From Treponema sp. (GTDB lineage Bacteria > Spirochaetota > Spirochaetia > Treponematales > Breznakiellaceae), in contig JAIROT010000214.1 of NCBI GenBank assembly GCA_031257385.1, positions 1 to 45,141 on the forward strand: a DNA stretch of 45,141 bases, given 5' to 3'. Under the pieces are notes generated by a model that saw only the letters and a list, made by a program, of their open reading frames with translations, did no database searches and was not told the DNA's origin. Of this stretch, positions 1-45,141 are shown piece by piece. Both the position numbers and the translations under genes were made by a program. The number at the start of each line of letters is the position of its first letter. The stretch's first letter is position 1.

Positions 1-184
1 CCTCCGGCGGGGAGGGCGTATCGGCGGCCTCCAGCACGAAACGGGCCGCTTCGTCGTAAGTGAGAACCGGCGCGTCCATAAGCGCTTCCAGTTCGTCCGC
101 GGACTGCGGCCAAACCGAAACCGGCGCCAGCAAAACCGGAACCAGCAGCAGCGCCCTCATTAATGTAAGTCCAAAACTTTTCAT
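1..184 (-). CDS. Exported protein, N-terminal part only (cut by window edge)
   Basis: The reading frame opens with an ATG whose complement lies at 182-184. A GGGGAG ribosome site sits directly upstream, and the frame runs off the left edge. The first ~27 residues form a signal peptide: a basic start (MKSF), a hydrophobic stretch rich in L, V and A, then a polar break at about PQSADE. The mature part begins DELEALMDAP, followed by a TYDEAARFVLEAAD stretch. I do not recognise the family with confidence; it looks like an envelope protein of treponemes. Export is inferred from the signal peptide only, and nothing can be said of its function. It lies downstream of, and in the same direction as, the beta-helix lipoprotein gene, about 290 bp away. 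Confidence 0.6.
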   Translation of the reverse strand, partial: MKSFGLTLMRALLLVPVLLAPVSVWPQSADELEALMDAPVLTYDEAARFVLEAADTPSPPE

Positions 185-474
185 ACTCCCCCGCTGTGAA
201 ACAGGATTATCCATTAAGCCGCCTGCAAAACCCGGTTGCGCCGGCTCTTGCAGTTTCCCCTCTGCCTGAGACTGTTGCCGGGCCGCCGGGCCAGCCGCCG
301 AAAGGCCAGCCGCCGAAAGGCGGCAAGCTGCCGCGCGGACCGCACCGGCGGCGTTTCCAGCATTGCCGCAGGGGATTACGCAGTGTCTTGCCAAATTTCC
401 CCCCAGGGCTCCGTCCGCGCCGGGCTGAACCGGCGCGCCGCCAGTGCGGCCCGCGCGATAACCGGCCGCCTTTT
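185..474. repeat. Gene-free GC-rich stretch with a 15-bp tandem repeat
   Basis: This stretch separates two minus-strand genes and holds no convincing gene. A 15-bp unit, GGCCAGCCGCCGAAA, is repeated in direct tandem at 289-303 and 304-318 and begins a third time. Further downstream are GC-rich inverted segments (GGCGGCC / GGCCGC around 430-470) just after the lipoprotein stop codon. They could form a stem but lack a T tract, so a terminator is not demonstrated. Confidence 0.45.
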
Positions 475-2541
475 TTACATCCAGTTACTTGTAGTATCCA
501 CGCCGTCATCGGGATCGATAAAACTACCGGCGCCGGTAAAGTCAACATAGAGCCGTACGTCCGGCCCGGCTGTGGTGGTCCGGGTTCTGGGGCCGTAGTC
601 CGAATACGCCGCACTCGGACTGTTGGTAGAGTCTGTATTGTCGCCGGTAATGGTTCCGCCCCGCTTGGCAAAGATACAATCCGTATTGGTATGCACCCCG
701 GCCCCGGTGGGGGCCCTGTTCCCGCTAATGGTTCCACCGCTCATGGTAAACTTGGCGTAAGAAGCGGAAGAGCCCAGTAATTGTACCCCGCCGCCTGAGG
801 CGTTGGCGGTATTACCGCTGATTTCCCCGCCGCTCATGGTAAACTCGCTGTTACCGCCGGATGAACCGATATTGATGTAAACTCCGCCGCCAATGTCGCT
901 GCCGTTTCCGCTGATTTTCCCGTCGCTCATAGTGAAGGTTCCGTCCCCCACAAACACCCCGCCGCCTGAGGCGATGCTGATGCCGATGGCGGCGCCGGAG
1001 GCGGTATTGCGGCTGATCTCCCCGCCGCTCATAGTGAAGGTTGCTCCGTACCCCACAAACACCCCGCCGCCTGAGGCGCTGGAGCCGCCGGAGGCGGTAT
1101 TATCGCTGATGGTTCCGCCGCTCAGGGTGTGGGTTCCTCTCCGCATATACACCCCGCCGCCTGAGGCGTTGGAGGCGCTGGAGGCGGTATTGCCGCTGAT
1201 GGTTCCGCCGCTCAGGGTGAAGGTTCCGTCATACACATACACCCCGCCGCCGTTGCCTCTGGAGGCGGTATTGCCGCTGATCTCCCCGCCGCTCATAGTG
1301 AAAGTTCCGTCATACACATACACCCCACCGGCGGCGGCGCTGGAGGCGGTATTGCCGCTGATGGTTCCGCCGTTCATAGTGAAAGTTCCGCTATCCACAT
1401 ACACCCCGCCGGCGGCGGCGCTAGAGGCGGTATTGCCGCTGATGGTTCCGCTGTTCAGGGTGAAGGTTCCGCCAGCCACAAACACCCCGCCGCCGCTGTT
1501 GGAGGCGGTATTGCGGCTGATGGTTCCGCTGTTCAGGGTGAAGGTTCCGCCATATACAAACACCCCGCCGCCGAGGCCGATGCCGCCGCCGGCGGTATTG
1601 CGGCTGATCTCCCCGCCGCTCATAGTGAAGGTTCCGCCAGCCACAAACACCCCGCCGCCGCCGTTGGTGAGGGCGGTAGAGGTCCGTACGTTGTTTCGCA
1701 GCGTGGTCCCGTCATACATGAGGAGCCTGCCGCCGCTCACCTCGATTAAGGGATAGTCGCCGCTACAAGAGGCGCCGCCGCCGTCAATGGTCAGGCCGAG
1801 ACCGCCTGAAGGACGCGCCGGGTCTTCCCCCAGAGTGAGCGAGCCGCCCGCGACTCTGAATAACGCGCCCGCCGTTATCCCGGCGCGTTCGATTTTCTGC
1901 GTTCCCGTCCCCGCCGCGGACGAGAGGAGTATGTCCGTATTGGCCGGAACGGTAACGGGCGCGGAGGAGGCCGGGACGCTGATGTTCTGTGTGACGAAGA
2001 CATACTCCCGTTTGCCGTCCGTGCGGGCGCGGGCGGCGGCCTCGCTTAACTGCGCCCAGTCCGATACTTCCGTGGCCGTGTACATGATAACGGTAACGGG
2101 GGTGATATTGCCGGCGGTGATGGTAACGCTTTCTTCCCCCACGGCGCGTAACATACGGGCGGGAAAGGCGGCGGTGTAGCCGGACGGCCGGTCGCTCACG
2201 GCGCGGGCCGTGATGACCCAGACGCCGGGGTCAAGTTCGATGTCCAGCGTGCCGCCTCCGTTGACGGCCGCGGTTTTGACATCCCCGCCGGGGCCGGTAA
2301 GCCTTACGTCAATGACCATGGCGGCCAGTTCCGTGCCTATATCTACCGCTGTCCGGGGAGCGGCCCTGGTCCTGGCCTCCGGCCCGTACAGGTTAAGACT
2401 GAAGGCAAAGGCCCCGGTCTCCGCCGAAGCGCCCCCGCCGCTCCCGTTTCCGTCTTCGACATTCACCGGGCTGTAGCAGGCGGACAGGCCCGCCAGCGCC
2501 GCGGCGATAATGATAATGGTAATAAACGCTTTTCTCATCAT
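475..2541 (-). CDS. Beta-helix repeat lipoprotein (surface protein candidate)
   Basis: This is a 688-residue protein. The chosen start (MMRKAF) follows a GGGAG ribosome site by 7 nt; an in-frame ATG 18 nt upstream lacks that support. Residues ~1-22 are a lipoprotein signal with lipobox LSAC, so the protein should be lipid-anchored at the Cys. Residues ~25-220 form a unique N-terminal region. After this come about 12 imperfect units of 23-35 residues built on GGGVFV..GTFTMSGGTISGNTAS, which is typical of right-handed parallel beta-helix (pectate-lyase-like or polymorphic membrane protein-like) folds. The C-terminal ~60 residues leave the repeat and end near TTSNWM, with no evident anchor. The likely role is at the cell surface or in adhesion, inferred from architecture alone. 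The repeated DNA makes recombination-driven length variation plausible. Confidence 0.85.
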   Translation of the reverse strand: MMRKAFITIIIIAAALAGLSACYSPVNVEDGNGSGGGASAETGAFAFSLNLYGPEARTRAAPRTAVDIGTELAAMVIDVRLTGPGGDVKTAAVNGGGTLDIELDPGVWVITARAVSDRPSGYTAAFPARMLRAVGEESVTITAGNITPVTVIMYTATEVSDWAQLSEAAARARTDGKREYVFVTQNISVPASSAPVTVPANTDILLSSAAGTGTQKIERAGITAGALFRVAGGSLTLGEDPARPSGGLGLTIDGGGASCSGDYPLIEVSGGRLLMYDGTTLRNNVRTSTALTNGGGGVFVAGGTFTMSGGEISRNTAGGGIGLGGGVFVYGGTFTLNSGTISRNTASNSGGGVFVAGGTFTLNSGTISGNTASSAAAGGVYVDSGTFTMNGGTISGNTASSAAAGGVYVYDGTFTMSGGEISGNTASRGNGGGVYVYDGTFTLSGGTISGNTASSASNASGGGVYMRRGTHTLSGGTISDNTASGGSSASGGGVFVGYGATFTMSGGEISRNTASGAAIGISIASGGGVFVGDGTFTMSDGKISGNGSDIGGGVYINIGSSGGNSEFTMSGGEISGNTANASGGGVQLLGSSASYAKFTMSGGTISGNRAPTGAGVHTNTDCIFAKRGGTITGDNTDSTNSPSAAYSDYGPRTRTTTAGPDVRLYVDFTGAGSFIDPDDGVDTTSNWM
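700..1670 (-). repeat. Tandem degenerate coding repeats (about 12 units)
   Basis: Within the lipoprotein gene, units of roughly 70-105 bp recur. Each encodes GGGV(F/Y)V..GTFT(M/L)(S/N)GG(T/E)IS(G/R)NTAS. Neighbouring units are close to identical over 40-60 bp in places, for example those around 1290-1460. The last unit (IFAKRGGTITGDNT) is degenerate. Unit lengths differ by multiples of three, so the reading frame is preserved. Confidence 0.85.
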
Positions 2542-2654
2542 TTTGTTACTCCCTATCATTAATGAAACTGAAAACCGCCGCCCGCGCCGCGCTCAGGTCT
2601 GCCGGGCAATCGGCAGGTGATCCGAAGAGGCGCAGCCCGCGGGGGAGCCGCCGG

Positions 2655-2775
2655 CATATGCGTATACTTTGCGAAAAGACCCGCTGATTACGCTGATTTT
2701 CACGGATTAAAGAGGCTAAAATCAGCGTTAATCTGCGAAATCTACGGATCCCCCTTTATTAAGTATATGCATATG
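2655..2775. repeat. Palindromic element, 121 bp, CATATGCGT-type ends (copy 1)
   Basis: The ends are inverted repeats: CATATGCGTATACTT at 2655-2669 and AAGTATATGCATATG at 2761-2775, with 14 of 15 positions complementary. The interior is itself an imperfect inverted repeat. The segment around 2681-2700 (CGCTGATTACGCTGATTTT) pairs with the segment around 2718-2738 (AAAATCAGCGTTAATCTGCG). The whole can therefore fold into one long hairpin. No reading frame is present. A second element with matching ends lies at 3836-3967. Confidence 0.55.
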
Positions 2776-2901
2776 GGAGCCGTCAGTCTATAGTTGCTTC
2801 AAAATTAATCCAAGTGAGGGGGGTATGCCATAATTAGCCCAATTTTGATGAGCTTGAAAACATAAAATACCGGCAAATCCATGGGCCGCGTTTCAAATTT
2901 A

Positions 2902-2949
2902 TTCGAAAGTCCGGTTTAATACCCCGCGGCTTGCCGCGCGGAGGCTCAT
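2902..2949 (+). repeat. 48-bp dispersed repeat, copy 1
   Basis: This copy reads TTCGAAAGTCCGGTTTAATA, then CCCCGCGGCTTGCCGCG, then CGGAGGCTCAT. The same 48 bp occur at 27977-28024 with one difference (CCGG versus CTGG), and the left 38 bp occur at 7578-7615. The CCGCGGCTTGCCGCGG part forms a stem-loop. On the minus strand the end reads TGAGCCTCCGCG, so it places a stop codon at its boundary. A diverged fragment (17 of 18 bp, opposite orientation) lies at 4052-4069. Confidence 0.7.
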
Positions 2950-3029
2950 TCATCCTTTTTCCGTTTCCATGTTTTTGGGCCGGGTAATCCGGGTCCTGTT
3001 GGTTTAAGACCGGTATACGGACTATGATG

Positions 3030-3076
3030 CGCTATATATGGGGTATGGGGACAGACCCCAGGCACTAGATATAGCG
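3030..3076. repeat. Small inverted repeat with GGGG-acaga-CCCC core
   Basis: The arms CGCTATAT (3030-3037) and ATATAGCG (3069-3076) are perfectly complementary. They enclose a second stem, GGGG/CCCC, around the loop acaga. Another stem, CCGGAG/CTCCGG, follows at about 3103-3119. This lies downstream of the minus-strand gene ending at 3140 and could act as its transcript end, although no T tract follows. Confidence 0.4.
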
Positions 3077-3139
3077 TATTGGATATAATGACGGCATATT
3101 CCGGAGTCACGCTCCGGTTCGCGCACCGCTTCACGAGGC

Positions 3140-3703
3140 TCATTGCGCCCCCGCTGTTGCCATTGCCGCCGTAATTGTTCCCGCCAGGGCCGCGCTGCAG
3201 GCGGTCAAAAAAGCGACACGCCAGACTTTGCGGGCTTTTTCAAGGCGCGCTATCCGCAGTTCCGCGGTTTGGCGATAAGCCGCAAAGGATTGTTCCAAGC
3301 TCGTCAAGGAGGATCCGGCTTTCGTCAATTCTGCTTGCAGCAAGGTCAAGTCCGTCTGTGATTCTTCCTGAGTGTTCAAGAGCGCTGTCGATGCCGTCTG
3401 CAAGTACTCCAATTCCGCCCTCAATGCGTCCAGCTCTTCTTTTGATTTCCTGAGCGTATCCTGCAAGTTCTTCGAGTTCTTGCGCGAGTCTTCCAGCTCG
3501 TTCCTGAGCCTCCCGTTGAGATCGGCGAGCTGATTCGAGATCTCGATCAACCTGGACAGCTCGTTCTCTGAGACTCCCCCGTTCGCCATTTGCCCTGATT
3601 CCAAAGAATACAGCGGCAACGGCAATCCCCAGCACAAGGCCGCCCACAAAAGCAAACAGGCAGGGGTTTTTGAGAAAATTAAAAATATTTTTTTCCGCCA
3701 CAC
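3140..3703 (-). CDS. Exported coiled-coil protein with C-terminal membrane segment
   Basis: This is a 187-residue protein. I chose the GTG at 3703 because AGGAG precedes it by 6 nt and a signal peptide follows at once (KKIFLIF, then a hydrophobic run to about residue 35). Residues ~45-150 are rich in L, E, Q, S and K with heptad spacing (SENELSRLIEISNQL, RNELEDSRKN, EELDALRAELEYLQ), indicating a long coiled coil. A second hydrophobic segment (VAFLTACSAALAGTITAAM) closes the protein. The layout recalls holin- or spanin-like and other small treponemal coiled-coil proteins; its function is unknown. The frame is supported by high GC at third codon positions. An overlapping 183-residue frame has AT-rich third positions and was rejected. 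The stop is TGA followed by GCCTC, as at the 48-bp repeat. Confidence 0.65.
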   Translation of the reverse strand: MWRKKIFLIFSKTPACLLLWAALCWGLPLPLYSLESGQMANGGVSENELSRLIEISNQLADLNGRLRNELEDSRKNSKNLQDTLRKSKEELDALRAELEYLQTASTALLNTQEESQTDLTLLQAELTKAGSSLTSLEQSFAAYRQTAELRIARLEKARKVWRVAFLTACSAALAGTITAAMATAGAQ

Positions 3704-3835
3704 AGATACTCCTTCGCCTCCGAAACCGCACAATACTCCGCGGACATAATTCAGAAACCTTGACTTCAATATACGAAAATACAGGCGCCAAGACAAATTT
3801 TTTTGGAGTTTATTTGTGCTGAGGGGTTTAATACC

Positions 3836-3967
3836 CATATGCGTTTACTTAGGTTTTAGCCATGAGCAAAAAGAAGGAAAACAATGGTTTTTGCATCAAA
3901 AAATAGAGGTTTTTCCTTCCTAATTTTGCCTTGTTTGCCGCTGTGATTATTTAAGTAAACGCGCATG
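3836..3967. repeat. Palindromic element, 132 bp, CATATGCGT-type ends (copy 2)
   Basis: The ends CATATGCGTTTACTTA (3836-3851) and TAAGTAAACGCGCATG (3952-3967) are complementary at 14 of 16 positions. An internal stem pairs GAAGGAAAAC (about 3874-3884) with GTTTTTCCTTC (about 3909-3919). The element is flanked on both sides by the direct repeat GGGTTTAATACCC (3824-3836 and 3967-3979). That repeat may be a duplicated target or part of the element. The interior differs from copy 1; only the ends and hairpin layout are shared. No coding capacity is seen. The zone from 3704 to 4143 has no gene. Confidence 0.55.
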
Positions 3968-4143
3968 GGTTTAATACCCGCCAAACCTGTGGTTCGAGCT
4001 TTCCGCGGTTCAAACAATGTAACAATTTCGTAACTATTTCAAAAATTCAGCATTAAACCGGATTTTCGACCAACCGTGTACACGGGGAATTAGAAATGCC
4101 GGCGGAGAGGATTAAGGAATTACGGGGGAAACGGTAAGGATTC

Positions 4144-4701
4144 CTAGTTGGCCGTTTTTTCCTGTAGATGGATAAATGTTTGAATAAGTGCTTCCCATGA
4201 ATGATGATTGAAGTTTGAAGCAGTTTCTTTGTAAAAATGGTTCTTATCCATGATAGTGAATATGCCAAAAATGGATGAAATCGGCTCCGTTAAAGTCGTT
4301 TTATCGAATGGTTCTGAGCCGTCAAATTTTTCTTCGTTCAATAATTCAATAATGAAAAGATGACCTAGCTCATGGGCCAAGCAAGCGCGAAGCTGCCTTT
4401 CGTCCATACGGGGGTGGAAAAATATTGAGAAGTAACGTTCTGGATAATACTGGGCGCATCCCACATTTAATACTGGGGATGCAGGGTCTAAGGGAAAGGT
4501 ATTTATCTGGAACATCGGGTTCCCGGTCTTCTTCCGAATATACGATTCCATACAACGGACAACATGGGCCAAATACTGATTCTTCACCCCATCGATAACT
4601 CTGGAAAAAAGCTTATGAATAAGCCCTACCTGAGACTTATCCACTTGGAATTGTTCGGAAATATAGGTGATTTTTTCATCATCAACCGAAAATTCAGACA
4701 T
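4144..4701 (-). CDS. Putative HELGH zinc metallopeptidase (ImmA/IrrE-like)
   Basis: This is a 185-residue protein. Residues ~107-118 (ACLAHELGHLFI) carry the HExxH zinc-peptidase motif within a helix, as in ImmA/IrrE (DUF955) peptidases. An acidic residue ~15-20 positions later (FDGSEPFD region) could be the third ligand, but I cannot fix it. The N-terminal ~60 residues are helical with no recognised domain. The start ATG overlaps the end of the upstream small gene by 8 bp, so the two are probably translated together. The DNA is more AT-rich than the surrounding genes, which hints at horizontal acquisition. ImmA-type peptidases usually cleave a partner repressor, but no helix-turn-helix protein is evident here, so the substrate is unknown. 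Similarity is limited to the motif. Confidence 0.6.
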   Translation of the reverse strand: MSEFSVDDEKITYISEQFQVDKSQVGLIHKLFSRVIDGVKNQYLAHVVRCMESYIRKKTGNPMFQINTFPLDPASPVLNVGCAQYYPERYFSIFFHPRMDERQLRACLAHELGHLFIIELLNEEKFDGSEPFDKTTLTEPISSIFGIFTIMDKNHFYKETASNFNHHSWEALIQTFIHLQEKTAN

Positions 4702-4966
4702 TCGCAGTCACCAGGCCCATTCGATCATATATTTCGTTCAGTTTCCAGGACATGGTGAGAAACATCTGGATCGTAAGCTCATAGGCCTCTTCCAGGGAAA
4801 CCTTGCCAGAGGAAAAAAAAGTCTGCGGATCTCCCATACATCGATTAAGTTTATCAATTTTCTCTTGGGTATTCGTAACATCGTATCGCTTAAAGGTGTC
4901 TTCGATAGATTCTCTGGTAGTACACGCTTTCAGGGCGCCAACGACGATCTTATCCTGCTCTTCCAT
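4694..4966 (-). CDS. Small protein of unknown function, partner of the metallopeptidase
   Basis: This is a 90-residue protein starting at MEEQDKIVVG. A G-rich ribosome site (GGGGGG) lies a few bases upstream. An in-frame ATG 69 nt further upstream would add an unlikely cysteine- and glycine-rich leader. The protein looks soluble and helical (ESIEDTFKRYDVTNTQEKID, then SLEEAYELTIQMFLTMSWKLNEIY). No domain is recognised and there is no helix-turn-helix that I can see. The 8-bp overlap with the downstream metallopeptidase suggests that the two proteins work together, possibly as a substrate or inhibitor and its peptidase; that is inference. Confidence 0.5.
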   Translation of the reverse strand: MEEQDKIVVGALKACTTRESIEDTFKRYDVTNTQEKIDKLNRCMGDPQTFFSSGKVSLEEAYELTIQMFLTMSWKLNEIYDRMGLVTANV

Positions 4967-5034
4967 AACCCCCCCCTTACCAGGGCATATTAGGCAGGGA
5001 GTGCCTCTCCCCGTCATTTTTCTTAAACATACCA

Positions 5035-5115
5035 TTATCCCAGATAACGGTCAAGCTGTGTTTCAAGAAATTTTCAGGCTTTCTGAGGGGTTATTTTTCC
5101 GGTTGTTTTTTCCAT
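5035..5115 (-). pseudogene. Remnant of a small antitoxin-like frame
   Basis: An ATG follows directly after a RelE-like toxin remnant, with the ribosome site AGGAGGAAT. The frame reads MEKTTGKITPQKA, hits TGA, then continues in frame as KFLETQLDRYLG before TAA. Position and spacing match the antitoxin that follows a HigB/RelE-type toxin, but only about 27 codons survive. Identification rests on context. Confidence 0.35.
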
Positions 5116-5116
5116 G

Positions 5117-5386
5117 TTATTCCTCCTGTTCCTCAAGGGGTCGCTTGGCAATATCCCTGGCTCTGGCTATATCTGCCTGCCGGGTAGTCTTATCGCCGCC
5201 GCACAGGATGATAATGATTTCTTTCCCGGTCCAGGGGCCGGAGGGTGAAAGAACTTGAGGAAAGCCCGGAAGCCGGGTTAATCGGGAACAGGAAAATTTT
5301 TGAATCGTTCCTTCTGCGCGTAAAAAATGGCTTTTGCGGTCTGGGCATGGCAGTCCTCCAAAAAATAAAAGCACGATGCCACGCAA
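5117..5386 (-). pseudogene. Truncated RelE/HigB-type toxin (decayed)
   Basis: Only the C-terminal ~35 residues look conserved. GKEIIIILCGGDKTTRQADI, followed by ARARDIAKR, matches the typical end of addiction-module killer proteins of the RelE/ParE (Gp49) superfamily. The upstream part of the frame (proline- and leucine-rich, residues 1-50) does not resemble the toxin core, and the usual G-x-G-Y-R-V-Y segment is missing. The gene is therefore probably inactive. It lies next to an equally decayed antitoxin frame at 5035-5115 and ahead of the metallopeptidase pair, in an AT-richer island. Confidence 0.5.
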
Positions 5387-5415
5387 TCTGAGAGAAGTTA
5401 GAAATAAGTCGTTTT

Positions 5416-5442
5416 GTAAGTCCTTATATTATAAGGACTTAC
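5416..5442. terminator. Perfect 27-bp palindrome just 3' of tRNA-Leu
   Basis: Arms of 13 bp (GTAAGTCCTTATA / TATAAGGACTTAC) surround a single central base. It starts 5 bp beyond the tRNA 3' end and would fold in the tRNA transcript. It is probably a transcript end or processing hairpin. No T tract follows on the minus strand, so it may instead be a protein-binding palindrome. Confidence 0.4.
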
Positions 5443-5446
5443 GTTA

Positions 5447-5529
5447 TGCCGGCGGAGAGACTTGAACTCTCACGAGGTTGCCCTCAGTAGATTTTGAGTC
5501 TACCGTGTCTGCCATTTCACCACGCCGGC
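5447..5529 (-). tRNA. tRNA-Leu (anticodon CAA)
   Basis: The acceptor arms GCCGGCG (5523-5529) and CGCCGGC (5448-5454) pair perfectly, with discriminator A at 5447. The anticodon stem-loop GTAGA-CTCAAAA-TCTAC gives anticodon CAA. A long variable arm follows, as expected for leucine tRNAs, and the T arm contains GAGAGTTCAAGTCTCTC. The CCA end is not encoded. Confidence 0.95.
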
Positions 5530-5693
5530 AAACGCACGCCCTAAGGCGTGTAGATACATAAATGCGGCCCGCGTCAACGCCCCAAAGCCGCCACAGTTCC
5601 CCGCAAAGGCGGCCCGGCCGGGCCGGTGCGCCGCGCCGGCAAACGCCTTGTCCCACTATATCCCAGGATACGCCTCCACTGCAAGGGCGCTGT

Positions 5694-6110
5694 TCATTCC
5701 CCGATAATCTTTACCAGTACCCGCTTGCGGCGCTGTCCGTCGAATTCACCGTAGAAAATCTGCTCCCAGGGGCCAAGGTGGAGTTTGCCGTTGGTGACGG
5801 CCGCTACCACTTCACGGCCCATGATCTGCCGTTTCAGGTGGGCGTCGGCGTTGATCTCGCCGGTGTTGTGGCGGTAGGAAGAGACCGGCTCGTGGGGGGC
5901 GAGTTTTTCAAGCCAGACCTCAAAGTCCTGGTGCAGGCCGGACTCGTCGTCATTGACAAAAACGCTGGCGGTGATATGCATGGCGTTTACGAGGCACAGG
6001 CCCTCCTGTATGCCCGACTCACGAAGCAGGGCTTCAACTTCGCCGGTTATGTTGATGAACTCGCGGGGCCTTTTGGTGTTGAACCACAGTTCTTTGGTTA
6101 TTGATTTCAA
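5694..6110 (-). CDS. YjbQ/UPF0047 family protein
   Basis: This is a 138-residue protein, the usual length of the YjbQ (UPF0047) family. The start is a TTG at 6110 with AGAGGAG seven bases upstream. The longer frame opening inside the upstream gene is a shadow. Family signatures are [39 protein letters not shown] near residues 40-60, the histidine-containing [18 protein letters not shown] and the C-terminal [13 protein letters not shown]. Members have secondary thiamine-phosphate synthase activity in vitro; the physiological role is unsettled. The gene starts 20 bp after the DUF1015 stop and is probably cotranscribed with it. Confidence 0.88.
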
Positions 6111-6129
6111 AATCGACTCCTCTAAACGC

Positions 6130-7530
6130 TTAAAACAGCCTTCTGCATTCCAGGTAAAAGCGCTTCTCGACGGCCTCGCCCATGGAGAAACTCTTTCGGG
6201 GCAGAGGGCCGGAACGGGCCACTGTTTCAAAAAGGCCGGCTTTTTTTACCGGAGGCAGCAAAATGCCCACCGCCTGCCCGGACGCGGAGGCCAGGCGGAA
6301 CAGTTCTTCCTCGCCGTGGATGTAGTCGATGGACAGGGACATGCCGCTTTTGGCCGCCTGTTCCAGATGACGGTCCAGCAAAGGCTGAAGTTCCGCAGTG
6401 GCAATGCCGCCGGCGCTTGTCTCGATTAGCGCATAACGGTTCCCGAAAACACCGCCGGAGACGGCGTTGCAGGCAACGATACCGAAACGGTTTCCCGCGC
6501 AGGGCTCAATTGTCAGGCGAATCAGTTCTTCACGGCTGCCCAGTTCCCGGCTGGAAAAACCGGGCAGGCCGGCGAGTAAGGACAGGGCCTTGTCAAAATG
6601 TATGCCGAATATGATCCGGTGTATGGGTTCAAACGTGACGGCCGGATCGTAGAGGTTTTCAATCTCCACCATGGCGTAGCGGCAGGGATGTTCGGGCAAA
6701 GCGCCGCCGTTTGAAAGGCTATGGGCTTTCTTGTATTCTTCCCAGATGCCCTTGGCGGTGGCCAGTGAATGGTTGCCGTCTCCGGCGGCAAAGAGAAAAG
6801 GCGCTCCCCCGTTCCCTGCCGGCACGCCCGTACCCTGTCCGCCGGGCAAATAACGGGTCAAGGCCCGCCGGGCAAGTTCTTCAAGCCTTTCGGCGAGGAA
6901 GGTCCAGTCTTCTTCTTTATCAAGGAACCAGCCGCTTACACTGCCGGAACCCATCATCAGGCCGGTTTGGTAAACCGGCGGAGCTTTTTTTGCCCGTTCC
7001 CCCAGAGCCGGCAAAAGGCTTTCGGTCTCATCATCAATCAGTAGCAGGATGTGGGAAACTTCCAGGGGAGCGTCCCGGCGTATATCCATTCTGGGGGGAA
7101 GCCGCTCCGGCACGGTCCCCTCGGTAGATCGGATCAGGGGCCGGGCTGAGGGCGTCCAATCGTATTGTTCCAGATCCACCGCCGCGACCAGCCCCCGGCG
7201 GCCCCGCTGAAAGGGAGTGTCCCGTTCCAGATAGACGCAGCCCTGCCGGGCCTTGGCGAAAATTCCCCCGTCCAGATAACGTGTCATGGTTTCGTGAATA
7301 TCTTTGATCCGCCGGGATTTGTCCCCGTCGGGCAGAAAAACTTCGGGAAATATCAAATTCAAGGTTGAAGGCGCTCCGGCGGCGGTATTTTTCACCCTTT
7401 CCCAGTAATCCCGGTCCTGGGTGAACTGATCGCAGGCGATAACCGCCCATTTTCGCAAATCGCTCCGGGGCAGCATAATTTTGGGGATCATAAGGCCCAG
7501 ATCCGCCATTTTTTGTTGAAAATTCTTCAT
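6130..7530 (-). CDS. DUF1015 family protein
   Basis: This is a 466-residue cytoplasmic protein. Diagnostic DUF1015 (PF06245) features include the N-terminal [19 protein letters not shown], the [20 protein letters not shown] block and the conserved [13 protein letters not shown] motif near residue 255. The motif is equivalent to ADGHHRY-type sequences in other members. The family is often found next to serine or amino-acid biosynthesis genes, but its reaction is not established from this sequence. The start ATG lies at the end of a GGCGGATAGATT stretch with no strong ribosome site. The YjbQ gene follows within 20 bp. Repeats cluster immediately upstream. Confidence 0.88.
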
Positions 7531-7577
7531 AATCTATCCGCCGGAAGCGGCTCCTCAATAATTTGCCGGCTGCGTTA

Positions 7578-7748
7578 TTCGAAAGTCTGGTTTAATACCC
7601 CGCGGCTTGCCGCGGTTCAGATAACGCAACGCTTACAAAAACTGGTATTAAACCAGACGGTATTATAAATTTCCTCTCGAACGAGCCTCCGTTCGAACTA
7701 ATGCATTGCTAAGGATACCGCGGAGCTCTGCTCCGCGGAGGCTCATCA
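7578..7748. repeat. Compound repeat cluster containing part of the 48-bp element
   Basis: The left 38 bp of the 48-bp dispersed repeat lie at 7578-7615. A perfect 15-bp inverted repeat follows, GTCTGGTTTAATACC (7585-7599) against GGTATTAAACCAGAC (7644-7658). A second hairpin has TCGAACG/CGTTCGA arms around 7677-7696. The cluster ends in ACCGCGGAGCTCTGCTCCGCGG and GGAGGCTCAT (to 7748). It overlaps the 3' part of the small YjfB-like gene, whose last ~28 codons are therefore repeat-derived. Confidence 0.65.
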
Positions 7749-7887
7749 CCCGGGCGCTTTCCATGAGCTTTGCCAGGGCCGCGCTTTGGTCTTTCATGGC
7801 GCTGAGGCCGAGGGCTTGTATACGGACCGCCGCTTCTTCCCGCGTTCCGGCCAGGCTCGTTTTGACTGACGCTGACTGTATATCCAT
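7663..7887 (-). CDS. Small YjfB-like putative motility protein with repeat-derived tail
   Basis: This is a 74-residue protein. Residues 1-48 (MDIQSASVKTSLAGTREEAA, then VRIQALGLSAMKDQSAALAKLMESA) resemble the YjfB family of small putative motility proteins in pattern: an MDI start, a short amphipathic helix, then an A-x-K-D/L-Q-x-A-L-x-L-x-x segment. From about residue 49 (VMSLRG onward) the frame runs through the dispersed repeat cluster, so the C-terminus was probably replaced by repeat insertion. The start ATG lies in the loop of a perfect palindrome and has no ribosome site. Family assignment is tentative. Confidence 0.5.
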   Translation of the reverse strand: MDIQSASVKTSLAGTREEAAVRIQALGLSAMKDQSAALAKLMESARVMSLRGAELRGILSNALVRTEARSRGNL

Positions 7888-7922
7888 ATATACAGTATCG
7901 TCCGGTTTTCCCCGAAAAACAA
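7876..7922 (-). promoter_or_regulatory. Promoter with start codon inside a palindrome (YjfB-like gene)
   Basis: On the minus strand TTGTTT (7917-7922), 17 bp and GATACT (7894-7899) form a sigma70-like promoter. The -10 box ends 6 nt before the ATG at 7887. The ATG lies in the ATGG loop of the palindrome CTGTATAT / ATATACAG (7876-7883, 7888-7895). No Shine-Dalgarno sequence is present, so the mRNA may be leaderless. Confidence 0.5.
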
Positions 7923-7961
7923 GCCGCCATTCAGCCGCCGGCCTTAGTACAATTAAGCGCC

Positions 7962-8717
7962 TTATACAAGCGGCGGTACAGTCTCTTTTTCCCAGCTTCC
8001 CCGGCGGTCTGCCGTGTCGCTGTCCCCGGCGCGGCGGGGGGCGAGGGTTTTGCTAAGCAGCTCCAGGAAAGCGGAGCGGCTGAGTTCCTCCCCTCCGAGG
8101 TTGCAGAGGTGACCGGTGGGTGTCTGACAGTCGATGAAGGCCGCTCCGCCGGCAAAGAGAAAACGTGCCAGGCTGAGAAAGGCCGCCTTGGAGGCATTGG
8201 GCTGTCTGGTGAACATGGACTCCCCAAAAAACGCCCGGCCCAGGTATATACCGTAGCAGCCGCCGGCCAGTTCCCCGCCGCGGTAAGCCTCCGCCGAGTG
8301 CGCCCAGCCCAGACGGTGCAGTTCCGTGTAGGCTTCGATGATGTCATCTGTGATCCAGGTTCCCTGCCGGTCGGACCGCTCCATCTCCGCGCAGCCCCTG
8401 ATAACGCCGGCAAAGTCCCGGTCAAAGGTGATTTCGAATTCGCCCCGGCGCAGGATTTTCCGCATGGAGGTTGAAACATGGAGCTTTTCCGGGTAGATCA
8501 AAAAGCGGGGATTGGGGGACTGCCAGATAACGGGATCGCCGGGATTGTACCAGGGAAAAATCCCCTGCTCGTAGGCGGAGAGGAGCATCCCCGGTGAAAG
8601 ATTCCCGCCAATAGCGACAATATCATCCTCACAGTTCAGGGGATCGGGGAAGGCATAACGGTCGTTTTCACCCAGATAGGGAAAGTCAGGATCAGGTCCC
8701 GGGTGGAAGTCCGCCAC
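7962..8717 (-). CDS. aat: Leucyl/phenylalanyl-tRNA-protein transferase
   Basis: This is a 251-residue enzyme that adds Leu or Phe from aminoacyl-tRNA to proteins with N-terminal Arg or Lys, creating N-degrons. Conserved family blocks are GGNLSPGMLLSAYEQGIFPW (residues ~38-57), the SPNPRF motif, the TWITDDIIEAYTELHRLGWAHS block (~120-141) and GCYGIYLGRAFFGESMF (~153-169). A C-terminal FIDCQTPTGHLCNLGGEEL follows. The start is a GTG that follows the clpA stop with no gap (TAGGTG), so translation is coupled. It is the third gene of clpS-clpA-aat, placing production, recognition and unfolding of N-degron substrates in one transcript. The extra ~20 residues at the C-terminus are poorly conserved. 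Confidence 0.96.
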   Translation of the reverse strand: MADFHPGPDPDFPYLGENDRYAFPDPLNCEDDIVAIGGNLSPGMLLSAYEQGIFPWYNPGDPVIWQSPNPRFLIYPEKLHVSTSMRKILRRGEFEITFDRDFAGVIRGCAEMERSDRQGTWITDDIIEAYTELHRLGWAHSAEAYRGGELAGGCYGIYLGRAFFGESMFTRQPNASKAAFLSLARFLFAGGAAFIDCQTPTGHLCNLGGEELSRSAFLELLSKTLAPRRAGDSDTADRRGSWEKETVPPLV

Positions 8718-11195
8718 CTAAACCAGCGCCTCCGGGGAAAGCTGTTTTTCGGCCTTTTCTATTTTTTTGGTTTCTGCATTCAGCACTTCCAGCCGGTATT
8801 CGCCGTCACTGTAGTTCATTACAGCGCTGCCGCCGGAGCTCAGGCGGCCGAAAAGTACCTCGTCTACAAAGACGCTTTTGATCTTGTCTTCGATAAGGCG
8901 GCCGACATTGCGGGCGCCGAATTCCCGGCTGTAGCCTTCCTCGGCGAGTTTGTCCACGCATGCGCCGGTAACGGTAAAACTCACCTTTTTTTCAGCGAGC
9001 TGCACGCTGAAAGCGTCAAGCTCCTTGCGGACAATGGATGCCATGATTTCCCGTGAGAGGTGGACAAAACGGACCACCGCGTCAAGGCGGTTACGGAACT
9101 CCGGCGTGAATATTTTTTCCACGGCGCTGTCCACGGCGCTTTCGTTCATCACCCGGTCGCCGAAACCGATAAGGCCCTTGCCGATTTCCCTGGCCCCGGC
9201 GTTGCTGGTCATAATGAGGATTACGTTTCGGAAGTCCGCCTTTCGGCCCTGATTGTCGGTAAGAGTGGCGTAGTCCATTATCTGCAAAATGATGTTGTAT
9301 ATGTCGGGATGGGCCTTTTCAATTTCGTCTAACAACACCACCGCGTGAGGCTGCTTGCGTACCGCGTCGGTAAGCTGGCCGCCGTCTTCGTAGCCCACAT
9401 AGCCCGGCGACGAGCCGATGAGCCGGGATACGGTGTATTTTTCCTGATACTCGCTCATGTCAAAGCGGAACATGGCGACACCCAGAATGTCAGCTAACTG
9501 CCGGGCCAACTCCGTCTTGCCTACCCCGGTGGGGCCGGCAAAGAGGAGATTCGCCACCGGCTTGCGTTCCGCCCTGAACCCGGCCCGGGAGCGTTTAACC
9601 GCCCTAACCACCGCGGTTACCGCCTCGTCCTGGCCGAAGATCCTCCCGCGCAGCTTTTCGTCCAGATAACGGAGTTTGTCTTTCTCGGTTTCGCCCACCG
9701 AGCGCTCCGGTATACGGGCAATTTTGGAAATCACGGCCTCAATGACCGGCAAGCCTATGTCTATTATCTTCACCGAACCGTCCTGTACCGTGGCGGATGC
9801 CGCGGCTTCGCCGGCAGGCGAAACCGCCGCGGCCTCTGTTTCCGAGACCGGAGCTTCCGCTGTCTCAGCGCTTTCGGCCTTCTTCCGGCCAGGGCTTTCC
9901 CCGCTCCGCCTGTAGGCCTCAATCCGCGCAAAAGCGCCGGCTTCGTCAATAACGTCAATCGCCTTATCCGGAAGACGGCGCTCGGTGATGAACTGGGCGG
10001 AAAGGCGTACCGCCCCTTCCACCGCCTCGTCACTGTAGCGTACCCGGTGAAAATCCTCGTACTTGGATTTAAGGCCCTTTAGGATGGTTATGGTATCCGC
10101 CTCTGACGGCTCGTTAATGTCGATTTTCTGGAAACGCCGCGACAGGGCCCGGTCCTTGTCAAAAAATTTGCCGTATTCTTCATGGGTGGTGGAACCGATA
10201 CAGCGGAGCCTGCCCGAAGTGAGGGCGGGCTTTAACAGGTTGGAAGCGTCCAGCGCGCCGCCTGAAACCGAGCCTGCCCCTACCAGCGTGTGTATTTCGT
10301 CGATAAAGAGGATCGCTTTTTCCTTTTTCAGCATCTCCTCGACCACCCGCTTGATCCGTTCCTCGAAATCGCCCCGGTACTTGGTACCTGCCACCAGCGC
10401 GCCCATGTCCAGCGAGTAGATGCTGAAATCCCTGAGCGCCGGGGGTACTTTGCCCGCCACTATCCGCTGCGCAAGACCCTCGGTGATGGCCGTTTTGCCT
10501 ACGCCGGAATCTCCTACATGGATAGGGTTGTTTTTCAATCTGCGGCAGAGCACCCGCACCGTGCGCTCAAGCTCTTCCTCCCTGCCGATAAGGGGATCCA
10601 TCTTGTTTTCCCGCGCCAGGGCGGTAAGCTCGGTGGCGTAGCGTTCCAGGGCGCTCTTTTTGCCCGCCTTGGCTTTCTGCCCCGCATCGCCGTCCTCTGA
10701 GACACCGGCAAATCTCTCCGCCTCGTTCAACATATCTTCGCGGCTCCGGTTTTTTTTAGCGCCGAACCTTTCCTCATAGCCGTGGGAAAGGCTTTCCAGC
10801 AATTCCAGCCGCTTGACACCCGCCTTGCGCAGATAATAGGCGCTGTAGTTCCGCTCCTCATCAAACAGAGACACTAGAATATCCGCTACATCGATTATCT
10901 CTTTTTGGGAGGACTGGCTCTGTATCACCGCCCGTTCAATCACGCTCTGGAAACCGACGGTCTGGGCAGGCTCGGCCATGTCGTTGATAACCGGGACTTT
11001 CTGCTCAAAGTAATTTTCCATACCGTTCTTGATCTGATCAAGATTCGCCCCGCAGGAGACAAGCACACCCTGAACCTCGTCAAAGGCCAGAGCCGCGTAC
11101 AGAATATGTTCGGGTGTCAGGTACTCGTGATTCCGCACCTTGGCTTCGTTATAAGCGGCGTTAATTATGGCCTGCACATGGCCGGAAATTTTCAT
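8718..11195 (-). CDS. clpA: ATP-dependent Clp protease ATP-binding subunit ClpA
   Basis: This is an 825-residue AAA+ unfoldase that feeds ClpP and takes N-degron substrates from ClpS. The N-domain covers residues ~1-145. AAA1 has Walker A GDSGVGKT (~229) and Walker B AILFIDEIHTLVGAG. A linker of ~40 residues rich in A, E and S (~455-500) follows, longer than usual. AAA2 carries Walker A GPTGVGKT and Walker B VVLLDEIEKAHPD. A KGLIGFGD loop provides the IGF-type ClpP contact. The C-terminal D2-small domain includes YSREFGARNVGRLIEDKI. clpP is not in this window. The gene lies 30 bp after clpS and directly abuts aat. The absence of a long middle domain argues against ClpB or ClpC. Confidence 0.96.
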   Translation of the reverse strand: MKISGHVQAIINAAYNEAKVRNHEYLTPEHILYAALAFDEVQGVLVSCGANLDQIKNGMENYFEQKVPVINDMAEPAQTVGFQSVIERAVIQSQSSQKEIIDVADILVSLFDEERNYSAYYLRKAGVKRLELLESLSHGYEERFGAKKNRSREDMLNEAERFAGVSEDGDAGQKAKAGKKSALERYATELTALARENKMDPLIGREEELERTVRVLCRRLKNNPIHVGDSGVGKTAITEGLAQRIVAGKVPPALRDFSIYSLDMGALVAGTKYRGDFEERIKRVVEEMLKKEKAILFIDEIHTLVGAGSVSGGALDASNLLKPALTSGRLRCIGSTTHEEYGKFFDKDRALSRRFQKIDINEPSEADTITILKGLKSKYEDFHRVRYSDEAVEGAVRLSAQFITERRLPDKAIDVIDEAGAFARIEAYRRSGESPGRKKAESAETAEAPVSETEAAAVSPAGEAAASATVQDGSVKIIDIGLPVIEAVISKIARIPERSVGETEKDKLRYLDEKLRGRIFGQDEAVTAVVRAVKRSRAGFRAERKPVANLLFAGPTGVGKTELARQLADILGVAMFRFDMSEYQEKYTVSRLIGSSPGYVGYEDGGQLTDAVRKQPHAVVLLDEIEKAHPDIYNIILQIMDYATLTDNQGRKADFRNVILIMTSNAGAREIGKGLIGFGDRVMNESAVDSAVEKIFTPEFRNRLDAVVRFVHLSREIMASIVRKELDAFSVQLAEKKVSFTVTGACVDKLAEEGYSREFGARNVGRLIEDKIKSVFVDEVLFGRLSSGGSAVMNYSDGEYRLEVLNAETKKIEKAEKQLSPEALV

Positions 11196-11225
11196 GTTAT
11201 TCCCCCACTTCTAATTATCTCTGAA

Positions 11226-11528
11226 TCATGCCGGTTCTACAATACAACGGAGGGGGAATTCGTTCTCTCTGGCCGCCGCGTGAACCTGCTCCGCCTTGGT
11301 GGCCGCGATATCCCAGGCATAGACCCCCACCACACCCTTGCCCTTCCGGTGCACGTCCAGCATAATCCGGTTGGCGTCTTCAAAGCTCTTGTGGAAAATC
11401 ACCATCAGCACTTCCACCACGAATTCCATGGTGGTGTAGTGATCGTTGAGGAGAATTACCCGGTACACTTCCGGTTCTTTGAGCTTCTCATCGTTTTTTT
11501 CCGCTGTTTTGGTGATCAGCCGGGCCAT
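11226..11528 (-). CDS. clpS: ATP-dependent Clp protease adaptor ClpS
   Basis: This is a 100-residue adaptor that binds proteins with N-terminal Leu, Phe, Tyr or Trp and delivers them to ClpA. The signature LLNDHYTTMEFVVEVLMVIF (residues ~26-45) includes the binding-pocket N-D and gatekeeper Met. It continues with ANRIMLDVHRKGKGVVGVY, including the pocket His, and AARENEFPLRCIVEPA. It is the first gene of clpS-clpA-aat. The ATG lies only 5 nt after a perfect TATAAT and has no ribosome site. The cistron therefore appears to be read from a leaderless mRNA, whereas downstream genes rely on coupling or internal sites. Confidence 0.96.
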   Translation of the reverse strand: MARLITKTAEKNDEKLKEPEVYRVILLNDHYTTMEFVVEVLMVIFHKSFEDANRIMLDVHRKGKGVVGVYAWDIAATKAEQVHAAARENEFPLRCIVEPA

Positions 11529-11533
11529 ACGTT

Positions 11534-11563
11534 ATTATAAAATGATGAATGAATGATGGGCAA
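11534..11563 (-). promoter_or_regulatory. Promoter of clpS-clpA-aat (leaderless type)
   Basis: On the minus strand TTGCCC (11558-11563), an 18-bp spacer and TATAAT (11534-11539) are followed by 5 nt and the clpS ATG. Transcription would begin at or next to the start codon. No Shine-Dalgarno sequence is present. Confidence 0.65.
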
Positions 11564-11789
11564 GAGGGCGCGCGGCAGCGTTTCGGTTTCCCCGCAGCGC
11601 GAGCGCGTCACGGGCCCACGGTCTTTCCACTCGACATCCACAGGCTCCGCCATGCTATCGATCGCTGTTTCGCCGTTCGCCGGTTCTCCCTCATCCAAAT
11701 CATTGTCCTCCATACATCTATTATACCACTGTACCACGACAAAAGCGATAAATTATAGTATGACTAAAGACAAGGAAAGGAAGAATTAT

Positions 11790-12815
11790 ATGAAGGGAAA
11801 GGGAATAGGCGTCGCGGGGAATATGATTGTCGATATTCTGTACCCGGTACGGGGCCTGCCGGCGCCGGGGGAACTGACCAGTATTTTGGACGGGATTTCC
11901 CGTTCAAGCGGAGGGGCTTTGTGTAATGTGATAGCGGATCTTGCTTCCCTTGATCCGGAACTGCCCCTTTCCGCCCTGGGAAGGGTGGGGACGGACGGCG
12001 AGGGTGATTTTATCCTTGAGCGTATGGGGAAGTACCCCAACATAAACCTTTCGCAGGTTAAGCGTGAGGGTATTACCTCATTTACCGCGGTGATGTCCGA
12101 CGAGATTACCAGGCAGCGCACTTTTTTTCATTACCGGGGGGCCAACGCCTGTTTTTGCGAAGATGACATTAACTGGGATACCCTTGACGTGTCTTTGCTG
12201 CATATCGGTTATATCCTGCTCCTTGATACCCTGGATGAAGCGGACCCGGAATGCGGGACCAGGATGGCGCGCCTGCTCCGCACGGCCCAGAGCAGGGGTA
12301 TTAAAACATCCCTGGACGTGGTAAGCGAGGCCGGCGACCGGTTCAAACGTATCGTACCCCCCGCGCTGAAATACGCCGATTATTGTATTATCAATGAACT
12401 GGAGGCCGCTCAGGTTACCGGCGTGCCGCTGCGGGACGGCTCAGGCGTGTTGATAGGCGCCGGGGGAACGGATTGCGGCGCCAATATGCGAGAGGCCCTG
12501 AAACGGATGCGCTCCTTTGGCGTATCCGAATGGGCGGTGATACACTGTCCGGAGGGAGGATTCGGTCTGGACAGGGAAGGGCGTTACGAGGCGGTTCCAA
12601 GCCTTGCCCTGCCCGACGGCTACATCAAGGGCACGGTGGGGGCGGGAGACGCTTTCTGCGCGGGAGCGCTCTACGGGGCGTACACCGGCGCGGGTCTTCG
12701 CGAAGGCATGGAGCTGGGCATTGCTTCGGCGGCCTGTTCCCTCTCGCGGCCGGGAGCGACCGAAGGGATGCGTTCCGCGGCGGAGGCCATGGACTTATAC
12801 CGGAAGCTGATATGA
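11790..12815 (+). CDS. PfkB-family carbohydrate kinase
   Basis: This is a 341-residue ribokinase/PfkB-type sugar kinase, cytoplasmic and ATP-dependent. The start at MKGKGIG is preceded by AGGAAG, 7 nt away; upstream in-frame ATGs lack such a site. The N-terminal GVAGNMIVDILYPV and the glycine pair in SRSSGGALCNV (residues ~41-51) match the substrate region. The C-terminal GTVGAGDAFCAGALYGAYTG (~285-304) is the PfkB signature 2 with the catalytic Asp in GAGD. The substrate cannot be read from sequence. The stop overlaps the start of the mannitol-1-phosphate dehydrogenase gene (ATGA), so the two act together, probably in hexitol or hexose phosphate metabolism. Confidence 0.85.
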   Translation: MKGKGIGVAGNMIVDILYPVRGLPAPGELTSILDGISRSSGGALCNVIADLASLDPELPLSALGRVGTDGEGDFILERMGKYPNINLSQVKREGITSFTAVMSDEITRQRTFFHYRGANACFCEDDINWDTLDVSLLHIGYILLLDTLDEADPECGTRMARLLRTAQSRGIKTSLDVVSEAGDRFKRIVPPALKYADYCIINELEAAQVTGVPLRDGSGVLIGAGGTDCGANMREALKRMRSFGVSEWAVIHCPEGGFGLDREGRYEAVPSLALPDGYIKGTVGAGDAFCAGALYGAYTGAGLREGMELGIASAACSLSRPGATEGMRSAAEAMDLYRKLI

Positions 12816-14014
12816 AAGCGGTGATGTACGGGGCGGGCAATATAGGCAGGGGCTTTGTCGGCGCGGTTTTCGCGCAGTCAGGTTACCGGCTGTGCTTTAT
12901 TGATGTTGCGGAAGAAACGACCTCGGCGCTGCAGCGGGAGGGGCGCTACCCGGTGAGGATACTTTCAGAGGAGGGCTCCGAGGACACCTGGATCGAGGGT
13001 GTTACCGCCGTTGACGGCAGGGATATTGAACAGGCTGCCGCCCGCATCGCAGACGCGGATATCATGGCCACCGCCGTGGGGGTACGCGCCCTCCCCTTGA
13101 TCGCGCCGGTCATCGCCGAGGGCCTCAAGGCGCGTTTTTCCGGCGGAGCCGCTTGCATTAATATCATCATCTGCGAGAACCTCATTGGCGCCGACCGTAT
13201 CCTCGCCGGCCTTATCAAAGAACATTTAAGCGAGGCCGGGCGCGCCGCCTTTGACAAACAGGTGGGACTGGTGGAAGCCTCAATCGGGCGAATGGTCCCC
13301 CTGCAAACCGCCGAAATGCGGGACGGAAATCCTTTAAGGGTTTGCGTGGAGGCCTACGGCTTTCTGCCGGTGGACCGCGCCGCCTTCAAGGGCGACCCTC
13401 CGCTCCTGCAGGGGCTGGTGCCCCTGGAACCCTTCGATTTTTACATCCAGCGCAAACTGTTCGTACACAACATGGGCCACGGAATATGCGCCTACCTGGG
13501 CCTGCTCTCCGGGGAGCGCTTCATCGCCGTTGCTGCGGCCCGTGCCGAAATACTCTGCGTTGCCCAGAACGCCATGCTTGAAAGCGCCCGCGCCCTTTCC
13601 GCCAAATACGGCCAAGCCCTGGAAGACCTCCTCTCCCACATACAGGATCTGCTCTGCCGCTTTTCCAACCGCGCCCTGGCCGATACCTGCGGCCGGGTAG
13701 GCGCCGACACCGAACGAAAACTCGGCTCCAACGACCGCTTCATGGGCGCAATCGCCTGCTGCCGCGCCCAGGGCGTTATCCCCGCGTTCATCTCGGCCGG
13801 CGCGGCAGCGGCGCTTGACTGCCATCTCCGCGAAAAAGGCCTGGCCCGGACGCCTGAAGCCGCCCTTGCCGCGCTGGAGCAAATCGCCGGACCGGAAGCC
13901 GTTTCAGGCGCGCCGCTTGTGCCTGTAATGTACCGCATCCTCTCCGAAGGCGGCGGCGTAAGCGCCCTGCTCCGCGAGGCCCTGCGCCTGGGCCGTAAAC
14001 CGGGAGTGGTGTGA
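12812..14014 (+). CDS. mtlD: Mannitol-1-phosphate 5-dehydrogenase family protein
   Basis: This is a 400-residue NAD-dependent polyol dehydrogenase that would interconvert mannitol 1-phosphate and fructose 6-phosphate. Residues 1-13 (MKAVMYGAGNIGR) form the Rossmann dinucleotide motif. IIICENLIGAD (~112-122), VGLVEASIGRMVPL (~149-162) and the catalytic-site stretch KLFVHNMGHGICAYLG (~215-230) are typical of the long-chain mannitol dehydrogenase family. The length is slightly above the usual ~385. The ATG overlaps the PfkB kinase stop, and GGAAG lies upstream. No mannitol PTS gene is in the window. A related phosphosugar substrate is possible, since the partner is a PfkB kinase rather than a PTS component. 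Confidence 0.85.
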   Translation: MKAVMYGAGNIGRGFVGAVFAQSGYRLCFIDVAEETTSALQREGRYPVRILSEEGSEDTWIEGVTAVDGRDIEQAAARIADADIMATAVGVRALPLIAPVIAEGLKARFSGGAACINIIICENLIGADRILAGLIKEHLSEAGRAAFDKQVGLVEASIGRMVPLQTAEMRDGNPLRVCVEAYGFLPVDRAAFKGDPPLLQGLVPLEPFDFYIQRKLFVHNMGHGICAYLGLLSGERFIAVAAARAEILCVAQNAMLESARALSAKYGQALEDLLSHIQDLLCRFSNRALADTCGRVGADTERKLGSNDRFMGAIACCRAQGVIPAFISAGAAAALDCHLREKGLARTPEAALAALEQIAGPEAVSGAPLVPVMYRILSEGGGVSALLREALRLGRKPGVV

Positions 14015-14071
14015 GCTTAGGGAGAGCGGACCTTGTGGAATCGCCATACGCCGCAGGCCCCCTGCCGCCGC

Positions 14072-14100
14072 TTGTTTTTCCGGTGAAACAGGCCGACAAT
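14072..14100 (+). promoter_or_regulatory. Promoter of small membrane protein gene (leaderless type)
   Basis: TTGTTT (14072-14077), 17 bp and GACAAT (14095-14100) are followed by 5 nt and the ATG at 14106. The arrangement is the same as for the YjfB-like gene. The only possible ribosome site, AGGG, lies between the -10 box and the ATG and is too close to function normally. Confidence 0.45.
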
Positions 14101-14105
14101 AGGGT

Positions 14106-14444
14106 ATGTTTGTTCTGATACTCCTGGGCATTATCATGCCGGCCGGTGTTATTTATCTGGCCCTTTCAAAGAAGTCCACTTTCCGGGTACGGATCGCCGC
14201 CCTTATCGCCCTGGGCGTGATGGTACTCTCGCTTATTATCAGCCTGTTTCTTATCTTTCTGGTGAAGCCTGCCGAACCCGCAAGCCCCTTCATCCCCTTT
14301 GACGTACCGGTGGAAGAGCCGCCCAATACGGGGAACAATATCTTCGCGCTGCTGGGCGTTATACTGTTTCTTGTTGTCCTGTTCCTGGTGATCCTGATGA
14401 TGTCCATGAGGGAAAACCGTAAAAGCGGGGGAAAGGGCCGTTAG
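14106..14444 (+). CDS. Small membrane protein, three transmembrane segments
   Basis: This is a 112-residue protein with hydrophobic segments at residues ~2-20, ~29-51 and ~77-97. A proline-rich polar loop (KPAEPASPFIPFDVPVEEPP, ~53-72) lies between the second and third. A basic tail (RENRKSGGKGR) follows and would be cytoplasmic. I recognise no domain, and function is unknown. The gene stands alone between mtlD (91 bp upstream) and larA (57 bp downstream), with its own promoter-like sequence. Confidence 0.7.
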   Translation: MFVLILLGIIMPAGVIYLALSKKSTFRVRIAALIALGVMVLSLIISLFLIFLVKPAEPASPFIPFDVPVEEPPNTGNNIFALLGVILFLVVLFLVILMMSMRENRKSGGKGR

Positions 14445-14462
14445 GTTTTGCAAACGGGGCGC

Positions 14463-14492
14463 TTGTCCGCCGGAACATTGACATGATATAAT
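14463..14492 (+). promoter_or_regulatory. Promoter of larA homologue (near-leaderless)
   Basis: TTGTCC (14463-14468), 18 bp and a perfect TATAAT (14487-14492) are followed by 9 nt and the ATG at 14502. No Shine-Dalgarno sequence is visible, so the leader would be only about 2 nt. Confidence 0.6.
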
Positions 14493-14501
14493 TGACAAAG
14501 C

Positions 14502-15788
14502 ATGAAAGTAATAGTCCCTTATCTCAACAGTACTTTCCCCCTGGACTTTCCTGATGAGCATCTCCTTGCGATTGCTGAGCCCAATGAATTTAACGCATCA
14601 GGAAGTACCGAAGAAATACTTGCCGAAGCCCTTGTCCGTACTGTGGGAGAAGGAAAGACTAAAGGGCAAAGCCTGGATGAATTTCTTGCGGGATCTGAAA
14701 AACTCCTTATACTGGTCAATGACGCTACAAGGCCTACGCCGACAGAGGCCATACTTAAAAGCCTTATACCGGCCATAAGGGCTGCGGATATTGATTTGAA
14801 TAACTGCACGATCCTGGTGGCTACAGGCGCTCACCGCAAACCCTCTGAGGAAGAATACAACCAGATATTAGGCGCTTGTTATAACTCCCTGCGGAACCGC
14901 TGTATCGCCCATGATGCCCGCAATGATGCTGAAATGGTTGACCTCGGGACTACCAGGAATGGGACTCCGATTTTATTAAACAAATGTCTTTTTGAAGCAG
15001 ACCGCATCATTGCCACAGGCAGTGTAGAGCCTCATTACTTTGCGGGTTTTACCGGAGGCCGCAAAGCCTTTCTTCCGGGAATCGCGGCTTACAGGACTAT
15101 TCAGGAAAATCACAAACAGGCCCTGTCCCCCGCGGCCCGTTCCCTTGCCCTGGAAGGTAATCCGGTTCATGAAGATATGATGGACGCCCTTCCCCTGATC
15201 AAGACGCCGGTTTTTTCAATTATGACGGTGCTTGATAAAAATCAGGAAGTGGCGGCCGCAACAGCAGGGGATCTTATGGGTTCCTTTTATGAGGCGGTTG
15301 TTATCGCAAAGAAAATTTTCAGTGTTTCTGTTCCGGCAAAGGCGGACATTGTAGTATCGGTTGCAAAGTTTCCCATGGATATAGATCTTTACCAGTCCCA
15401 AAAAGCCATTGATAACGGCGCGATAGCCCTGAAAGACGGCGGGACTCTTATTCTGGTTTCTTCCTGCCGTGACGGTATAGGGGATGAGGCCTACGCCAAT
15501 CTGCTGGCTTCCGCCTCAAGCCCGACAGATGCAATGGCCAGGATTCGTGAAGGCTATAAGCTGGGATACCATAAGGCCGCCAAGATGGCGGCTGTTTCCG
15601 AACGCGCCGTTATAAACGCAGTGTCTGAACTTAGCGGAGAGCGCCTTAAGAGCATATTTATCCAAAAGGCATTGACACCCCAGGAAGCTCTTGATGAAGC
15701 CCTCCGGCGGGCAAGGGCAGGGGGAATTGCGGTTCCGAAAATACTGATACTGCCTGACGGCTGTGTGACGGTACCTGATCCTTCCTGA
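14502..15788 (+). CDS. larA: LarA-type nickel-pincer racemase/epimerase
   Basis: This is a 428-residue protein of the lactate racemase LarA family, cytoplasmic. LarA enzymes use a covalently bound nickel-pincer nucleotide to racemise or epimerise 2-hydroxyacids. The catalytic set is visible: H111 (GAHRKPSEEE), H178 and K188 (EPHYFAGFTGGRKAF) and H204. These keep the spacing of H108, H174, K184 and H200 of the Lactobacillus enzyme. DATRPTP (74-80) and KFPMDIDLYQSQKAID are further signatures. The cofactor genes larB, larC and larE are not in the window and must be elsewhere if the enzyme is active. Many LarA homologues act on substrates other than lactate, so the substrate is open. The stop lies 9 bp from the convergent lpd stop. 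Confidence 0.9.
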   Translation: MKVIVPYLNSTFPLDFPDEHLLAIAEPNEFNASGSTEEILAEALVRTVGEGKTKGQSLDEFLAGSEKLLILVNDATRPTPTEAILKSLIPAIRAADIDLNNCTILVATGAHRKPSEEEYNQILGACYNSLRNRCIAHDARNDAEMVDLGTTRNGTPILLNKCLFEADRIIATGSVEPHYFAGFTGGRKAFLPGIAAYRTIQENHKQALSPAARSLALEGNPVHEDMMDALPLIKTPVFSIMTVLDKNQEVAAATAGDLMGSFYEAVVIAKKIFSVSVPAKADIVVSVAKFPMDIDLYQSQKAIDNGAIALKDGGTLILVSSCRDGIGDEAYANLLASASSPTDAMARIREGYKLGYHKAAKMAAVSERAVINAVSELSGERLKSIFIQKALTPQEALDEALRRARAGGIAVPKILILPDGCVTVPDPS

Positions 15789-15797
15789 ACGAATCCC

Positions 15798-17201
15798 CTA
15801 CATCTTATGACAACACAGCCCTTCCACATCGTGGGCGGCTTCCATGATCATCTCGTTAACGGTGGGATGGGCATGAATAGTATCGGCCAATTCTTCGATG
15901 GTGGCTTCCGCCCGCATGGCGGCCGCGATTTCACCTATCAAGTCGGTGGCTCTGGGGGCCACGATATGAGCGCCCAGTATTTCGCCTGTCTCTTTATGGG
16001 TGAGCATTTTTACAAAACCTTCAGTGGAATGCATGATGAGGGAACGGCCGTTGGCAATGGCGGGGAAACTGCCTGTTTTATAGGGCAATCCGGCGGCCTT
16101 GACCGCGGCTTCAGTCATGCCGACAGAGGCGGCTTCAGGATTGGTATATACGCACGCAGGGATAATATCATAGCGCATCTTTATATTTTTTCCGGCTATA
16201 TTCGAGGCGGCAACCATACCCTGGGCGCTGGCGACATGGGCAAGCTGTACTTTTCCGGTGATGTCCCCTATGGCGTATATATTTGGTACATTGGCGCGCA
16301 GGTACTCATCAACCGTAACAAAACCTTTGACCGCCGCTATGTTTGCGGATTCAAGGCCCAGATTTTTTGTTAGGGGCTTACGGCCTACGGCCATAATCAC
16401 CATTGACCCTGAAGCCTCCTGTTTGCCGCCCCCCTCTTCGTAAGTGCAGCTCAGGGCAGAACCTGAAGCTTTAATCTCACACAGTTTTGCCGGACAGTGA
16501 ATCGCTACTCCCCGGTTTTTTAGGATATTGCTCACGGTATCACAGACACTGTCATCCATGCCGTTGAGAATATTCGGCAGCATTTCTACTATTGTAACTT
16601 TCTTCCCCAGAGAGGAGAGCAGGGTGGCGAATTCGATGCCTATGACTCCGCCGCCAATTATTACCGTCGAGTCCGGAATTTCCTTCAGGGCGAGGAAGTC
16701 ATCGGAATTGATCACACCGGGAAGAACCGCGCCCGGAACAGGAATGGAAGCAGGTTCAGAACCGGTTGCTAAAACGATTGAGTCGGCTGTGTAATCAGAT
16801 GCGGAATTAGCGCCTGCGGAAGGTGTAACGCTGAAGGTTTTGGAACCGGTCAACACCGCCGTTCCCTGTATCAATGTGATCTTCCGGCCTTTAATAAGGC
16901 CCTCAATCCCCCTGCGCAGTCTGGTAATGATCATATCTTTGCGGTTTGCAAGAGCGGCGTAATCCACCGTAATACCGTTTACGGCAAGGCCCAGTTCTTT
17001 ACCGTGGTTTGCAACTTCATCATAGAGTTCTGCCGTATGGAGCAGGGCCTTGGTGGGGATACAACCCCGGTTAAGGCACGTTCCCCCCAGTTCACGGTTT
17101 TCTACCAGAGCGGTTTTAAGACCAAGCCGGGCGCAGCGTATGGCACAGATATAACCGCCGGGGCCGCCCCCTATTACCGCCGCATCAAAAGTTTCAGCCA
17201 T
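15798..17201 (-). CDS. lpdA: Dihydrolipoyl dehydrogenase (E3)
   Basis: This is a 467-residue flavoprotein disulfide reductase that reoxidises the lipoyl group of the E2 encoded in the same operon, producing NADH. The start is MAETFD, with AGAGGTGG just upstream; it overlaps the sucD stop by 8 bp. The FAD motif GGGPGGYICAIRCARLG (~10-26) leads to the redox-active pair GGTCLNRGCIPTK (~38-50). The NAD motif is GGGVIGIEFATLLSSLG (~175-191). The C-terminal HAHPTVNEMIMEA supplies the catalytic His-Glu pair. No N-terminal lipoyl domain is fused. It is the last gene of the seven-gene operon and ends convergently with larA. Confidence 0.95.
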   Translation of the reverse strand: MAETFDAAVIGGGPGGYICAIRCARLGLKTALVENRELGGTCLNRGCIPTKALLHTAELYDEVANHGKELGLAVNGITVDYAALANRKDMIITRLRRGIEGLIKGRKITLIQGTAVLTGSKTFSVTPSAGANSASDYTADSIVLATGSEPASIPVPGAVLPGVINSDDFLALKEIPDSTVIIGGGVIGIEFATLLSSLGKKVTIVEMLPNILNGMDDSVCDTVSNILKNRGVAIHCPAKLCEIKASGSALSCTYEEGGGKQEASGSMVIMAVGRKPLTKNLGLESANIAAVKGFVTVDEYLRANVPNIYAIGDITGKVQLAHVASAQGMVAASNIAGKNIKMRYDIIPACVYTNPEAASVGMTEAAVKAAGLPYKTGSFPAIANGRSLIMHSTEGFVKMLTHKETGEILGAHIVAPRATDLIGEIAAAMRAEATIEELADTIHAHPTVNEMIMEAAHDVEGLCCHKM

Positions 17202-18093
17202 GTACCACCTCTTTAAGGATTTCAATAATATGTGTAGTGCTTTCAGCAATACGTACCCCCGCGGCGCGAAGGGCTTTTTCCTTGTTCTCCGCGCTGCCGG
17301 CGCCGTCGGCGCCTACAATGGCTCCGGCGTGGCCCATGTTTTTTCCCCTGGGCGCGTTTTTGCCCGCAATAAGGGCGACAACAGGTTTGGTCACATGCTT
17401 TTTGATATATTCGGCGGCAATTTCTTCCTCACTGCCCCCAATTTCACCGATAAGGACGATGTATTTTGTTTCGGGATCTGCCTGAAAATCGGGAAGAAGG
17501 TCTACAAAGGTAGATCCCGGGATCATATCTCCCCCTACGCCAATGCAGGTGGATTGTCCTATGCCGCAGGCGGTCATCATCATCACCGTTTCGTAACAGT
17601 TGGTGGCGCTCCTGGACATAAGCCCTACAGGACCAGGCGTGTAGTATTTGTGGGCCATGAAGCCGGCCTTGCATTTTCCCGGGGAGATAATGCCGAAACT
17701 ATTGGGGCCGAAAAGACGGATTCCCCTCTGCCTGGTTACATAGCAGCACTTCATCATTTCATGAACCGGGGTATGTTCAGAGATGGTTATGATCAGAGGA
17801 ATTCCGGCATCCGCCGCTTCATAAACCCCGGCGGGGGTAAATTTAGCAGGTACGAAGATCACGGTTGCGTTGCAATTTGTTTTTTCCGCCGCTTCCCGTA
17901 CGGTATTAAAAACCGGCACCGAAACGGCTTTTCCTTTGATGTCAAAAGCAACATCCTGACCGCCCTTGCCGGGAGTAACTCCAGCCACAACTTTTGTGCC
18001 GTATTCAAGCATGGTCCGGGTGTGGAAAATTCCTTCCCGGCCTGTAATGCCCTGTACAAGGAGTCTTGTGTTTTCATCAATAATAATACTCAT
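17194..18093 (-). CDS. sucD: Succinyl-CoA synthetase family, alpha subunit
   Basis: This is a 299-residue subunit of an ADP-forming acyl-CoA ligase. The CoA-binding Rossmann region is seen in [22 protein letters not shown] (residues ~11-32) and GVTPGKGG. The phosphohistidine is H255 in [11 protein letters not shown]. The [11 protein letters not shown] and GEIGGSEEE blocks are typical of the family. It pairs with sucC, whose stop is one base upstream of this start. In the context of an acetoin-type dehydrogenase and a CoA-acylating aldehyde dehydrogenase, the pair may convert acetyl-CoA (or another acyl-CoA) to the free acid with ATP formation rather than serve the TCA cycle; that is inference. 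Confidence 0.9.
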
Positions 18094-18094
18094 T

Positions 18095-19252
18095 TCAAGC
18101 TCCCTTTCTGATCCGGTAAATGGTATCCACTGAACCGGGAATACCTTCGGCTATGGTGACGGGAAGCCCGGATTCGGCGATAATTTTTGCGGCCTCTTCT
18201 TTGTTGGTTCCTTCCATGCGGAGTATCAGGTTTTTTCCGGCCCCTTCTTTTTGCGCCATGGCAAGGCAGGCGCCTTTGGCGACTTCATCACAGCGTGTAA
18301 TTCCGCCGAAGATACAGATGAAAACCGTGTCTATTTGGGGACGGCTAAACATGATACGCACTGCTTCTGCAATACGTTCAGAAGTTGCGCCGCCGCCCAG
18401 ATCCAGGGCCGCATGAACCTTCATTCCCTTTTTAGAGATAAGATCAATACAGCTCATGAGCATGCCTGAACCGTTGGACATAACGCCGATAGCGCCGCTT
18501 TCCTCGACAGGAATAAAAAGAAAGTTGACCTTTCTGGCTTCGACGACCTGGGGATCTTCCTGGAGTTTATCCCTGAAGGCGGTTATGTCGGGCAGAAGGG
18601 GCAGGGCGTTGTCGTCCACTTCTACCTTGCCGTCCAGGGCGACCAATCCGCCGTTTTCACCGACAGCCAGGGGATTAATTTCAACCAGCATGGTATAATA
18701 GTCAAAGAACATGCGGTACAGTTTTTCTACCGTTTCTTTAAGCTGATCTTTGTACTGTTTATCAGCGCCGGTTTTATCCATGGCATAGCTGATTACATAA
18801 TCCTGGACTCCCCTTAGGGGATCCAGGGGAACCCTGGCTATCTTTTCCGGACTGGTTTTGGCGGTTTCTTCAATATCCATGCCGCCCAGGGGGGAGAAAA
18901 TCAGAAGCGGCGCTTTGGAATACCGGTCCAGCATAATCGAAAGATACCATTCGGTTTTGATATCCTTTTTTTCCAGTACCAAAAGTTCATTACTTTTAAA
19001 GCCCCGAATATCCATACCGAGCATTTCGCCGCAGAGTTTGGCGGCTTCTTCGGCCGTGCCGGCGAATTTTACCCCCCCGGCTTTGCCCCTGCCCCCAATC
19101 TGAACCTGGGCCTTTATAACCACAGGGAACTTTAACCCCGCATTTTTAATCTTTTCCGCCGTTCCCTCTGTAGAGTCAATGACAATGCCCTTTTGAATGG
19201 GAATAGCGTATTTATCCATTAGGGTATTGGCTTGGTATTCCAGCAGTTTCAT
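18095..19252 (-). CDS. sucC: Succinyl-CoA synthetase family, beta subunit
   Basis: This is a 385-residue protein, the normal SucC length. An ATP-grasp domain fills the N-terminal two thirds ([37 protein letters not shown] at ~48-64; [21 protein letters not shown] at ~190-210). The CoA-ligase domain follows, with [29 protein letters not shown] and [14 protein letters not shown]. The sequence differs from classical SucC at several usually conserved N-terminal positions, so acyl-CoA specificity may differ. The start overlaps the aldehyde dehydrogenase stop by 4 bp (ATGA). With SucD it would make the ATP-yielding last step of the operon's pathway. Confidence 0.9.
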
Positions 19253-20601
19253 CCGAAAATTTCCTCGTCGCCGGGCTGATTCCAGTTTGGTTTGACATAA
19301 GCGATACGGGATTTGTTGAACAGGTGATAGTAGGAGAGGTTTTCGCTTATGGAATTATTTCCCCAGCTTCCGCAGCCCAGGGTAGTGGTGGGAGAAAGGG
19401 AATTCTGAAAAGCCCCGCCATTCATGCTGGTACAGATCTGGTTTACAAGAATACGGGAAACAGGAAGCTTAAGGCCCGCATATTCAATATGCTGTTTGTT
19501 ATTGGACTGTACATCCACCGAATGGCCCGCGCCTTCGCAGAGCAGATTCGCATGGGCAATATCCACCGCTTCTTCCCAGGTATTATATTCGTATGCGGTC
19601 ATCACGGGGTACATTTTTTCACGGGAAAGGTAATCTTCTTTTCCGTATTTTTCAGGTTTAAGGATAATTGCCCTGGTCCCCGCCGGGATATCCACATCCA
19701 CAAGTTTGGCTATGGCCTGGACGGATTGACCGACTGAATCCTTATGGATCTGACCGTTGGGGAAAAGGATTTTTCTGAATTTATCCACCAGCGCAGGGTC
19801 GTCAATATAAAAGGCGCCGTTCTTTACAAAGGCATCGATCACCTTTTTAAAATTCTTTTTGCTGGCAATGATGGTCTGGGTACCGGAGCAGATGATTCCG
19901 TTGTCAAATATGCGGCTCTGGATCATTTTTTTTGCGGTCTCTTCGATGTCCACATCATCGTCCACAAGACCCTGCACATTGCCGGGGCCGACGCCGAAGC
20001 TGGGCTTCCCTGAAGAGTATGCGGATTTAACCATGGCGCCGCCGCCTGTGGCTATTACCACATCTACCGATTTCATCAGTTCCGTACTCAGATCGATGGT
20101 AGGCTCTTCAATAACCAGAAAGATATCCCGTGGTACGCCCATTTTGTCCAGTTCCGCATGATAAAGTTCCGCAAGACGGGCGGCGCATTTTTTGCTCCGC
20201 GGGTGAGGGGCGATGATGATGGAGTTGCCGCCCTTGATAGCGAACATGGCGTTGCACATGGGCGTAACAATGGGGTTGGTACAGGGAGTAGCGGCGCCGA
20301 TAACGCCCATGGGCTTTGCAACCAGAGCAATGCCGGCCTTTTCATCGTATTCCAGTATACCTACGGACTTTTTGCCTTTAAGGCCGTACCAGAGTAAGCG
20401 GGCCTTTCCCCTGTTTTTGGTGATTTTGTCTTCGTAGACCCCCATGCGGCTTTCTTCAGCCGCCATTTTTGCAAGAGGTTCCGCGTTGTCATAGACAACC
20501 TTTGCCAGCATACGGACTACGGAGTCGATTTTTTCCTGTGAATACCCGGCAATGACAGCCTGGGCTATCCGTGATTTTTTAACAAGTTCTGCAATTTCCA
20601 T
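19249..20601 (-). CDS. CoA-acylating aldehyde dehydrogenase
   Basis: This is a 450-residue NAD-dependent enzyme converting an aldehyde and CoA to acyl-CoA (EutE / AdhE N-terminal / SucD-Clostridium type). Typical segments are KPMGVIGAATPCTNPIVTPM (~96-115), the FGVGPGNVQ stretch (~202-210) and the catalytic cysteine C238 in DNGIICSGTQ. C-terminal HSVDVQSNN and GCGSWGNNSISENL follow. It sits between E2 and sucC. The best reading is removal of acetaldehyde made by acetoin cleavage. Succinate semialdehyde dehydrogenase (CoA-acylating), as in Clostridium kluyveri, is the main alternative because sucCD is adjacent. Confidence 0.88.
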   Translation of the reverse strand: MEIAELVKKSRIAQAVIAGYSQEKIDSVVRMLAKVVYDNAEPLAKMAAEESRMGVYEDKITKNRGKARLLWYGLKGKKSVGILEYDEKAGIALVAKPMGVIGAATPCTNPIVTPMCNAMFAIKGGNSIIIAPHPRSKKCAARLAELYHAELDKMGVPRDIFLVIEEPTIDLSTELMKSVDVVIATGGGAMVKSAYSSGKPSFGVGPGNVQGLVDDDVDIEETAKKMIQSRIFDNGIICSGTQTIIASKKNFKKVIDAFVKNGAFYIDDPALVDKFRKILFPNGQIHKDSVGQSVQAIAKLVDVDIPAGTRAIILKPEKYGKEDYLSREKMYPVMTAYEYNTWEEAVDIAHANLLCEGAGHSVDVQSNNKQHIEYAGLKLPVSRILVNQICTSMNGGAFQNSLSPTTTLGCGSWGNNSISENLSYYHLFNKSRIAYVKPNWNQPGDEEIFG

Positions 20602-20640
20602 GTCTGCTCCTTAAAACCAAATTATTTTCCGCCTGATGCT

Positions 20641-21909
20641 TCAAAGCATGCGGAAAGGATTTTCCAGATATTCTTTTATGCGATAGAGGAACTGCGCCGC
20701 GGGAGCGCCGTCCACAATACGGTGATCATAGGAAAGGGTCAGTTTCATCACGGGGTGAATTGCTAGCGCTCCGGCAACCGCCACCGGCGTATCTTCAATT
20801 CTGCCCACCGCAAGGATTCCCGCTTCCGGCGGATTGATGATGGCGACGAATTCCTCAAGGCCGTACATACCCAGGTTTGAAAGCGTAAAGCTGCCGCCCG
20901 TATAGTCATCGGGTTCGAGAGCGCCGTTCCGGGCTTTTTCAACCATTGCTTTTATGGCCGCCGCAAGTTCCCTGAGGGAAAGCAAATCAGCGTCTTTTAC
21001 AACCGGTACGATAAGCCCCTTGTCCACCGCGACAGCGACACCCAAATTAACAAAATCTTTCTGCCAAATTCCTTCGGGTGTCAGCTCTGCGTTTACTGCG
21101 GGAAAATCACGTAAGGCCCGGATCGCCGCCAGGGCAATGAGATCATTAAAGCCTACGGTTTTTTCCAGACTGATACGCAGCCTGACCGCTTCGTCCATAC
21201 GTACCGAAACCCTGTGACAGGCCTGGGCGTTCTCGTTGAGGCTCCGCTTCATTTTTTCGGAGATAATTTTCCGCATTCCCCCTAGGGGCACTATGGTCCG
21301 CCGGGCGCCGGTATTCCGCACGGAGCGTATTACATCGTCCCGCATGATTTTGCCCCGCGCCCCGGCGCCGCTTATTTTGGAAATATCCGTTCCTGAAAGT
21401 TCCGCCGTCTTTTTTGCCAGCGGAGAAGCCCTGGGCGCTTTTGACCGGGCGGCAAGCACGTCTTTTTCTACGATCATTCCGTCAGGGGAAGAACCCTGTA
21501 TGGCCGAATAATCAATGCCCAATTCCCGCGCCCTCATTTTTGCACGGGGGGAAATCAATACACGTCCCCGGGGTTTGGCGGCCGCGGGGAGGGCCCTAGG
21601 ACTTACCGTCCCTGTTTCGGCGGCTGCGCCCGCAGAGGCTGCTTCCGCCAGAAAAGCCGAAATATCTTCACCCGGTTTCCCAACCACCGCGACGATCCGC
21701 GCTACGGGTACCACAGTGTCCGCCGGGGCAAAAATTTTAAGCAGGGTCCCCGAAACACCGGCGTCAACCGTAAGGGTTGTTTTATCGGTTTCCATGATGA
21801 ACAGAGGCTGCCCCCGGATGACTTCTCCGCCCTCGGCTACACACCATTCGGTAATGGTACCCTCGGTCATCTGGAGGCCCTGTTTTGGAAGAATAATCCG
21901 TTCTGCCAC
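20641..21909 (-). CDS. E2 dihydrolipoamide acyltransferase of acetoin/2-oxoacid dehydrogenase
   Basis: This is a 422-residue E2 core protein. Residues ~1-78 form one lipoyl domain with the lipoylated Lys in METDKTT (~40-46). An alanine-rich linker leads to two peripheral-subunit-binding-like motifs, ISPRAKMRARELGIDYSAIQ (~118-137) and SPLAKKTAELSGTDISKISG (~161-180). The latter contains the GARGKIMRDDV end. The catalytic acyltransferase domain covers ~205-422, with DHRIVDGAPAAQFL near the C-terminus supplying the catalytic His and Asp. It lies 11 bp after E1beta. Two binding-like motifs in tandem are unusual but seen in some E2 proteins. The acoC-like assignment is from context. Confidence 0.9.
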   Translation of the reverse strand: MAERIILPKQGLQMTEGTITEWCVAEGGEVIRGQPLFIMETDKTTLTVDAGVSGTLLKIFAPADTVVPVARIVAVVGKPGEDISAFLAEAASAGAAAETGTVSPRALPAAAKPRGRVLISPRAKMRARELGIDYSAIQGSSPDGMIVEKDVLAARSKAPRASPLAKKTAELSGTDISKISGAGARGKIMRDDVIRSVRNTGARRTIVPLGGMRKIISEKMKRSLNENAQACHRVSVRMDEAVRLRISLEKTVGFNDLIALAAIRALRDFPAVNAELTPEGIWQKDFVNLGVAVAVDKGLIVPVVKDADLLSLRELAAAIKAMVEKARNGALEPDDYTGGSFTLSNLGMYGLEEFVAIINPPEAGILAVGRIEDTPVAVAGALAIHPVMKLTLSYDHRIVDGAPAAQFLYRIKEYLENPFRML

Positions 21910-21920
21910 GAAAGCCCCCT

Positions 21921-22904
21921 TTAAGCGATATACAGCGCGGTTTTGGCTGCCGTCACAATATCCGCCGTCTGGGGGACTACGGCGTTTTCAAGACCCAGGT
22001 TAAAGGGGAGGGAACACATCCTGGAACCCACCCGTATGGGCGGAGCATCCAAATAGGGAAACACCTTTTCCACTACTTGGGCGACTATCTCTGTCCCCCA
22101 ACCCATTTCACGGTGAGCCTCATGTACCGTAATCAGCCTGCCGGTTTTTTTTACCGATGCGGCAATAGTGTCAATATCCAGAGGCACCAGGGTCCTGGGA
22201 TCGATCACCTCGGCAAAGATCCCTTCTTCGGCAAGCATGTCGGCAGCTTCAAGGGATTTATGGCGGTACAGAAAGTTGGCAACAATGGTAAGATCCTTTC
22301 CTTCCCTGAGTATTTCAGCCTTGCCGAAGGGAATTGCAAAATCAGGATCATCCGGAACTTCTCCCCTGGTATTATAAAGAGCCTTGTGTTCAAAAAAGAG
22401 GACCGGGTTATCGTCCCTGATGGCGGTCCGTAGTAATCCTGCGGCATCCGCGGGGCTTGAGGCACAGGCCACTTTGATCCCCGGTATGTTCATCATCATG
22501 GATTCCACCGACTGTGAATGCTGGGCGCCGTTACCCCGGCCTATGCCCTGCTGTCCCCGGATAACAAGGGGCACTTTCACTTTACCGCCGAACATATAGC
22601 GGATTTTGGCGGCCTGATTCAGCACCTGATCCATGGCGAGGTAGAGGAAATCCATGTACATCAATTCTACCACCGGCCTCATGCCCGCGCTGGCAGCGCC
22701 TACCGCGGCTCCTACGAAGGCATTTTCGGATATGGGGGTATTCCGCACCCGTTCATCACCGAATTCGTCCAGCAATCCCCTGGTACAGCCAAAGATGCCC
22801 CCCTGCCCGGCAATATCCTCGCCCAGGATAAACACTTCCCTGTCACGGCGCATTTCTTCCGCCAATACATCCCGTATGGCCATTGCATAGGTTTTTACGC
22901 TCAT
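21921..22904 (-). CDS. E1 beta subunit of acetoin/2-oxoacid dehydrogenase
   Basis: This is a 327-residue transketolase-like beta subunit that forms the thiamine-diphosphate E1 with the upstream alpha subunit. The start is MSVKTYAMAIRD, overlapping the E1alpha stop (ATGA). Conserved features are EVFILGEDIAGQGGIFGCTRGL (~23-44), RVRNTPISENAFVGAAVGAA (~52-71), GGKVKVPLVIRGQQG, the AQHSQSVE stretch with the catalytic His, and IDPRTLVPLDIDTI. Similarity to PDH E1beta and AcoB is about equal by eye. The downstream acetaldehyde-type dehydrogenase favours acetoin as substrate. Confidence 0.9.
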   Translation of the reverse strand: MSVKTYAMAIRDVLAEEMRRDREVFILGEDIAGQGGIFGCTRGLLDEFGDERVRNTPISENAFVGAAVGAASAGMRPVVELMYMDFLYLAMDQVLNQAAKIRYMFGGKVKVPLVIRGQQGIGRGNGAQHSQSVESMMMNIPGIKVACASSPADAAGLLRTAIRDDNPVLFFEHKALYNTRGEVPDDPDFAIPFGKAEILREGKDLTIVANFLYRHKSLEAADMLAEEGIFAEVIDPRTLVPLDIDTIAASVKKTGRLITVHEAHREMGWGTEIVAQVVEKVFPYLDAPPIRVGSRMCSLPFNLGLENAVVPQTADIVTAAKTALYIA

Positions 22905-23893
22905 TTGGGATACCATCCTTCCACATACATACCGTCCATCACATGGGCGGGATCCGGTTCCGGTGAATCCAGGGCGAACTGAGCCGCTTCCGCCACTTCC
23001 TTTTGCGCCCTTTCGTCAATATTTAAGAGTTCTTTTTCCGATGCGATACCGTTTTCCAGCAGATATGCCTTGAACCGTTTAATCGGACATTTTTCCATCC
23101 ACGCCGCCACTTCTTCCCTGGTCCGGTAAACTTCAGGGTCTCCGGTCCAGTGCCCCTTCCAGCGGTAGGTTTTTGCCTCAATTAACGAAGGGCCCTCGCC
23201 CTTTTTGGCCCTTTCCTTGCACTTAGAGAAGGTTTCCAAAACGGCCGTCACATCATTGCCGTCTACCACATAGCCGGGCATGTCGTAAGAGGCGGCCCTG
23301 CTTGCTATATCCTTTACCGATGTGGACTGGCTTACCGGGGTAGAAATGCCGAAACCGTTATTTTCACAGACGTAGACCACCGGCAGTTTCCAGACCGAGG
23401 CCAGATTCAGGGCTTCGTGGAAAGTCCCCTGATTGGATGCCCCGTCGCCAAAAAAGGCTACGGTAATATGCCCGGTTTTACGCAGCTTTTGGGCCAGGGC
23501 GCCTCCTGCGGCAATGGGCAACCCCCCGCCCACAATGGCATTGGCCCCCAGATTTCCCCTGGCCAAATCGCAAATATGCATTGACCCGCCCCTGCCGTGG
23601 CAAAAACCGGTTTCTTTGCCCATGAGTTCCGAAAAGGCGCTTTTCAGATCCCGGCTTTTGGCAATACCGTGGCCGTGTCCCCGGTGGGTTGAGGTGATGT
23701 AGTCTCCGTCATCCAGCAGGGCCATTACAGAAGCGCTGACAGCCTCTTGTCCTATACAAAGATGCACCGAACCGCGCAGCTTATTCTCCTGGAAGAAACG
23801 AAAACTGGTTTCCTCAAATAAGCGTATTTGTTTCATAACCAGGTAGATATCCAGCAGCAATTCCCCGCCGTATGCTTGGTTTTCCTGTTTCAA
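22901..23893 (-). CDS. E1 alpha subunit of acetoin/2-oxoacid dehydrogenase
   Basis: This is a 330-residue thiamine-diphosphate-dependent E1 alpha subunit, first gene of the seven-gene operon. I chose the TTG at 23893 because GGAGG lies 7 nt upstream. An in-frame TTG 18 nt earlier would place that site inside the gene. The ThDP motif runs from FFGDGASNQGTFHEALN to VVYVCENNGFGIST. GSVHLCIGQEAVSASVMALL, STHRGHGHGIAKS and GRGGSMHICDL are conserved in the acetoin and pyruvate dehydrogenase alpha subunits. The short form (about 330 residues) is as in AcoA and Gram-positive PdhA. Substrate assignment rests on the operon. Confidence 0.9.
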   Translation of the reverse strand: MKQENQAYGGELLLDIYLVMKQIRLFEETSFRFFQENKLRGSVHLCIGQEAVSASVMALLDDGDYITSTHRGHGHGIAKSRDLKSAFSELMGKETGFCHGRGGSMHICDLARGNLGANAIVGGGLPIAAGGALAQKLRKTGHITVAFFGDGASNQGTFHEALNLASVWKLPVVYVCENNGFGISTPVSQSTSVKDIASRAASYDMPGYVVDGNDVTAVLETFSKCKERAKKGEGPSLIEAKTYRWKGHWTGDPEVYRTREEVAAWMEKCPIKRFKAYLLENGIASEKELLNIDERAQKEVAEAAQFALDSPEPDPAHVMDGMYVEGWYPK

Positions 23894-23943
23894 ATTGAAG
23901 CCTCCACTCAAAATAAAAAAATCATTTTTCTTTTAACAAGGAT

Positions 23944-23999
23944 AGCATATCATTCTTAAATTGGTATGACAATAAAAAAATTGGTACTATTTTCATACC
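23944..23999 (-). promoter_or_regulatory. Promoter and possible operator of the dehydrogenase operon
   Basis: TTGTCA (23967-23972), 17 bp and TATGCT (23944-23949) on the minus strand make a good sigma70-like promoter about 50 nt before the E1alpha start. Two direct AAATTGGTA repeats (23958-23966, 23978-23986) are 20 bp apart. An inverted pair GGTATGA / TCATACC (23963-23969, 23993-23999) overlaps the -35 box. This looks like a regulator site; the regulator is not in the window. Confidence 0.55.
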
Positions 24000-24049
24000 G
24001 TTGGAAGACCTATACCGGGGATCGCCGCGCGCCTTAAACCGGAATATTT

Positions 24050-24372
24050 TGTTTATTTGAAGGGAAATATCCGCAAACCTGCACCGTGGACGGCGCGCCG
24101 GAGGTTCCGCTGTACTTCCACTTTATAACCGTCGATAAGGCAGGCAAGAGGAGCGCCGTGGTGAACTACCTGGTTCCCTTGACGGTTCCGGTACAGCTTA
24201 CGAATCTGATGGGGAAGGTTACCGGCCCCAATTCGATAACGCTCAGCTGGACGACCCCCCCCCTGACGCTGACCTGCAGTATGTGGAGATCACCTGCGAA
24301 CCCTCCGCCGGGAAGGCGCGGACAGTGAACGCCGTTACCCTCCGCCCCGAAGATGTTGACGGCTCGCCGTAT
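24050..24372 (+). pseudogene. Fibronectin-III-like domain remnant, frameshifted at C9
   Basis: In one frame it reads DGAPEVPLYFHFITVDKAG, then LMGKVTGPNSITLSWTTPP, an FN3-like strand pattern. The frame then breaks at a run of nine C residues (about 24255-24263) and resumes one frame over as DADLQYVEITCEPSAGKA with DGSPYV. There is no start, no signal peptide and no downstream continuation, so it is a fragment of a larger surface protein. It overlaps the end of the integrase remnant. Confidence 0.45.
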
Positions 24373-24399
24373 GTTGTACGCCAAATATGCCGGCGCCGT

Positions 24400-25320
24400 T
24401 TCAGCAGTGACTTTCACTTTCCCGCAACACAGAAATTGTTTGTATCCCCATACCGCTTTCTCCGTGCCAAACGGGTGTTCCGCTACATAGGCCGTGACGG
24501 GAACCTTACCCGCACTCCCGCACTTAGGCGCCTTCGCTCCGTCCGCATCGGTGTAGTTATGCCTGACATGTATCAGTCCGCCCTCAATGTCCGCCCATTG
24601 CAAGCCCCGGATCTCCCCGCGTCAAAGTCCGCAGCCCAGCGAGAGCAGCACCGCCGCAGGCTGCCGGAGGTCCCCTCTTTCCGTGTTCAAGAGGCCGATC
24701 AACGCCCGAGCCTCATTTTCAGTCAGGACGCCTTTTTCAGTCCTCGCCTCCGCGCTGTTCTTTATATCCGCGCATGGATTGCTTTTTTACCAAGCCGCGC
24801 CGGAGCGCCTCTCCCATCGGCACCTTCACGCATTGGAGACAGATATTGATTCCCCGTGCCGAGAAGCCGCATCCGGAAAGCCATGTACGCCATTTTTCCA
24901 GTGCGTCCACAGTCAAACCATCAAGGGGCAAGCCGATGAAGGGAGTGTAGGAGTCTGTGGGGCTTTAGCCCAAATGATAAAGAAAATGCACAATTTTGTG
25001 CATTTTCTACCTTGCAGACTCCCAAAGGAGCCTAAAATCGGGGATTTTTGCGGTCAAAGGCCGCAAAAATCCACAAGTCCCGCAGGCTCGTAGGTATCGA
25101 TGCAGTTCTTTGTTTTACCCAGACAGTTTGCCGTATACGCAGCCGATATAGGCCGCCCTTGAGCTTTCCGGTCGGCGGGGTAGGTCTCGCCCCAGAAGGT
25201 TTTCAAAAAGGGAATAAGCATCCGTTCCGGCTTCGGCCTGTCGAAGGCCCCGGCAGCCAGCATAGATCGCGCCGTTCGCTCCGCCGGGGACTTTGGGCTT
25301 GTGACAGGAACCGCTGTAGA
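24400..25320 (-). pseudogene. Tyrosine recombinase (integrase) remnant interrupted by a MITE
   Basis: Pieces in order on the minus strand are as follows. An N-terminal arm and core region includes PFLKTFWGETYPADRKAQGR. The 139-bp element then intervenes. The core-binding part continues as LPLDGLTVDALEKWRTWLSG and FSARGINICLQCVKV. The catalytic part reads LTENEARALIGLL, LLSLGCGL-stop-RGEIRGLQWADI and GLIHVRHNYTDADG. The in-frame TGA at 24622-24624 replaces the expected catalytic Arg codon (CGA to TGA). There is also a frameshift near 24730, and no complete His-x-x-Arg/Tyr end is seen. Its closeness to tRNA-Gly suggests the remains of an island integrated at that tRNA. Confidence 0.75.
24951..25089 (+). 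mobile_element. MITE-like double-hairpin element, copy 1 (139 bp)
   Basis: The ends GAGTCTGTGGGG and (complement) GAGCCTGCGGGACTT are inverted repeats. The 4-bp target GTAG is present on both sides (24947-24950, 25090-25093). Inside, CAGACTCCC-AAA-GGAGCCT near 25015-25035 pairs with each outer end, so the element folds into two side-by-side hairpins. It has no coding capacity. It splits the integrase remnant: deleting it with one GTAG rejoins DTY to TPFIGLPLDG in one frame. Confidence 0.85.
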
Positions 25321-25361
25321 ACGTACCGAACCTGCCCTCGTATTACAAAGACTTACATCAA

Positions 25362-25433
25362 AGCGGCTGAACGGAGTCGAACCGTCGTCTCTAGCTTGGA
25401 AGGCTAGGGTAATAACCGTTATACGACAGCCGC
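25362..25433 (-). tRNA. tRNA-Gly (anticodon UCC)
   Basis: The acceptor arms GCGGCTG (25427-25433) and CAGCCGC pair, with discriminator T at 25362. The anticodon stem-loop CTAGC-CTTCCAA-GCTAG gives UCC, and the T arm contains GGTTCGACTCC. CCA is not encoded. An integrase remnant lies about 40 bp past its 3' end. Confidence 0.95.
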
Positions 25434-25491
25434 GAAACTGCGGCGCGCACCGCGCCGGCAGTTAAAATGCTGCCAGGAAACAATGATTTTG

Positions 25492-26289
25492 TCAAGGCTG
25501 CCGCCCCGTCTTGCCGATGCCTTCCGCCACCCATGAAATAATCACCGCGAGCCGTTTGCTGATGGCCGAAGGTATATCAATTTTTGAGGCGACAAAGTCC
25601 GAGACATCGGCGCCGGCCAGGCCGTATATCAAAACACCTTCCGCTATCGGTTCAAAATAAAGCTGGGCGGTGAATTGTTCTTCCCTAATAACCGGAACAA
25701 AAAGGTAGGTTAAATTTTTATAGTTTGATAAAAGGTACCTTATGCCGTAATTATCCACGGTCATATCTCCCCGGTAATAGGAATTCCCGAAATTGACATC
25801 CCTGAGTCTGATAAAAACCGTTTCCGTCCGGGGAACGGCGGAAGCCGGGCGCGGGTCAGGAACCGGCGTGTTTTTTTTCGCGCTTTCCAGACGGGTAGCG
25901 TCCTCAAAAAGCGGGATTTGTTTCCCGCGGGTTTCGGAAAAGTACAGCCTGCCCTTGAGTTTCCGGACATTTCCCAGCGCGTTGTATATGTCGGGAAGGG
26001 TGACTGTATCGGGCGTTTGGGGAATTACCAAAAGGGATTCTATGAAAAAGGCCGGTTTTTTATCCAGAACGGCGGCGCTGATCCGCGGATCAAGCCCTGC
26101 GGCAGCCGCCCCCCCGGTAACGCTGAGGCCCGAAGCGTCAACTGAAGATCCAAAATAACCGGCGTCCGAAAATACCGTTTCCCGTATCCCCGCCGGCAGA
26201 CCCGGAAATATGGCGTCAAAAGAGCGAATTTCGGCAAAGAGCGGCAATGACACGCAAGATACAAAAACACAGAGCAGTTTTTTCAGCAT
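25492..26289 (-). CDS. Exported treponemal protein (possibly DUF6675)
   Basis: This is a 265-residue protein with a clear signal peptide (residues 1-19, MLKKLLCVFVSCVSLPLFA, cleavage after FA). The mature part begins EIRSFDAIFPGLPAGIRETV. It contains LPDIYNALGNVRKLKGRLYF, DATRLESAKKN, VFIRLRDVNFGNSYYRGDM and YLLSNYKNLTYLFVPVIREE. It recalls the treponemal family I know as DUF6675; this is from memory and uncertain. Function is unknown; the location is probably periplasm or outer membrane. The ATG overlaps the WbaP-type gene's TAA by one base, so the two share a transcript and the protein may relate to envelope polysaccharide. Confidence 0.75.
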   Translation of the reverse strand: MLKKLLCVFVSCVSLPLFAEIRSFDAIFPGLPAGIRETVFSDAGYFGSSVDASGLSVTGGAAAAGLDPRISAAVLDKKPAFFIESLLVIPQTPDTVTLPDIYNALGNVRKLKGRLYFSETRGKQIPLFEDATRLESAKKNTPVPDPRPASAVPRTETVFIRLRDVNFGNSYYRGDMTVDNYGIRYLLSNYKNLTYLFVPVIREEQFTAQLYFEPIAEGVLIYGLAGADVSDFVASKIDIPSAISKRLAVIISWVAEGIGKTGRQP

Positions 26290-27731
26290 TAATACGCTCC
26301 CTTGCCTTTTATAACAACGCCGAAGGTCTTAAACAACACCCAAAGATCAAGCCAGACAGACCAGCTTTGCAGATAATAGGTGTCATAGGAAACCCGGTCA
26401 TTATACCCCTTGTCGGACCTGCCCGATACCTGCCAGAGTCCGGTAAGGCCGGGCAACACCGAAAAAACACGGCTGTAATTCTCGCCGTATTTTTCAATTT
26501 CGGCGTCCACAATGGGGCGGGGACCTATCAGGCTCATCTCCCCCTTCAGTACATTGATAAGCTGGGGAAATTCGTCAAAACTGGTACGCCGGAGGAAACG
26601 GCCGATTTTCGTTACCCTGGGATCGTTCCTGAGTTTGCGGTTCGTTTCCCATTCCCTGCGGATTTCAGGATCCCTTTCAAGGAGTTTTTCCAGCCGTTCG
26701 GCGGAATCGGTAACCATGGAACGGAATTTATACGCGGTAAAATGCCCGCCGTTTTTCCCCAGCCGTTTGTGTCCGTACAGGACAGGCCCCGGAGAACTCA
26801 GCTTAATCAGCGCGGCGATGAGCAGGAGCAGGGGCAGTACCAGAAGTCCGCCAAAAACGGCAATAAAGATATCCATAAAACGCTTAATCCCCAGGTTCCA
26901 GGGCATTTTGAGTTTATGGCTGGTTACAAAGCCCAGTACGCCGTTAAAATCCCGAACCGACATCCAGATATTGGTAACGCTGAAAAAGTGGGGGATCAGC
27001 ACGTTATAGCGGAAGGCCGAAACCGAATCATTCAAAAGCTTTTTCAGCTTCCCGCTGTCCAGCTGGGGCATTGCCACAATAGCCATTTTTATATTGTAGC
27101 GCTTTACAATTTCAGGTCCCGCGCCGGTATCGTGAATTACGGGGATGCCCCGGTATTCCTCGATCCCTTCCTGCCCGTCGTCAAGAATCAGCGTCGGGAT
27201 ATAGCCGGTTCTGGCGCTGCCCAAAAGGCAGTCAATTACCAGCCTGCCGGTAGCGCCGCTGCCGTAGATAACCGCCGGTATGCCGCCCAGCCGGGTTTTG
27301 TGAAGCAGCCAGTGGGTTACGCTCCGCATGGTAAGCAAAATCGTGGTAGAAAAAACGAAACTGACAATAAAAGCGAGTGAGATAGAGTCCCAGTCCTGGT
27401 CTTCGATAAACCTGGACAGGATAATGCCGCCGTGGGCCATAAAGGAGCCTATGCTAAAACGCCTCAGTTCCTCCGCTGGGGCAAGGGAAATTCCCGGATA
27501 GAGATTCAAAATCTGAAAAATCAAAATAAAAACCGGCAGGTACGGCCAATAGGTAACAAAGGACTTGAAATTGATAATCGAAAAATCATACAGGTTGACC
27601 CAAAAGAAGCCCCAGCCGAAGGACAACATAACCCCCAGAAGATCGGACAGGACAAAGGCTGTGGTTGTAAGAGACGAGCTGGTCCGCCGGTATCTGGTAC
27701 GGTACCACACATCAAATTCCGAAAGGATCAT
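26289..27731 (-). CDS. WbaP-type polyprenyl glycosylphosphotransferase
   Basis: This is a 480-residue inner-membrane enzyme that transfers a sugar 1-phosphate (galactose in WbaP) to undecaprenyl phosphate, the first step of O-antigen or exopolysaccharide synthesis. Four hydrophobic segments lie in residues ~20-155. A CoA-binding-like domain follows (GGIPAVIYGSGATGRLVIDC, ~170-190). The membrane hairpin FIAVFGGLLVLPLLLLIAAL and the catalytic sugar-transferase domain come next (YKFRSMVTDSAERLEKLLE, RRTSFDEFPQLINVLKGEMS, LIGPRP). The start is an ATG at 27731 without a strong ribosome site. TTGCCA, 17 bp and CATCTT lie 6 nt upstream of it. The exported protein gene follows with a 1-bp overlap. 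Confidence 0.9.
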   Translation of the reverse strand: MILSEFDVWYRTRYRRTSSSLTTTAFVLSDLLGVMLSFGWGFFWVNLYDFSIINFKSFVTYWPYLPVFILIFQILNLYPGISLAPAEELRRFSIGSFMAHGGIILSRFIEDQDWDSISLAFIVSFVFSTTILLTMRSVTHWLLHKTRLGGIPAVIYGSGATGRLVIDCLLGSARTGYIPTLILDDGQEGIEEYRGIPVIHDTGAGPEIVKRYNIKMAIVAMPQLDSGKLKKLLNDSVSAFRYNVLIPHFFSVTNIWMSVRDFNGVLGFVTSHKLKMPWNLGIKRFMDIFIAVFGGLLVLPLLLLIAALIKLSSPGPVLYGHKRLGKNGGHFTAYKFRSMVTDSAERLEKLLERDPEIRREWETNRKLRNDPRVTKIGRFLRRTSFDEFPQLINVLKGEMSLIGPRPIVDAEIEKYGENYSRVFSVLPGLTGLWQVSGRSDKGYNDRVSYDTYYLQSWSVWLDLWVLFKTFGVVIKGKGAY

Positions 27732-28142
27732 GCCTATAAGATGACGAAAAATCAGGCTTTTGGCAATATTCCTGTGACAGGCGGGCGCATGGGGCGGAAG
27801 ATTTTCCCGCCCCGCTTTCCCCCGCGCTCCGGCGTTTACAGCCGCCTTTGCGCCGCCTTCCGTATACGCGCCAAGCCGTCCGCCAGGACGGCACATAAAT
27901 CATGAAGAAAAATCCACCGTTGCGTCGAATGAGTCCAAAGAAGGAGGTCAAAAAAGGGGTTTGAAGTAAAAACTTTTTCGAAAGTCTGGTTTAATACCCC
28001 GCGGCTTGCCGCGCGGAGGCTCATCGGCTTCGCGGTAAAAATTCCGGTTTTTCACCGGTACGATAGTCAAAATGACGCGCCGTCCCTGACGGCGCGTCCG
28101 CATCGTATTATACGGCGGCGTTTTTTATGTTACACTGTCTGT
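27732..28142. repeat. Divergent intergenic region with third 48-bp repeat and a strong hairpin
   Basis: This 411-bp gap between divergent genes holds no supported gene. The 48-bp dispersed repeat lies at 27977-28024, almost identical to 2902-2949. A stem CCGGT/ACCGG follows near 28043-28059. A perfect 11-bp stem GACGCGCCGTC/GACGGCGCGTC with loop CCT lies at 28074-28098. The obgE promoter region then begins (TACACT at 28131-28136, 6 nt before the ATG). Confidence 0.65.
28131..28136 (+). promoter_or_regulatory. -10 box of obgE (leaderless type)
   Basis: TACACT ends 6 nt before the obgE ATG at 28143, the same spacing as for cheR and the YjfB-like gene. No convincing -35 box is seen at 16-18 bp (TTATAC at 28108-28113 is weak), and no Shine-Dalgarno sequence precedes the ATG. 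Confidence 0.4.
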
Positions 28143-29216
28143 ATGGAAAAATTCGCCGACGAAGCGGTGATTGAGGTTTCCTCCGGCTCAGGGGGGAACG
28201 GCTGCGCGGCCTTCCGGCGGGAAAAGTACGTGCCCAGGGGCGGGCCTTCAGGCGGGGACGGGGGCAGGGGAGGGGATGTGGTGTTTACGATCCGCCGCAA
28301 CCTTCGTACCCTGGCCCACCTGCGCTACAAGCGCGTTTTTAAGGCCGAAAACGGCCGGGACGGCGGGGGCGGCGGCCGCTACGGCAGAAACGGAGGGGCC
28401 GTGATCATTCCCCTGCCGCCCGGTTCCCTTATCCGCGATGCCGAAACCGGAGCGCTGATTAGGGATTTCAGCGGCGGGGAGGATGACTTTGTGTTTCTCA
28501 AGGGGGGGAACGGCGGCTGGGGGAATATCCATTTCAAATCCCCGGTAAACCAGGCGCCCCGCAAGGCCCTGCCGGGCCAGCCCGGTAAGACGGCGCTGCT
28601 CAGGGTAGAACTGCGGATTATGGCGGACATAGGCCTTGTGGGCTTCCCCAACGCGGGGAAATCAAGCCTCCTGGACCGCTTTACCAATGCCCGGCCCAAA
28701 ATCGCCCCCTATCCCTTCACCACGAAAATCCCCAACCTGGGGGTGCTCACCGTGGGGGCCTCCGTCCGTGATGGGGCCGGCGGCAGGGACATCATTCTGG
28801 CCGACATTCCGGGGCTTATTGAGGGCGCTTCGGCGGGGGCCGGGCTGGGCATCCGCTTTCTCAAACACATATCCCGCACCGCCGCCCTGGCTTTCCTTGT
28901 CGATCTTTCCGATGATAATTTCCTGGCGGCGTTTGACGTGCTCCTGGGGGAGCTTGAGGCTTTTTCCCCGGCGCTGCTGAAAAAAAAGCGGCTCCTTCTG
29001 GGGACCAAAACCGATCTGAGCGAAAGCGAAGGGCGGCTCGCCGAACTTGCCGCCAAATACCCCGCCGAGCAAGTCCGCGGCATTTCGGTTTTTTCCGGTG
29101 AGGGGATAACGGAACTGGCTGCGGACATAGCGCGCCTCACCGAAGCGGCGGAGAAAGAAGCCGTTCCCGCGGGAAGATTCCCCGTATCTTCTTTGCCCTG
29201 GACGGGCTGGAAATAG
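28143..29216 (+). CDS. obgE: GTPase ObgE
   Basis: This is a 357-residue essential GTPase of 50S ribosome assembly and stress control, cytoplasmic. The glycine-rich Obg domain covers residues ~1-158 (GSGGNGCAAFRREKYVPRGG, GGDGGRGGDV). The G domain then shows G1 GFPNAGKSS (~167-175), the switch II/G3 DIPGLIEGASAGAGLG and the G4-like TKTDL. The protein ends ~30 residues after the G domain, so the variable C-terminal domain is nearly absent. The usual neighbours rpmA and rplU are not here; the gene stands alone, divergent from the WbaP-type gene. The start has no ribosome site. Confidence 0.95.
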   Translation: MEKFADEAVIEVSSGSGGNGCAAFRREKYVPRGGPSGGDGGRGGDVVFTIRRNLRTLAHLRYKRVFKAENGRDGGGGGRYGRNGGAVIIPLPPGSLIRDAETGALIRDFSGGEDDFVFLKGGNGGWGNIHFKSPVNQAPRKALPGQPGKTALLRVELRIMADIGLVGFPNAGKSSLLDRFTNARPKIAPYPFTTKIPNLGVLTVGASVRDGAGGRDIILADIPGLIEGASAGAGLGIRFLKHISRTAALAFLVDLSDDNFLAAFDVLLGELEAFSPALLKKKRLLLGTKTDLSESEGRLAELAAKYPAEQVRGISVFSGEGITELAADIARLTEAAEKEAVPAGRFPVSSLPWTGWK

Positions 29217-29392
29217 CCGGCATATAGGCGGCGGCGCGGAAAGATACCCTGGACCGGCCCTCCGCTCCGCCTTGCGCCCTTTTACAATGTCCGCTGCCTG
29301 ACGAAAACTGCGGGCCGTGATTTTTTCAGGGTTTCGTTGACTGGAAGGCGGGGTACATATCGAACGGGCCTCCGGTCAAGTAATTAGACCGG
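29217..29392. other. Intergenic stretch with no recognisable feature
   Basis: The 176 bp between the obgE stop and the MITE at 29393 hold no supported gene, RNA or clear terminator. A TTTTTT run near 29322 lies after GGGCCGTGA but has no matching stem. Confidence 0.4.
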
Positions 29393-29532
29393 GAGTTTGT
29401 GGGACTTTGCCCCTAAAATTAAATATTTTTGCAATTTATTGCAAAAATATACCTTACAAACTCCCAAAGGAGCCTCGAAATGCGTGAAATTACACAATTC
29501 TCTTCTCGGATTACGCAAAGTCCCACAGGCTC
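29393..29532 (+). mobile_element. MITE-like double-hairpin element, copy 2 (140 bp)
   Basis: The ends GAGTTTGTGGGACTTTG and (complement) GAGCCTGTGGGACTTTG are inverted repeats with two differences. CCGG lies on both sides (29389-29392, 29533-29536). The centre again reads ACAAACTCCC-AAA-GGAGCCT. The left stem has changed on both arms relative to copy 1 (TCTG/CAGA to TTTG/CAAA), which keeps pairing. The loop regions differ strongly from copy 1. It lies 16 bp past the aminotransferase stop and may serve as its transcript end. Confidence 0.8.
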
Positions 29533-29551
29533 CCGGATACCGCGGGGAGGC

Positions 29552-30856
29552 TTATTCGGCAAGCTCTTCCGCCGCGCGGTAAATAAGCGCGTACACTTCG
29601 TCAATGCACTCGTCGTCAAGGGCGGAAAAAGCGACCCGCAAGGTACGTTTGTCTATCGCGATAGTGCCCACCCCGTAAGTATGCAGCAATTTATACCGAA
29701 GCGATTCGGCGTCAACATTTTTGCATTTGAAGCTCATGAAGTAGCCGGAATTAAACGGCATGGGCTGCAGCGCGCCGCGGCCTTTTTGGGCGTCTACCAG
29801 GGCGCGCACTTTTTTATAGCGGCCTTCTATGACGGCGCGGCAGGCGGCCTTTTCCGCCCGCAGCGTGTCCGCGTCTATAGAGTATATTTTTTGCAGCATA
29901 TTCTGCGCTACCGTGGATGAACACGAAATCGTGGAACGTATCACCGACATCGTCTTTTTGACAAGAACGTCGTAATGGGAACCGGAAAGATTCTTGCCCG
30001 CGAAAGTAACAAACCCGCAGCGCAGCCCCCACGCGAAATCTTCCTTGGTGGCGCCGTCGATTTTCGCGGCGAACACATTTTCATGCATATCCGCAAGATA
30101 AGCGAACAGCGAATTTTCCTCGATATCTTCCTCAAAACGGAGGCCAAAGTAAGCGTCATCGCAAATCACTAAAACCCCGGCCCCCTTTTCGGCAATGCCG
30201 CGCACCATGGCGCATATCTCTTTTGCTTCCCGCACGGTGGGCGAATACCCCGTCGGATTTTGCGGAAAATTCAAAATAACGCGGACAAAACCCGTTTTTT
30301 GCGCCTCTTCGGTCATGGCTTTCCGCAGCGCGGACAAATCCATTCCGCTTTCGTTAAACATATCCACAAGACGCAAATTGCCGCCCCGCCGCGCCTGCGC
30401 AATCAGCGCATAGTTATCCCACGATGGATTTGCCGCCAAAAGGGTCTGTCCCTCATCCAAAAACAGATCGCACACAGCGCTTATACCCGCCGTCAATCCG
30501 GATACGACCGCCGGCTGCGAAAAAGCGGCGTCCCCCAGCGCGGGATTCTTGCGCCGCAATTCACCCGCCCAGAATTCCCGCAGCGCGGGGATACCCGCTG
30601 TCGGCGCGTAAGAGACAATTTCACCCGCGCTCAGGAGCGGCGCCTGTTTTTGCAGGGGAGACAAAATCAGCGGCGTTTTGTGCTTTACCGCGATCCCGAG
30701 CGTGCCGTCAGCAACCCTGCCGAACTGCTTTGCCTCAGCCCCCTGCGCGATTATGCCCTTGGGGAAATACAGCCTTTTACCCATACCGGAAAGCAGCGCC
30801 CCGGGCGTCGTACCCTGTAAAACCTCGTTTAATTCCCGCGCCAATTCATGTTCCAT
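29552..30856 (-). CDS. Class I/II aminotransferase (PLP-dependent)
   Basis: This is a 434-residue fold-type I PLP enzyme. LYFPKGIIAQGAEAKQFG lies near the start. YAPTAGIPALREFWAGEL (~83-100) precedes the aspartate/alanine aminotransferase-like blocks VVSGLTAGISAVCDLFLDEG, NFPQNPTGYSP and CDDAYFGL. The PLP lysine is probably in KIDGATKEDFAWGLRCGF (~266-283), as S/T-K-x-x-x-x-x-G-x-R-x-G. The substrate is not readable; it resembles aspartate/aromatic-type aminotransferases of anaerobes. The ribosome site AAGGAA precedes the ATG. It follows the symporter gene in the same direction, separated by a strong hairpin. That suggests import of a dicarboxylate or amino acid and its transamination. The stop TAA is followed by GCCTCC, as at the 48-bp repeats. 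Confidence 0.88.
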   Translation of the reverse strand: MEHELARELNEVLQGTTPGALLSGMGKRLYFPKGIIAQGAEAKQFGRVADGTLGIAVKHKTPLILSPLQKQAPLLSAGEIVSYAPTAGIPALREFWAGELRRKNPALGDAAFSQPAVVSGLTAGISAVCDLFLDEGQTLLAANPSWDNYALIAQARRGGNLRLVDMFNESGMDLSALRKAMTEEAQKTGFVRVILNFPQNPTGYSPTVREAKEICAMVRGIAEKGAGVLVICDDAYFGLRFEEDIEENSLFAYLADMHENVFAAKIDGATKEDFAWGLRCGFVTFAGKNLSGSHYDVLVKKTMSVIRSTISCSSTVAQNMLQKIYSIDADTLRAEKAACRAVIEGRYKKVRALVDAQKGRGALQPMPFNSGYFMSFKCKNVDAESLRYKLLHTYGVGTIAIDKRTLRVAFSALDDECIDEVYALIYRAAEELAE

Positions 30857-30878
30857 GAATGTAATTCCTTTTGTTTTT

Positions 30879-30919
30879 GGAAGGGGAGGGCAATCGGCTT
30901 ACCGATTCCCTCCCCTTCC
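30879..30919. terminator. Strong hairpin between symporter and aminotransferase genes
   Basis: The arms GGAAGGGGAGGG (30879-30890) and CCCTCCCCTTCC (30908-30919) pair perfectly, and ATCGG/CCGAT continue the stem inside. It lies between two minus-strand genes. No T tract follows in either direction, so partial termination or mRNA-end stabilisation of the symporter message is more likely than full termination. Confidence 0.55.
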
Positions 30920-30946
30920 GTGGTCAATTTGAGTCTCCGGAGCGGG

Positions 30947-32233
30947 CTACTTCCACTTTGTCTTGTCTAACTCTTTCATCCTTGAAGCCACTACGGTGGT
31001 GCAGGCAAGGTCGCCGGTAACATTGAGAGCGGTGCGTCCCATGTCAAGCAGGGCGTCAATGCCTAGAATCATCGCGTAAGCGCCGGCCACGACACTGCCC
31101 GCCGTAACGGGGAGGCCGATTGAGTCAAGAACGAGGAGCAGCATGATGGCCCCCGCGCCGGGAACGCCCGCCGTACCGATGCTTGCCAGCGTGGCGGTAA
31201 CTACGATTATGCCCATTTGGGAGATGTTGAAACCGTGACCCCAGACGGAGAGCGCGATAAAGGTGGCGCAGACGCCCTGGTAGATAGCGGTCCCGTCCAT
31301 GTTAATCGTGGCGCCGAGCGGCAGGGAAAACGAGTAGATATCTTTGGGGATGCCGAGATTCTCCGCCGCTTCCATGGTCACCGGCAGCGTGCCGTTGGAA
31401 CTGCGGGTAACGAAGGCGGTAATGAACGGATCCTTGGCGTCACGGAAGTACCGCTTGATGGGCAGTTTGCCGTAGAATTTAACCATGCCCAGATATACGA
31501 TGATTACGTGCAGGGCGTAGCCGATGAAACAGGCCGCCGTTACAATACCCAGGCTGCCCACAACCTTGGGTCCGTTTGTGGCAAAGACCACGGCAACCAG
31601 GGAAAGAACGCCGATGGGGGCGTACTGCATGATCCCTTTGATGATGAGCATCATTACTTCGGCAGCACCGTCAAAGAAATTGTACAGCACGGTGGCGGCT
31701 TTCACCTTGCGCTCGTCACCGGATATACGCAGATAGGATATGGCCATACCGATAACCAGCGCGGCGAAGATAACCGCCAGAACCGTCTCGTTGACAATGG
31801 CCTGCATGATGCTCGTGGGAACGATGGCAAGCAGCGTCGCCGATAGTTTTGGCGCCGTGACATCTCTGGCGGCGGCATCCGCCACATTGGCAAGCTGGGC
31901 GGAAGGCTGGAATACCGCCCCCATCGCAAGACCGATGGCAACGGCGACCGCCGAGGTTATCAGGTAAATGACTATGACGCGGATACCCACCTTGCCCAGA
32001 TTAGCCGGACTGACCGATGATGCTCCGACAATCAGCGTGGATACAATGATCGGCATCATAATCATCTTGAGCAGACGGACAAAGAGATCGCCGAAAGGCG
32101 TTATCCAAAGGATCTTTTCCTTGAACACCAGTCCCAGGATGATACCCAGCACCAGTCCAATGAGAATCCGGTACAGCAGGTTAAAATCAAAATACCAGCT
32201 GTACCATTTTTTTGCGGAACTTTTCTCACTCAT
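30947..32233 (-). CDS. Dicarboxylate/amino acid:cation symporter (DAACS family)
   Basis: This is a 428-residue inner-membrane protein with about eight transmembrane segments and two re-entrant loops. The first hairpin loop carries SSNGTLPVTM (residues ~279-288), corresponding to SSSATLP in GltPh-type carriers. The unwound TM7 motif is ATINMDGTA (~309-317). TM8 carries DALLDMGRTALNVTGDLA (~390-407), with the Asp and Asn of the substrate and Na+ sites. It would import glutamate, aspartate or C4-dicarboxylates with Na+ or H+. GGAGG precedes the ATG. A consensus promoter lies 70 nt upstream. Confidence 0.94.
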   Translation of the reverse strand: MSEKSSAKKWYSWYFDFNLLYRILIGLVLGIILGLVFKEKILWITPFGDLFVRLLKMIMMPIIVSTLIVGASSVSPANLGKVGIRVIVIYLITSAVAVAIGLAMGAVFQPSAQLANVADAAARDVTAPKLSATLLAIVPTSIMQAIVNETVLAVIFAALVIGMAISYLRISGDERKVKAATVLYNFFDGAAEVMMLIIKGIMQYAPIGVLSLVAVVFATNGPKVVGSLGIVTAACFIGYALHVIIVYLGMVKFYGKLPIKRYFRDAKDPFITAFVTRSSNGTLPVTMEAAENLGIPKDIYSFSLPLGATINMDGTAIYQGVCATFIALSVWGHGFNISQMGIIVVTATLASIGTAGVPGAGAIMLLLVLDSIGLPVTAGSVVAGAYAMILGIDALLDMGRTALNVTGDLACTTVVASRMKELDKTKWK

Positions 32234-32304
32234 GTCAGCCTCCAGATAAAATAGATTCGAATTTTTTTGACGCTAAACCGCGTTTTCGAAAATTCAGATA
32301 TTCA

Positions 32305-32333
32305 ATACTAAGGGCAAAAAATCCGGATGTCAA
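32305..32333 (-). promoter_or_regulatory. Promoter of the symporter gene
   Basis: A perfect TTGACA (32328-32333), 17 bp and TAGTAT (32305-32310) lie on the minus strand, giving a leader of about 65 nt. Unlike the leaderless cases, this gene has a normal GGAGG ribosome site. Confidence 0.7.
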
Positions 32334-32460
32334 GGCAAAGATGCCGGAGACAGTGGGCCCTCCCCCGCGGGTTCTTCGGGTTACTATCAAAATCTTGTAA
32401 ACGGCGCATTGTTTAACATTATCGGCAGGGCCGTGCGGTTCATTCAGCAGTACGGTATCT

Positions 32461-32477
32461 AAAAAAAACGATGAACC
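32461..32477 (-). terminator. rnpB 3' end with T8 tract
   Basis: The 3' arm of the P1 helix is followed directly by eight T residues, so P1 or the final stem serves as an intrinsic terminator. Confidence 0.6.
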
Positions 32478-32887
32478 ATAAGCCGGGTTCTGTGTTCGAC
32501 CGTCATCTGTCTGGGGACGGCCTCGCGGCCGCCCTCCGTGCAGTCTACCCGCGTTTAACCGGCGGGCAGCCGGTGTGAATGGCGAGCCGTTCACGACGCT
32601 GCTTGACTTTGCTCCTGGTGAGGCTTGCCGTGCCGGCAGCGTTACCGCTGCCGCGGCGGGCTTTTACCCCGCCATTTCACCCTTACCCGTTCAGCGGCGC
32701 TTGCCGGCTTTGCGGGCGGTATATTTTCTGCTGCGCTGTCTGTCAAAAAGCCGAATATCTTCAGGAAAACCTTCCGATTACGGCCCTCTGCCCGGGCGTT
32801 ACCCGGCACCATGCCCTGCGGAGCCCGGACTTTCCTCCCGGAGCGGAACAAAGTTCCTTTAGCCGGGCGGCGGTCTGGTTCATCGTG
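32469..32887 (-). ncRNA. rnpB: RNase P RNA, bacterial type
   Basis: The minus strand carries the conserved 5' region GGGAGGAAAGTCCGGGCTCC and the GGGTAACGCCCGG element. The characteristic 3' end is AGAACCCGGCTTATGG. P1 is closed by CGATGAACC (32877-32885) against GGTTCATCG (32469-32477), and eight T residues follow (32461-32468). A promoter lies just upstream. The 5' end is estimated from P1 and may be up to 15 nt longer. Confidence 0.93.
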
Positions 32888-32907
32888 ATTTACACTCCGC
32901 TGCAATC

Positions 32908-32936
32908 ATTATAATACGCTTTGCGCTAAAAGTCAC
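32908..32936 (-). promoter_or_regulatory. rnpB promoter
   Basis: GTGACT (32931-32936), 17 bp and TATAAT (32908-32913) lie on the minus strand. Transcription would begin near 32901, some 15 nt before the P1 helix. Confidence 0.7.
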
Positions 32937-33001
32937 CCGCGCGCATTGCGCCGTATTTTTTCTAAGTGAAAAGGGGCCCTACAGGGCCGGCGCCCGTCCT
33001 A

Positions 33002-33030
33002 TTGCCCACATTTCCCAATTCTGCTATGCT
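33002..33030 (+). promoter_or_regulatory. pheS promoter (near-leaderless)
   Basis: TTGCCC (33002-33007), 17 bp and TATGCT (33025-33030) precede the ATG at 33041 by 10 nt. A perfect TATAAT at 33034-33039 lies even closer but would put the transcript start inside the gene. No ribosome site is present. Confidence 0.5.
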
Positions 33031-33040
33031 CATTATAATC

Positions 33041-34648
33041 ATGCCGATTGATATTCAGAACACGGTAAAGAACCTGCATCCCCTGGAAATACGGATCATC
33101 CTTTCCTATGCAAAAGGCGACGAGCTTAGCATCGAAAAGGTTGAAAAAGAGCTTGGCTTTAAGCCCGGAAACGGCAATCAGGCCCTGTCCTGGCTTGCGG
33201 ACAAGGCCCTGCTAAGCGAAATTCGCCGGACAACGGCCGTTTTTTACGAGATGACCGCTCTGGGCCGGGAATGGAAGGAAAAGGGAAGCCCGGAGGAACG
33301 GATCATTGAACTGATTCGGATTCAAAGCGGCCTTAGCCTGCCCGACATAGCCCGGACCTTAAAACTGGAAAACAGGGATATAGGCAGCGCTTTCGGCAGT
33401 CTTTCCAAACTCGGCGTGCTTGCAATGGACGGCGGGAAAAAAGTGATTATGGCTTTGCCGCCGGACCGGCTTGAAAACGGACGGCCGATCCTTGAGCATT
33501 TCGCGGTTTTGCGCGGCCTCCTGGACAGGGCCGCGGAAGGCGGCCTGATTGCCGAAGCCTCCCTCAGTAACGCGGAGAAAAGCATCATGGCGGGTATCTC
33601 AAAAAAGCGGGGCGCGTCGGACGCGGCCTTCCGCCAGATTGACCGTGAAACCGTGTTCTTCGGCTTTACCGTATCCGGCGACGGTTCGGTTCCCGCGGAA
33701 GCGGTAGCCGCCGCGCTCAGGGCCGCCGGTATCACCGGAGATGAGATAGGAACCCTTAGCCCGGAAATGCTTGAAACGGGAAGCTGGAAGGGTAAAACCT
33801 TCAGATCGTATAATGTCAGGACGCCTCCCACAAGGCTCAATCCGGGCCGTACCAATCCCTACGCGAAATTTCTTGAGAACGTAAAGGATAAACTCGCCGC
33901 CCTGGGCTTTGAAGAATTCGACGGCCCCCTGGTTGAAACCGAGTTCTGGAATTCGGACGCCCTCTTTATGCCGCAGTTTCATTCGGCCAGGGATATCCAC
34001 GACGTGTACCGCGTCGCCGAGCCTGACAAAGCCAGGGCCATTGAGGAGCCGTGGCTTTCCAACATAGCCGCCGCCCACGAATCAGGCGGCGCCACCGGCA
34101 GCCGGGGCTGGAACTATGCCTTTGACCGGGACTTTACCCGCAGGCTCATACTCCGCAGCCAGGGCACAGTGCTCTCCGCCAAGACCCTGCCCAGGGCGGA
34201 AATCCCCGGCAAGTACTTCGGCATTGTCCGCTGTTTCCGTTACGACCGGGTAGACGCCACCCACCTGCCCGACTTCTACCAAACCGAAGGCATTGTCCTG
34301 GGCGAAAACGTGAACCTCCGTACCCTTTTGGGGATGCTCGACATGTTCGCCAGAGAGGTTGCCGGCGCGAAAGAGGTAAAGTATGTGCCCGGCTATTTCC
34401 CTTTCACCGAACCTTCGGTGGAAGTGCATATCAAGCATCCGGTACTGGGCTGGTTCGAGCTGGGCGGCTCCGGCATTTTCCGTCCCGAAGTTACCGAAAG
34501 CCTGGGCGTAACCGTGCCTGTGGCCGCCTGGGGCCTCGGCATTGACCGCATGGCCCTTATGGCGCTGGGCCTTAACGATCTCCGGGAGCTTTTCAGCTGC
34601 AACATCGAAAACGTGCGCCTGCGGAGAGCGAAAGAAACCGCCGTGTAA
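33041..34648 (+). CDS. pheS: Phenylalanine-tRNA ligase alpha subunit, archaeal/eukaryotic type
   Basis: This is a 535-residue class II aminoacyl-tRNA synthetase subunit. The start MPIDIQN is the most likely; an ATG 15 nt upstream is the alternative. The long N-terminal part (~1-220) holds winged-helix-like units, as in archaeal and eukaryotic PheS rather than the ~340-residue bacterial form. Catalytic signatures are MPQFHSARDIHDVY (~305-318), motif 2 FRYDRVDATHLPDFYQTEGI (~400-419) and motif 3 GLGIDRMALMALGLNDLREL (~500-519). Spirochaetes are known to carry archaeal-type PheRS, which supports the taxonomic reading. pheT is not adjacent; a sugar transporter operon follows. Confidence 0.93.
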   Translation: MPIDIQNTVKNLHPLEIRIILSYAKGDELSIEKVEKELGFKPGNGNQALSWLADKALLSEIRRTTAVFYEMTALGREWKEKGSPEERIIELIRIQSGLSLPDIARTLKLENRDIGSAFGSLSKLGVLAMDGGKKVIMALPPDRLENGRPILEHFAVLRGLLDRAAEGGLIAEASLSNAEKSIMAGISKKRGASDAAFRQIDRETVFFGFTVSGDGSVPAEAVAAALRAAGITGDEIGTLSPEMLETGSWKGKTFRSYNVRTPPTRLNPGRTNPYAKFLENVKDKLAALGFEEFDGPLVETEFWNSDALFMPQFHSARDIHDVYRVAEPDKARAIEEPWLSNIAAAHESGGATGSRGWNYAFDRDFTRRLILRSQGTVLSAKTLPRAEIPGKYFGIVRCFRYDRVDATHLPDFYQTEGIVLGENVNLRTLLGMLDMFAREVAGAKEVKYVPGYFPFTEPSVEVHIKHPVLGWFELGGSGIFRPEVTESLGVTVPVAAWGLGIDRMALMALGLNDLRELFSCNIENVRLRRAKETAV

Positions 34649-34764
34649 TTATCCCCTGCGCGCGCTGTTGAACCTTTGGTTTCGGCCCTGTCTCTGCGTG
34701 ATCTTGCTATTTCTTCCATATCGTGTAAAAATGACGCAAAGATACATTTTACATAGGAGGAACT

Positions 34765-36063
34765 ATGAAAAAGTCTGTTGTTTTTACGCTGCTGCTCTCT
34801 TGCGTCATTTCAGGAATGCTTTTCGCGGGAGCCGGCAGCCAGCGCTCCGACGCGCCGGTTACATTGACCTTCTGGACCCATGAGGACCCGAACCGGACCC
34901 GCATAGAGGAACGGTATATACAGGAATTTGAGGCGGCAAATCCGAATATCAAAATTGAGCGGACCACCCAGTCGTCTTCCAAGATTATTGAGCTGGTACA
35001 GACCGCCTTCGCGGCCAATCAGGGGCCGGATATTTTTAATCTCTCTATTGAGGATGAATACGCCTACATAGCCAACGGCCGGGTAGCGCCGGTGAACTAC
35101 CAGGCCGCGGGTTACCGAAACAGGGCGGATCTGCTGAGCGCCTACGGGGAGGGTTTTTTGGACCCGGTAACGGTAAACAATAACATCTACGGCCTGCCCC
35201 TGGAGCTGACCAACTGGTGTATTTATGTGAATAAAAAGGTATTCCGCTCAGCCGGGCTTGATCCGGACAGGGATTACCCCAAAACCTGGGAAGATATGGT
35301 AACGGTTTCGGAGAAACTCGTTATCCGCAACGGCGACATACTGACCCGCCGGGGCTTTGACTTCCGCTATCCCTATTACCTCGTGGCCTTTGTGCCCATG
35401 GTGGAGCAGCTCGGCGGCAAACTGATCAGCGACGACGGCAAGACCGCCATTGTCGGGGATGAGGCATGGCTTACCTTCCTCCGCTTTATGAGGGATTGGG
35501 GGCCCGGCGGCAAGAACCTGGGCTCTCCCACCTATACCAACGCCCGTAATCTTTTCAACCGGGACAACAACGATATTGCCATGGCGACCACAGGCCTGTA
35601 CCAGCAGGGACGGATAAAAGCGGACAATCCCGCATTTTACGACAGCAAAGAATGGATGGTTATTCCCTATCCCCAATTCAGGAACGCCGTAAAAAACGTA
35701 GCGGCCAATTACTACGGTCACTACTACATGGTCAACGCCCAGGCGCCCAAAGCCCGGCAGGACGCGGCATGGAAATTCATCGGCTATATGCTTAGTCATG
35801 GTGAAGAGTACCTCAGGGAAGCGGCTCTTATTCAGCCTACCAAGGCCCTCTTCAACTCGGACACCTACAAGAGCATGCCCTACTCGGATGTGTTCACCAA
35901 TGATATGCAGGGGGGACACATTGTGTACTACGGGGCGAACAGCGCGGCCTTGCAGAATCTCATCAGGGCGGCCGTTGAATCGGTGATGCTTTCAGGGGAA
36001 ACTCCGGAGCGGGCTTTGGCTGTGCTCAAGGCGGCGGCCCAGGAGCTAATCGAAGATCAATAG
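34765..36063 (+). CDS. ABC sugar transporter, substrate-binding protein (family 1)
   Basis: This is a 432-residue exported binding protein. The signal peptide covers residues 1-21 (MKKSVVFTLLLSC to LFA). No lipobox Cys is seen at the cleavage site, so it is probably periplasmic and soluble. VTLTFWTHEDPNRTRIEERY, EFEAANPNIKIE and FAANQGPDIF are typical of family 1 (CUT1) sugar-binding proteins. WCIYVNKKVFRSAGLDP and PKTWEDM follow. The ribosome site AGGAGG is 5 nt before the ATG. It is the first gene of an operon with two permeases, a HAD phosphatase and a FAD protein. An ATPase gene is absent, so a shared MsmK/UgpC-type ATPase elsewhere is likely. Confidence 0.9.
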   Translation: MKKSVVFTLLLSCVISGMLFAGAGSQRSDAPVTLTFWTHEDPNRTRIEERYIQEFEAANPNIKIERTTQSSSKIIELVQTAFAANQGPDIFNLSIEDEYAYIANGRVAPVNYQAAGYRNRADLLSAYGEGFLDPVTVNNNIYGLPLELTNWCIYVNKKVFRSAGLDPDRDYPKTWEDMVTVSEKLVIRNGDILTRRGFDFRYPYYLVAFVPMVEQLGGKLISDDGKTAIVGDEAWLTFLRFMRDWGPGGKNLGSPTYTNARNLFNRDNNDIAMATTGLYQQGRIKADNPAFYDSKEWMVIPYPQFRNAVKNVAANYYGHYYMVNAQAPKARQDAAWKFIGYMLSHGEEYLREAALIQPTKALFNSDTYKSMPYSDVFTNDMQGGHIVYYGANSAALQNLIRAAVESVMLSGETPERALAVLKAAAQELIEDQ

Positions 36064-36085
36064 TCTGTCAAGCGAAGGGGGATCC

Positions 36086-37006
36086 ATGCGAAAGAAACGC
36101 TACAGGGGGATTGAGAAAAAACAGTCCCGCTGGGGTTTTGTTTTTGTTACTCCGGCGATACTGTTCTTTTCGGTTTTCAGCTTTTATCCCATCTTCAACG
36201 CCCTGTATACCAGTTTCTTTGACAAACGGGTCCTCTCTTTGGCGGCCCCTCCCTTCGTGGGGCCGGGCAACTATATCTACCTTTTTACATCCCGTACCGC
36301 GGGCTTCTGGAATTCCCTGCGTGCGACTTTTGTGTTTACCCTGGGGACCTTTATCTCCCTTTTGGTTTTTTCGCTGATATGGGCGGTTTTTTTGACTCAG
36401 GCAACGGGAAAGCGCGCCCGGGGAATTTTCCAAATCGCCTATTACACCCCGGCAGTGCTTTCCTCGGTGGTGGCCGCGGCGATCTGGAGGCTGATGTTTG
36501 ATCCCCGCGGGCTTGCCAACCAGTGGGTCAATGTCCTCTTTATGAGCGCCGGGGTGGATCACAAATGGCTTGCCGACAGCGTCATGGTTCAGTTTTCCAC
36601 GATGATCGTGTACTTCTGGAAATACATCGGCTATTTCGTGATCCTTTTTATCACCGGCCTCTCGTCGATACCGCCGGCGATCTACGAGGCGGCCACCATT
36701 GACGGCTCCAACAAATGGCAGTCTTTCTGGCGGATTACTCTGCCCCTGCTCAGACCCACCGTGGCGCTGGTCTCAATCATGACCATGCTTCAGTGCCTTA
36801 AAACCTTCAGTACCCAGTACCTCTTTACCCAGGCGGGAGCGCCCCAGGCGCCGATTAACGTGATTACCCTGAACATCTACCGTACCGGCATTACTAACCA
36901 GCGCATAGGGCGGGCCAGCGCCATGAGCCTTGTGCTGTTTGTGATCATGCTGGCGTTCACCTGGCTGCAATTCCGCTTTTCAAAAAGCGACGACGTGGAA
37001 TATTGA
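36086..37006 (+). CDS. ABC sugar transporter permease (MalF/UgpA type)
   Basis: This is a 306-residue inner-membrane permease with six predicted membrane segments, starting at VFVTPAILFFSVFSFYPIFN (~22-41). The cytoplasmic EAA motif, IYEAATIDGSNKWQSFWRIT (~194-213), contacts the ATPase. AAGGGGG lies upstream of the ATG. It lies 22 bp after the binding-protein gene and pairs with the following permease. Confidence 0.92.
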   Translation: MRKKRYRGIEKKQSRWGFVFVTPAILFFSVFSFYPIFNALYTSFFDKRVLSLAAPPFVGPGNYIYLFTSRTAGFWNSLRATFVFTLGTFISLLVFSLIWAVFLTQATGKRARGIFQIAYYTPAVLSSVVAAAIWRLMFDPRGLANQWVNVLFMSAGVDHKWLADSVMVQFSTMIVYFWKYIGYFVILFITGLSSIPPAIYEAATIDGSNKWQSFWRITLPLLRPTVALVSIMTMLQCLKTFSTQYLFTQAGAPQAPINVITLNIYRTGITNQRIGRASAMSLVLFVIMLAFTWLQFRFSKSDDVEY

Positions 37007-37017
37007 GGAAGGCACTT

Positions 37018-37872
37018 ATGGGACATCAGGTACAGCGAAAATTTTCGCCGGTTAACGCGCTTATCGCCTTTCTGCTCCTGGCGCTGTTCTTTTTTACCGT
37101 CGTTCCCCTGTTCTTTATGTTCAGCGCCTCGCTGATGCAGAAAAACCAGATCTTAAGAATGCCCTACAGTTGGATCCCCCGTCCTTTTTATCCCCACAAC
37201 TATTACCAGGCCCTGCGGGGCAATGACGGTTCATGGATTTTTCCCCGGAACATGTTTAATTCCCTCTTGGTCTCTTCAGTAGCGGCCCTGACTTCGGTGG
37301 CGCTGGCCTCCATTACCGGTTACGGCCTGGCGAAATTCCGCTTTAAGGGCCGGAACTTTGTATTTATGATGATCATGGCCACGATGATGATCCCTTTTGA
37401 GGCGATCATGATGCCCCTGTACATGGTAGCGCGGGGCCTGCGTATTCAGAACAGCTATGTGGGCCTCACCCTGCCCTTCCTGGTCAGCGCTTTCGGCGTT
37501 TTTCAGATGCGGCAATACCTCGTAACTTTTCCCAACGAGTACCTTGACGCGGCGCGGGTGGACGGCATGGGAGAGGCGGGGATATTCCGCAAAATCGTCT
37601 TCCCCAACTGCACCCCGGTAATCGCCACATTGGGTATTCTTTCTTTCAGGAGCCAGTGGGATAACCTTCTCTGGCCCCTTCTGGTGATCCAGAGCGAGAG
37701 GATGAAAACCATCCCGCTGTATATTTCCAAATTCACCGAAGAAAAAATGACCGACGAGGGGGCCATGATGGCGGCTGCCGCTATCGCCAGTATTCCCATG
37801 TTCATCCTGTTTTTCTCGCTGTCAAAATATTTCATCGGAGGTTCGGCGGTCTACGAATCCCGCAAGGGCTGA
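37018..37872 (+). CDS. ABC sugar transporter permease (MalG/UgpE type)
   Basis: This is a 284-residue inner-membrane permease of the CUT1 family with six predicted membrane segments. The EAA motif is EYLDAARVDGMGEAGIFRKI (~173-192), following the segment FGVFQMRQYL. The ATG at 37018 is preceded by AGGAAGG; a TTG at 37003 is less likely because it would overlap the upstream stop and lacks its own site. The C-terminal SKYFIGGSAVYESRKG is close to the usual family end (G-G-x-x-x-G-A-x-K-G). Confidence 0.92.
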   Translation: MGHQVQRKFSPVNALIAFLLLALFFFTVVPLFFMFSASLMQKNQILRMPYSWIPRPFYPHNYYQALRGNDGSWIFPRNMFNSLLVSSVAALTSVALASITGYGLAKFRFKGRNFVFMMIMATMMIPFEAIMMPLYMVARGLRIQNSYVGLTLPFLVSAFGVFQMRQYLVTFPNEYLDAARVDGMGEAGIFRKIVFPNCTPVIATLGILSFRSQWDNLLWPLLVIQSERMKTIPLYISKFTEEKMTDEGAMMAAAAIASIPMFILFFSLSKYFIGGSAVYESRKG

Positions 37873-37882
37873 TTCAAATTCT

Positions 37883-38542
37883 ATGGTATCAACAATTAAA
37901 CTCTTCATTTTTGATATGGGCGGCGTAGTGGTACATAACGCAGCCGTAGTGGGTCTCATCGCTTCCAGCCTGGGGATCGGCGAGGATGATTTTTTCCGGG
38001 GGGCGGGATCGGACCCCGGCGCCGCCACTTCCCCCTATCATCTGGGTGATGTGGGGGCCCTTATGCGGGGCGAAATAGATTCTCATCTCTTTTGGGAGCG
38101 TTTCACCGGGCGGACAGGCGTCAATATTACCGGTGATCCCTGGTACGATTTTTTCGACCCGGTCCCTGACGGGGAAACTATGGCGCTAATCTCCCGCCTC
38201 AAGGTTCGGGGACACAGGGTTGTCTGCGGGACCAATACCATGGATGCCCACTACCGGAAGCATCAGGAGCGAAAGGACTATTCGGTTTTCGACGAGGTAT
38301 ACGCGTCCCATGCAATGGGGATCATCAAACCGGATGAGGCTTTTTGGCGTTTCATTCTGAAAAAAGAAAAGGTCCGGCCCGACGAGACTTTTTTTATTGA
38401 CGACCTTGAAGAAAACATCCTGGCCGCGAAAAAACTCGGCATTACTTCCCGTCTCTTTACATCGGCCGAAAACCTGACGCGCTGTTTGGAATCCCGCAGG
38501 AGTACAGTTCAAAATGAAAACAATAACAGTGAACGGACATAG
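37883..38542 (+). CDS. HAD-superfamily (subfamily IA) phosphatase-like hydrolase
   Basis: This is a 219-residue cytoplasmic protein. Motif I is FIFDMGGVVVHN with nucleophile D11; the usual second Asp is replaced, as in YihX-like members. Motif II is CGTNTMD (~113-119). Motif III is the Lys in GIIKPDEAFW (~152), and motif IV is FFIDDLEENI (~173-182). It would hydrolyse a sugar phosphate or related compound, possibly linked to the transported sugar. It begins 10 bp after the permease, and its 3' end overlaps the FAD-protein start by 29 bp. Confidence 0.85.
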   Translation: MVSTIKLFIFDMGGVVVHNAAVVGLIASSLGIGEDDFFRGAGSDPGAATSPYHLGDVGALMRGEIDSHLFWERFTGRTGVNITGDPWYDFFDPVPDGETMALISRLKVRGHRVVCGTNTMDAHYRKHQERKDYSVFDEVYASHAMGIIKPDEAFWRFILKKEKVRPDETFFIDDLEENILAAKKLGITSRLFTSAENLTRCLESRRSTVQNENNNSERT

Positions 38543-40499
38543 TATCCGGTTTTTTCAATTTACCACCGTCATCGCCGGCAGCGGGGCCGCGGGGCTGAAT
38601 GCCGCGCTCCAACTGCACCGGCTCGGTCATACCGACATTGCCATAGTTACCGAAGGTTTGAAAACGGGAACATCCCTCAATACCGGCTCTGACAAGCAGA
38701 CCTACTACCGGCTGACGCTTTCAGGCGCGGAGCAGGATAATATCAGGAGAATGGCCCATTCTCTTTTTGACGGCGGTTCAACGGACGGCGATCTGGCTCT
38801 GTGCGAGGCCGCCTTATCGGCGCGCTGTTTTTTTAATCTGGTGGAACTCGGCGTTCCTTTTCCCCATAACCGCTACGGGGAATACATCGGCTACAAAACA
38901 GATCATGATCCCTGCATGCGGGGAAGCAGCGCGGGCCCCCATACGTCAAAATTTATGACCGAAGCTCTCCTTGGCGAAGTCAGGCGGAGGGCAATTCAAA
39001 TATACGATACATGCCAGGTGATTGAAGTATTGACCGCCCCCGACGGGGAAGGCAGAAAGGCCGCGGGCATTCTTGCGCTCGATCTTTCGGATATTGAAAA
39101 CCCCGGCGGCCGTTACATGTTGTTTTCGGCGTCCAATATTGTATATGCCGTCGGGGGTGAGGCGGGGCTGTACAAGACTTCCGTGTACCCGGCGGCGCAG
39201 ACCGGCGGAATGGGCCCGGCCCTTCGCTCCGGCATAAAGGCCAAAAACCTCACGGAATCCCAATACGGCATTGCTTCAATAAAATTCCGCTGGAATCTAT
39301 CCGGAACCTATCAGCAGGTTATCCCGCGCTATGTTTCAACCGGTATAAACGGGAACAATCCGGTAGAGTTTCTTGACGAATACTTTTCCTCAAAAACAAA
39401 AATGCTGGAGGCAATATTTCTCAAGGGCTACCAGTGGCCCTTTGATCCGGAAAAACTGGAAAACGAAGGTTCTTCCCTCATCGATCTATTGGTTTATAAT
39501 GAAACAGCGATTAAAAAACGGCGGGTCTTTCTGGATTTTACGCGGAATCCGTCCTGCTGTGATACCCAGGGCGGCATGGATTTTTCCCTGATTGGCGATC
39601 TTGCCCGCGAATATCTTGAAAATTCCGGCGCCCTCCGCGCCTCGCCCATTGAGCGCCTTGCAAAGATGAACCCCTTGGCCATTGACCTCTACTCCTCCCG
39701 CCATATTGATTTGCGTAAGGAGCCGCTGGAAATCGCCGTGTGCGCCCAGCACAACAACGGCGGCCTTTCAGGTAATTGCTGGTGGGAAAGTTCCGTCCGT
39801 CACTTTTTCCCCGTCGGGGAGGTGAACGGTTCCCACGGCGTGTACCGGCCCGGCGGCAGCGCGCTTAACGCGGGCCAGGTCGGGAGTCTCCGTGCCAGTC
39901 AGTATATCGCGGCGCATTATAATCAGCTTCCGCCGGGACAGGAAGATATATGCCGCCTTGCGATGGGGCAGATTGAAGAGGCGGTTTCCCTGGGCGCGCA
40001 ATGGCTTGCCGGCAGGGGCAAAATTGTTGATCCCGATGAAATCCGCGCGCGTCTTGGTGAACGTATGTCCCGCCGTGGCGCGCATATCCGCTCCCTGGAG
40101 GGGGCTGAAAGCGCGCGCGCCGAAGCCGGGGCGGACCTGAAAGATATCTTAAACGGCCGCGCCGCCGGGGGACAATTGGCAAAAATGTACCGCGCGCGGG
40201 ACCTTTTGGTAAGCCAGATTGTGTACCTCTCTGCCATAGCCGATTATATAAAAAAAGGCGGGCAAAGCAGAGGGGGCTATCTCATTCAAACTCCCGATGG
40301 AAAACCGCCGTCCGGGCGCCTGTCAGGCGATTTTTCCTTTTTGCCTGATACAGGGGAATTCAAAAAACTGATTCAGGAAATTACCTATACCGGGGAAGGA
40401 TGCCGGATTGAATGGCGGGATATAAGACCCATCCCTGACGTTGAACAGTGGTTTGAAACGGTTTGGAATGATTACCGGGCGGGAAAGGTTATCGAATGA
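38514..40499 (+). CDS. FAD-dependent oxidoreductase (fumarate reductase flavoprotein-like)
   Basis: This is a 661-residue flavoprotein. TTVIAGSGAAGLNAALQLHRLG (~18-39) is the dinucleotide-binding motif for FAD. HTSKFMTEALL and IVYAVGGEAGLYKTSVYP follow. The C-terminal flavin-contact block includes HNNGGLSGN, FFPVGEVNGSHGVYRPGGSA and LNAGQVGS. This matches the succinate dehydrogenase/fumarate reductase/aspartate oxidase superfamily, but no partner iron-sulfur subunit is nearby, and there is no signal or heme-binding motif. It sits at the end of a sugar transporter operon, so a role in oxidising or reducing a sugar-derived substrate is possible; the actual substrate is unknown. AGGAG lies about 10 nt before the ATG, inside the HAD gene. 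Confidence 0.8.
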   Translation: MKTITVNGHSIRFFQFTTVIAGSGAAGLNAALQLHRLGHTDIAIVTEGLKTGTSLNTGSDKQTYYRLTLSGAEQDNIRRMAHSLFDGGSTDGDLALCEAALSARCFFNLVELGVPFPHNRYGEYIGYKTDHDPCMRGSSAGPHTSKFMTEALLGEVRRRAIQIYDTCQVIEVLTAPDGEGRKAAGILALDLSDIENPGGRYMLFSASNIVYAVGGEAGLYKTSVYPAAQTGGMGPALRSGIKAKNLTESQYGIASIKFRWNLSGTYQQVIPRYVSTGINGNNPVEFLDEYFSSKTKMLEAIFLKGYQWPFDPEKLENEGSSLIDLLVYNETAIKKRRVFLDFTRNPSCCDTQGGMDFSLIGDLAREYLENSGALRASPIERLAKMNPLAIDLYSSRHIDLRKEPLEIAVCAQHNNGGLSGNCWWESSVRHFFPVGEVNGSHGVYRPGGSALNAGQVGSLRASQYIAAHYNQLPPGQEDICRLAMGQIEEAVSLGAQWLAGRGKIVDPDEIRARLGERMSRRGAHIRSLEGAESARAEAGADLKDILNGRAAGGQLAKMYRARDLLVSQIVYLSAIADYIKKGGQSRGGYLIQTPDGKPPSGRLSGDFSFLPDTGEFKKLIQEITYTGEGCRIEWRDIRPIPDVEQWFETVWNDYRAGKVIE

Positions 40500-40507
40500 C
40501 CGCAATT

Positions 40508-40600
40508 TTACTTTTTGGGCGCATCCCCGCCTGCGGCGGGGCCGGGCTATCCGCTCCAATTCCTCAGCCCCCTGCGGGGGCTTGCGGGATTTCCGTGATG
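40508..40600. repeat. Twin GC-rich hairpins after the sugar operon
   Basis: Two perfect stems follow the FAD gene within 90 bp. They are CCCCGCC-TGC-GGCGGGG (40525-40541) and GCCCCC-TGC-GGGGGC (40567-40581). The segment GGGCTATCCGCTCCAATTCC lies between them. By memory this resembles an intergenic repeat seen in other bacterial genomes. The remaining 40600-40805 is AT-rich with no feature except the cheR promoter. Confidence 0.5.
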
Positions 40601-40805
40601 AAATATATGAATTTTTACGATGTTTTTAGCAGACATTTTTGACCTGAATTCTGTATGTCTGTATGGTCGAAAATTATGAAAACTTTGTCAAATTTCGTTT
40701 CTTCCCCCAAAAATACATAAAATTCATGATTTTCACATCGGTTTTTGGCCGAATAGTTATAAATTCGCGTTTGTCGTGGTTAAACCGGAAATTGCCGGCG
40801 CGCCA

Positions 40806-40834
40806 TTGACACGATGCCTCCGGTCTTTTACTAT
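40806..40834 (+). promoter_or_regulatory. cheR-cheB promoter (leaderless type)
   Basis: A perfect TTGACA (40806-40811), 17 bp and TACTAT (40829-40834) are followed by 6 nt and the cheR ATG at 40841. No Shine-Dalgarno sequence precedes the ATG, so transcription probably begins at the start codon. Confidence 0.65.
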
Positions 40835-40840
40835 TAAAGC

Positions 40841-41662
40841 ATGGCTGAAGCCACGTTCCTTACCAATGCTGATTTTGAGCAGTACCGCGCTCTTATTTAC
40901 GCTGAGAGCGGTATCACTTTCACGCCGACGAATCGCTCGATCCTGGAAAGCAGACTCAAGGAACGGCTGAGGGAAAAAGGCATCGATTCGACCAGGACCT
41001 ATTTTACTGAAATTTCCAGAAACAAGGAAGAACTCAAGGGATTTCTTGATATAATAACTACCAATTTGACCCGTTTTTTCCGGAATCAGGCCCATTTTGA
41101 CGCACTGGAGAAGTTCGTCGTACCCGAATTGATCAATAATATCAAAAAAGGCGTCCCCGGCACCCTCAGAATCTGGAGCGCCGGCTGTTCCACGGGGGAA
41201 GAACCCTACACTATCGCTATGCTGATGAACGAGATTCTGCCGCCGTCCTGGAAATACGAGATAGTGGCCAGCGATATCAGCCTGAAATGCCTGATGACCG
41301 CCAAAGAGGGATTTTACGCTGAGAGCCGTATCGTCGGTATCCCCGACAGTTACCTTGCCAAATATTTTGACAAAATGGAGGACGGCTACAAAATACATGC
41401 CGACATCCAATCAAAAATACGTTTTGACTATCATAACCTGAAAAACGATCCCGACCTTCACGGCCTGGACATAGTATTCTGCCGGAATGTCATCATCTAT
41501 TTTGATGAGGCTGCCCAGAAGGCTGTCATAAACCGCTTTTGGGACGCCATGGCGTCCAAGTCCTTTTTGTTTATCGGTCATTCAGAATCGCTTTTCGGCA
41601 TGGATACCAAATTCGAATTTTTAAAAACACAGTGGGCAACCTTGTACCGGAAGTTCACCTAA
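40841..41662 (+). CDS. cheR: Chemotaxis protein methyltransferase CheR
   Basis: This is a 273-residue SAM-dependent methyltransferase that methylates glutamates of chemoreceptors. The N-terminal helical domain covers ~1-80 (FEQYRALIYAESGITFTPT, LDIITTNLTRFFRNQAHF). The SAM-binding loop is IWSAGCSTGEEPYTIAM (~107-123), followed by DIVFCRNVIIYFDE (~208-221) and LFIGHSESL (~244-252). It is 12 bp upstream of cheB and on the same transcript. No receptor, cheA or cheW gene is nearby. Confidence 0.96.
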   Translation: MAEATFLTNADFEQYRALIYAESGITFTPTNRSILESRLKERLREKGIDSTRTYFTEISRNKEELKGFLDIITTNLTRFFRNQAHFDALEKFVVPELINNIKKGVPGTLRIWSAGCSTGEEPYTIAMLMNEILPPSWKYEIVASDISLKCLMTAKEGFYAESRIVGIPDSYLAKYFDKMEDGYKIHADIQSKIRFDYHNLKNDPDLHGLDIVFCRNVIIYFDEAAQKAVINRFWDAMASKSFLFIGHSESLFGMDTKFEFLKTQWATLYRKFT

Positions 41663-41674
41663 GGAGAATTTATA

Positions 41675-42802
41675 GTGGCTGACGAAGTTTCTGTATTAAT
41701 TGTTGACGATTCTGCGTTGATGCGCAACCTTATCGGAAGGATGATTGAAGACACCCCCGGCCTGGTAATAGCGGAAAAGGCAATGAACGGTTTATTCGCC
41801 CTGCAAAAGATACCGCGTGTCAATCCCGACGTAATCGTTCTGGACCTGGAAATGCCGCAAATGAACGGCATTGAATTCCTCAAGGAACGGCAAAAACAGG
41901 GGATCAAAATTCCCGTGGTGATCCTTTCGTCCATTGCCCGCCGGGGAGCGGAGATTACCATGGAGGCTCTGTCCCTGGGGGCCAGTGATTTTATTCAAAA
42001 ACCTTCAGGTTCTGAATCCGAAGACATTCATATGGTTAAAGACGCCCTGGTGGGCATGCTGCTCGGCTACGGCAGCTCTTACCGCAGATCTCAGGGTAAA
42101 AAAACACTCTCCCCCTCGGAGTACCAGCCCAAAACAGGGCACACCCCGGACGTTTTTGCCCATTTGGGCGCCGCTTCTGCAGTCACTCCGGCAAAGCCGC
42201 CTGTCCAGATACGCAGCCCCGGGAAAACCGAAATCATCGCCATCGGTATAAGTACCGGCGGTCCCGACGCCCTGCGGGTGGTCTTTTCCAAAGTGGACGC
42301 GGACCTTAAAATTCCCATTGTGGTGGTCCAGCACATGCCTCCCGGCTTTACCAATGAATTCGCCAAGAGCCTTGACCGGATATGCCCCCTGGATGTAAAA
42401 GAAGCCGAGGACGGCGACGCCATCCAGCCCGGCAGAATCCTCATCGCCCAGGGAAACAAACACATGGAAGTCGAGAAAAAAGCGGCCGGCGCGCTGGTCC
42501 GCTTGTCCGACGCCCCGCAGGTTTCGGGGCACCGGCCTTCCGTTGACGTGCTCTTTGCCTCGGTAGCCATGACCTACACCAACCACGCCTTGGGCGTAAT
42601 CATGACGGGCATGGGCCGCGACGGCGCCCAGCAGCTCGGTACGATCTACAAGGAAGGCGGCATGACCCTGGGCCAGGACGAAGCCAGCGCGGTAGTCTAC
42701 GGCATGCCCAGAGTCGCCCACGAACTGGGCTACGTAATGGAGCAGGTTTCCCTCGACAAGATGGCCCAGCGCATCTGCGAGGTGGCTAAGACGGTCAGGT
42801 AA
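41675..42802 (+). CDS. cheB: Chemotaxis response regulator methylesterase CheB
   Basis: This is a 375-residue protein that removes receptor methyl groups and deamidates receptor glutamines when phosphorylated by CheA. The receiver domain covers ~1-125, with acidic pocket D11 and D12 (VDDS), phospho-acceptor D57 (VLDLEM) and K109 (QKPSG). A ~60-residue linker follows. The methylesterase domain has the catalytic triad S193 (GISTGGPDA), H220 (VVQHMPPGF) and D316 (GMGRDGAQQ). The start is a GTG with AAGGAGAA upstream. Confidence 0.96.
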   Translation: MADEVSVLIVDDSALMRNLIGRMIEDTPGLVIAEKAMNGLFALQKIPRVNPDVIVLDLEMPQMNGIEFLKERQKQGIKIPVVILSSIARRGAEITMEALSLGASDFIQKPSGSESEDIHMVKDALVGMLLGYGSSYRRSQGKKTLSPSEYQPKTGHTPDVFAHLGAASAVTPAKPPVQIRSPGKTEIIAIGISTGGPDALRVVFSKVDADLKIPIVVVQHMPPGFTNEFAKSLDRICPLDVKEAEDGDAIQPGRILIAQGNKHMEVEKKAAGALVRLSDAPQVSGHRPSVDVLFASVAMTYTNHALGVIMTGMGRDGAQQLGTIYKEGGMTLGQDEASAVVYGMPRVAHELGYVMEQVSLDKMAQRICEVAKTVR

Positions 42803-42934
42803 GCCGCTCCCGCCGGCAATACGGCGGACCCGTACAGCCCCCGCGCTTTCCGCTCAGGGGCAGGCAGCCGGTCTCTCCGGGCACCGCATAAGGCCCCGTT
42901 GTTACAATGATACTCAAAATTCCGCGTGTTTCCC
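42803..42934. terminator. Convergent gap with GC-rich stem
   Basis: Between the cheB stop and the convergent cupin gene lies CCGCCG-GCAATA-CGGCGG around 42810-42830, a possible bidirectional transcript end without a T tract. Nothing else is seen. Confidence 0.3.
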
Positions 42935-43285
42935 CTATACTTGGGGATTGTCAACCTCGATTTTATCGTCTTCCTGGAAAGGGGCAAGGCTGGAGACCAT
43001 CCTGACAGGAGACGAAGATCTATTTATCACATAATGAACCTCATAGGGTTCAATATGTATAAACTGCCCCGGTATAAGGGTATGGGCTACATTATCCACC
43101 ACTATGATTACGGTCCCTTCCAAAATATAGAAGTTTTCTTCCATTATTTTGTGATAATGGGCATGAAAATCCTGACCGGGCATGAACCGGACCAGGGCAA
43201 AATTCATCCTCGGCCCCTTCATGAGATATTTCGGCCCGCTGTCGCCGAACCGATATTGTTTATTCTTTTCATCGACTATATACAT
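42935..43285 (-). CDS. Small single-domain cupin protein
   Basis: This is a 116-residue cytoplasmic protein starting at MYIVDEKNKQY, with AGGAGGAG upstream. A longer frame to 43348 lacks a ribosome site. Cupin motif 1 is HAHYHKIMEENFYILEG (metal-binding His residues and Glu, ~47-63). Motif 2 is PGQFIHIEPYEVHYV (~77-91). Such proteins bind a metal and may isomerise or bind sugars, or sense small molecules. It lies 41 bp after lsrK in the same direction, so a role in handling autoinducer-2 or a related sugar is possible but unproven. Confidence 0.8.
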   Translation of the reverse strand: MYIVDEKNKQYRFGDSGPKYLMKGPRMNFALVRFMPGQDFHAHYHKIMEENFYILEGTVIIVVDNVAHTLIPGQFIHIEPYEVHYVINRSSSPVRMVSSLAPFQEDDKIEVDNPQV

Positions 43286-43326
43286 ATACGCTCCTCCTAA
43301 AATGACGTCATAATCCGCCGCCGGGC

Positions 43327-44892
43327 TTAAAGACCGGGCGCGGACCACATATAACGGGTAATTCTTTCATCACTTAGCCGCAGCAGCGGCGCGTAAGCAG
43401 CCTGCCAGGTTTCGTATGCTTTCCGGTAGATTTCCTGATTGGACGCATCGGGGGTAAAGTATTTCTCTGTCTTTACCAGGGTGCGGGCGGCCGTCTTTAT
43501 ATCCGGGTATAGCCCTATCCCCTTGCCGGCCAGCAGTGCGGCGCCCAGGGCGGTCGCCTCCTTGACCGCCGGCACTTCCACCGGAATCCCCAGGACATCG
43601 GCAAGTATCTGGGACCAGAGGATACTTTTGGAGGCCCCTCCGGCAAATACAATTTTTTCAGGCCGGTTTCCGGTAGCCTCTTCCACCAGCCGCAGATGCC
43701 CCAGGGTTACCAGGGCGGTATTTTCCATAATGGCGCGGTAGAAGGTATATTTGTTAAACCTGACCGGGTCCAGTTCAAAATTCATAAAAGCGGGGGCGGC
43801 GTGTCTCCAGGAAATAAAATTCATTACATCGGAAAAGGCACAGATCATCCCGTTGGAACCGGGGGGGATATTCCGGGCCCTCTCATCCATAAGCGCGTAG
43901 GGATCGGTGTTTTTCCCCGCCGCCAGTTGTTTTTCTTCCCCGCAGAAGGCGTCCCTGTACCAGCGCATCACCAGACCGGGATTAAAGGCCAGAGCCTCGT
44001 ATTGCCAAACTTTCTCTATGGCGTGACAGTTGACCCGGACATCACAGCGGGGGGAGGTCCGCCCCGTACCGGTGTTGTATTCATACTGCCAGAAACTTCC
44101 GCCGAAAACCGCCGCCTCATTGACACTGATAACCCCCACCCCGATGGAACCGAGCTGGCAGTCACCGCCGCCTATGACCAGGGGGGTTCCTTCGGCAAGG
44201 CCGGATTCTTCCGCGCCCGCGGAGGAGACTTTTGCCGCCACTGTTCCGCATTCTTGAACATCCGGAAAAATATTGTCCCTCAGGCCGCAGCGCCGGGCTA
44301 TGGTTTTATCCCAGGTTCTGGTTTGCAGATCAAAAAGCCCCGTGGTGGAACCGTTGCTGGGCTCCACCGCCAGGGTTCCGGAGAGGCGGTAGATAATCCA
44401 GTCGTTGAACATCCCGATCCGCGTCATCTTCCGGTACAGATCGGGAAGTTTGTTTTTTACCCACAGAAGCCGGGGCAGCGCCCCCAAGGCGAAAGTCTGC
44501 CCCGATTCAAGGTACAGTTCCTTTTCCAGTTCCGGGGCTATCTGTTTCAACTGGCTCACCTCGTCCCCGCTGCGGGCATCCACATTGGCGCAGGCCCAAA
44601 TTTCCTTCCCCCCGGCATCGTAGAGGACAATGCCTTCCCGCATGCAGGTAGTGGACACGGCGGCGATTTGGGATGCCCTGATGCCCGTCTCCGTGAGGAC
44701 GCCGCGGGTACAGGAGCAGGTAAGATTCCAATTGGCGTTCCAGTCAAAATCCATGCTGCCGGGATAACGGGGGTCTTCGTTATGCTTCCATTCCCTCTGG
44801 CAGCAGCCGATTTGATTTCCGTGAGTATCGAAAACAACAGCACGTACGCTGCCCGTACCTGCGTCAATAGCCATAAGATATTCACCCGGCAT
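43327..44892 (-). CDS. lsrK: Autoinducer-2 kinase (LsrK-like FGGY kinase)
   Basis: This is a 521-residue kinase of the FGGY family. The close resemblance, as I recall the enteric LsrK, runs the whole length: MAIDAGTGSVRAVVFD at the start, PGSMDFDWNANW, SMREGIVLY-like TCMREGIVLYD, IWACANVDARS, AVEPSNGSTTGL, PLVIGGGDCQLGSIGVGV, KIVFAGGASKSILWSQILAD and the final W-SAPGL. LsrK phosphorylates imported AI-2 (DPD) in the cytoplasm. The start MPGEYL has AAGGAGAA 6 nt upstream; longer frames reach into the MITE and are not real. No lsrACDB, lsrR, lsrF or lsrG homologue is in the window, but the operon may continue beyond the right edge. A substrate other than AI-2 cannot be excluded. Confidence 0.85.
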   Translation of the reverse strand: MPGEYLMAIDAGTGSVRAVVFDTHGNQIGCCQREWKHNEDPRYPGSMDFDWNANWNLTCSCTRGVLTETGIRASQIAAVSTTCMREGIVLYDAGGKEIWACANVDARSGDEVSQLKQIAPELEKELYLESGQTFALGALPRLLWVKNKLPDLYRKMTRIGMFNDWIIYRLSGTLAVEPSNGSTTGLFDLQTRTWDKTIARRCGLRDNIFPDVQECGTVAAKVSSAGAEESGLAEGTPLVIGGGDCQLGSIGVGVISVNEAAVFGGSFWQYEYNTGTGRTSPRCDVRVNCHAIEKVWQYEALAFNPGLVMRWYRDAFCGEEKQLAAGKNTDPYALMDERARNIPPGSNGMICAFSDVMNFISWRHAAPAFMNFELDPVRFNKYTFYRAIMENTALVTLGHLRLVEEATGNRPEKIVFAGGASKSILWSQILADVLGIPVEVPAVKEATALGAALLAGKGIGLYPDIKTAARTLVKTEKYFTPDASNQEIYRKAYETWQAAYAPLLRLSDERITRYMWSAPGL

Positions 44893-45006
44893 ATATTTCT
44901 CCTTTATGGGATCTTTCCCTGCCGGAAATTTCCGATTCCCCAACCGCAAACGGCGTCCTGTTATTGATGAGCCACCGGGCAGTATCCTCATTGGTAATGA
45001 GAATAT
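44882..45006 (-). pseudogene. Possible 3' remnant of a frame cut by the MITE
   Basis: Upstream of lsrK, a frame reads MDILITNEDTARWLINNRTP, then FAVGESEISGRERSHKGE, and stops just inside the lsrK start. Composition looks coding and it overlaps lsrK as operon genes here often do. It begins right at the MITE edge, however, so it may be the tail of a gene broken by the insertion. No family is recognised. Confidence 0.3.
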
Positions 45007-45019
45007 CCATATATCCCAG

Positions 45020-45141
45020 GAGCCTGTGGGACTTGTGGATTTTTGCGGCCTTTGACCGCAAAAACCCCCGATTTTTGGGCTCCTTTGGGAGTCTGCCGCA
45101 AGGTAGAAAGTGCACAAAATTGTGCATTTTCTTTATCATTT
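45020..45141 (-). mobile_element. MITE-like double-hairpin element, copy 3 (cut by window edge)
   Basis: This copy is inverted relative to the other two. The 122 visible bases match copy 1 with few differences, starting at the end GAGCCTGTGGGACTTG and including the central GGGAGTCTGCC/GGCTCC region. Its visible flank is CCAG (45016-45019). By comparison with copy 1, about 21 bases are missing at the right edge. Confidence 0.8.

Follow-up and report, generated by a model that had tools for sequence, protein, structure and literature searches.

A sizeable minority of promoter-proximal genes in the Treponema sp. genome studied here, and in the order Treponematales, appear to have sigma70-type promoters set immediately against their start codons and to be translated by leaderless initiation, a reading that promoter placement and sequence conservation make probable at about 0.85. 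For these genes, such a promoter would have a -10 box that ends 5 to 9 nt upstream of the start codon, most often 6 nt. Transcription by RNA polymerase would then begin at the A of the ATG, or at most a few nucleotides ahead of it, and the ribosome would initiate on the 5'-terminal AUG without Shine-Dalgarno pairing. The remaining genes, including those internal to operons, would rely on ordinary Shine-Dalgarno initiation. Leaderless translation in other bacteria is carried out by 70S ribosomes. The sequence evidence supports the presence of this known mode of initiation, operating by an ordinary bacterial mechanism, and it would be new for Treponematales as far as the literature was searched.

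The stretch of DNA that was analyzed (the window; 45,141 nucleotides) corresponds to contig C289 in the draft genome G000 (3.11 Mb in 308 contigs, 88.9% complete), in which the 3' end of 16S rRNA was not found. The pheS gene of the window is nearest to those of Treponema sp. metagenome-assembled genomes and Spirochaetia isolates, with Breznakiella homolactica among the relatives, which are presumably insect-gut spirochaetes. Start codons were picked from coding score and start-codon type only, and upstream DNA was ignored. Promoters were scored in bits as the sum of the -35 box, the spacer, and the -10 box, using E. coli weights that were not fitted to these genomes. Genes in the window were scored at the best box-to-start spacing within 4 to 10 nt, and a hit for counting purposes required at least 7 bits, a single threshold that was used throughout. 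Twenty promoter-proximal genes were called in the window, including a few doubtful short open reading frames.

A first-pass annotation of the window had named eight genes as having a promoter at the start codon, and seven of these withstand closer inspection. The layout described for clpS is exact in its coordinates. This gene (11226 to 11528, minus strand, start codon at 11528; ClpS Pfam match of 118.6 bits; 36 of 39 genus genomes have an ortholog) is preceded by TATAAT at 11534 to 11539, which lies 5 nt (AACGT) before the ATG, and by TTGCCC at 11558 to 11563 with a spacer of 18, for a promoter score of 12.8 bits. At the clpS loci L212 and L213, TATAAT-5-ATG is also present, although the DNA farther upstream has diverged. 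Comparable arrangements are found at larA (14502 to 15788, plus strand; Lar_N match), where TTGTCC-18-TATAAT at 14463 to 14492 lies 9 nt from the ATG (12.8 bits), and at cheR (40841 to 41662, plus strand), where TTGACA-17-TACTAT at 40806 to 40834 lies 6 nt away (13.2 bits). For pheS on the plus strand, the gene caller placed the start at 33026, but the ATG 15 nt downstream at 33041 is favored both by orthologs and by the promoter, TTGCCC-17-TATGCT at 33002 to 33030, which ends 10 nt before it, scores 9.5 bits, and is conserved in orthologs.

Three further genes have scores just below the counting threshold. These are the YjfB-like gene (7663 to 7887, minus strand), with TTGTTT-17-GATACT at 7894 to 7922 and 6 nt from the ATG (6.5 bits); a gene for a small membrane protein (14106 to 14444, plus strand), with TTGTTT-17-GACAAT at 14072 to 14100 and 5 nt from the ATG (6.5 bits); and obgE (28143 to 29216, plus strand), with ATTATA-18-TACACT at 28107 to 28136, 6 nt from the ATG, and a poor -35 box (6.3 bits). 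None of the seven supported genes has a Shine-Dalgarno 4-mer. Pfam matches support the identities of ClpS, LarA, CheR, and the sugar transferase of the window, and the YjfB match is sub-threshold (12.8 bits against a cut-off of 27). The eighth gene, of the WbaP type (26289 to 27896), scores -0.7 bits and was rejected as a leaderless candidate. Another rejected candidate is a 65-codon open reading frame (11516 to 11713, minus strand) that overlaps the start of clpS and has its own TATAAT-6-ATG; it has no Pfam match, and L212 and L213 have a counterpart only of its end, which overlaps and adjoins clpS.

The distance between promoter and start codon has the peak expected of such an arrangement. 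Five Treponematales genomes were pooled (G000; G021, of the same genus; G036; G037; and G039, of another family and with a G+C content of 70%), giving 905 promoter-proximal and 645 operon-internal genes; counts of spacing, Shine-Dalgarno sites, and -35 boxes omit genes that are cut by a contig end or that have no upstream neighbor on the stretch. Among the promoter-proximal genes, hits per position number 27.4 at 5 to 9 nt, 7.75 at 10 to 17 nt, and 11.4 at 18 to 44 nt. The 137 hits at 5 to 9 nt compare with 56.9 expected from the rate at 18 to 44 nt (Poisson 1.7e-19), and the peak is significant in each of the five genomes alone (P from 1.6e-8 to 0.012). The trough at 10 to 17 nt falls under the 18 to 44 nt rate (P = 8e-4). 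Operon-internal genes have 1 to 4 hits per spacing at 5 to 9 nt. A peak followed by a trough is the shape predicted if genes use one of two modes, being either leaderless or equipped with a leader that has room for a Shine-Dalgarno site.

The alternative that survives best holds that these promoters are real, but that most of the transcripts carry leaders of 2 to 10 nt and are not strictly leaderless. Some individual cases lean this way, since the promoters of larA and pheS lie 9 and 10 nt from their start codons and have predicted leaders of about 2 to 4 nt, which qualifies the leaderless reading first given to these two genes even as data from the genus, the order, and orthologs uphold that reading in general. 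Spacings of 7 to 9 nt also make up 62 of the 137 pooled hits. However, the mode is 6 nt, with 56 hits, and promoters are sparse at precisely those distances of 10 to 17 nt described above. Furthermore, a pyrimidine precedes the start codon in 48 of 54 genes at spacing 6, where this preference is strongest, whereas among genes with a Shine-Dalgarno site the figure is 280 of 450 (P = 6e-5). This fits a pyrimidine-purine start point at which transcription begins with the A of ATG. Leaders of a few nucleotides on most of these transcripts are thus rather unlikely.

Other marks set the near-promoter class apart. ATG is the start codon of 117 of 128 near-promoter genes versus 597 of 777 others (P = 9e-5). 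A Shine-Dalgarno 4-mer occurs in 6 of the 128, versus 12 of the 31 genes in which a control motif takes that position, although this absence is partly built in because a -10 box at -12 occupies the Shine-Dalgarno site. The 32 candidates in G000 include ClpS, LarA, CheR, RuvA, thymidylate synthase, a MurG-type glycosyltransferase, YchF, RnfC, an RnfD-type protein, and LacI, GntR, and AraC regulators. Pfam matches are above the cut-off for 25 of the 32, and the start codons seem sensible because in 17 of these 25 the domain begins at residue 17 or earlier.

It is also conceivable that the TA-rich hexamers are not promoters at all, but parts of A+T-rich, weakly folded initiation regions recognized through ribosomal protein S1 or through RNA structure, with transcription beginning farther upstream. 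By the criteria used here, a near promoter and a Shine-Dalgarno site are both missing from 40% of the promoter-proximal genes of G000. Moreover, the A+T bias at -20 to -10 of genes lacking Shine-Dalgarno sites can be read either way and might have other causes, as one study cautions (PMC5397173). Against this explanation, the signal is concentrated at a single spacing, is matched by a -35 box 16 to 18 nt away, and is followed by a trough. In G000, 19 of 200 promoter-proximal genes have TANNNT at -12, versus an average of 4.2 at other positions; among operon-internal genes the count is 2 of 139. The corresponding numbers are 23 versus a background of 6.1 in G021 and 12 versus 2.8 in G036, whereas G039 has 11 at -12 and 7 at -13 versus 1.1. 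Boxes at -13 to -11 have a better -35 match than boxes at other positions in G000, G021, G037, and G039, but not in G036 (P = 0.12). No peak is seen for the control motif ATNNNA. Likewise, no peak was obtained when the identical script was applied to 0.3 Mb of E. coli K-12 with 173 promoter-proximal genes, of which 3 have a near-start promoter (4 hits at 5 to 9 nt, or 0.8 per position versus 1.41). An explanation that dispenses with near-start promoters is accordingly improbable. Two results do limit the generality of the TANNNT signal. There is no plain peak at -12 in G037 (8 versus a background of 8.0), which disfavors a universal form of it, although the full promoter score does peak in this genome, at 7 to 8 nt. 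In addition, a small excess of TANNNT at -12 among operon-internal genes of G021 (8 versus 2.6) counts against the near-start promoter reading.

Pattern counts that are independent of gene calling require a codon control. TTGACA-16..18-TANNNT-5..7-ATG occurs 37 times in the whole of G000 and 9 times when the spacer is set to 11 to 13, but ATA, ATC, and ATT in place of ATG together give 58, or 19 per triplet. In 12 genus genomes (12 of 194 genome rows, summed by hand), the ATG pattern is found 458 times, the spacer control 137 times, and the three substituted triplets 670 times (223 per triplet). Once this codon control is applied, roughly half of the raw count disappears and a twofold excess of ATG is left. 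Plain counts are inflated because promoters favor A and then T at the start point, and counts made without the codon control were set aside as insufficient evidence. The highest count noticed among the 194 genomes is that of G153 (same family, genus g66), with 129 versus 30 at the control spacing and 38 per triplet in the codon control.

Conservation among orthologs was assessed as the presence of TANNNT at -14 to -11. Loci whose upstream DNA was too short, or that had no start codon close by, were dropped: clpS, cheR, and the small membrane protein gene lost 1 of 30 apiece, obgE lost none of 30, pheS lost 2 of 80, and the phylum-wide cheR set lost 6 of 29. The most conserved case is cheR, for which all 29 usable genus orthologs out of 30 loci carry the box and 1 has a Shine-Dalgarno site. 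Outside the genus, the box precedes 10 of 23 cheR genes, including several of family f3, and the two orthologs of the G037 type have Shine-Dalgarno sites. The box and the Shine-Dalgarno site are found, respectively, in 17 and 3 of 29 clpS orthologs, 13 and 7 of 30 obgE orthologs, 28 and 39 of 78 pheS orthologs, and 4 and 10 of 29 orthologs of the small membrane protein gene. The modest shares with the box at obgE and pheS weigh against the leaderless reading. The failure of one gene of eight and the sub-threshold scores of three others might suggest chance matches in a single window, but this notion is scarcely credible in light of the genome and order statistics, the orthologs, and the E. coli control.

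The pheS family includes both forms of initiation region. Among 80 loci, 30 are of the leaderless type, 42 have Shine-Dalgarno sites, 6 belong to neither class, and 2 have too little upstream DNA. The promoter is often identical between the two forms (for example, TTCTCA-17-TATTCT), whereas the stretch from promoter to ATG differs, being either 6 to 9 nt without a Shine-Dalgarno site or about 15 to 30 nt with one. When these forms are mapped onto a phylogeny of all 80 proteins (one tree, built by a quick method with the first 12 residues excluded), 15 changes are counted over the 72 classed rows, of which at least 8 are forced by starred branches. The pheS classes, the changes on the pheS tree, and the pooled spacing distribution suggest that leaders of intermediate length are selected against and that genes switch repeatedly between modes. 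The odds seem about even for the broader proposal that Treponematales as a whole have leaderless initiation as a normal second mode, with such a selected gap between no leader and one long enough for a Shine-Dalgarno site, repeated switching of the kind seen at pheS through small insertions or deletions behind a conserved promoter, and a motility-linked subset of genes that may be served by an alternative sigma factor.

The scale of the phenomenon is smaller than the "many first genes" originally proposed. The layout is above chance, but it is found in a minority of the promoter-proximal genes of G000 (32 of 200, or 16%, before background is subtracted). Net of the rate in the trough or at 18 to 44 nt, it corresponds to about 10 to 14% of promoter-proximal genes, or 6 to 8% of 360 genes. 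The suggestion that leaderless initiation is undescribed for treponemes stands insofar as no report was found in a literature search, with subscription journals mostly outside its reach, but precedents exist among other spirochaetes. In Leptospira interrogans, dRNA-seq mapped about 2865 primary starts, of which about 440 lie no more than 10 nt from the start codon (PMC5243855). Of 18 spirochaete genomes, 6 were predicted to have leaderless genes, at a mean of 3.9% of genes (1.8 to 6.9%) (Zheng et al. 2011; PMC3160421). The share estimated here is close to the 15% of Leptospira, which is also a spirochaete, although of another lineage of the phylum and with starts that were mapped rather than inferred from sequence. 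It is at or slightly above the upper value of Zheng et al. (2011). The leaderless set of Leptospira under-represents motility genes at 37°C (PMC5243855), whereas cheR is the most conserved case here.

The TA-led genes of Zheng et al. (2011; PMC3160421) resemble the present class in having TANNNT about 12 nt before the start and no Shine-Dalgarno site. Their restriction to single genes or the first genes of operons is also seen here, with operon-internal genes nearly free of hits. The word treponema is absent from the main text of that paper, and the present analysis adds the orthologs, the spacing trough, and the switching. For Treponema denticola, one report describes sigma70 promoters and a sigma28 promoter with the -10 sequence CCGATAA, and neither of its two mapped starts, which precede the codon by 14 and 124 nt, is leaderless (PMC9481697).

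The small membrane protein gene and the YjfB-like gene may represent a distinct promoter type. The -10 region of the former (14072 to 14100, plus strand) also reads GCCGACAA, which is sigma28- or WhiG-like and close to GCCGATAA, and by visual count 25 of 30 orthologs have a CCGA-type -10. The same GCCGACAA is given as the sigmaWhiG -10 of the leaderless Streptomyces gene whiH in Table 1 of PMC3160421. In the small membrane protein gene, it begins 3 nt upstream of GACAAT and ends a few nucleotides before the ATG, comparable to whiH. The YjfB-like gene (7894 to 7922, minus strand) has ACGATACT, a weaker resemblance to GCCGATAA. Both promoters contain CTTGTTTTTC-12 nt-CGA(T/C)A(C/A)T, 5 to 6 nt before the ATG, and a loose form of this pattern occurs 3 times in 0.42 Mb of G000 versus once for the reversed control. 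Unlike the sigmaWhiG case, by inspection the small membrane protein gene lacks a sigma28-type -35 box (TAAA/TTAA), which is absent from the expected place in the YjfB-like gene as well. A sigma28 assignment of these two motility-type genes was rejected because CTTGTTTTTC occupies the -35 position instead. Promoters of the CTTGTTTTTC type could possibly reflect an alternative sigma factor. Upstream of the small membrane protein gene at L277, L281, L283, and L287, an inverted repeat of the CTTGTTGACAAG type covers the -35 region and is perhaps a candidate operator.

The presence of a Shine-Dalgarno site is the usual yardstick for treponeme gene starts, reporter fusions, and expression constructs. 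If the near-start promoters act as proposed, then this yardstick would be wrong for about one in seven promoter-proximal genes, including cheR, and for pheS in about two fifths of the classed relatives. The pheS family would also provide a natural series for studying moves between leaderless and Shine-Dalgarno initiation. Elsewhere in the window there are a class A RNase P RNA (32464 to 32886, minus strand) and two tRNA genes (25362 to 25433 and 5447 to 5529, both on the minus strand). A dispersed intergenic repeat centered around TTCGAAAGTCYGGTTTAATACCCCGCGGCTTGCCGCG is found at 2913, 7589, and 27988 on the plus strand and at 7644 on the minus strand, the last copy being only partly alike.

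Follow-up and report, generated by a model that had tools for sequence, protein, structure and literature searches.

The window, that is the entire stretch of 45,141 nucleotides analysed here, represents contig C289 of a Treponema genome assembled in 308 contigs and 3.1 Mb (G000, the own genome in the following). It harbours three copies of an element that lacks a coding gene, ends in terminal inverted repeats and is present in high copy number, and which thereby classifies as a MITE. Copy 1 interrupts an integrase remnant; a tRNA gene (25362-25433) is located in the same stretch, as is a weak IS1182 remnant on the minus strand, ~380 bp from copy 1. The features of the locus are as follows:

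24355-24570, minus strand: IS1182-family transposase remnant, weak (NF033551, E=4.7e-5), which may be a chance match
24740-25345 (approximate), minus strand: integrase remnant interrupted by copy 1, recognized as an open frame across the joined flanks
24947-24950: left target duplication GTAG of copy 1, from the 4-bp register test
24951-25089, plus strand: copy 1 of the MITE, 139 bp
24951-24965, plus strand: left terminal inverted repeat of copy 1, GAGTCTGTGGGGCTT, counterpart of the 3' end of the partner IS
24951-25021, plus strand: half 1, in which GAGTCTG (24951-24957) pairs with CAGACTC (25015-25021), closing the hairpin at 24981-25008
25028-25089, plus strand: half 2, in which GAGCC (25028-25032) pairs with GGCTC (25085-25089), closing the hairpin at ~25041-25072
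25075-25089, minus strand: right terminal inverted repeat of copy 1, GAGCCTGCGGGACTT, counterpart of the 5' end of the partner IS
25090-25093: right target duplication GTAG of copy 1, from the sequence
29389-29392: left target duplication CCGG of copy 2, from the sequence
29393-29532, plus strand: copy 2, 140 bp, a diverged subfamily in which the stems of half 1 are kept via compensatory changes
29533-29536: right target duplication CCGG of copy 2, from the sequence
45020-45141, minus strand: copy 3, cut by the contig end, with a CCAG flank at 45016-45019

The two complete copies, and the third that runs off the contig end, have the positions and ends given in the original prediction. Copy 1 terminates in GAGTCTGTGGG and GAGCCTGCGGG, and copy 2, an apparently single member sharing ~72% identity with the main family, in GAGTTTGTGGG and GAGCCTGTGGG. 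A search with copy 1 retrieved at least 40 copies with 90-98% identity from the own genome, where the end motifs matched 245 times as compared to 12 times for the reversed control; therefore, the family comprises roughly 100 or more copies. Many contigs of this genome, including the window's, terminate inside a MITE copy, as is expected for a repeat longer than the assembly word. The predicted family length of 139-140 bp holds for the full copies, next to which forms of 108, 77, 56 and 46 bp and one form of 446 bp also exist. In G057, a better assembled genome, we observed solo right halves of ~68 bp as well as 15-bp remnants, each bounded by two CTAGs; the latter read GAGYYTGTCGGRCTC, occur at four places (L119, L122, L124, L126) and may have arisen by deletion or represent excision scars. 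The 446-bp form (L071:11021-11466) contains additional hairpin-rich DNA and has CTAG on both sides. Other hairpins, perhaps representing a second hairpin family, reside within MITE copies at L110/L125 (G057:C11) and L123 (GGGGTGTCCAATAAGT... and GCAGTTTCTAACGTTCTC...).

Insertion of copy 1 into the integrase remnant, and the joining of the frame upon its removal, were reproduced: excision of copy 1 together with one GTAG yields an open integrase frame without a stop codon (...NCIDTYTPFIGLPLDG...), which matches Phage_int_SAM_5 with E=1.2e-4, just above the curated cut-off. For other copies of the own genome, three out of 17 joined frames extend over at least 132 codons across both sides, the 95th percentile of arbitrary joins being 127, which backs insertion weakly. 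The evidence for an empty site is the restored integrase frame at copy 1.

The two-part fold and insertion at stop codons

Single-strand folding of the element gave z-scores, relative to shuffled sequence, of -8.0 for copy 1 and -8.6 for copy 2. The MITE interior, which apart from the ends is mostly a sequence of its own, is made up of two halves that are related to each other but inverted; either half can close as a hairpin. An alignment of 36 diverse full-length members was used to assess the fold. In the local fold, each end pairs with the interior and each half carries one hairpin; this arrangement pairs 94.7% of cells, as compared to 79.0% in shuffled sequences and 50-54% when slid by one column. 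Changes on both sides were found in 21 out of 31 pairs of the local fold, and none of 500 shuffles scored as high, with the reservation that shuffle counts overstate significance for related sequences. The pairing between left end and interior is of the Watson-Crick type in nearly all sequences (97.2% of cells). End-to-end pairing is equally supported, but via fixed G-U pairs. In addition, three unpaired stretches are conserved over genera (TACCTTGCAAAC, AATCGGG and CCACAAGT). Any transposon should show pairing between its ends, whereas helices in the interior and conserved unpaired stretches go beyond that expectation. An integron attC site, which would display the core sites RYYYAAC/GTTRRRY, was rejected: the core sites are absent, and copy 1 contains neither GTT nor AAC.

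Three readings of the fold were compared, that is hairpins acting in transposition, a function at the RNA level, and palindromes that correct themselves, and the evidence does not choose between them. The most plausible reading is that the DNA would form a hairpin or cruciform that acts during transposition, and that it may also influence where transcripts end. Alternatively, the arms may be complementary only through self-correction of DNA palindromes by template switching, leaving the fold without function. In favour of this, the two long arms of a hairpin covary even at positions of free sequence variation, and the 108-bp forms, which have lost a hairpin, suggest slippage on these palindromes. 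However, self-correction predicts neither that unpaired stretches are conserved over genera nor that the left end keeps pairing with the interior, and we regard it as unlikely, albeit worth keeping in mind.

A function in RNA gains interest from the position of the elements relative to genes. In G057, 35 of the 59 CTAG flanks of the element provide the TAG stop codon of an adjacent coding frame, defined as open over at least 50 codons with the expected GC3 peak, as compared to ten out of 77 other CTAGs of the same DNA (p=1.4e-8). Among the 19 full-length elements, 17 adjoin one or more of these stop codons. The own genome, whose copies are young and near identical, has eight stop codons among 50 TAG-type flanks, the GC3 test being weaker at its lower G+C. 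We infer that the excess at stop codons arose by survival of harmless insertions over time rather than by aimed insertion, which fits these counts. An element landing on a CTAG that doubles as stop would keep the stop codon and do little harm, so that older copies would be found mostly there.

Elements flush with stop codons in G057, together with strong compensatory change in all four helices, could also be explained by a structured RNA or transcription terminator that is selected within host transcripts and for which mobility is secondary. However, no Rfam 15 covariance model matched at gathering score (TD-2 reached 19.7 bits versus a cut-off of 48.7 and did not recur in eight other loci), and a terminator scan of the elements returned nothing clearly above shuffles. 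Moreover, the elements in G057 show no clear bias in orientation towards the neighbouring gene (~10 by the right end and 6 by the left end, counted by eye), and the family is patchy within the window's genus and has undergone a recent burst with copies inside reading frames. Taken together, these observations render an RNA or terminator improbable as the primary role.

Target duplications and the probable IS1182 partner

To return to the reading as a mobile element, copies of the own genome were sampled by place, and 48 of them had both flanks. Identical direct 4-bp flanks are present in 18 of the 48 pairs, as compared to a mean of 6.4 and a maximum of 13 in 2000 shuffles, whereas registers of 5-8 bp give no identical flanks and registers other than 4 bp on the whole almost none. 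The flank consensus is CTAG in the own genome, and flanks in G057 are almost invariably CTAG. Among the 42 pairs other than CTAG/CTAG, 12 are identical in direct orientation (CCAG, CTGG, CCGG, GTAG, CAAG, CTCG, CCCG) and one in inverted orientation; the 12 identical pairs therefore provide evidence against a fixed flank that belongs to the element. The remaining 30 of the 48 pairs are unequal, 16 by one base and 14 by two or more. A single mismatch is compatible with decay from a CTAG pair, and the more unequal pairs may, as we assume, result from chimeric contigs or recombination between copies. However, the short forms, which assembly should handle well, are among the copies with unequal flanks, and the unequal pairs exceed what neutral decay alone easily explains, which counts against the duplication model. 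Thus, a short direct target duplication is present, and many pairs are decayed or unequal. The clean 4-bp duplications originally described are confirmed for copies 1 and 2 (GTAG and CCGG) and for 18 of the 48 pairs, but not for the other 30; the 4-bp register is beyond chance.

Unequal flank pairs in such numbers might also be expected if insertion replaced a target hairpin, as is known for the IS1182-family member IS1272 (PMC5678879, PMC4923244), the flanks then representing the feet of the old hairpin. However, the direct 4-bp identity is beyond chance and includes GTAG/GTAG, CAAG/CAAG and CCCG/CCCG, and the integrase frame is restored when one GTAG is kept, which makes hairpin replacement very improbable here.

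Insertion with target duplication calls for a transposase, and the one implied to act in trans is probably of the IS1182 family, as ISs of this family were found that share the terminal repeats of the MITE and are flanked by CTAG. In the own genome, an IS1182-family fragment on contig C220 (NF033551, E=5e-21) terminates at CTAG followed by GAGTCTGTGGGACTT, and on contig C2, CTAG followed by CAGCCTGTGGGACTT is positioned ~67 bp ahead of an IS1182 N-terminus truncated by the contig end. Both pieces lie at contig ends, no complete partner IS being assembled, and we infer that they belong to one partner. Complete partners with CTAG on both sides are present in related genomes, namely G047 (1449 bp, decayed gene), G240 (1647 bp, open frame) and G369 (1640 bp); the G240 transposase scores 332.5 bits with NF033551 versus a cut-off of 270. 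Thus, the MITE has its ends in common with ISs encoding an IS1182 transposase (own C2 and C220, G047, G240, G369). The transposon with the same ends plus a transposase that the original prediction suggested looking for therefore exists, as two contig-end fragments in the own genome and complete in related genomes, and the ends, for which the original prediction knew of no named family, belong to the IS1182 type.

In the own fragments and in G047, the IS 5' end CAGCCTRT resembles the right end of the MITE and the 3' end SAGTYTGT its left end, a pattern not kept by all of G240, G369, L326, L327 and L211. The repeat core of the IS equals that of the MITE from the same genome in all four genomes compared, reading GTGGG in the own genome, GTTGC in G185 and G238, and GTTGC/GTTGT in G240. 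Two MITEs (L205, L086) directly adjoin IS1182 ends, CTAG being common to both. Transposon ends appear to be exchangeable between IS and MITE, because the G240 IS (L325:546-2192, G240:C109) has 92 bp from the left part of the MITE as its 5' end, with the CTAG flanks kept. Derivation of the interior from a partner IS by internal deletion is common among MITEs but not required. Here, the MITE interior was not seen at the termini of the G047 and G369 ISs or of the own fragments, and the 92 bp shared by G240 at one end more likely reflect an exchange of ends than origin by internal deletion. Apparently, the MITE did not arise simply by deletion from any of the partners identified, its interior being mostly its own.

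Across 394 genomes, MITE and IS1182 co-occur with an odds ratio of 4.4 (p=6e-8), a statistic that ignores relatedness. The MITE-rich genome G057 has no IS1182 match, so that there the partner was lost or is a different one; others likewise contain the MITE without an IS1182 match, as with orphan MITEs. A search of GTDB stretches for an autonomous form via longer-spaced end pairs found none. DDE_Tnp_1 (PF01609) as such was rejected, with five matches in G000, one of which is the IS1182 piece, and none in G057. At L284:3735-3862 and 1393-3152 (G009:C43), we observed another IS1182-type IS whose ends differ (GAGGCTGTCGAAT), together with what seems to be a 128-bp MITE of its own.

REPIN/BIME elements are likewise short and numerous, consist of two inverted hairpin units with a conserved foot tetranucleotide and depend on a RAYT enzyme without target duplication (PMC2817692 for RAYTs), and movement by such a Y1 HUH transposase would suit the size, copy number and inverted hairpin halves seen here, the solo halves with CTAG flanks, the tetranucleotide beside GGAG and the Y1_Tnp genes in four of four genomes tested, yet it is highly improbable, as the flanks are direct repeats rather than inverted foot tetranucleotides (12 versus one among pairs other than CTAG/CTAG), and the RAYT genes are unlinked to the element, no Y1 gene being bracketed by it whereas IS1182 genes are bracketed by its ends. 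Separately, the own genome encodes ~11 RAYT-like frames (C15, C17, C69, C72, C126, C229, C230, C283 and others; L145, L148, L154-L160), mostly of ~160 aa, with the HUH motif apparently lost and the flanking DNA conserved; they possibly represent a non-catalytic multi-copy relative of Y1 transposases.

Spread, known relatives and proposed mechanism

Spread was measured with a covariance model of the fold, which was positive for 88 of 394 genomes of the order, distributed over 40 of 92 genera and two families (85 and three genomes). In a sample of 393 genomes from the phylum, 14 were positive, all of them within the same order. Within the window's genus, the distribution is patchy. Named public records with the element are mostly Treponema and Spirochaetaceae MAGs, and viral contigs gave no match for the pattern used. 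One element-bearing contig is labelled Prevotellaceae; its sample also yielded a rich treponeme bin, and the contig is probably misbinned.

Taken together, our data reveal a repeat family with a 4-bp register, a restored frame, and ends and CTAG flanks common to IS1182-family ISs. The element is very probably a MITE moved in trans by an IS1182-family transposase with 4-bp target duplication. Mobilization in trans is suggested because ends and target are shared and because the G240 IS carries a MITE-type end. Mechanistically, an IS1182-family DDE transposase would act in trans on the terminal inverted repeats of ~15 bp, and a staggered 4-bp cut, preferentially at the palindrome CTAG, would generate the duplication; compensatory changes would have kept the fold across the order. 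As a more tentative and rather doubtful extension, the IS1182 transposase might recognize hairpins extruded from the MITE, either two local ones or a long one formed via end pairing. The fold would then be the selected working part of a long-lived, structure-dependent transposon lineage that does not rely on one particular IS. Such a lineage would come to rest on CTAGs that double as stop codons and would provide hairpins at gene ends throughout the spirochaete order.

Elements of this kind are already known from earlier reports of MITEs that are linked to IS1182 and have 4-bp repeats (PMC11578231, PMC3852290). MITEPye1 of Paracoccus yeei, linked to the IS1182-family member ISPye18, similarly lacks a gene and has IS1182-type terminal repeats, 4-bp direct repeats and a stem-loop fold; it is mostly intergenic and by description confined to one species with one to three copies per chromosome, whereas the treponeme family has ~100 or more copies in the own genome and a fold conserved over 40 genera (PMC11578231). 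The ISMac2-linked MITEs of Methanosarcina acetivorans (160-169 bp, seven and 14 copies) also have an IS1182 partner, and a 4-bp repeat is listed for one of the two; they are archaeal, have longer terminal repeats (25-26 bp), and the passage on them mentions no conserved two-part fold (PMC3852290). IS1182 members are reported to target palindromes (Siguier 2015, cited in PMC4923244). IS1272, the best-studied member, replaces hairpins and makes no duplication; therefore, a 4-bp duplication is not universal in the IS1182 family. IS1272/TnSha1 resembles the treponeme partner in its transposase family and in a preference for palindromic or hairpin targets, which are often transcription terminators, but is autonomous and deletes the target hairpin without duplication (PMC5678879, PMC4923244).

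New within the open-access literature are the family, its partner, the two-part fold conserved over an order and the link to stop codons. The IS1182-linked MITEs found in the literature form small groups in one species, as compared to two families and 40 sampled genera here. The treponeme family has a clear partner, falls into end subfamilies matching the ends of that partner, and uses CTAG as a target, a sequence overlapping with stop codons. Thus, two questions become testable. The first is whether IS1182 transposases, of which one is known to target hairpins, also make use of hairpins at the ends of their own elements; the second is how settling on stop codons allows a mobile element to multiply safely.
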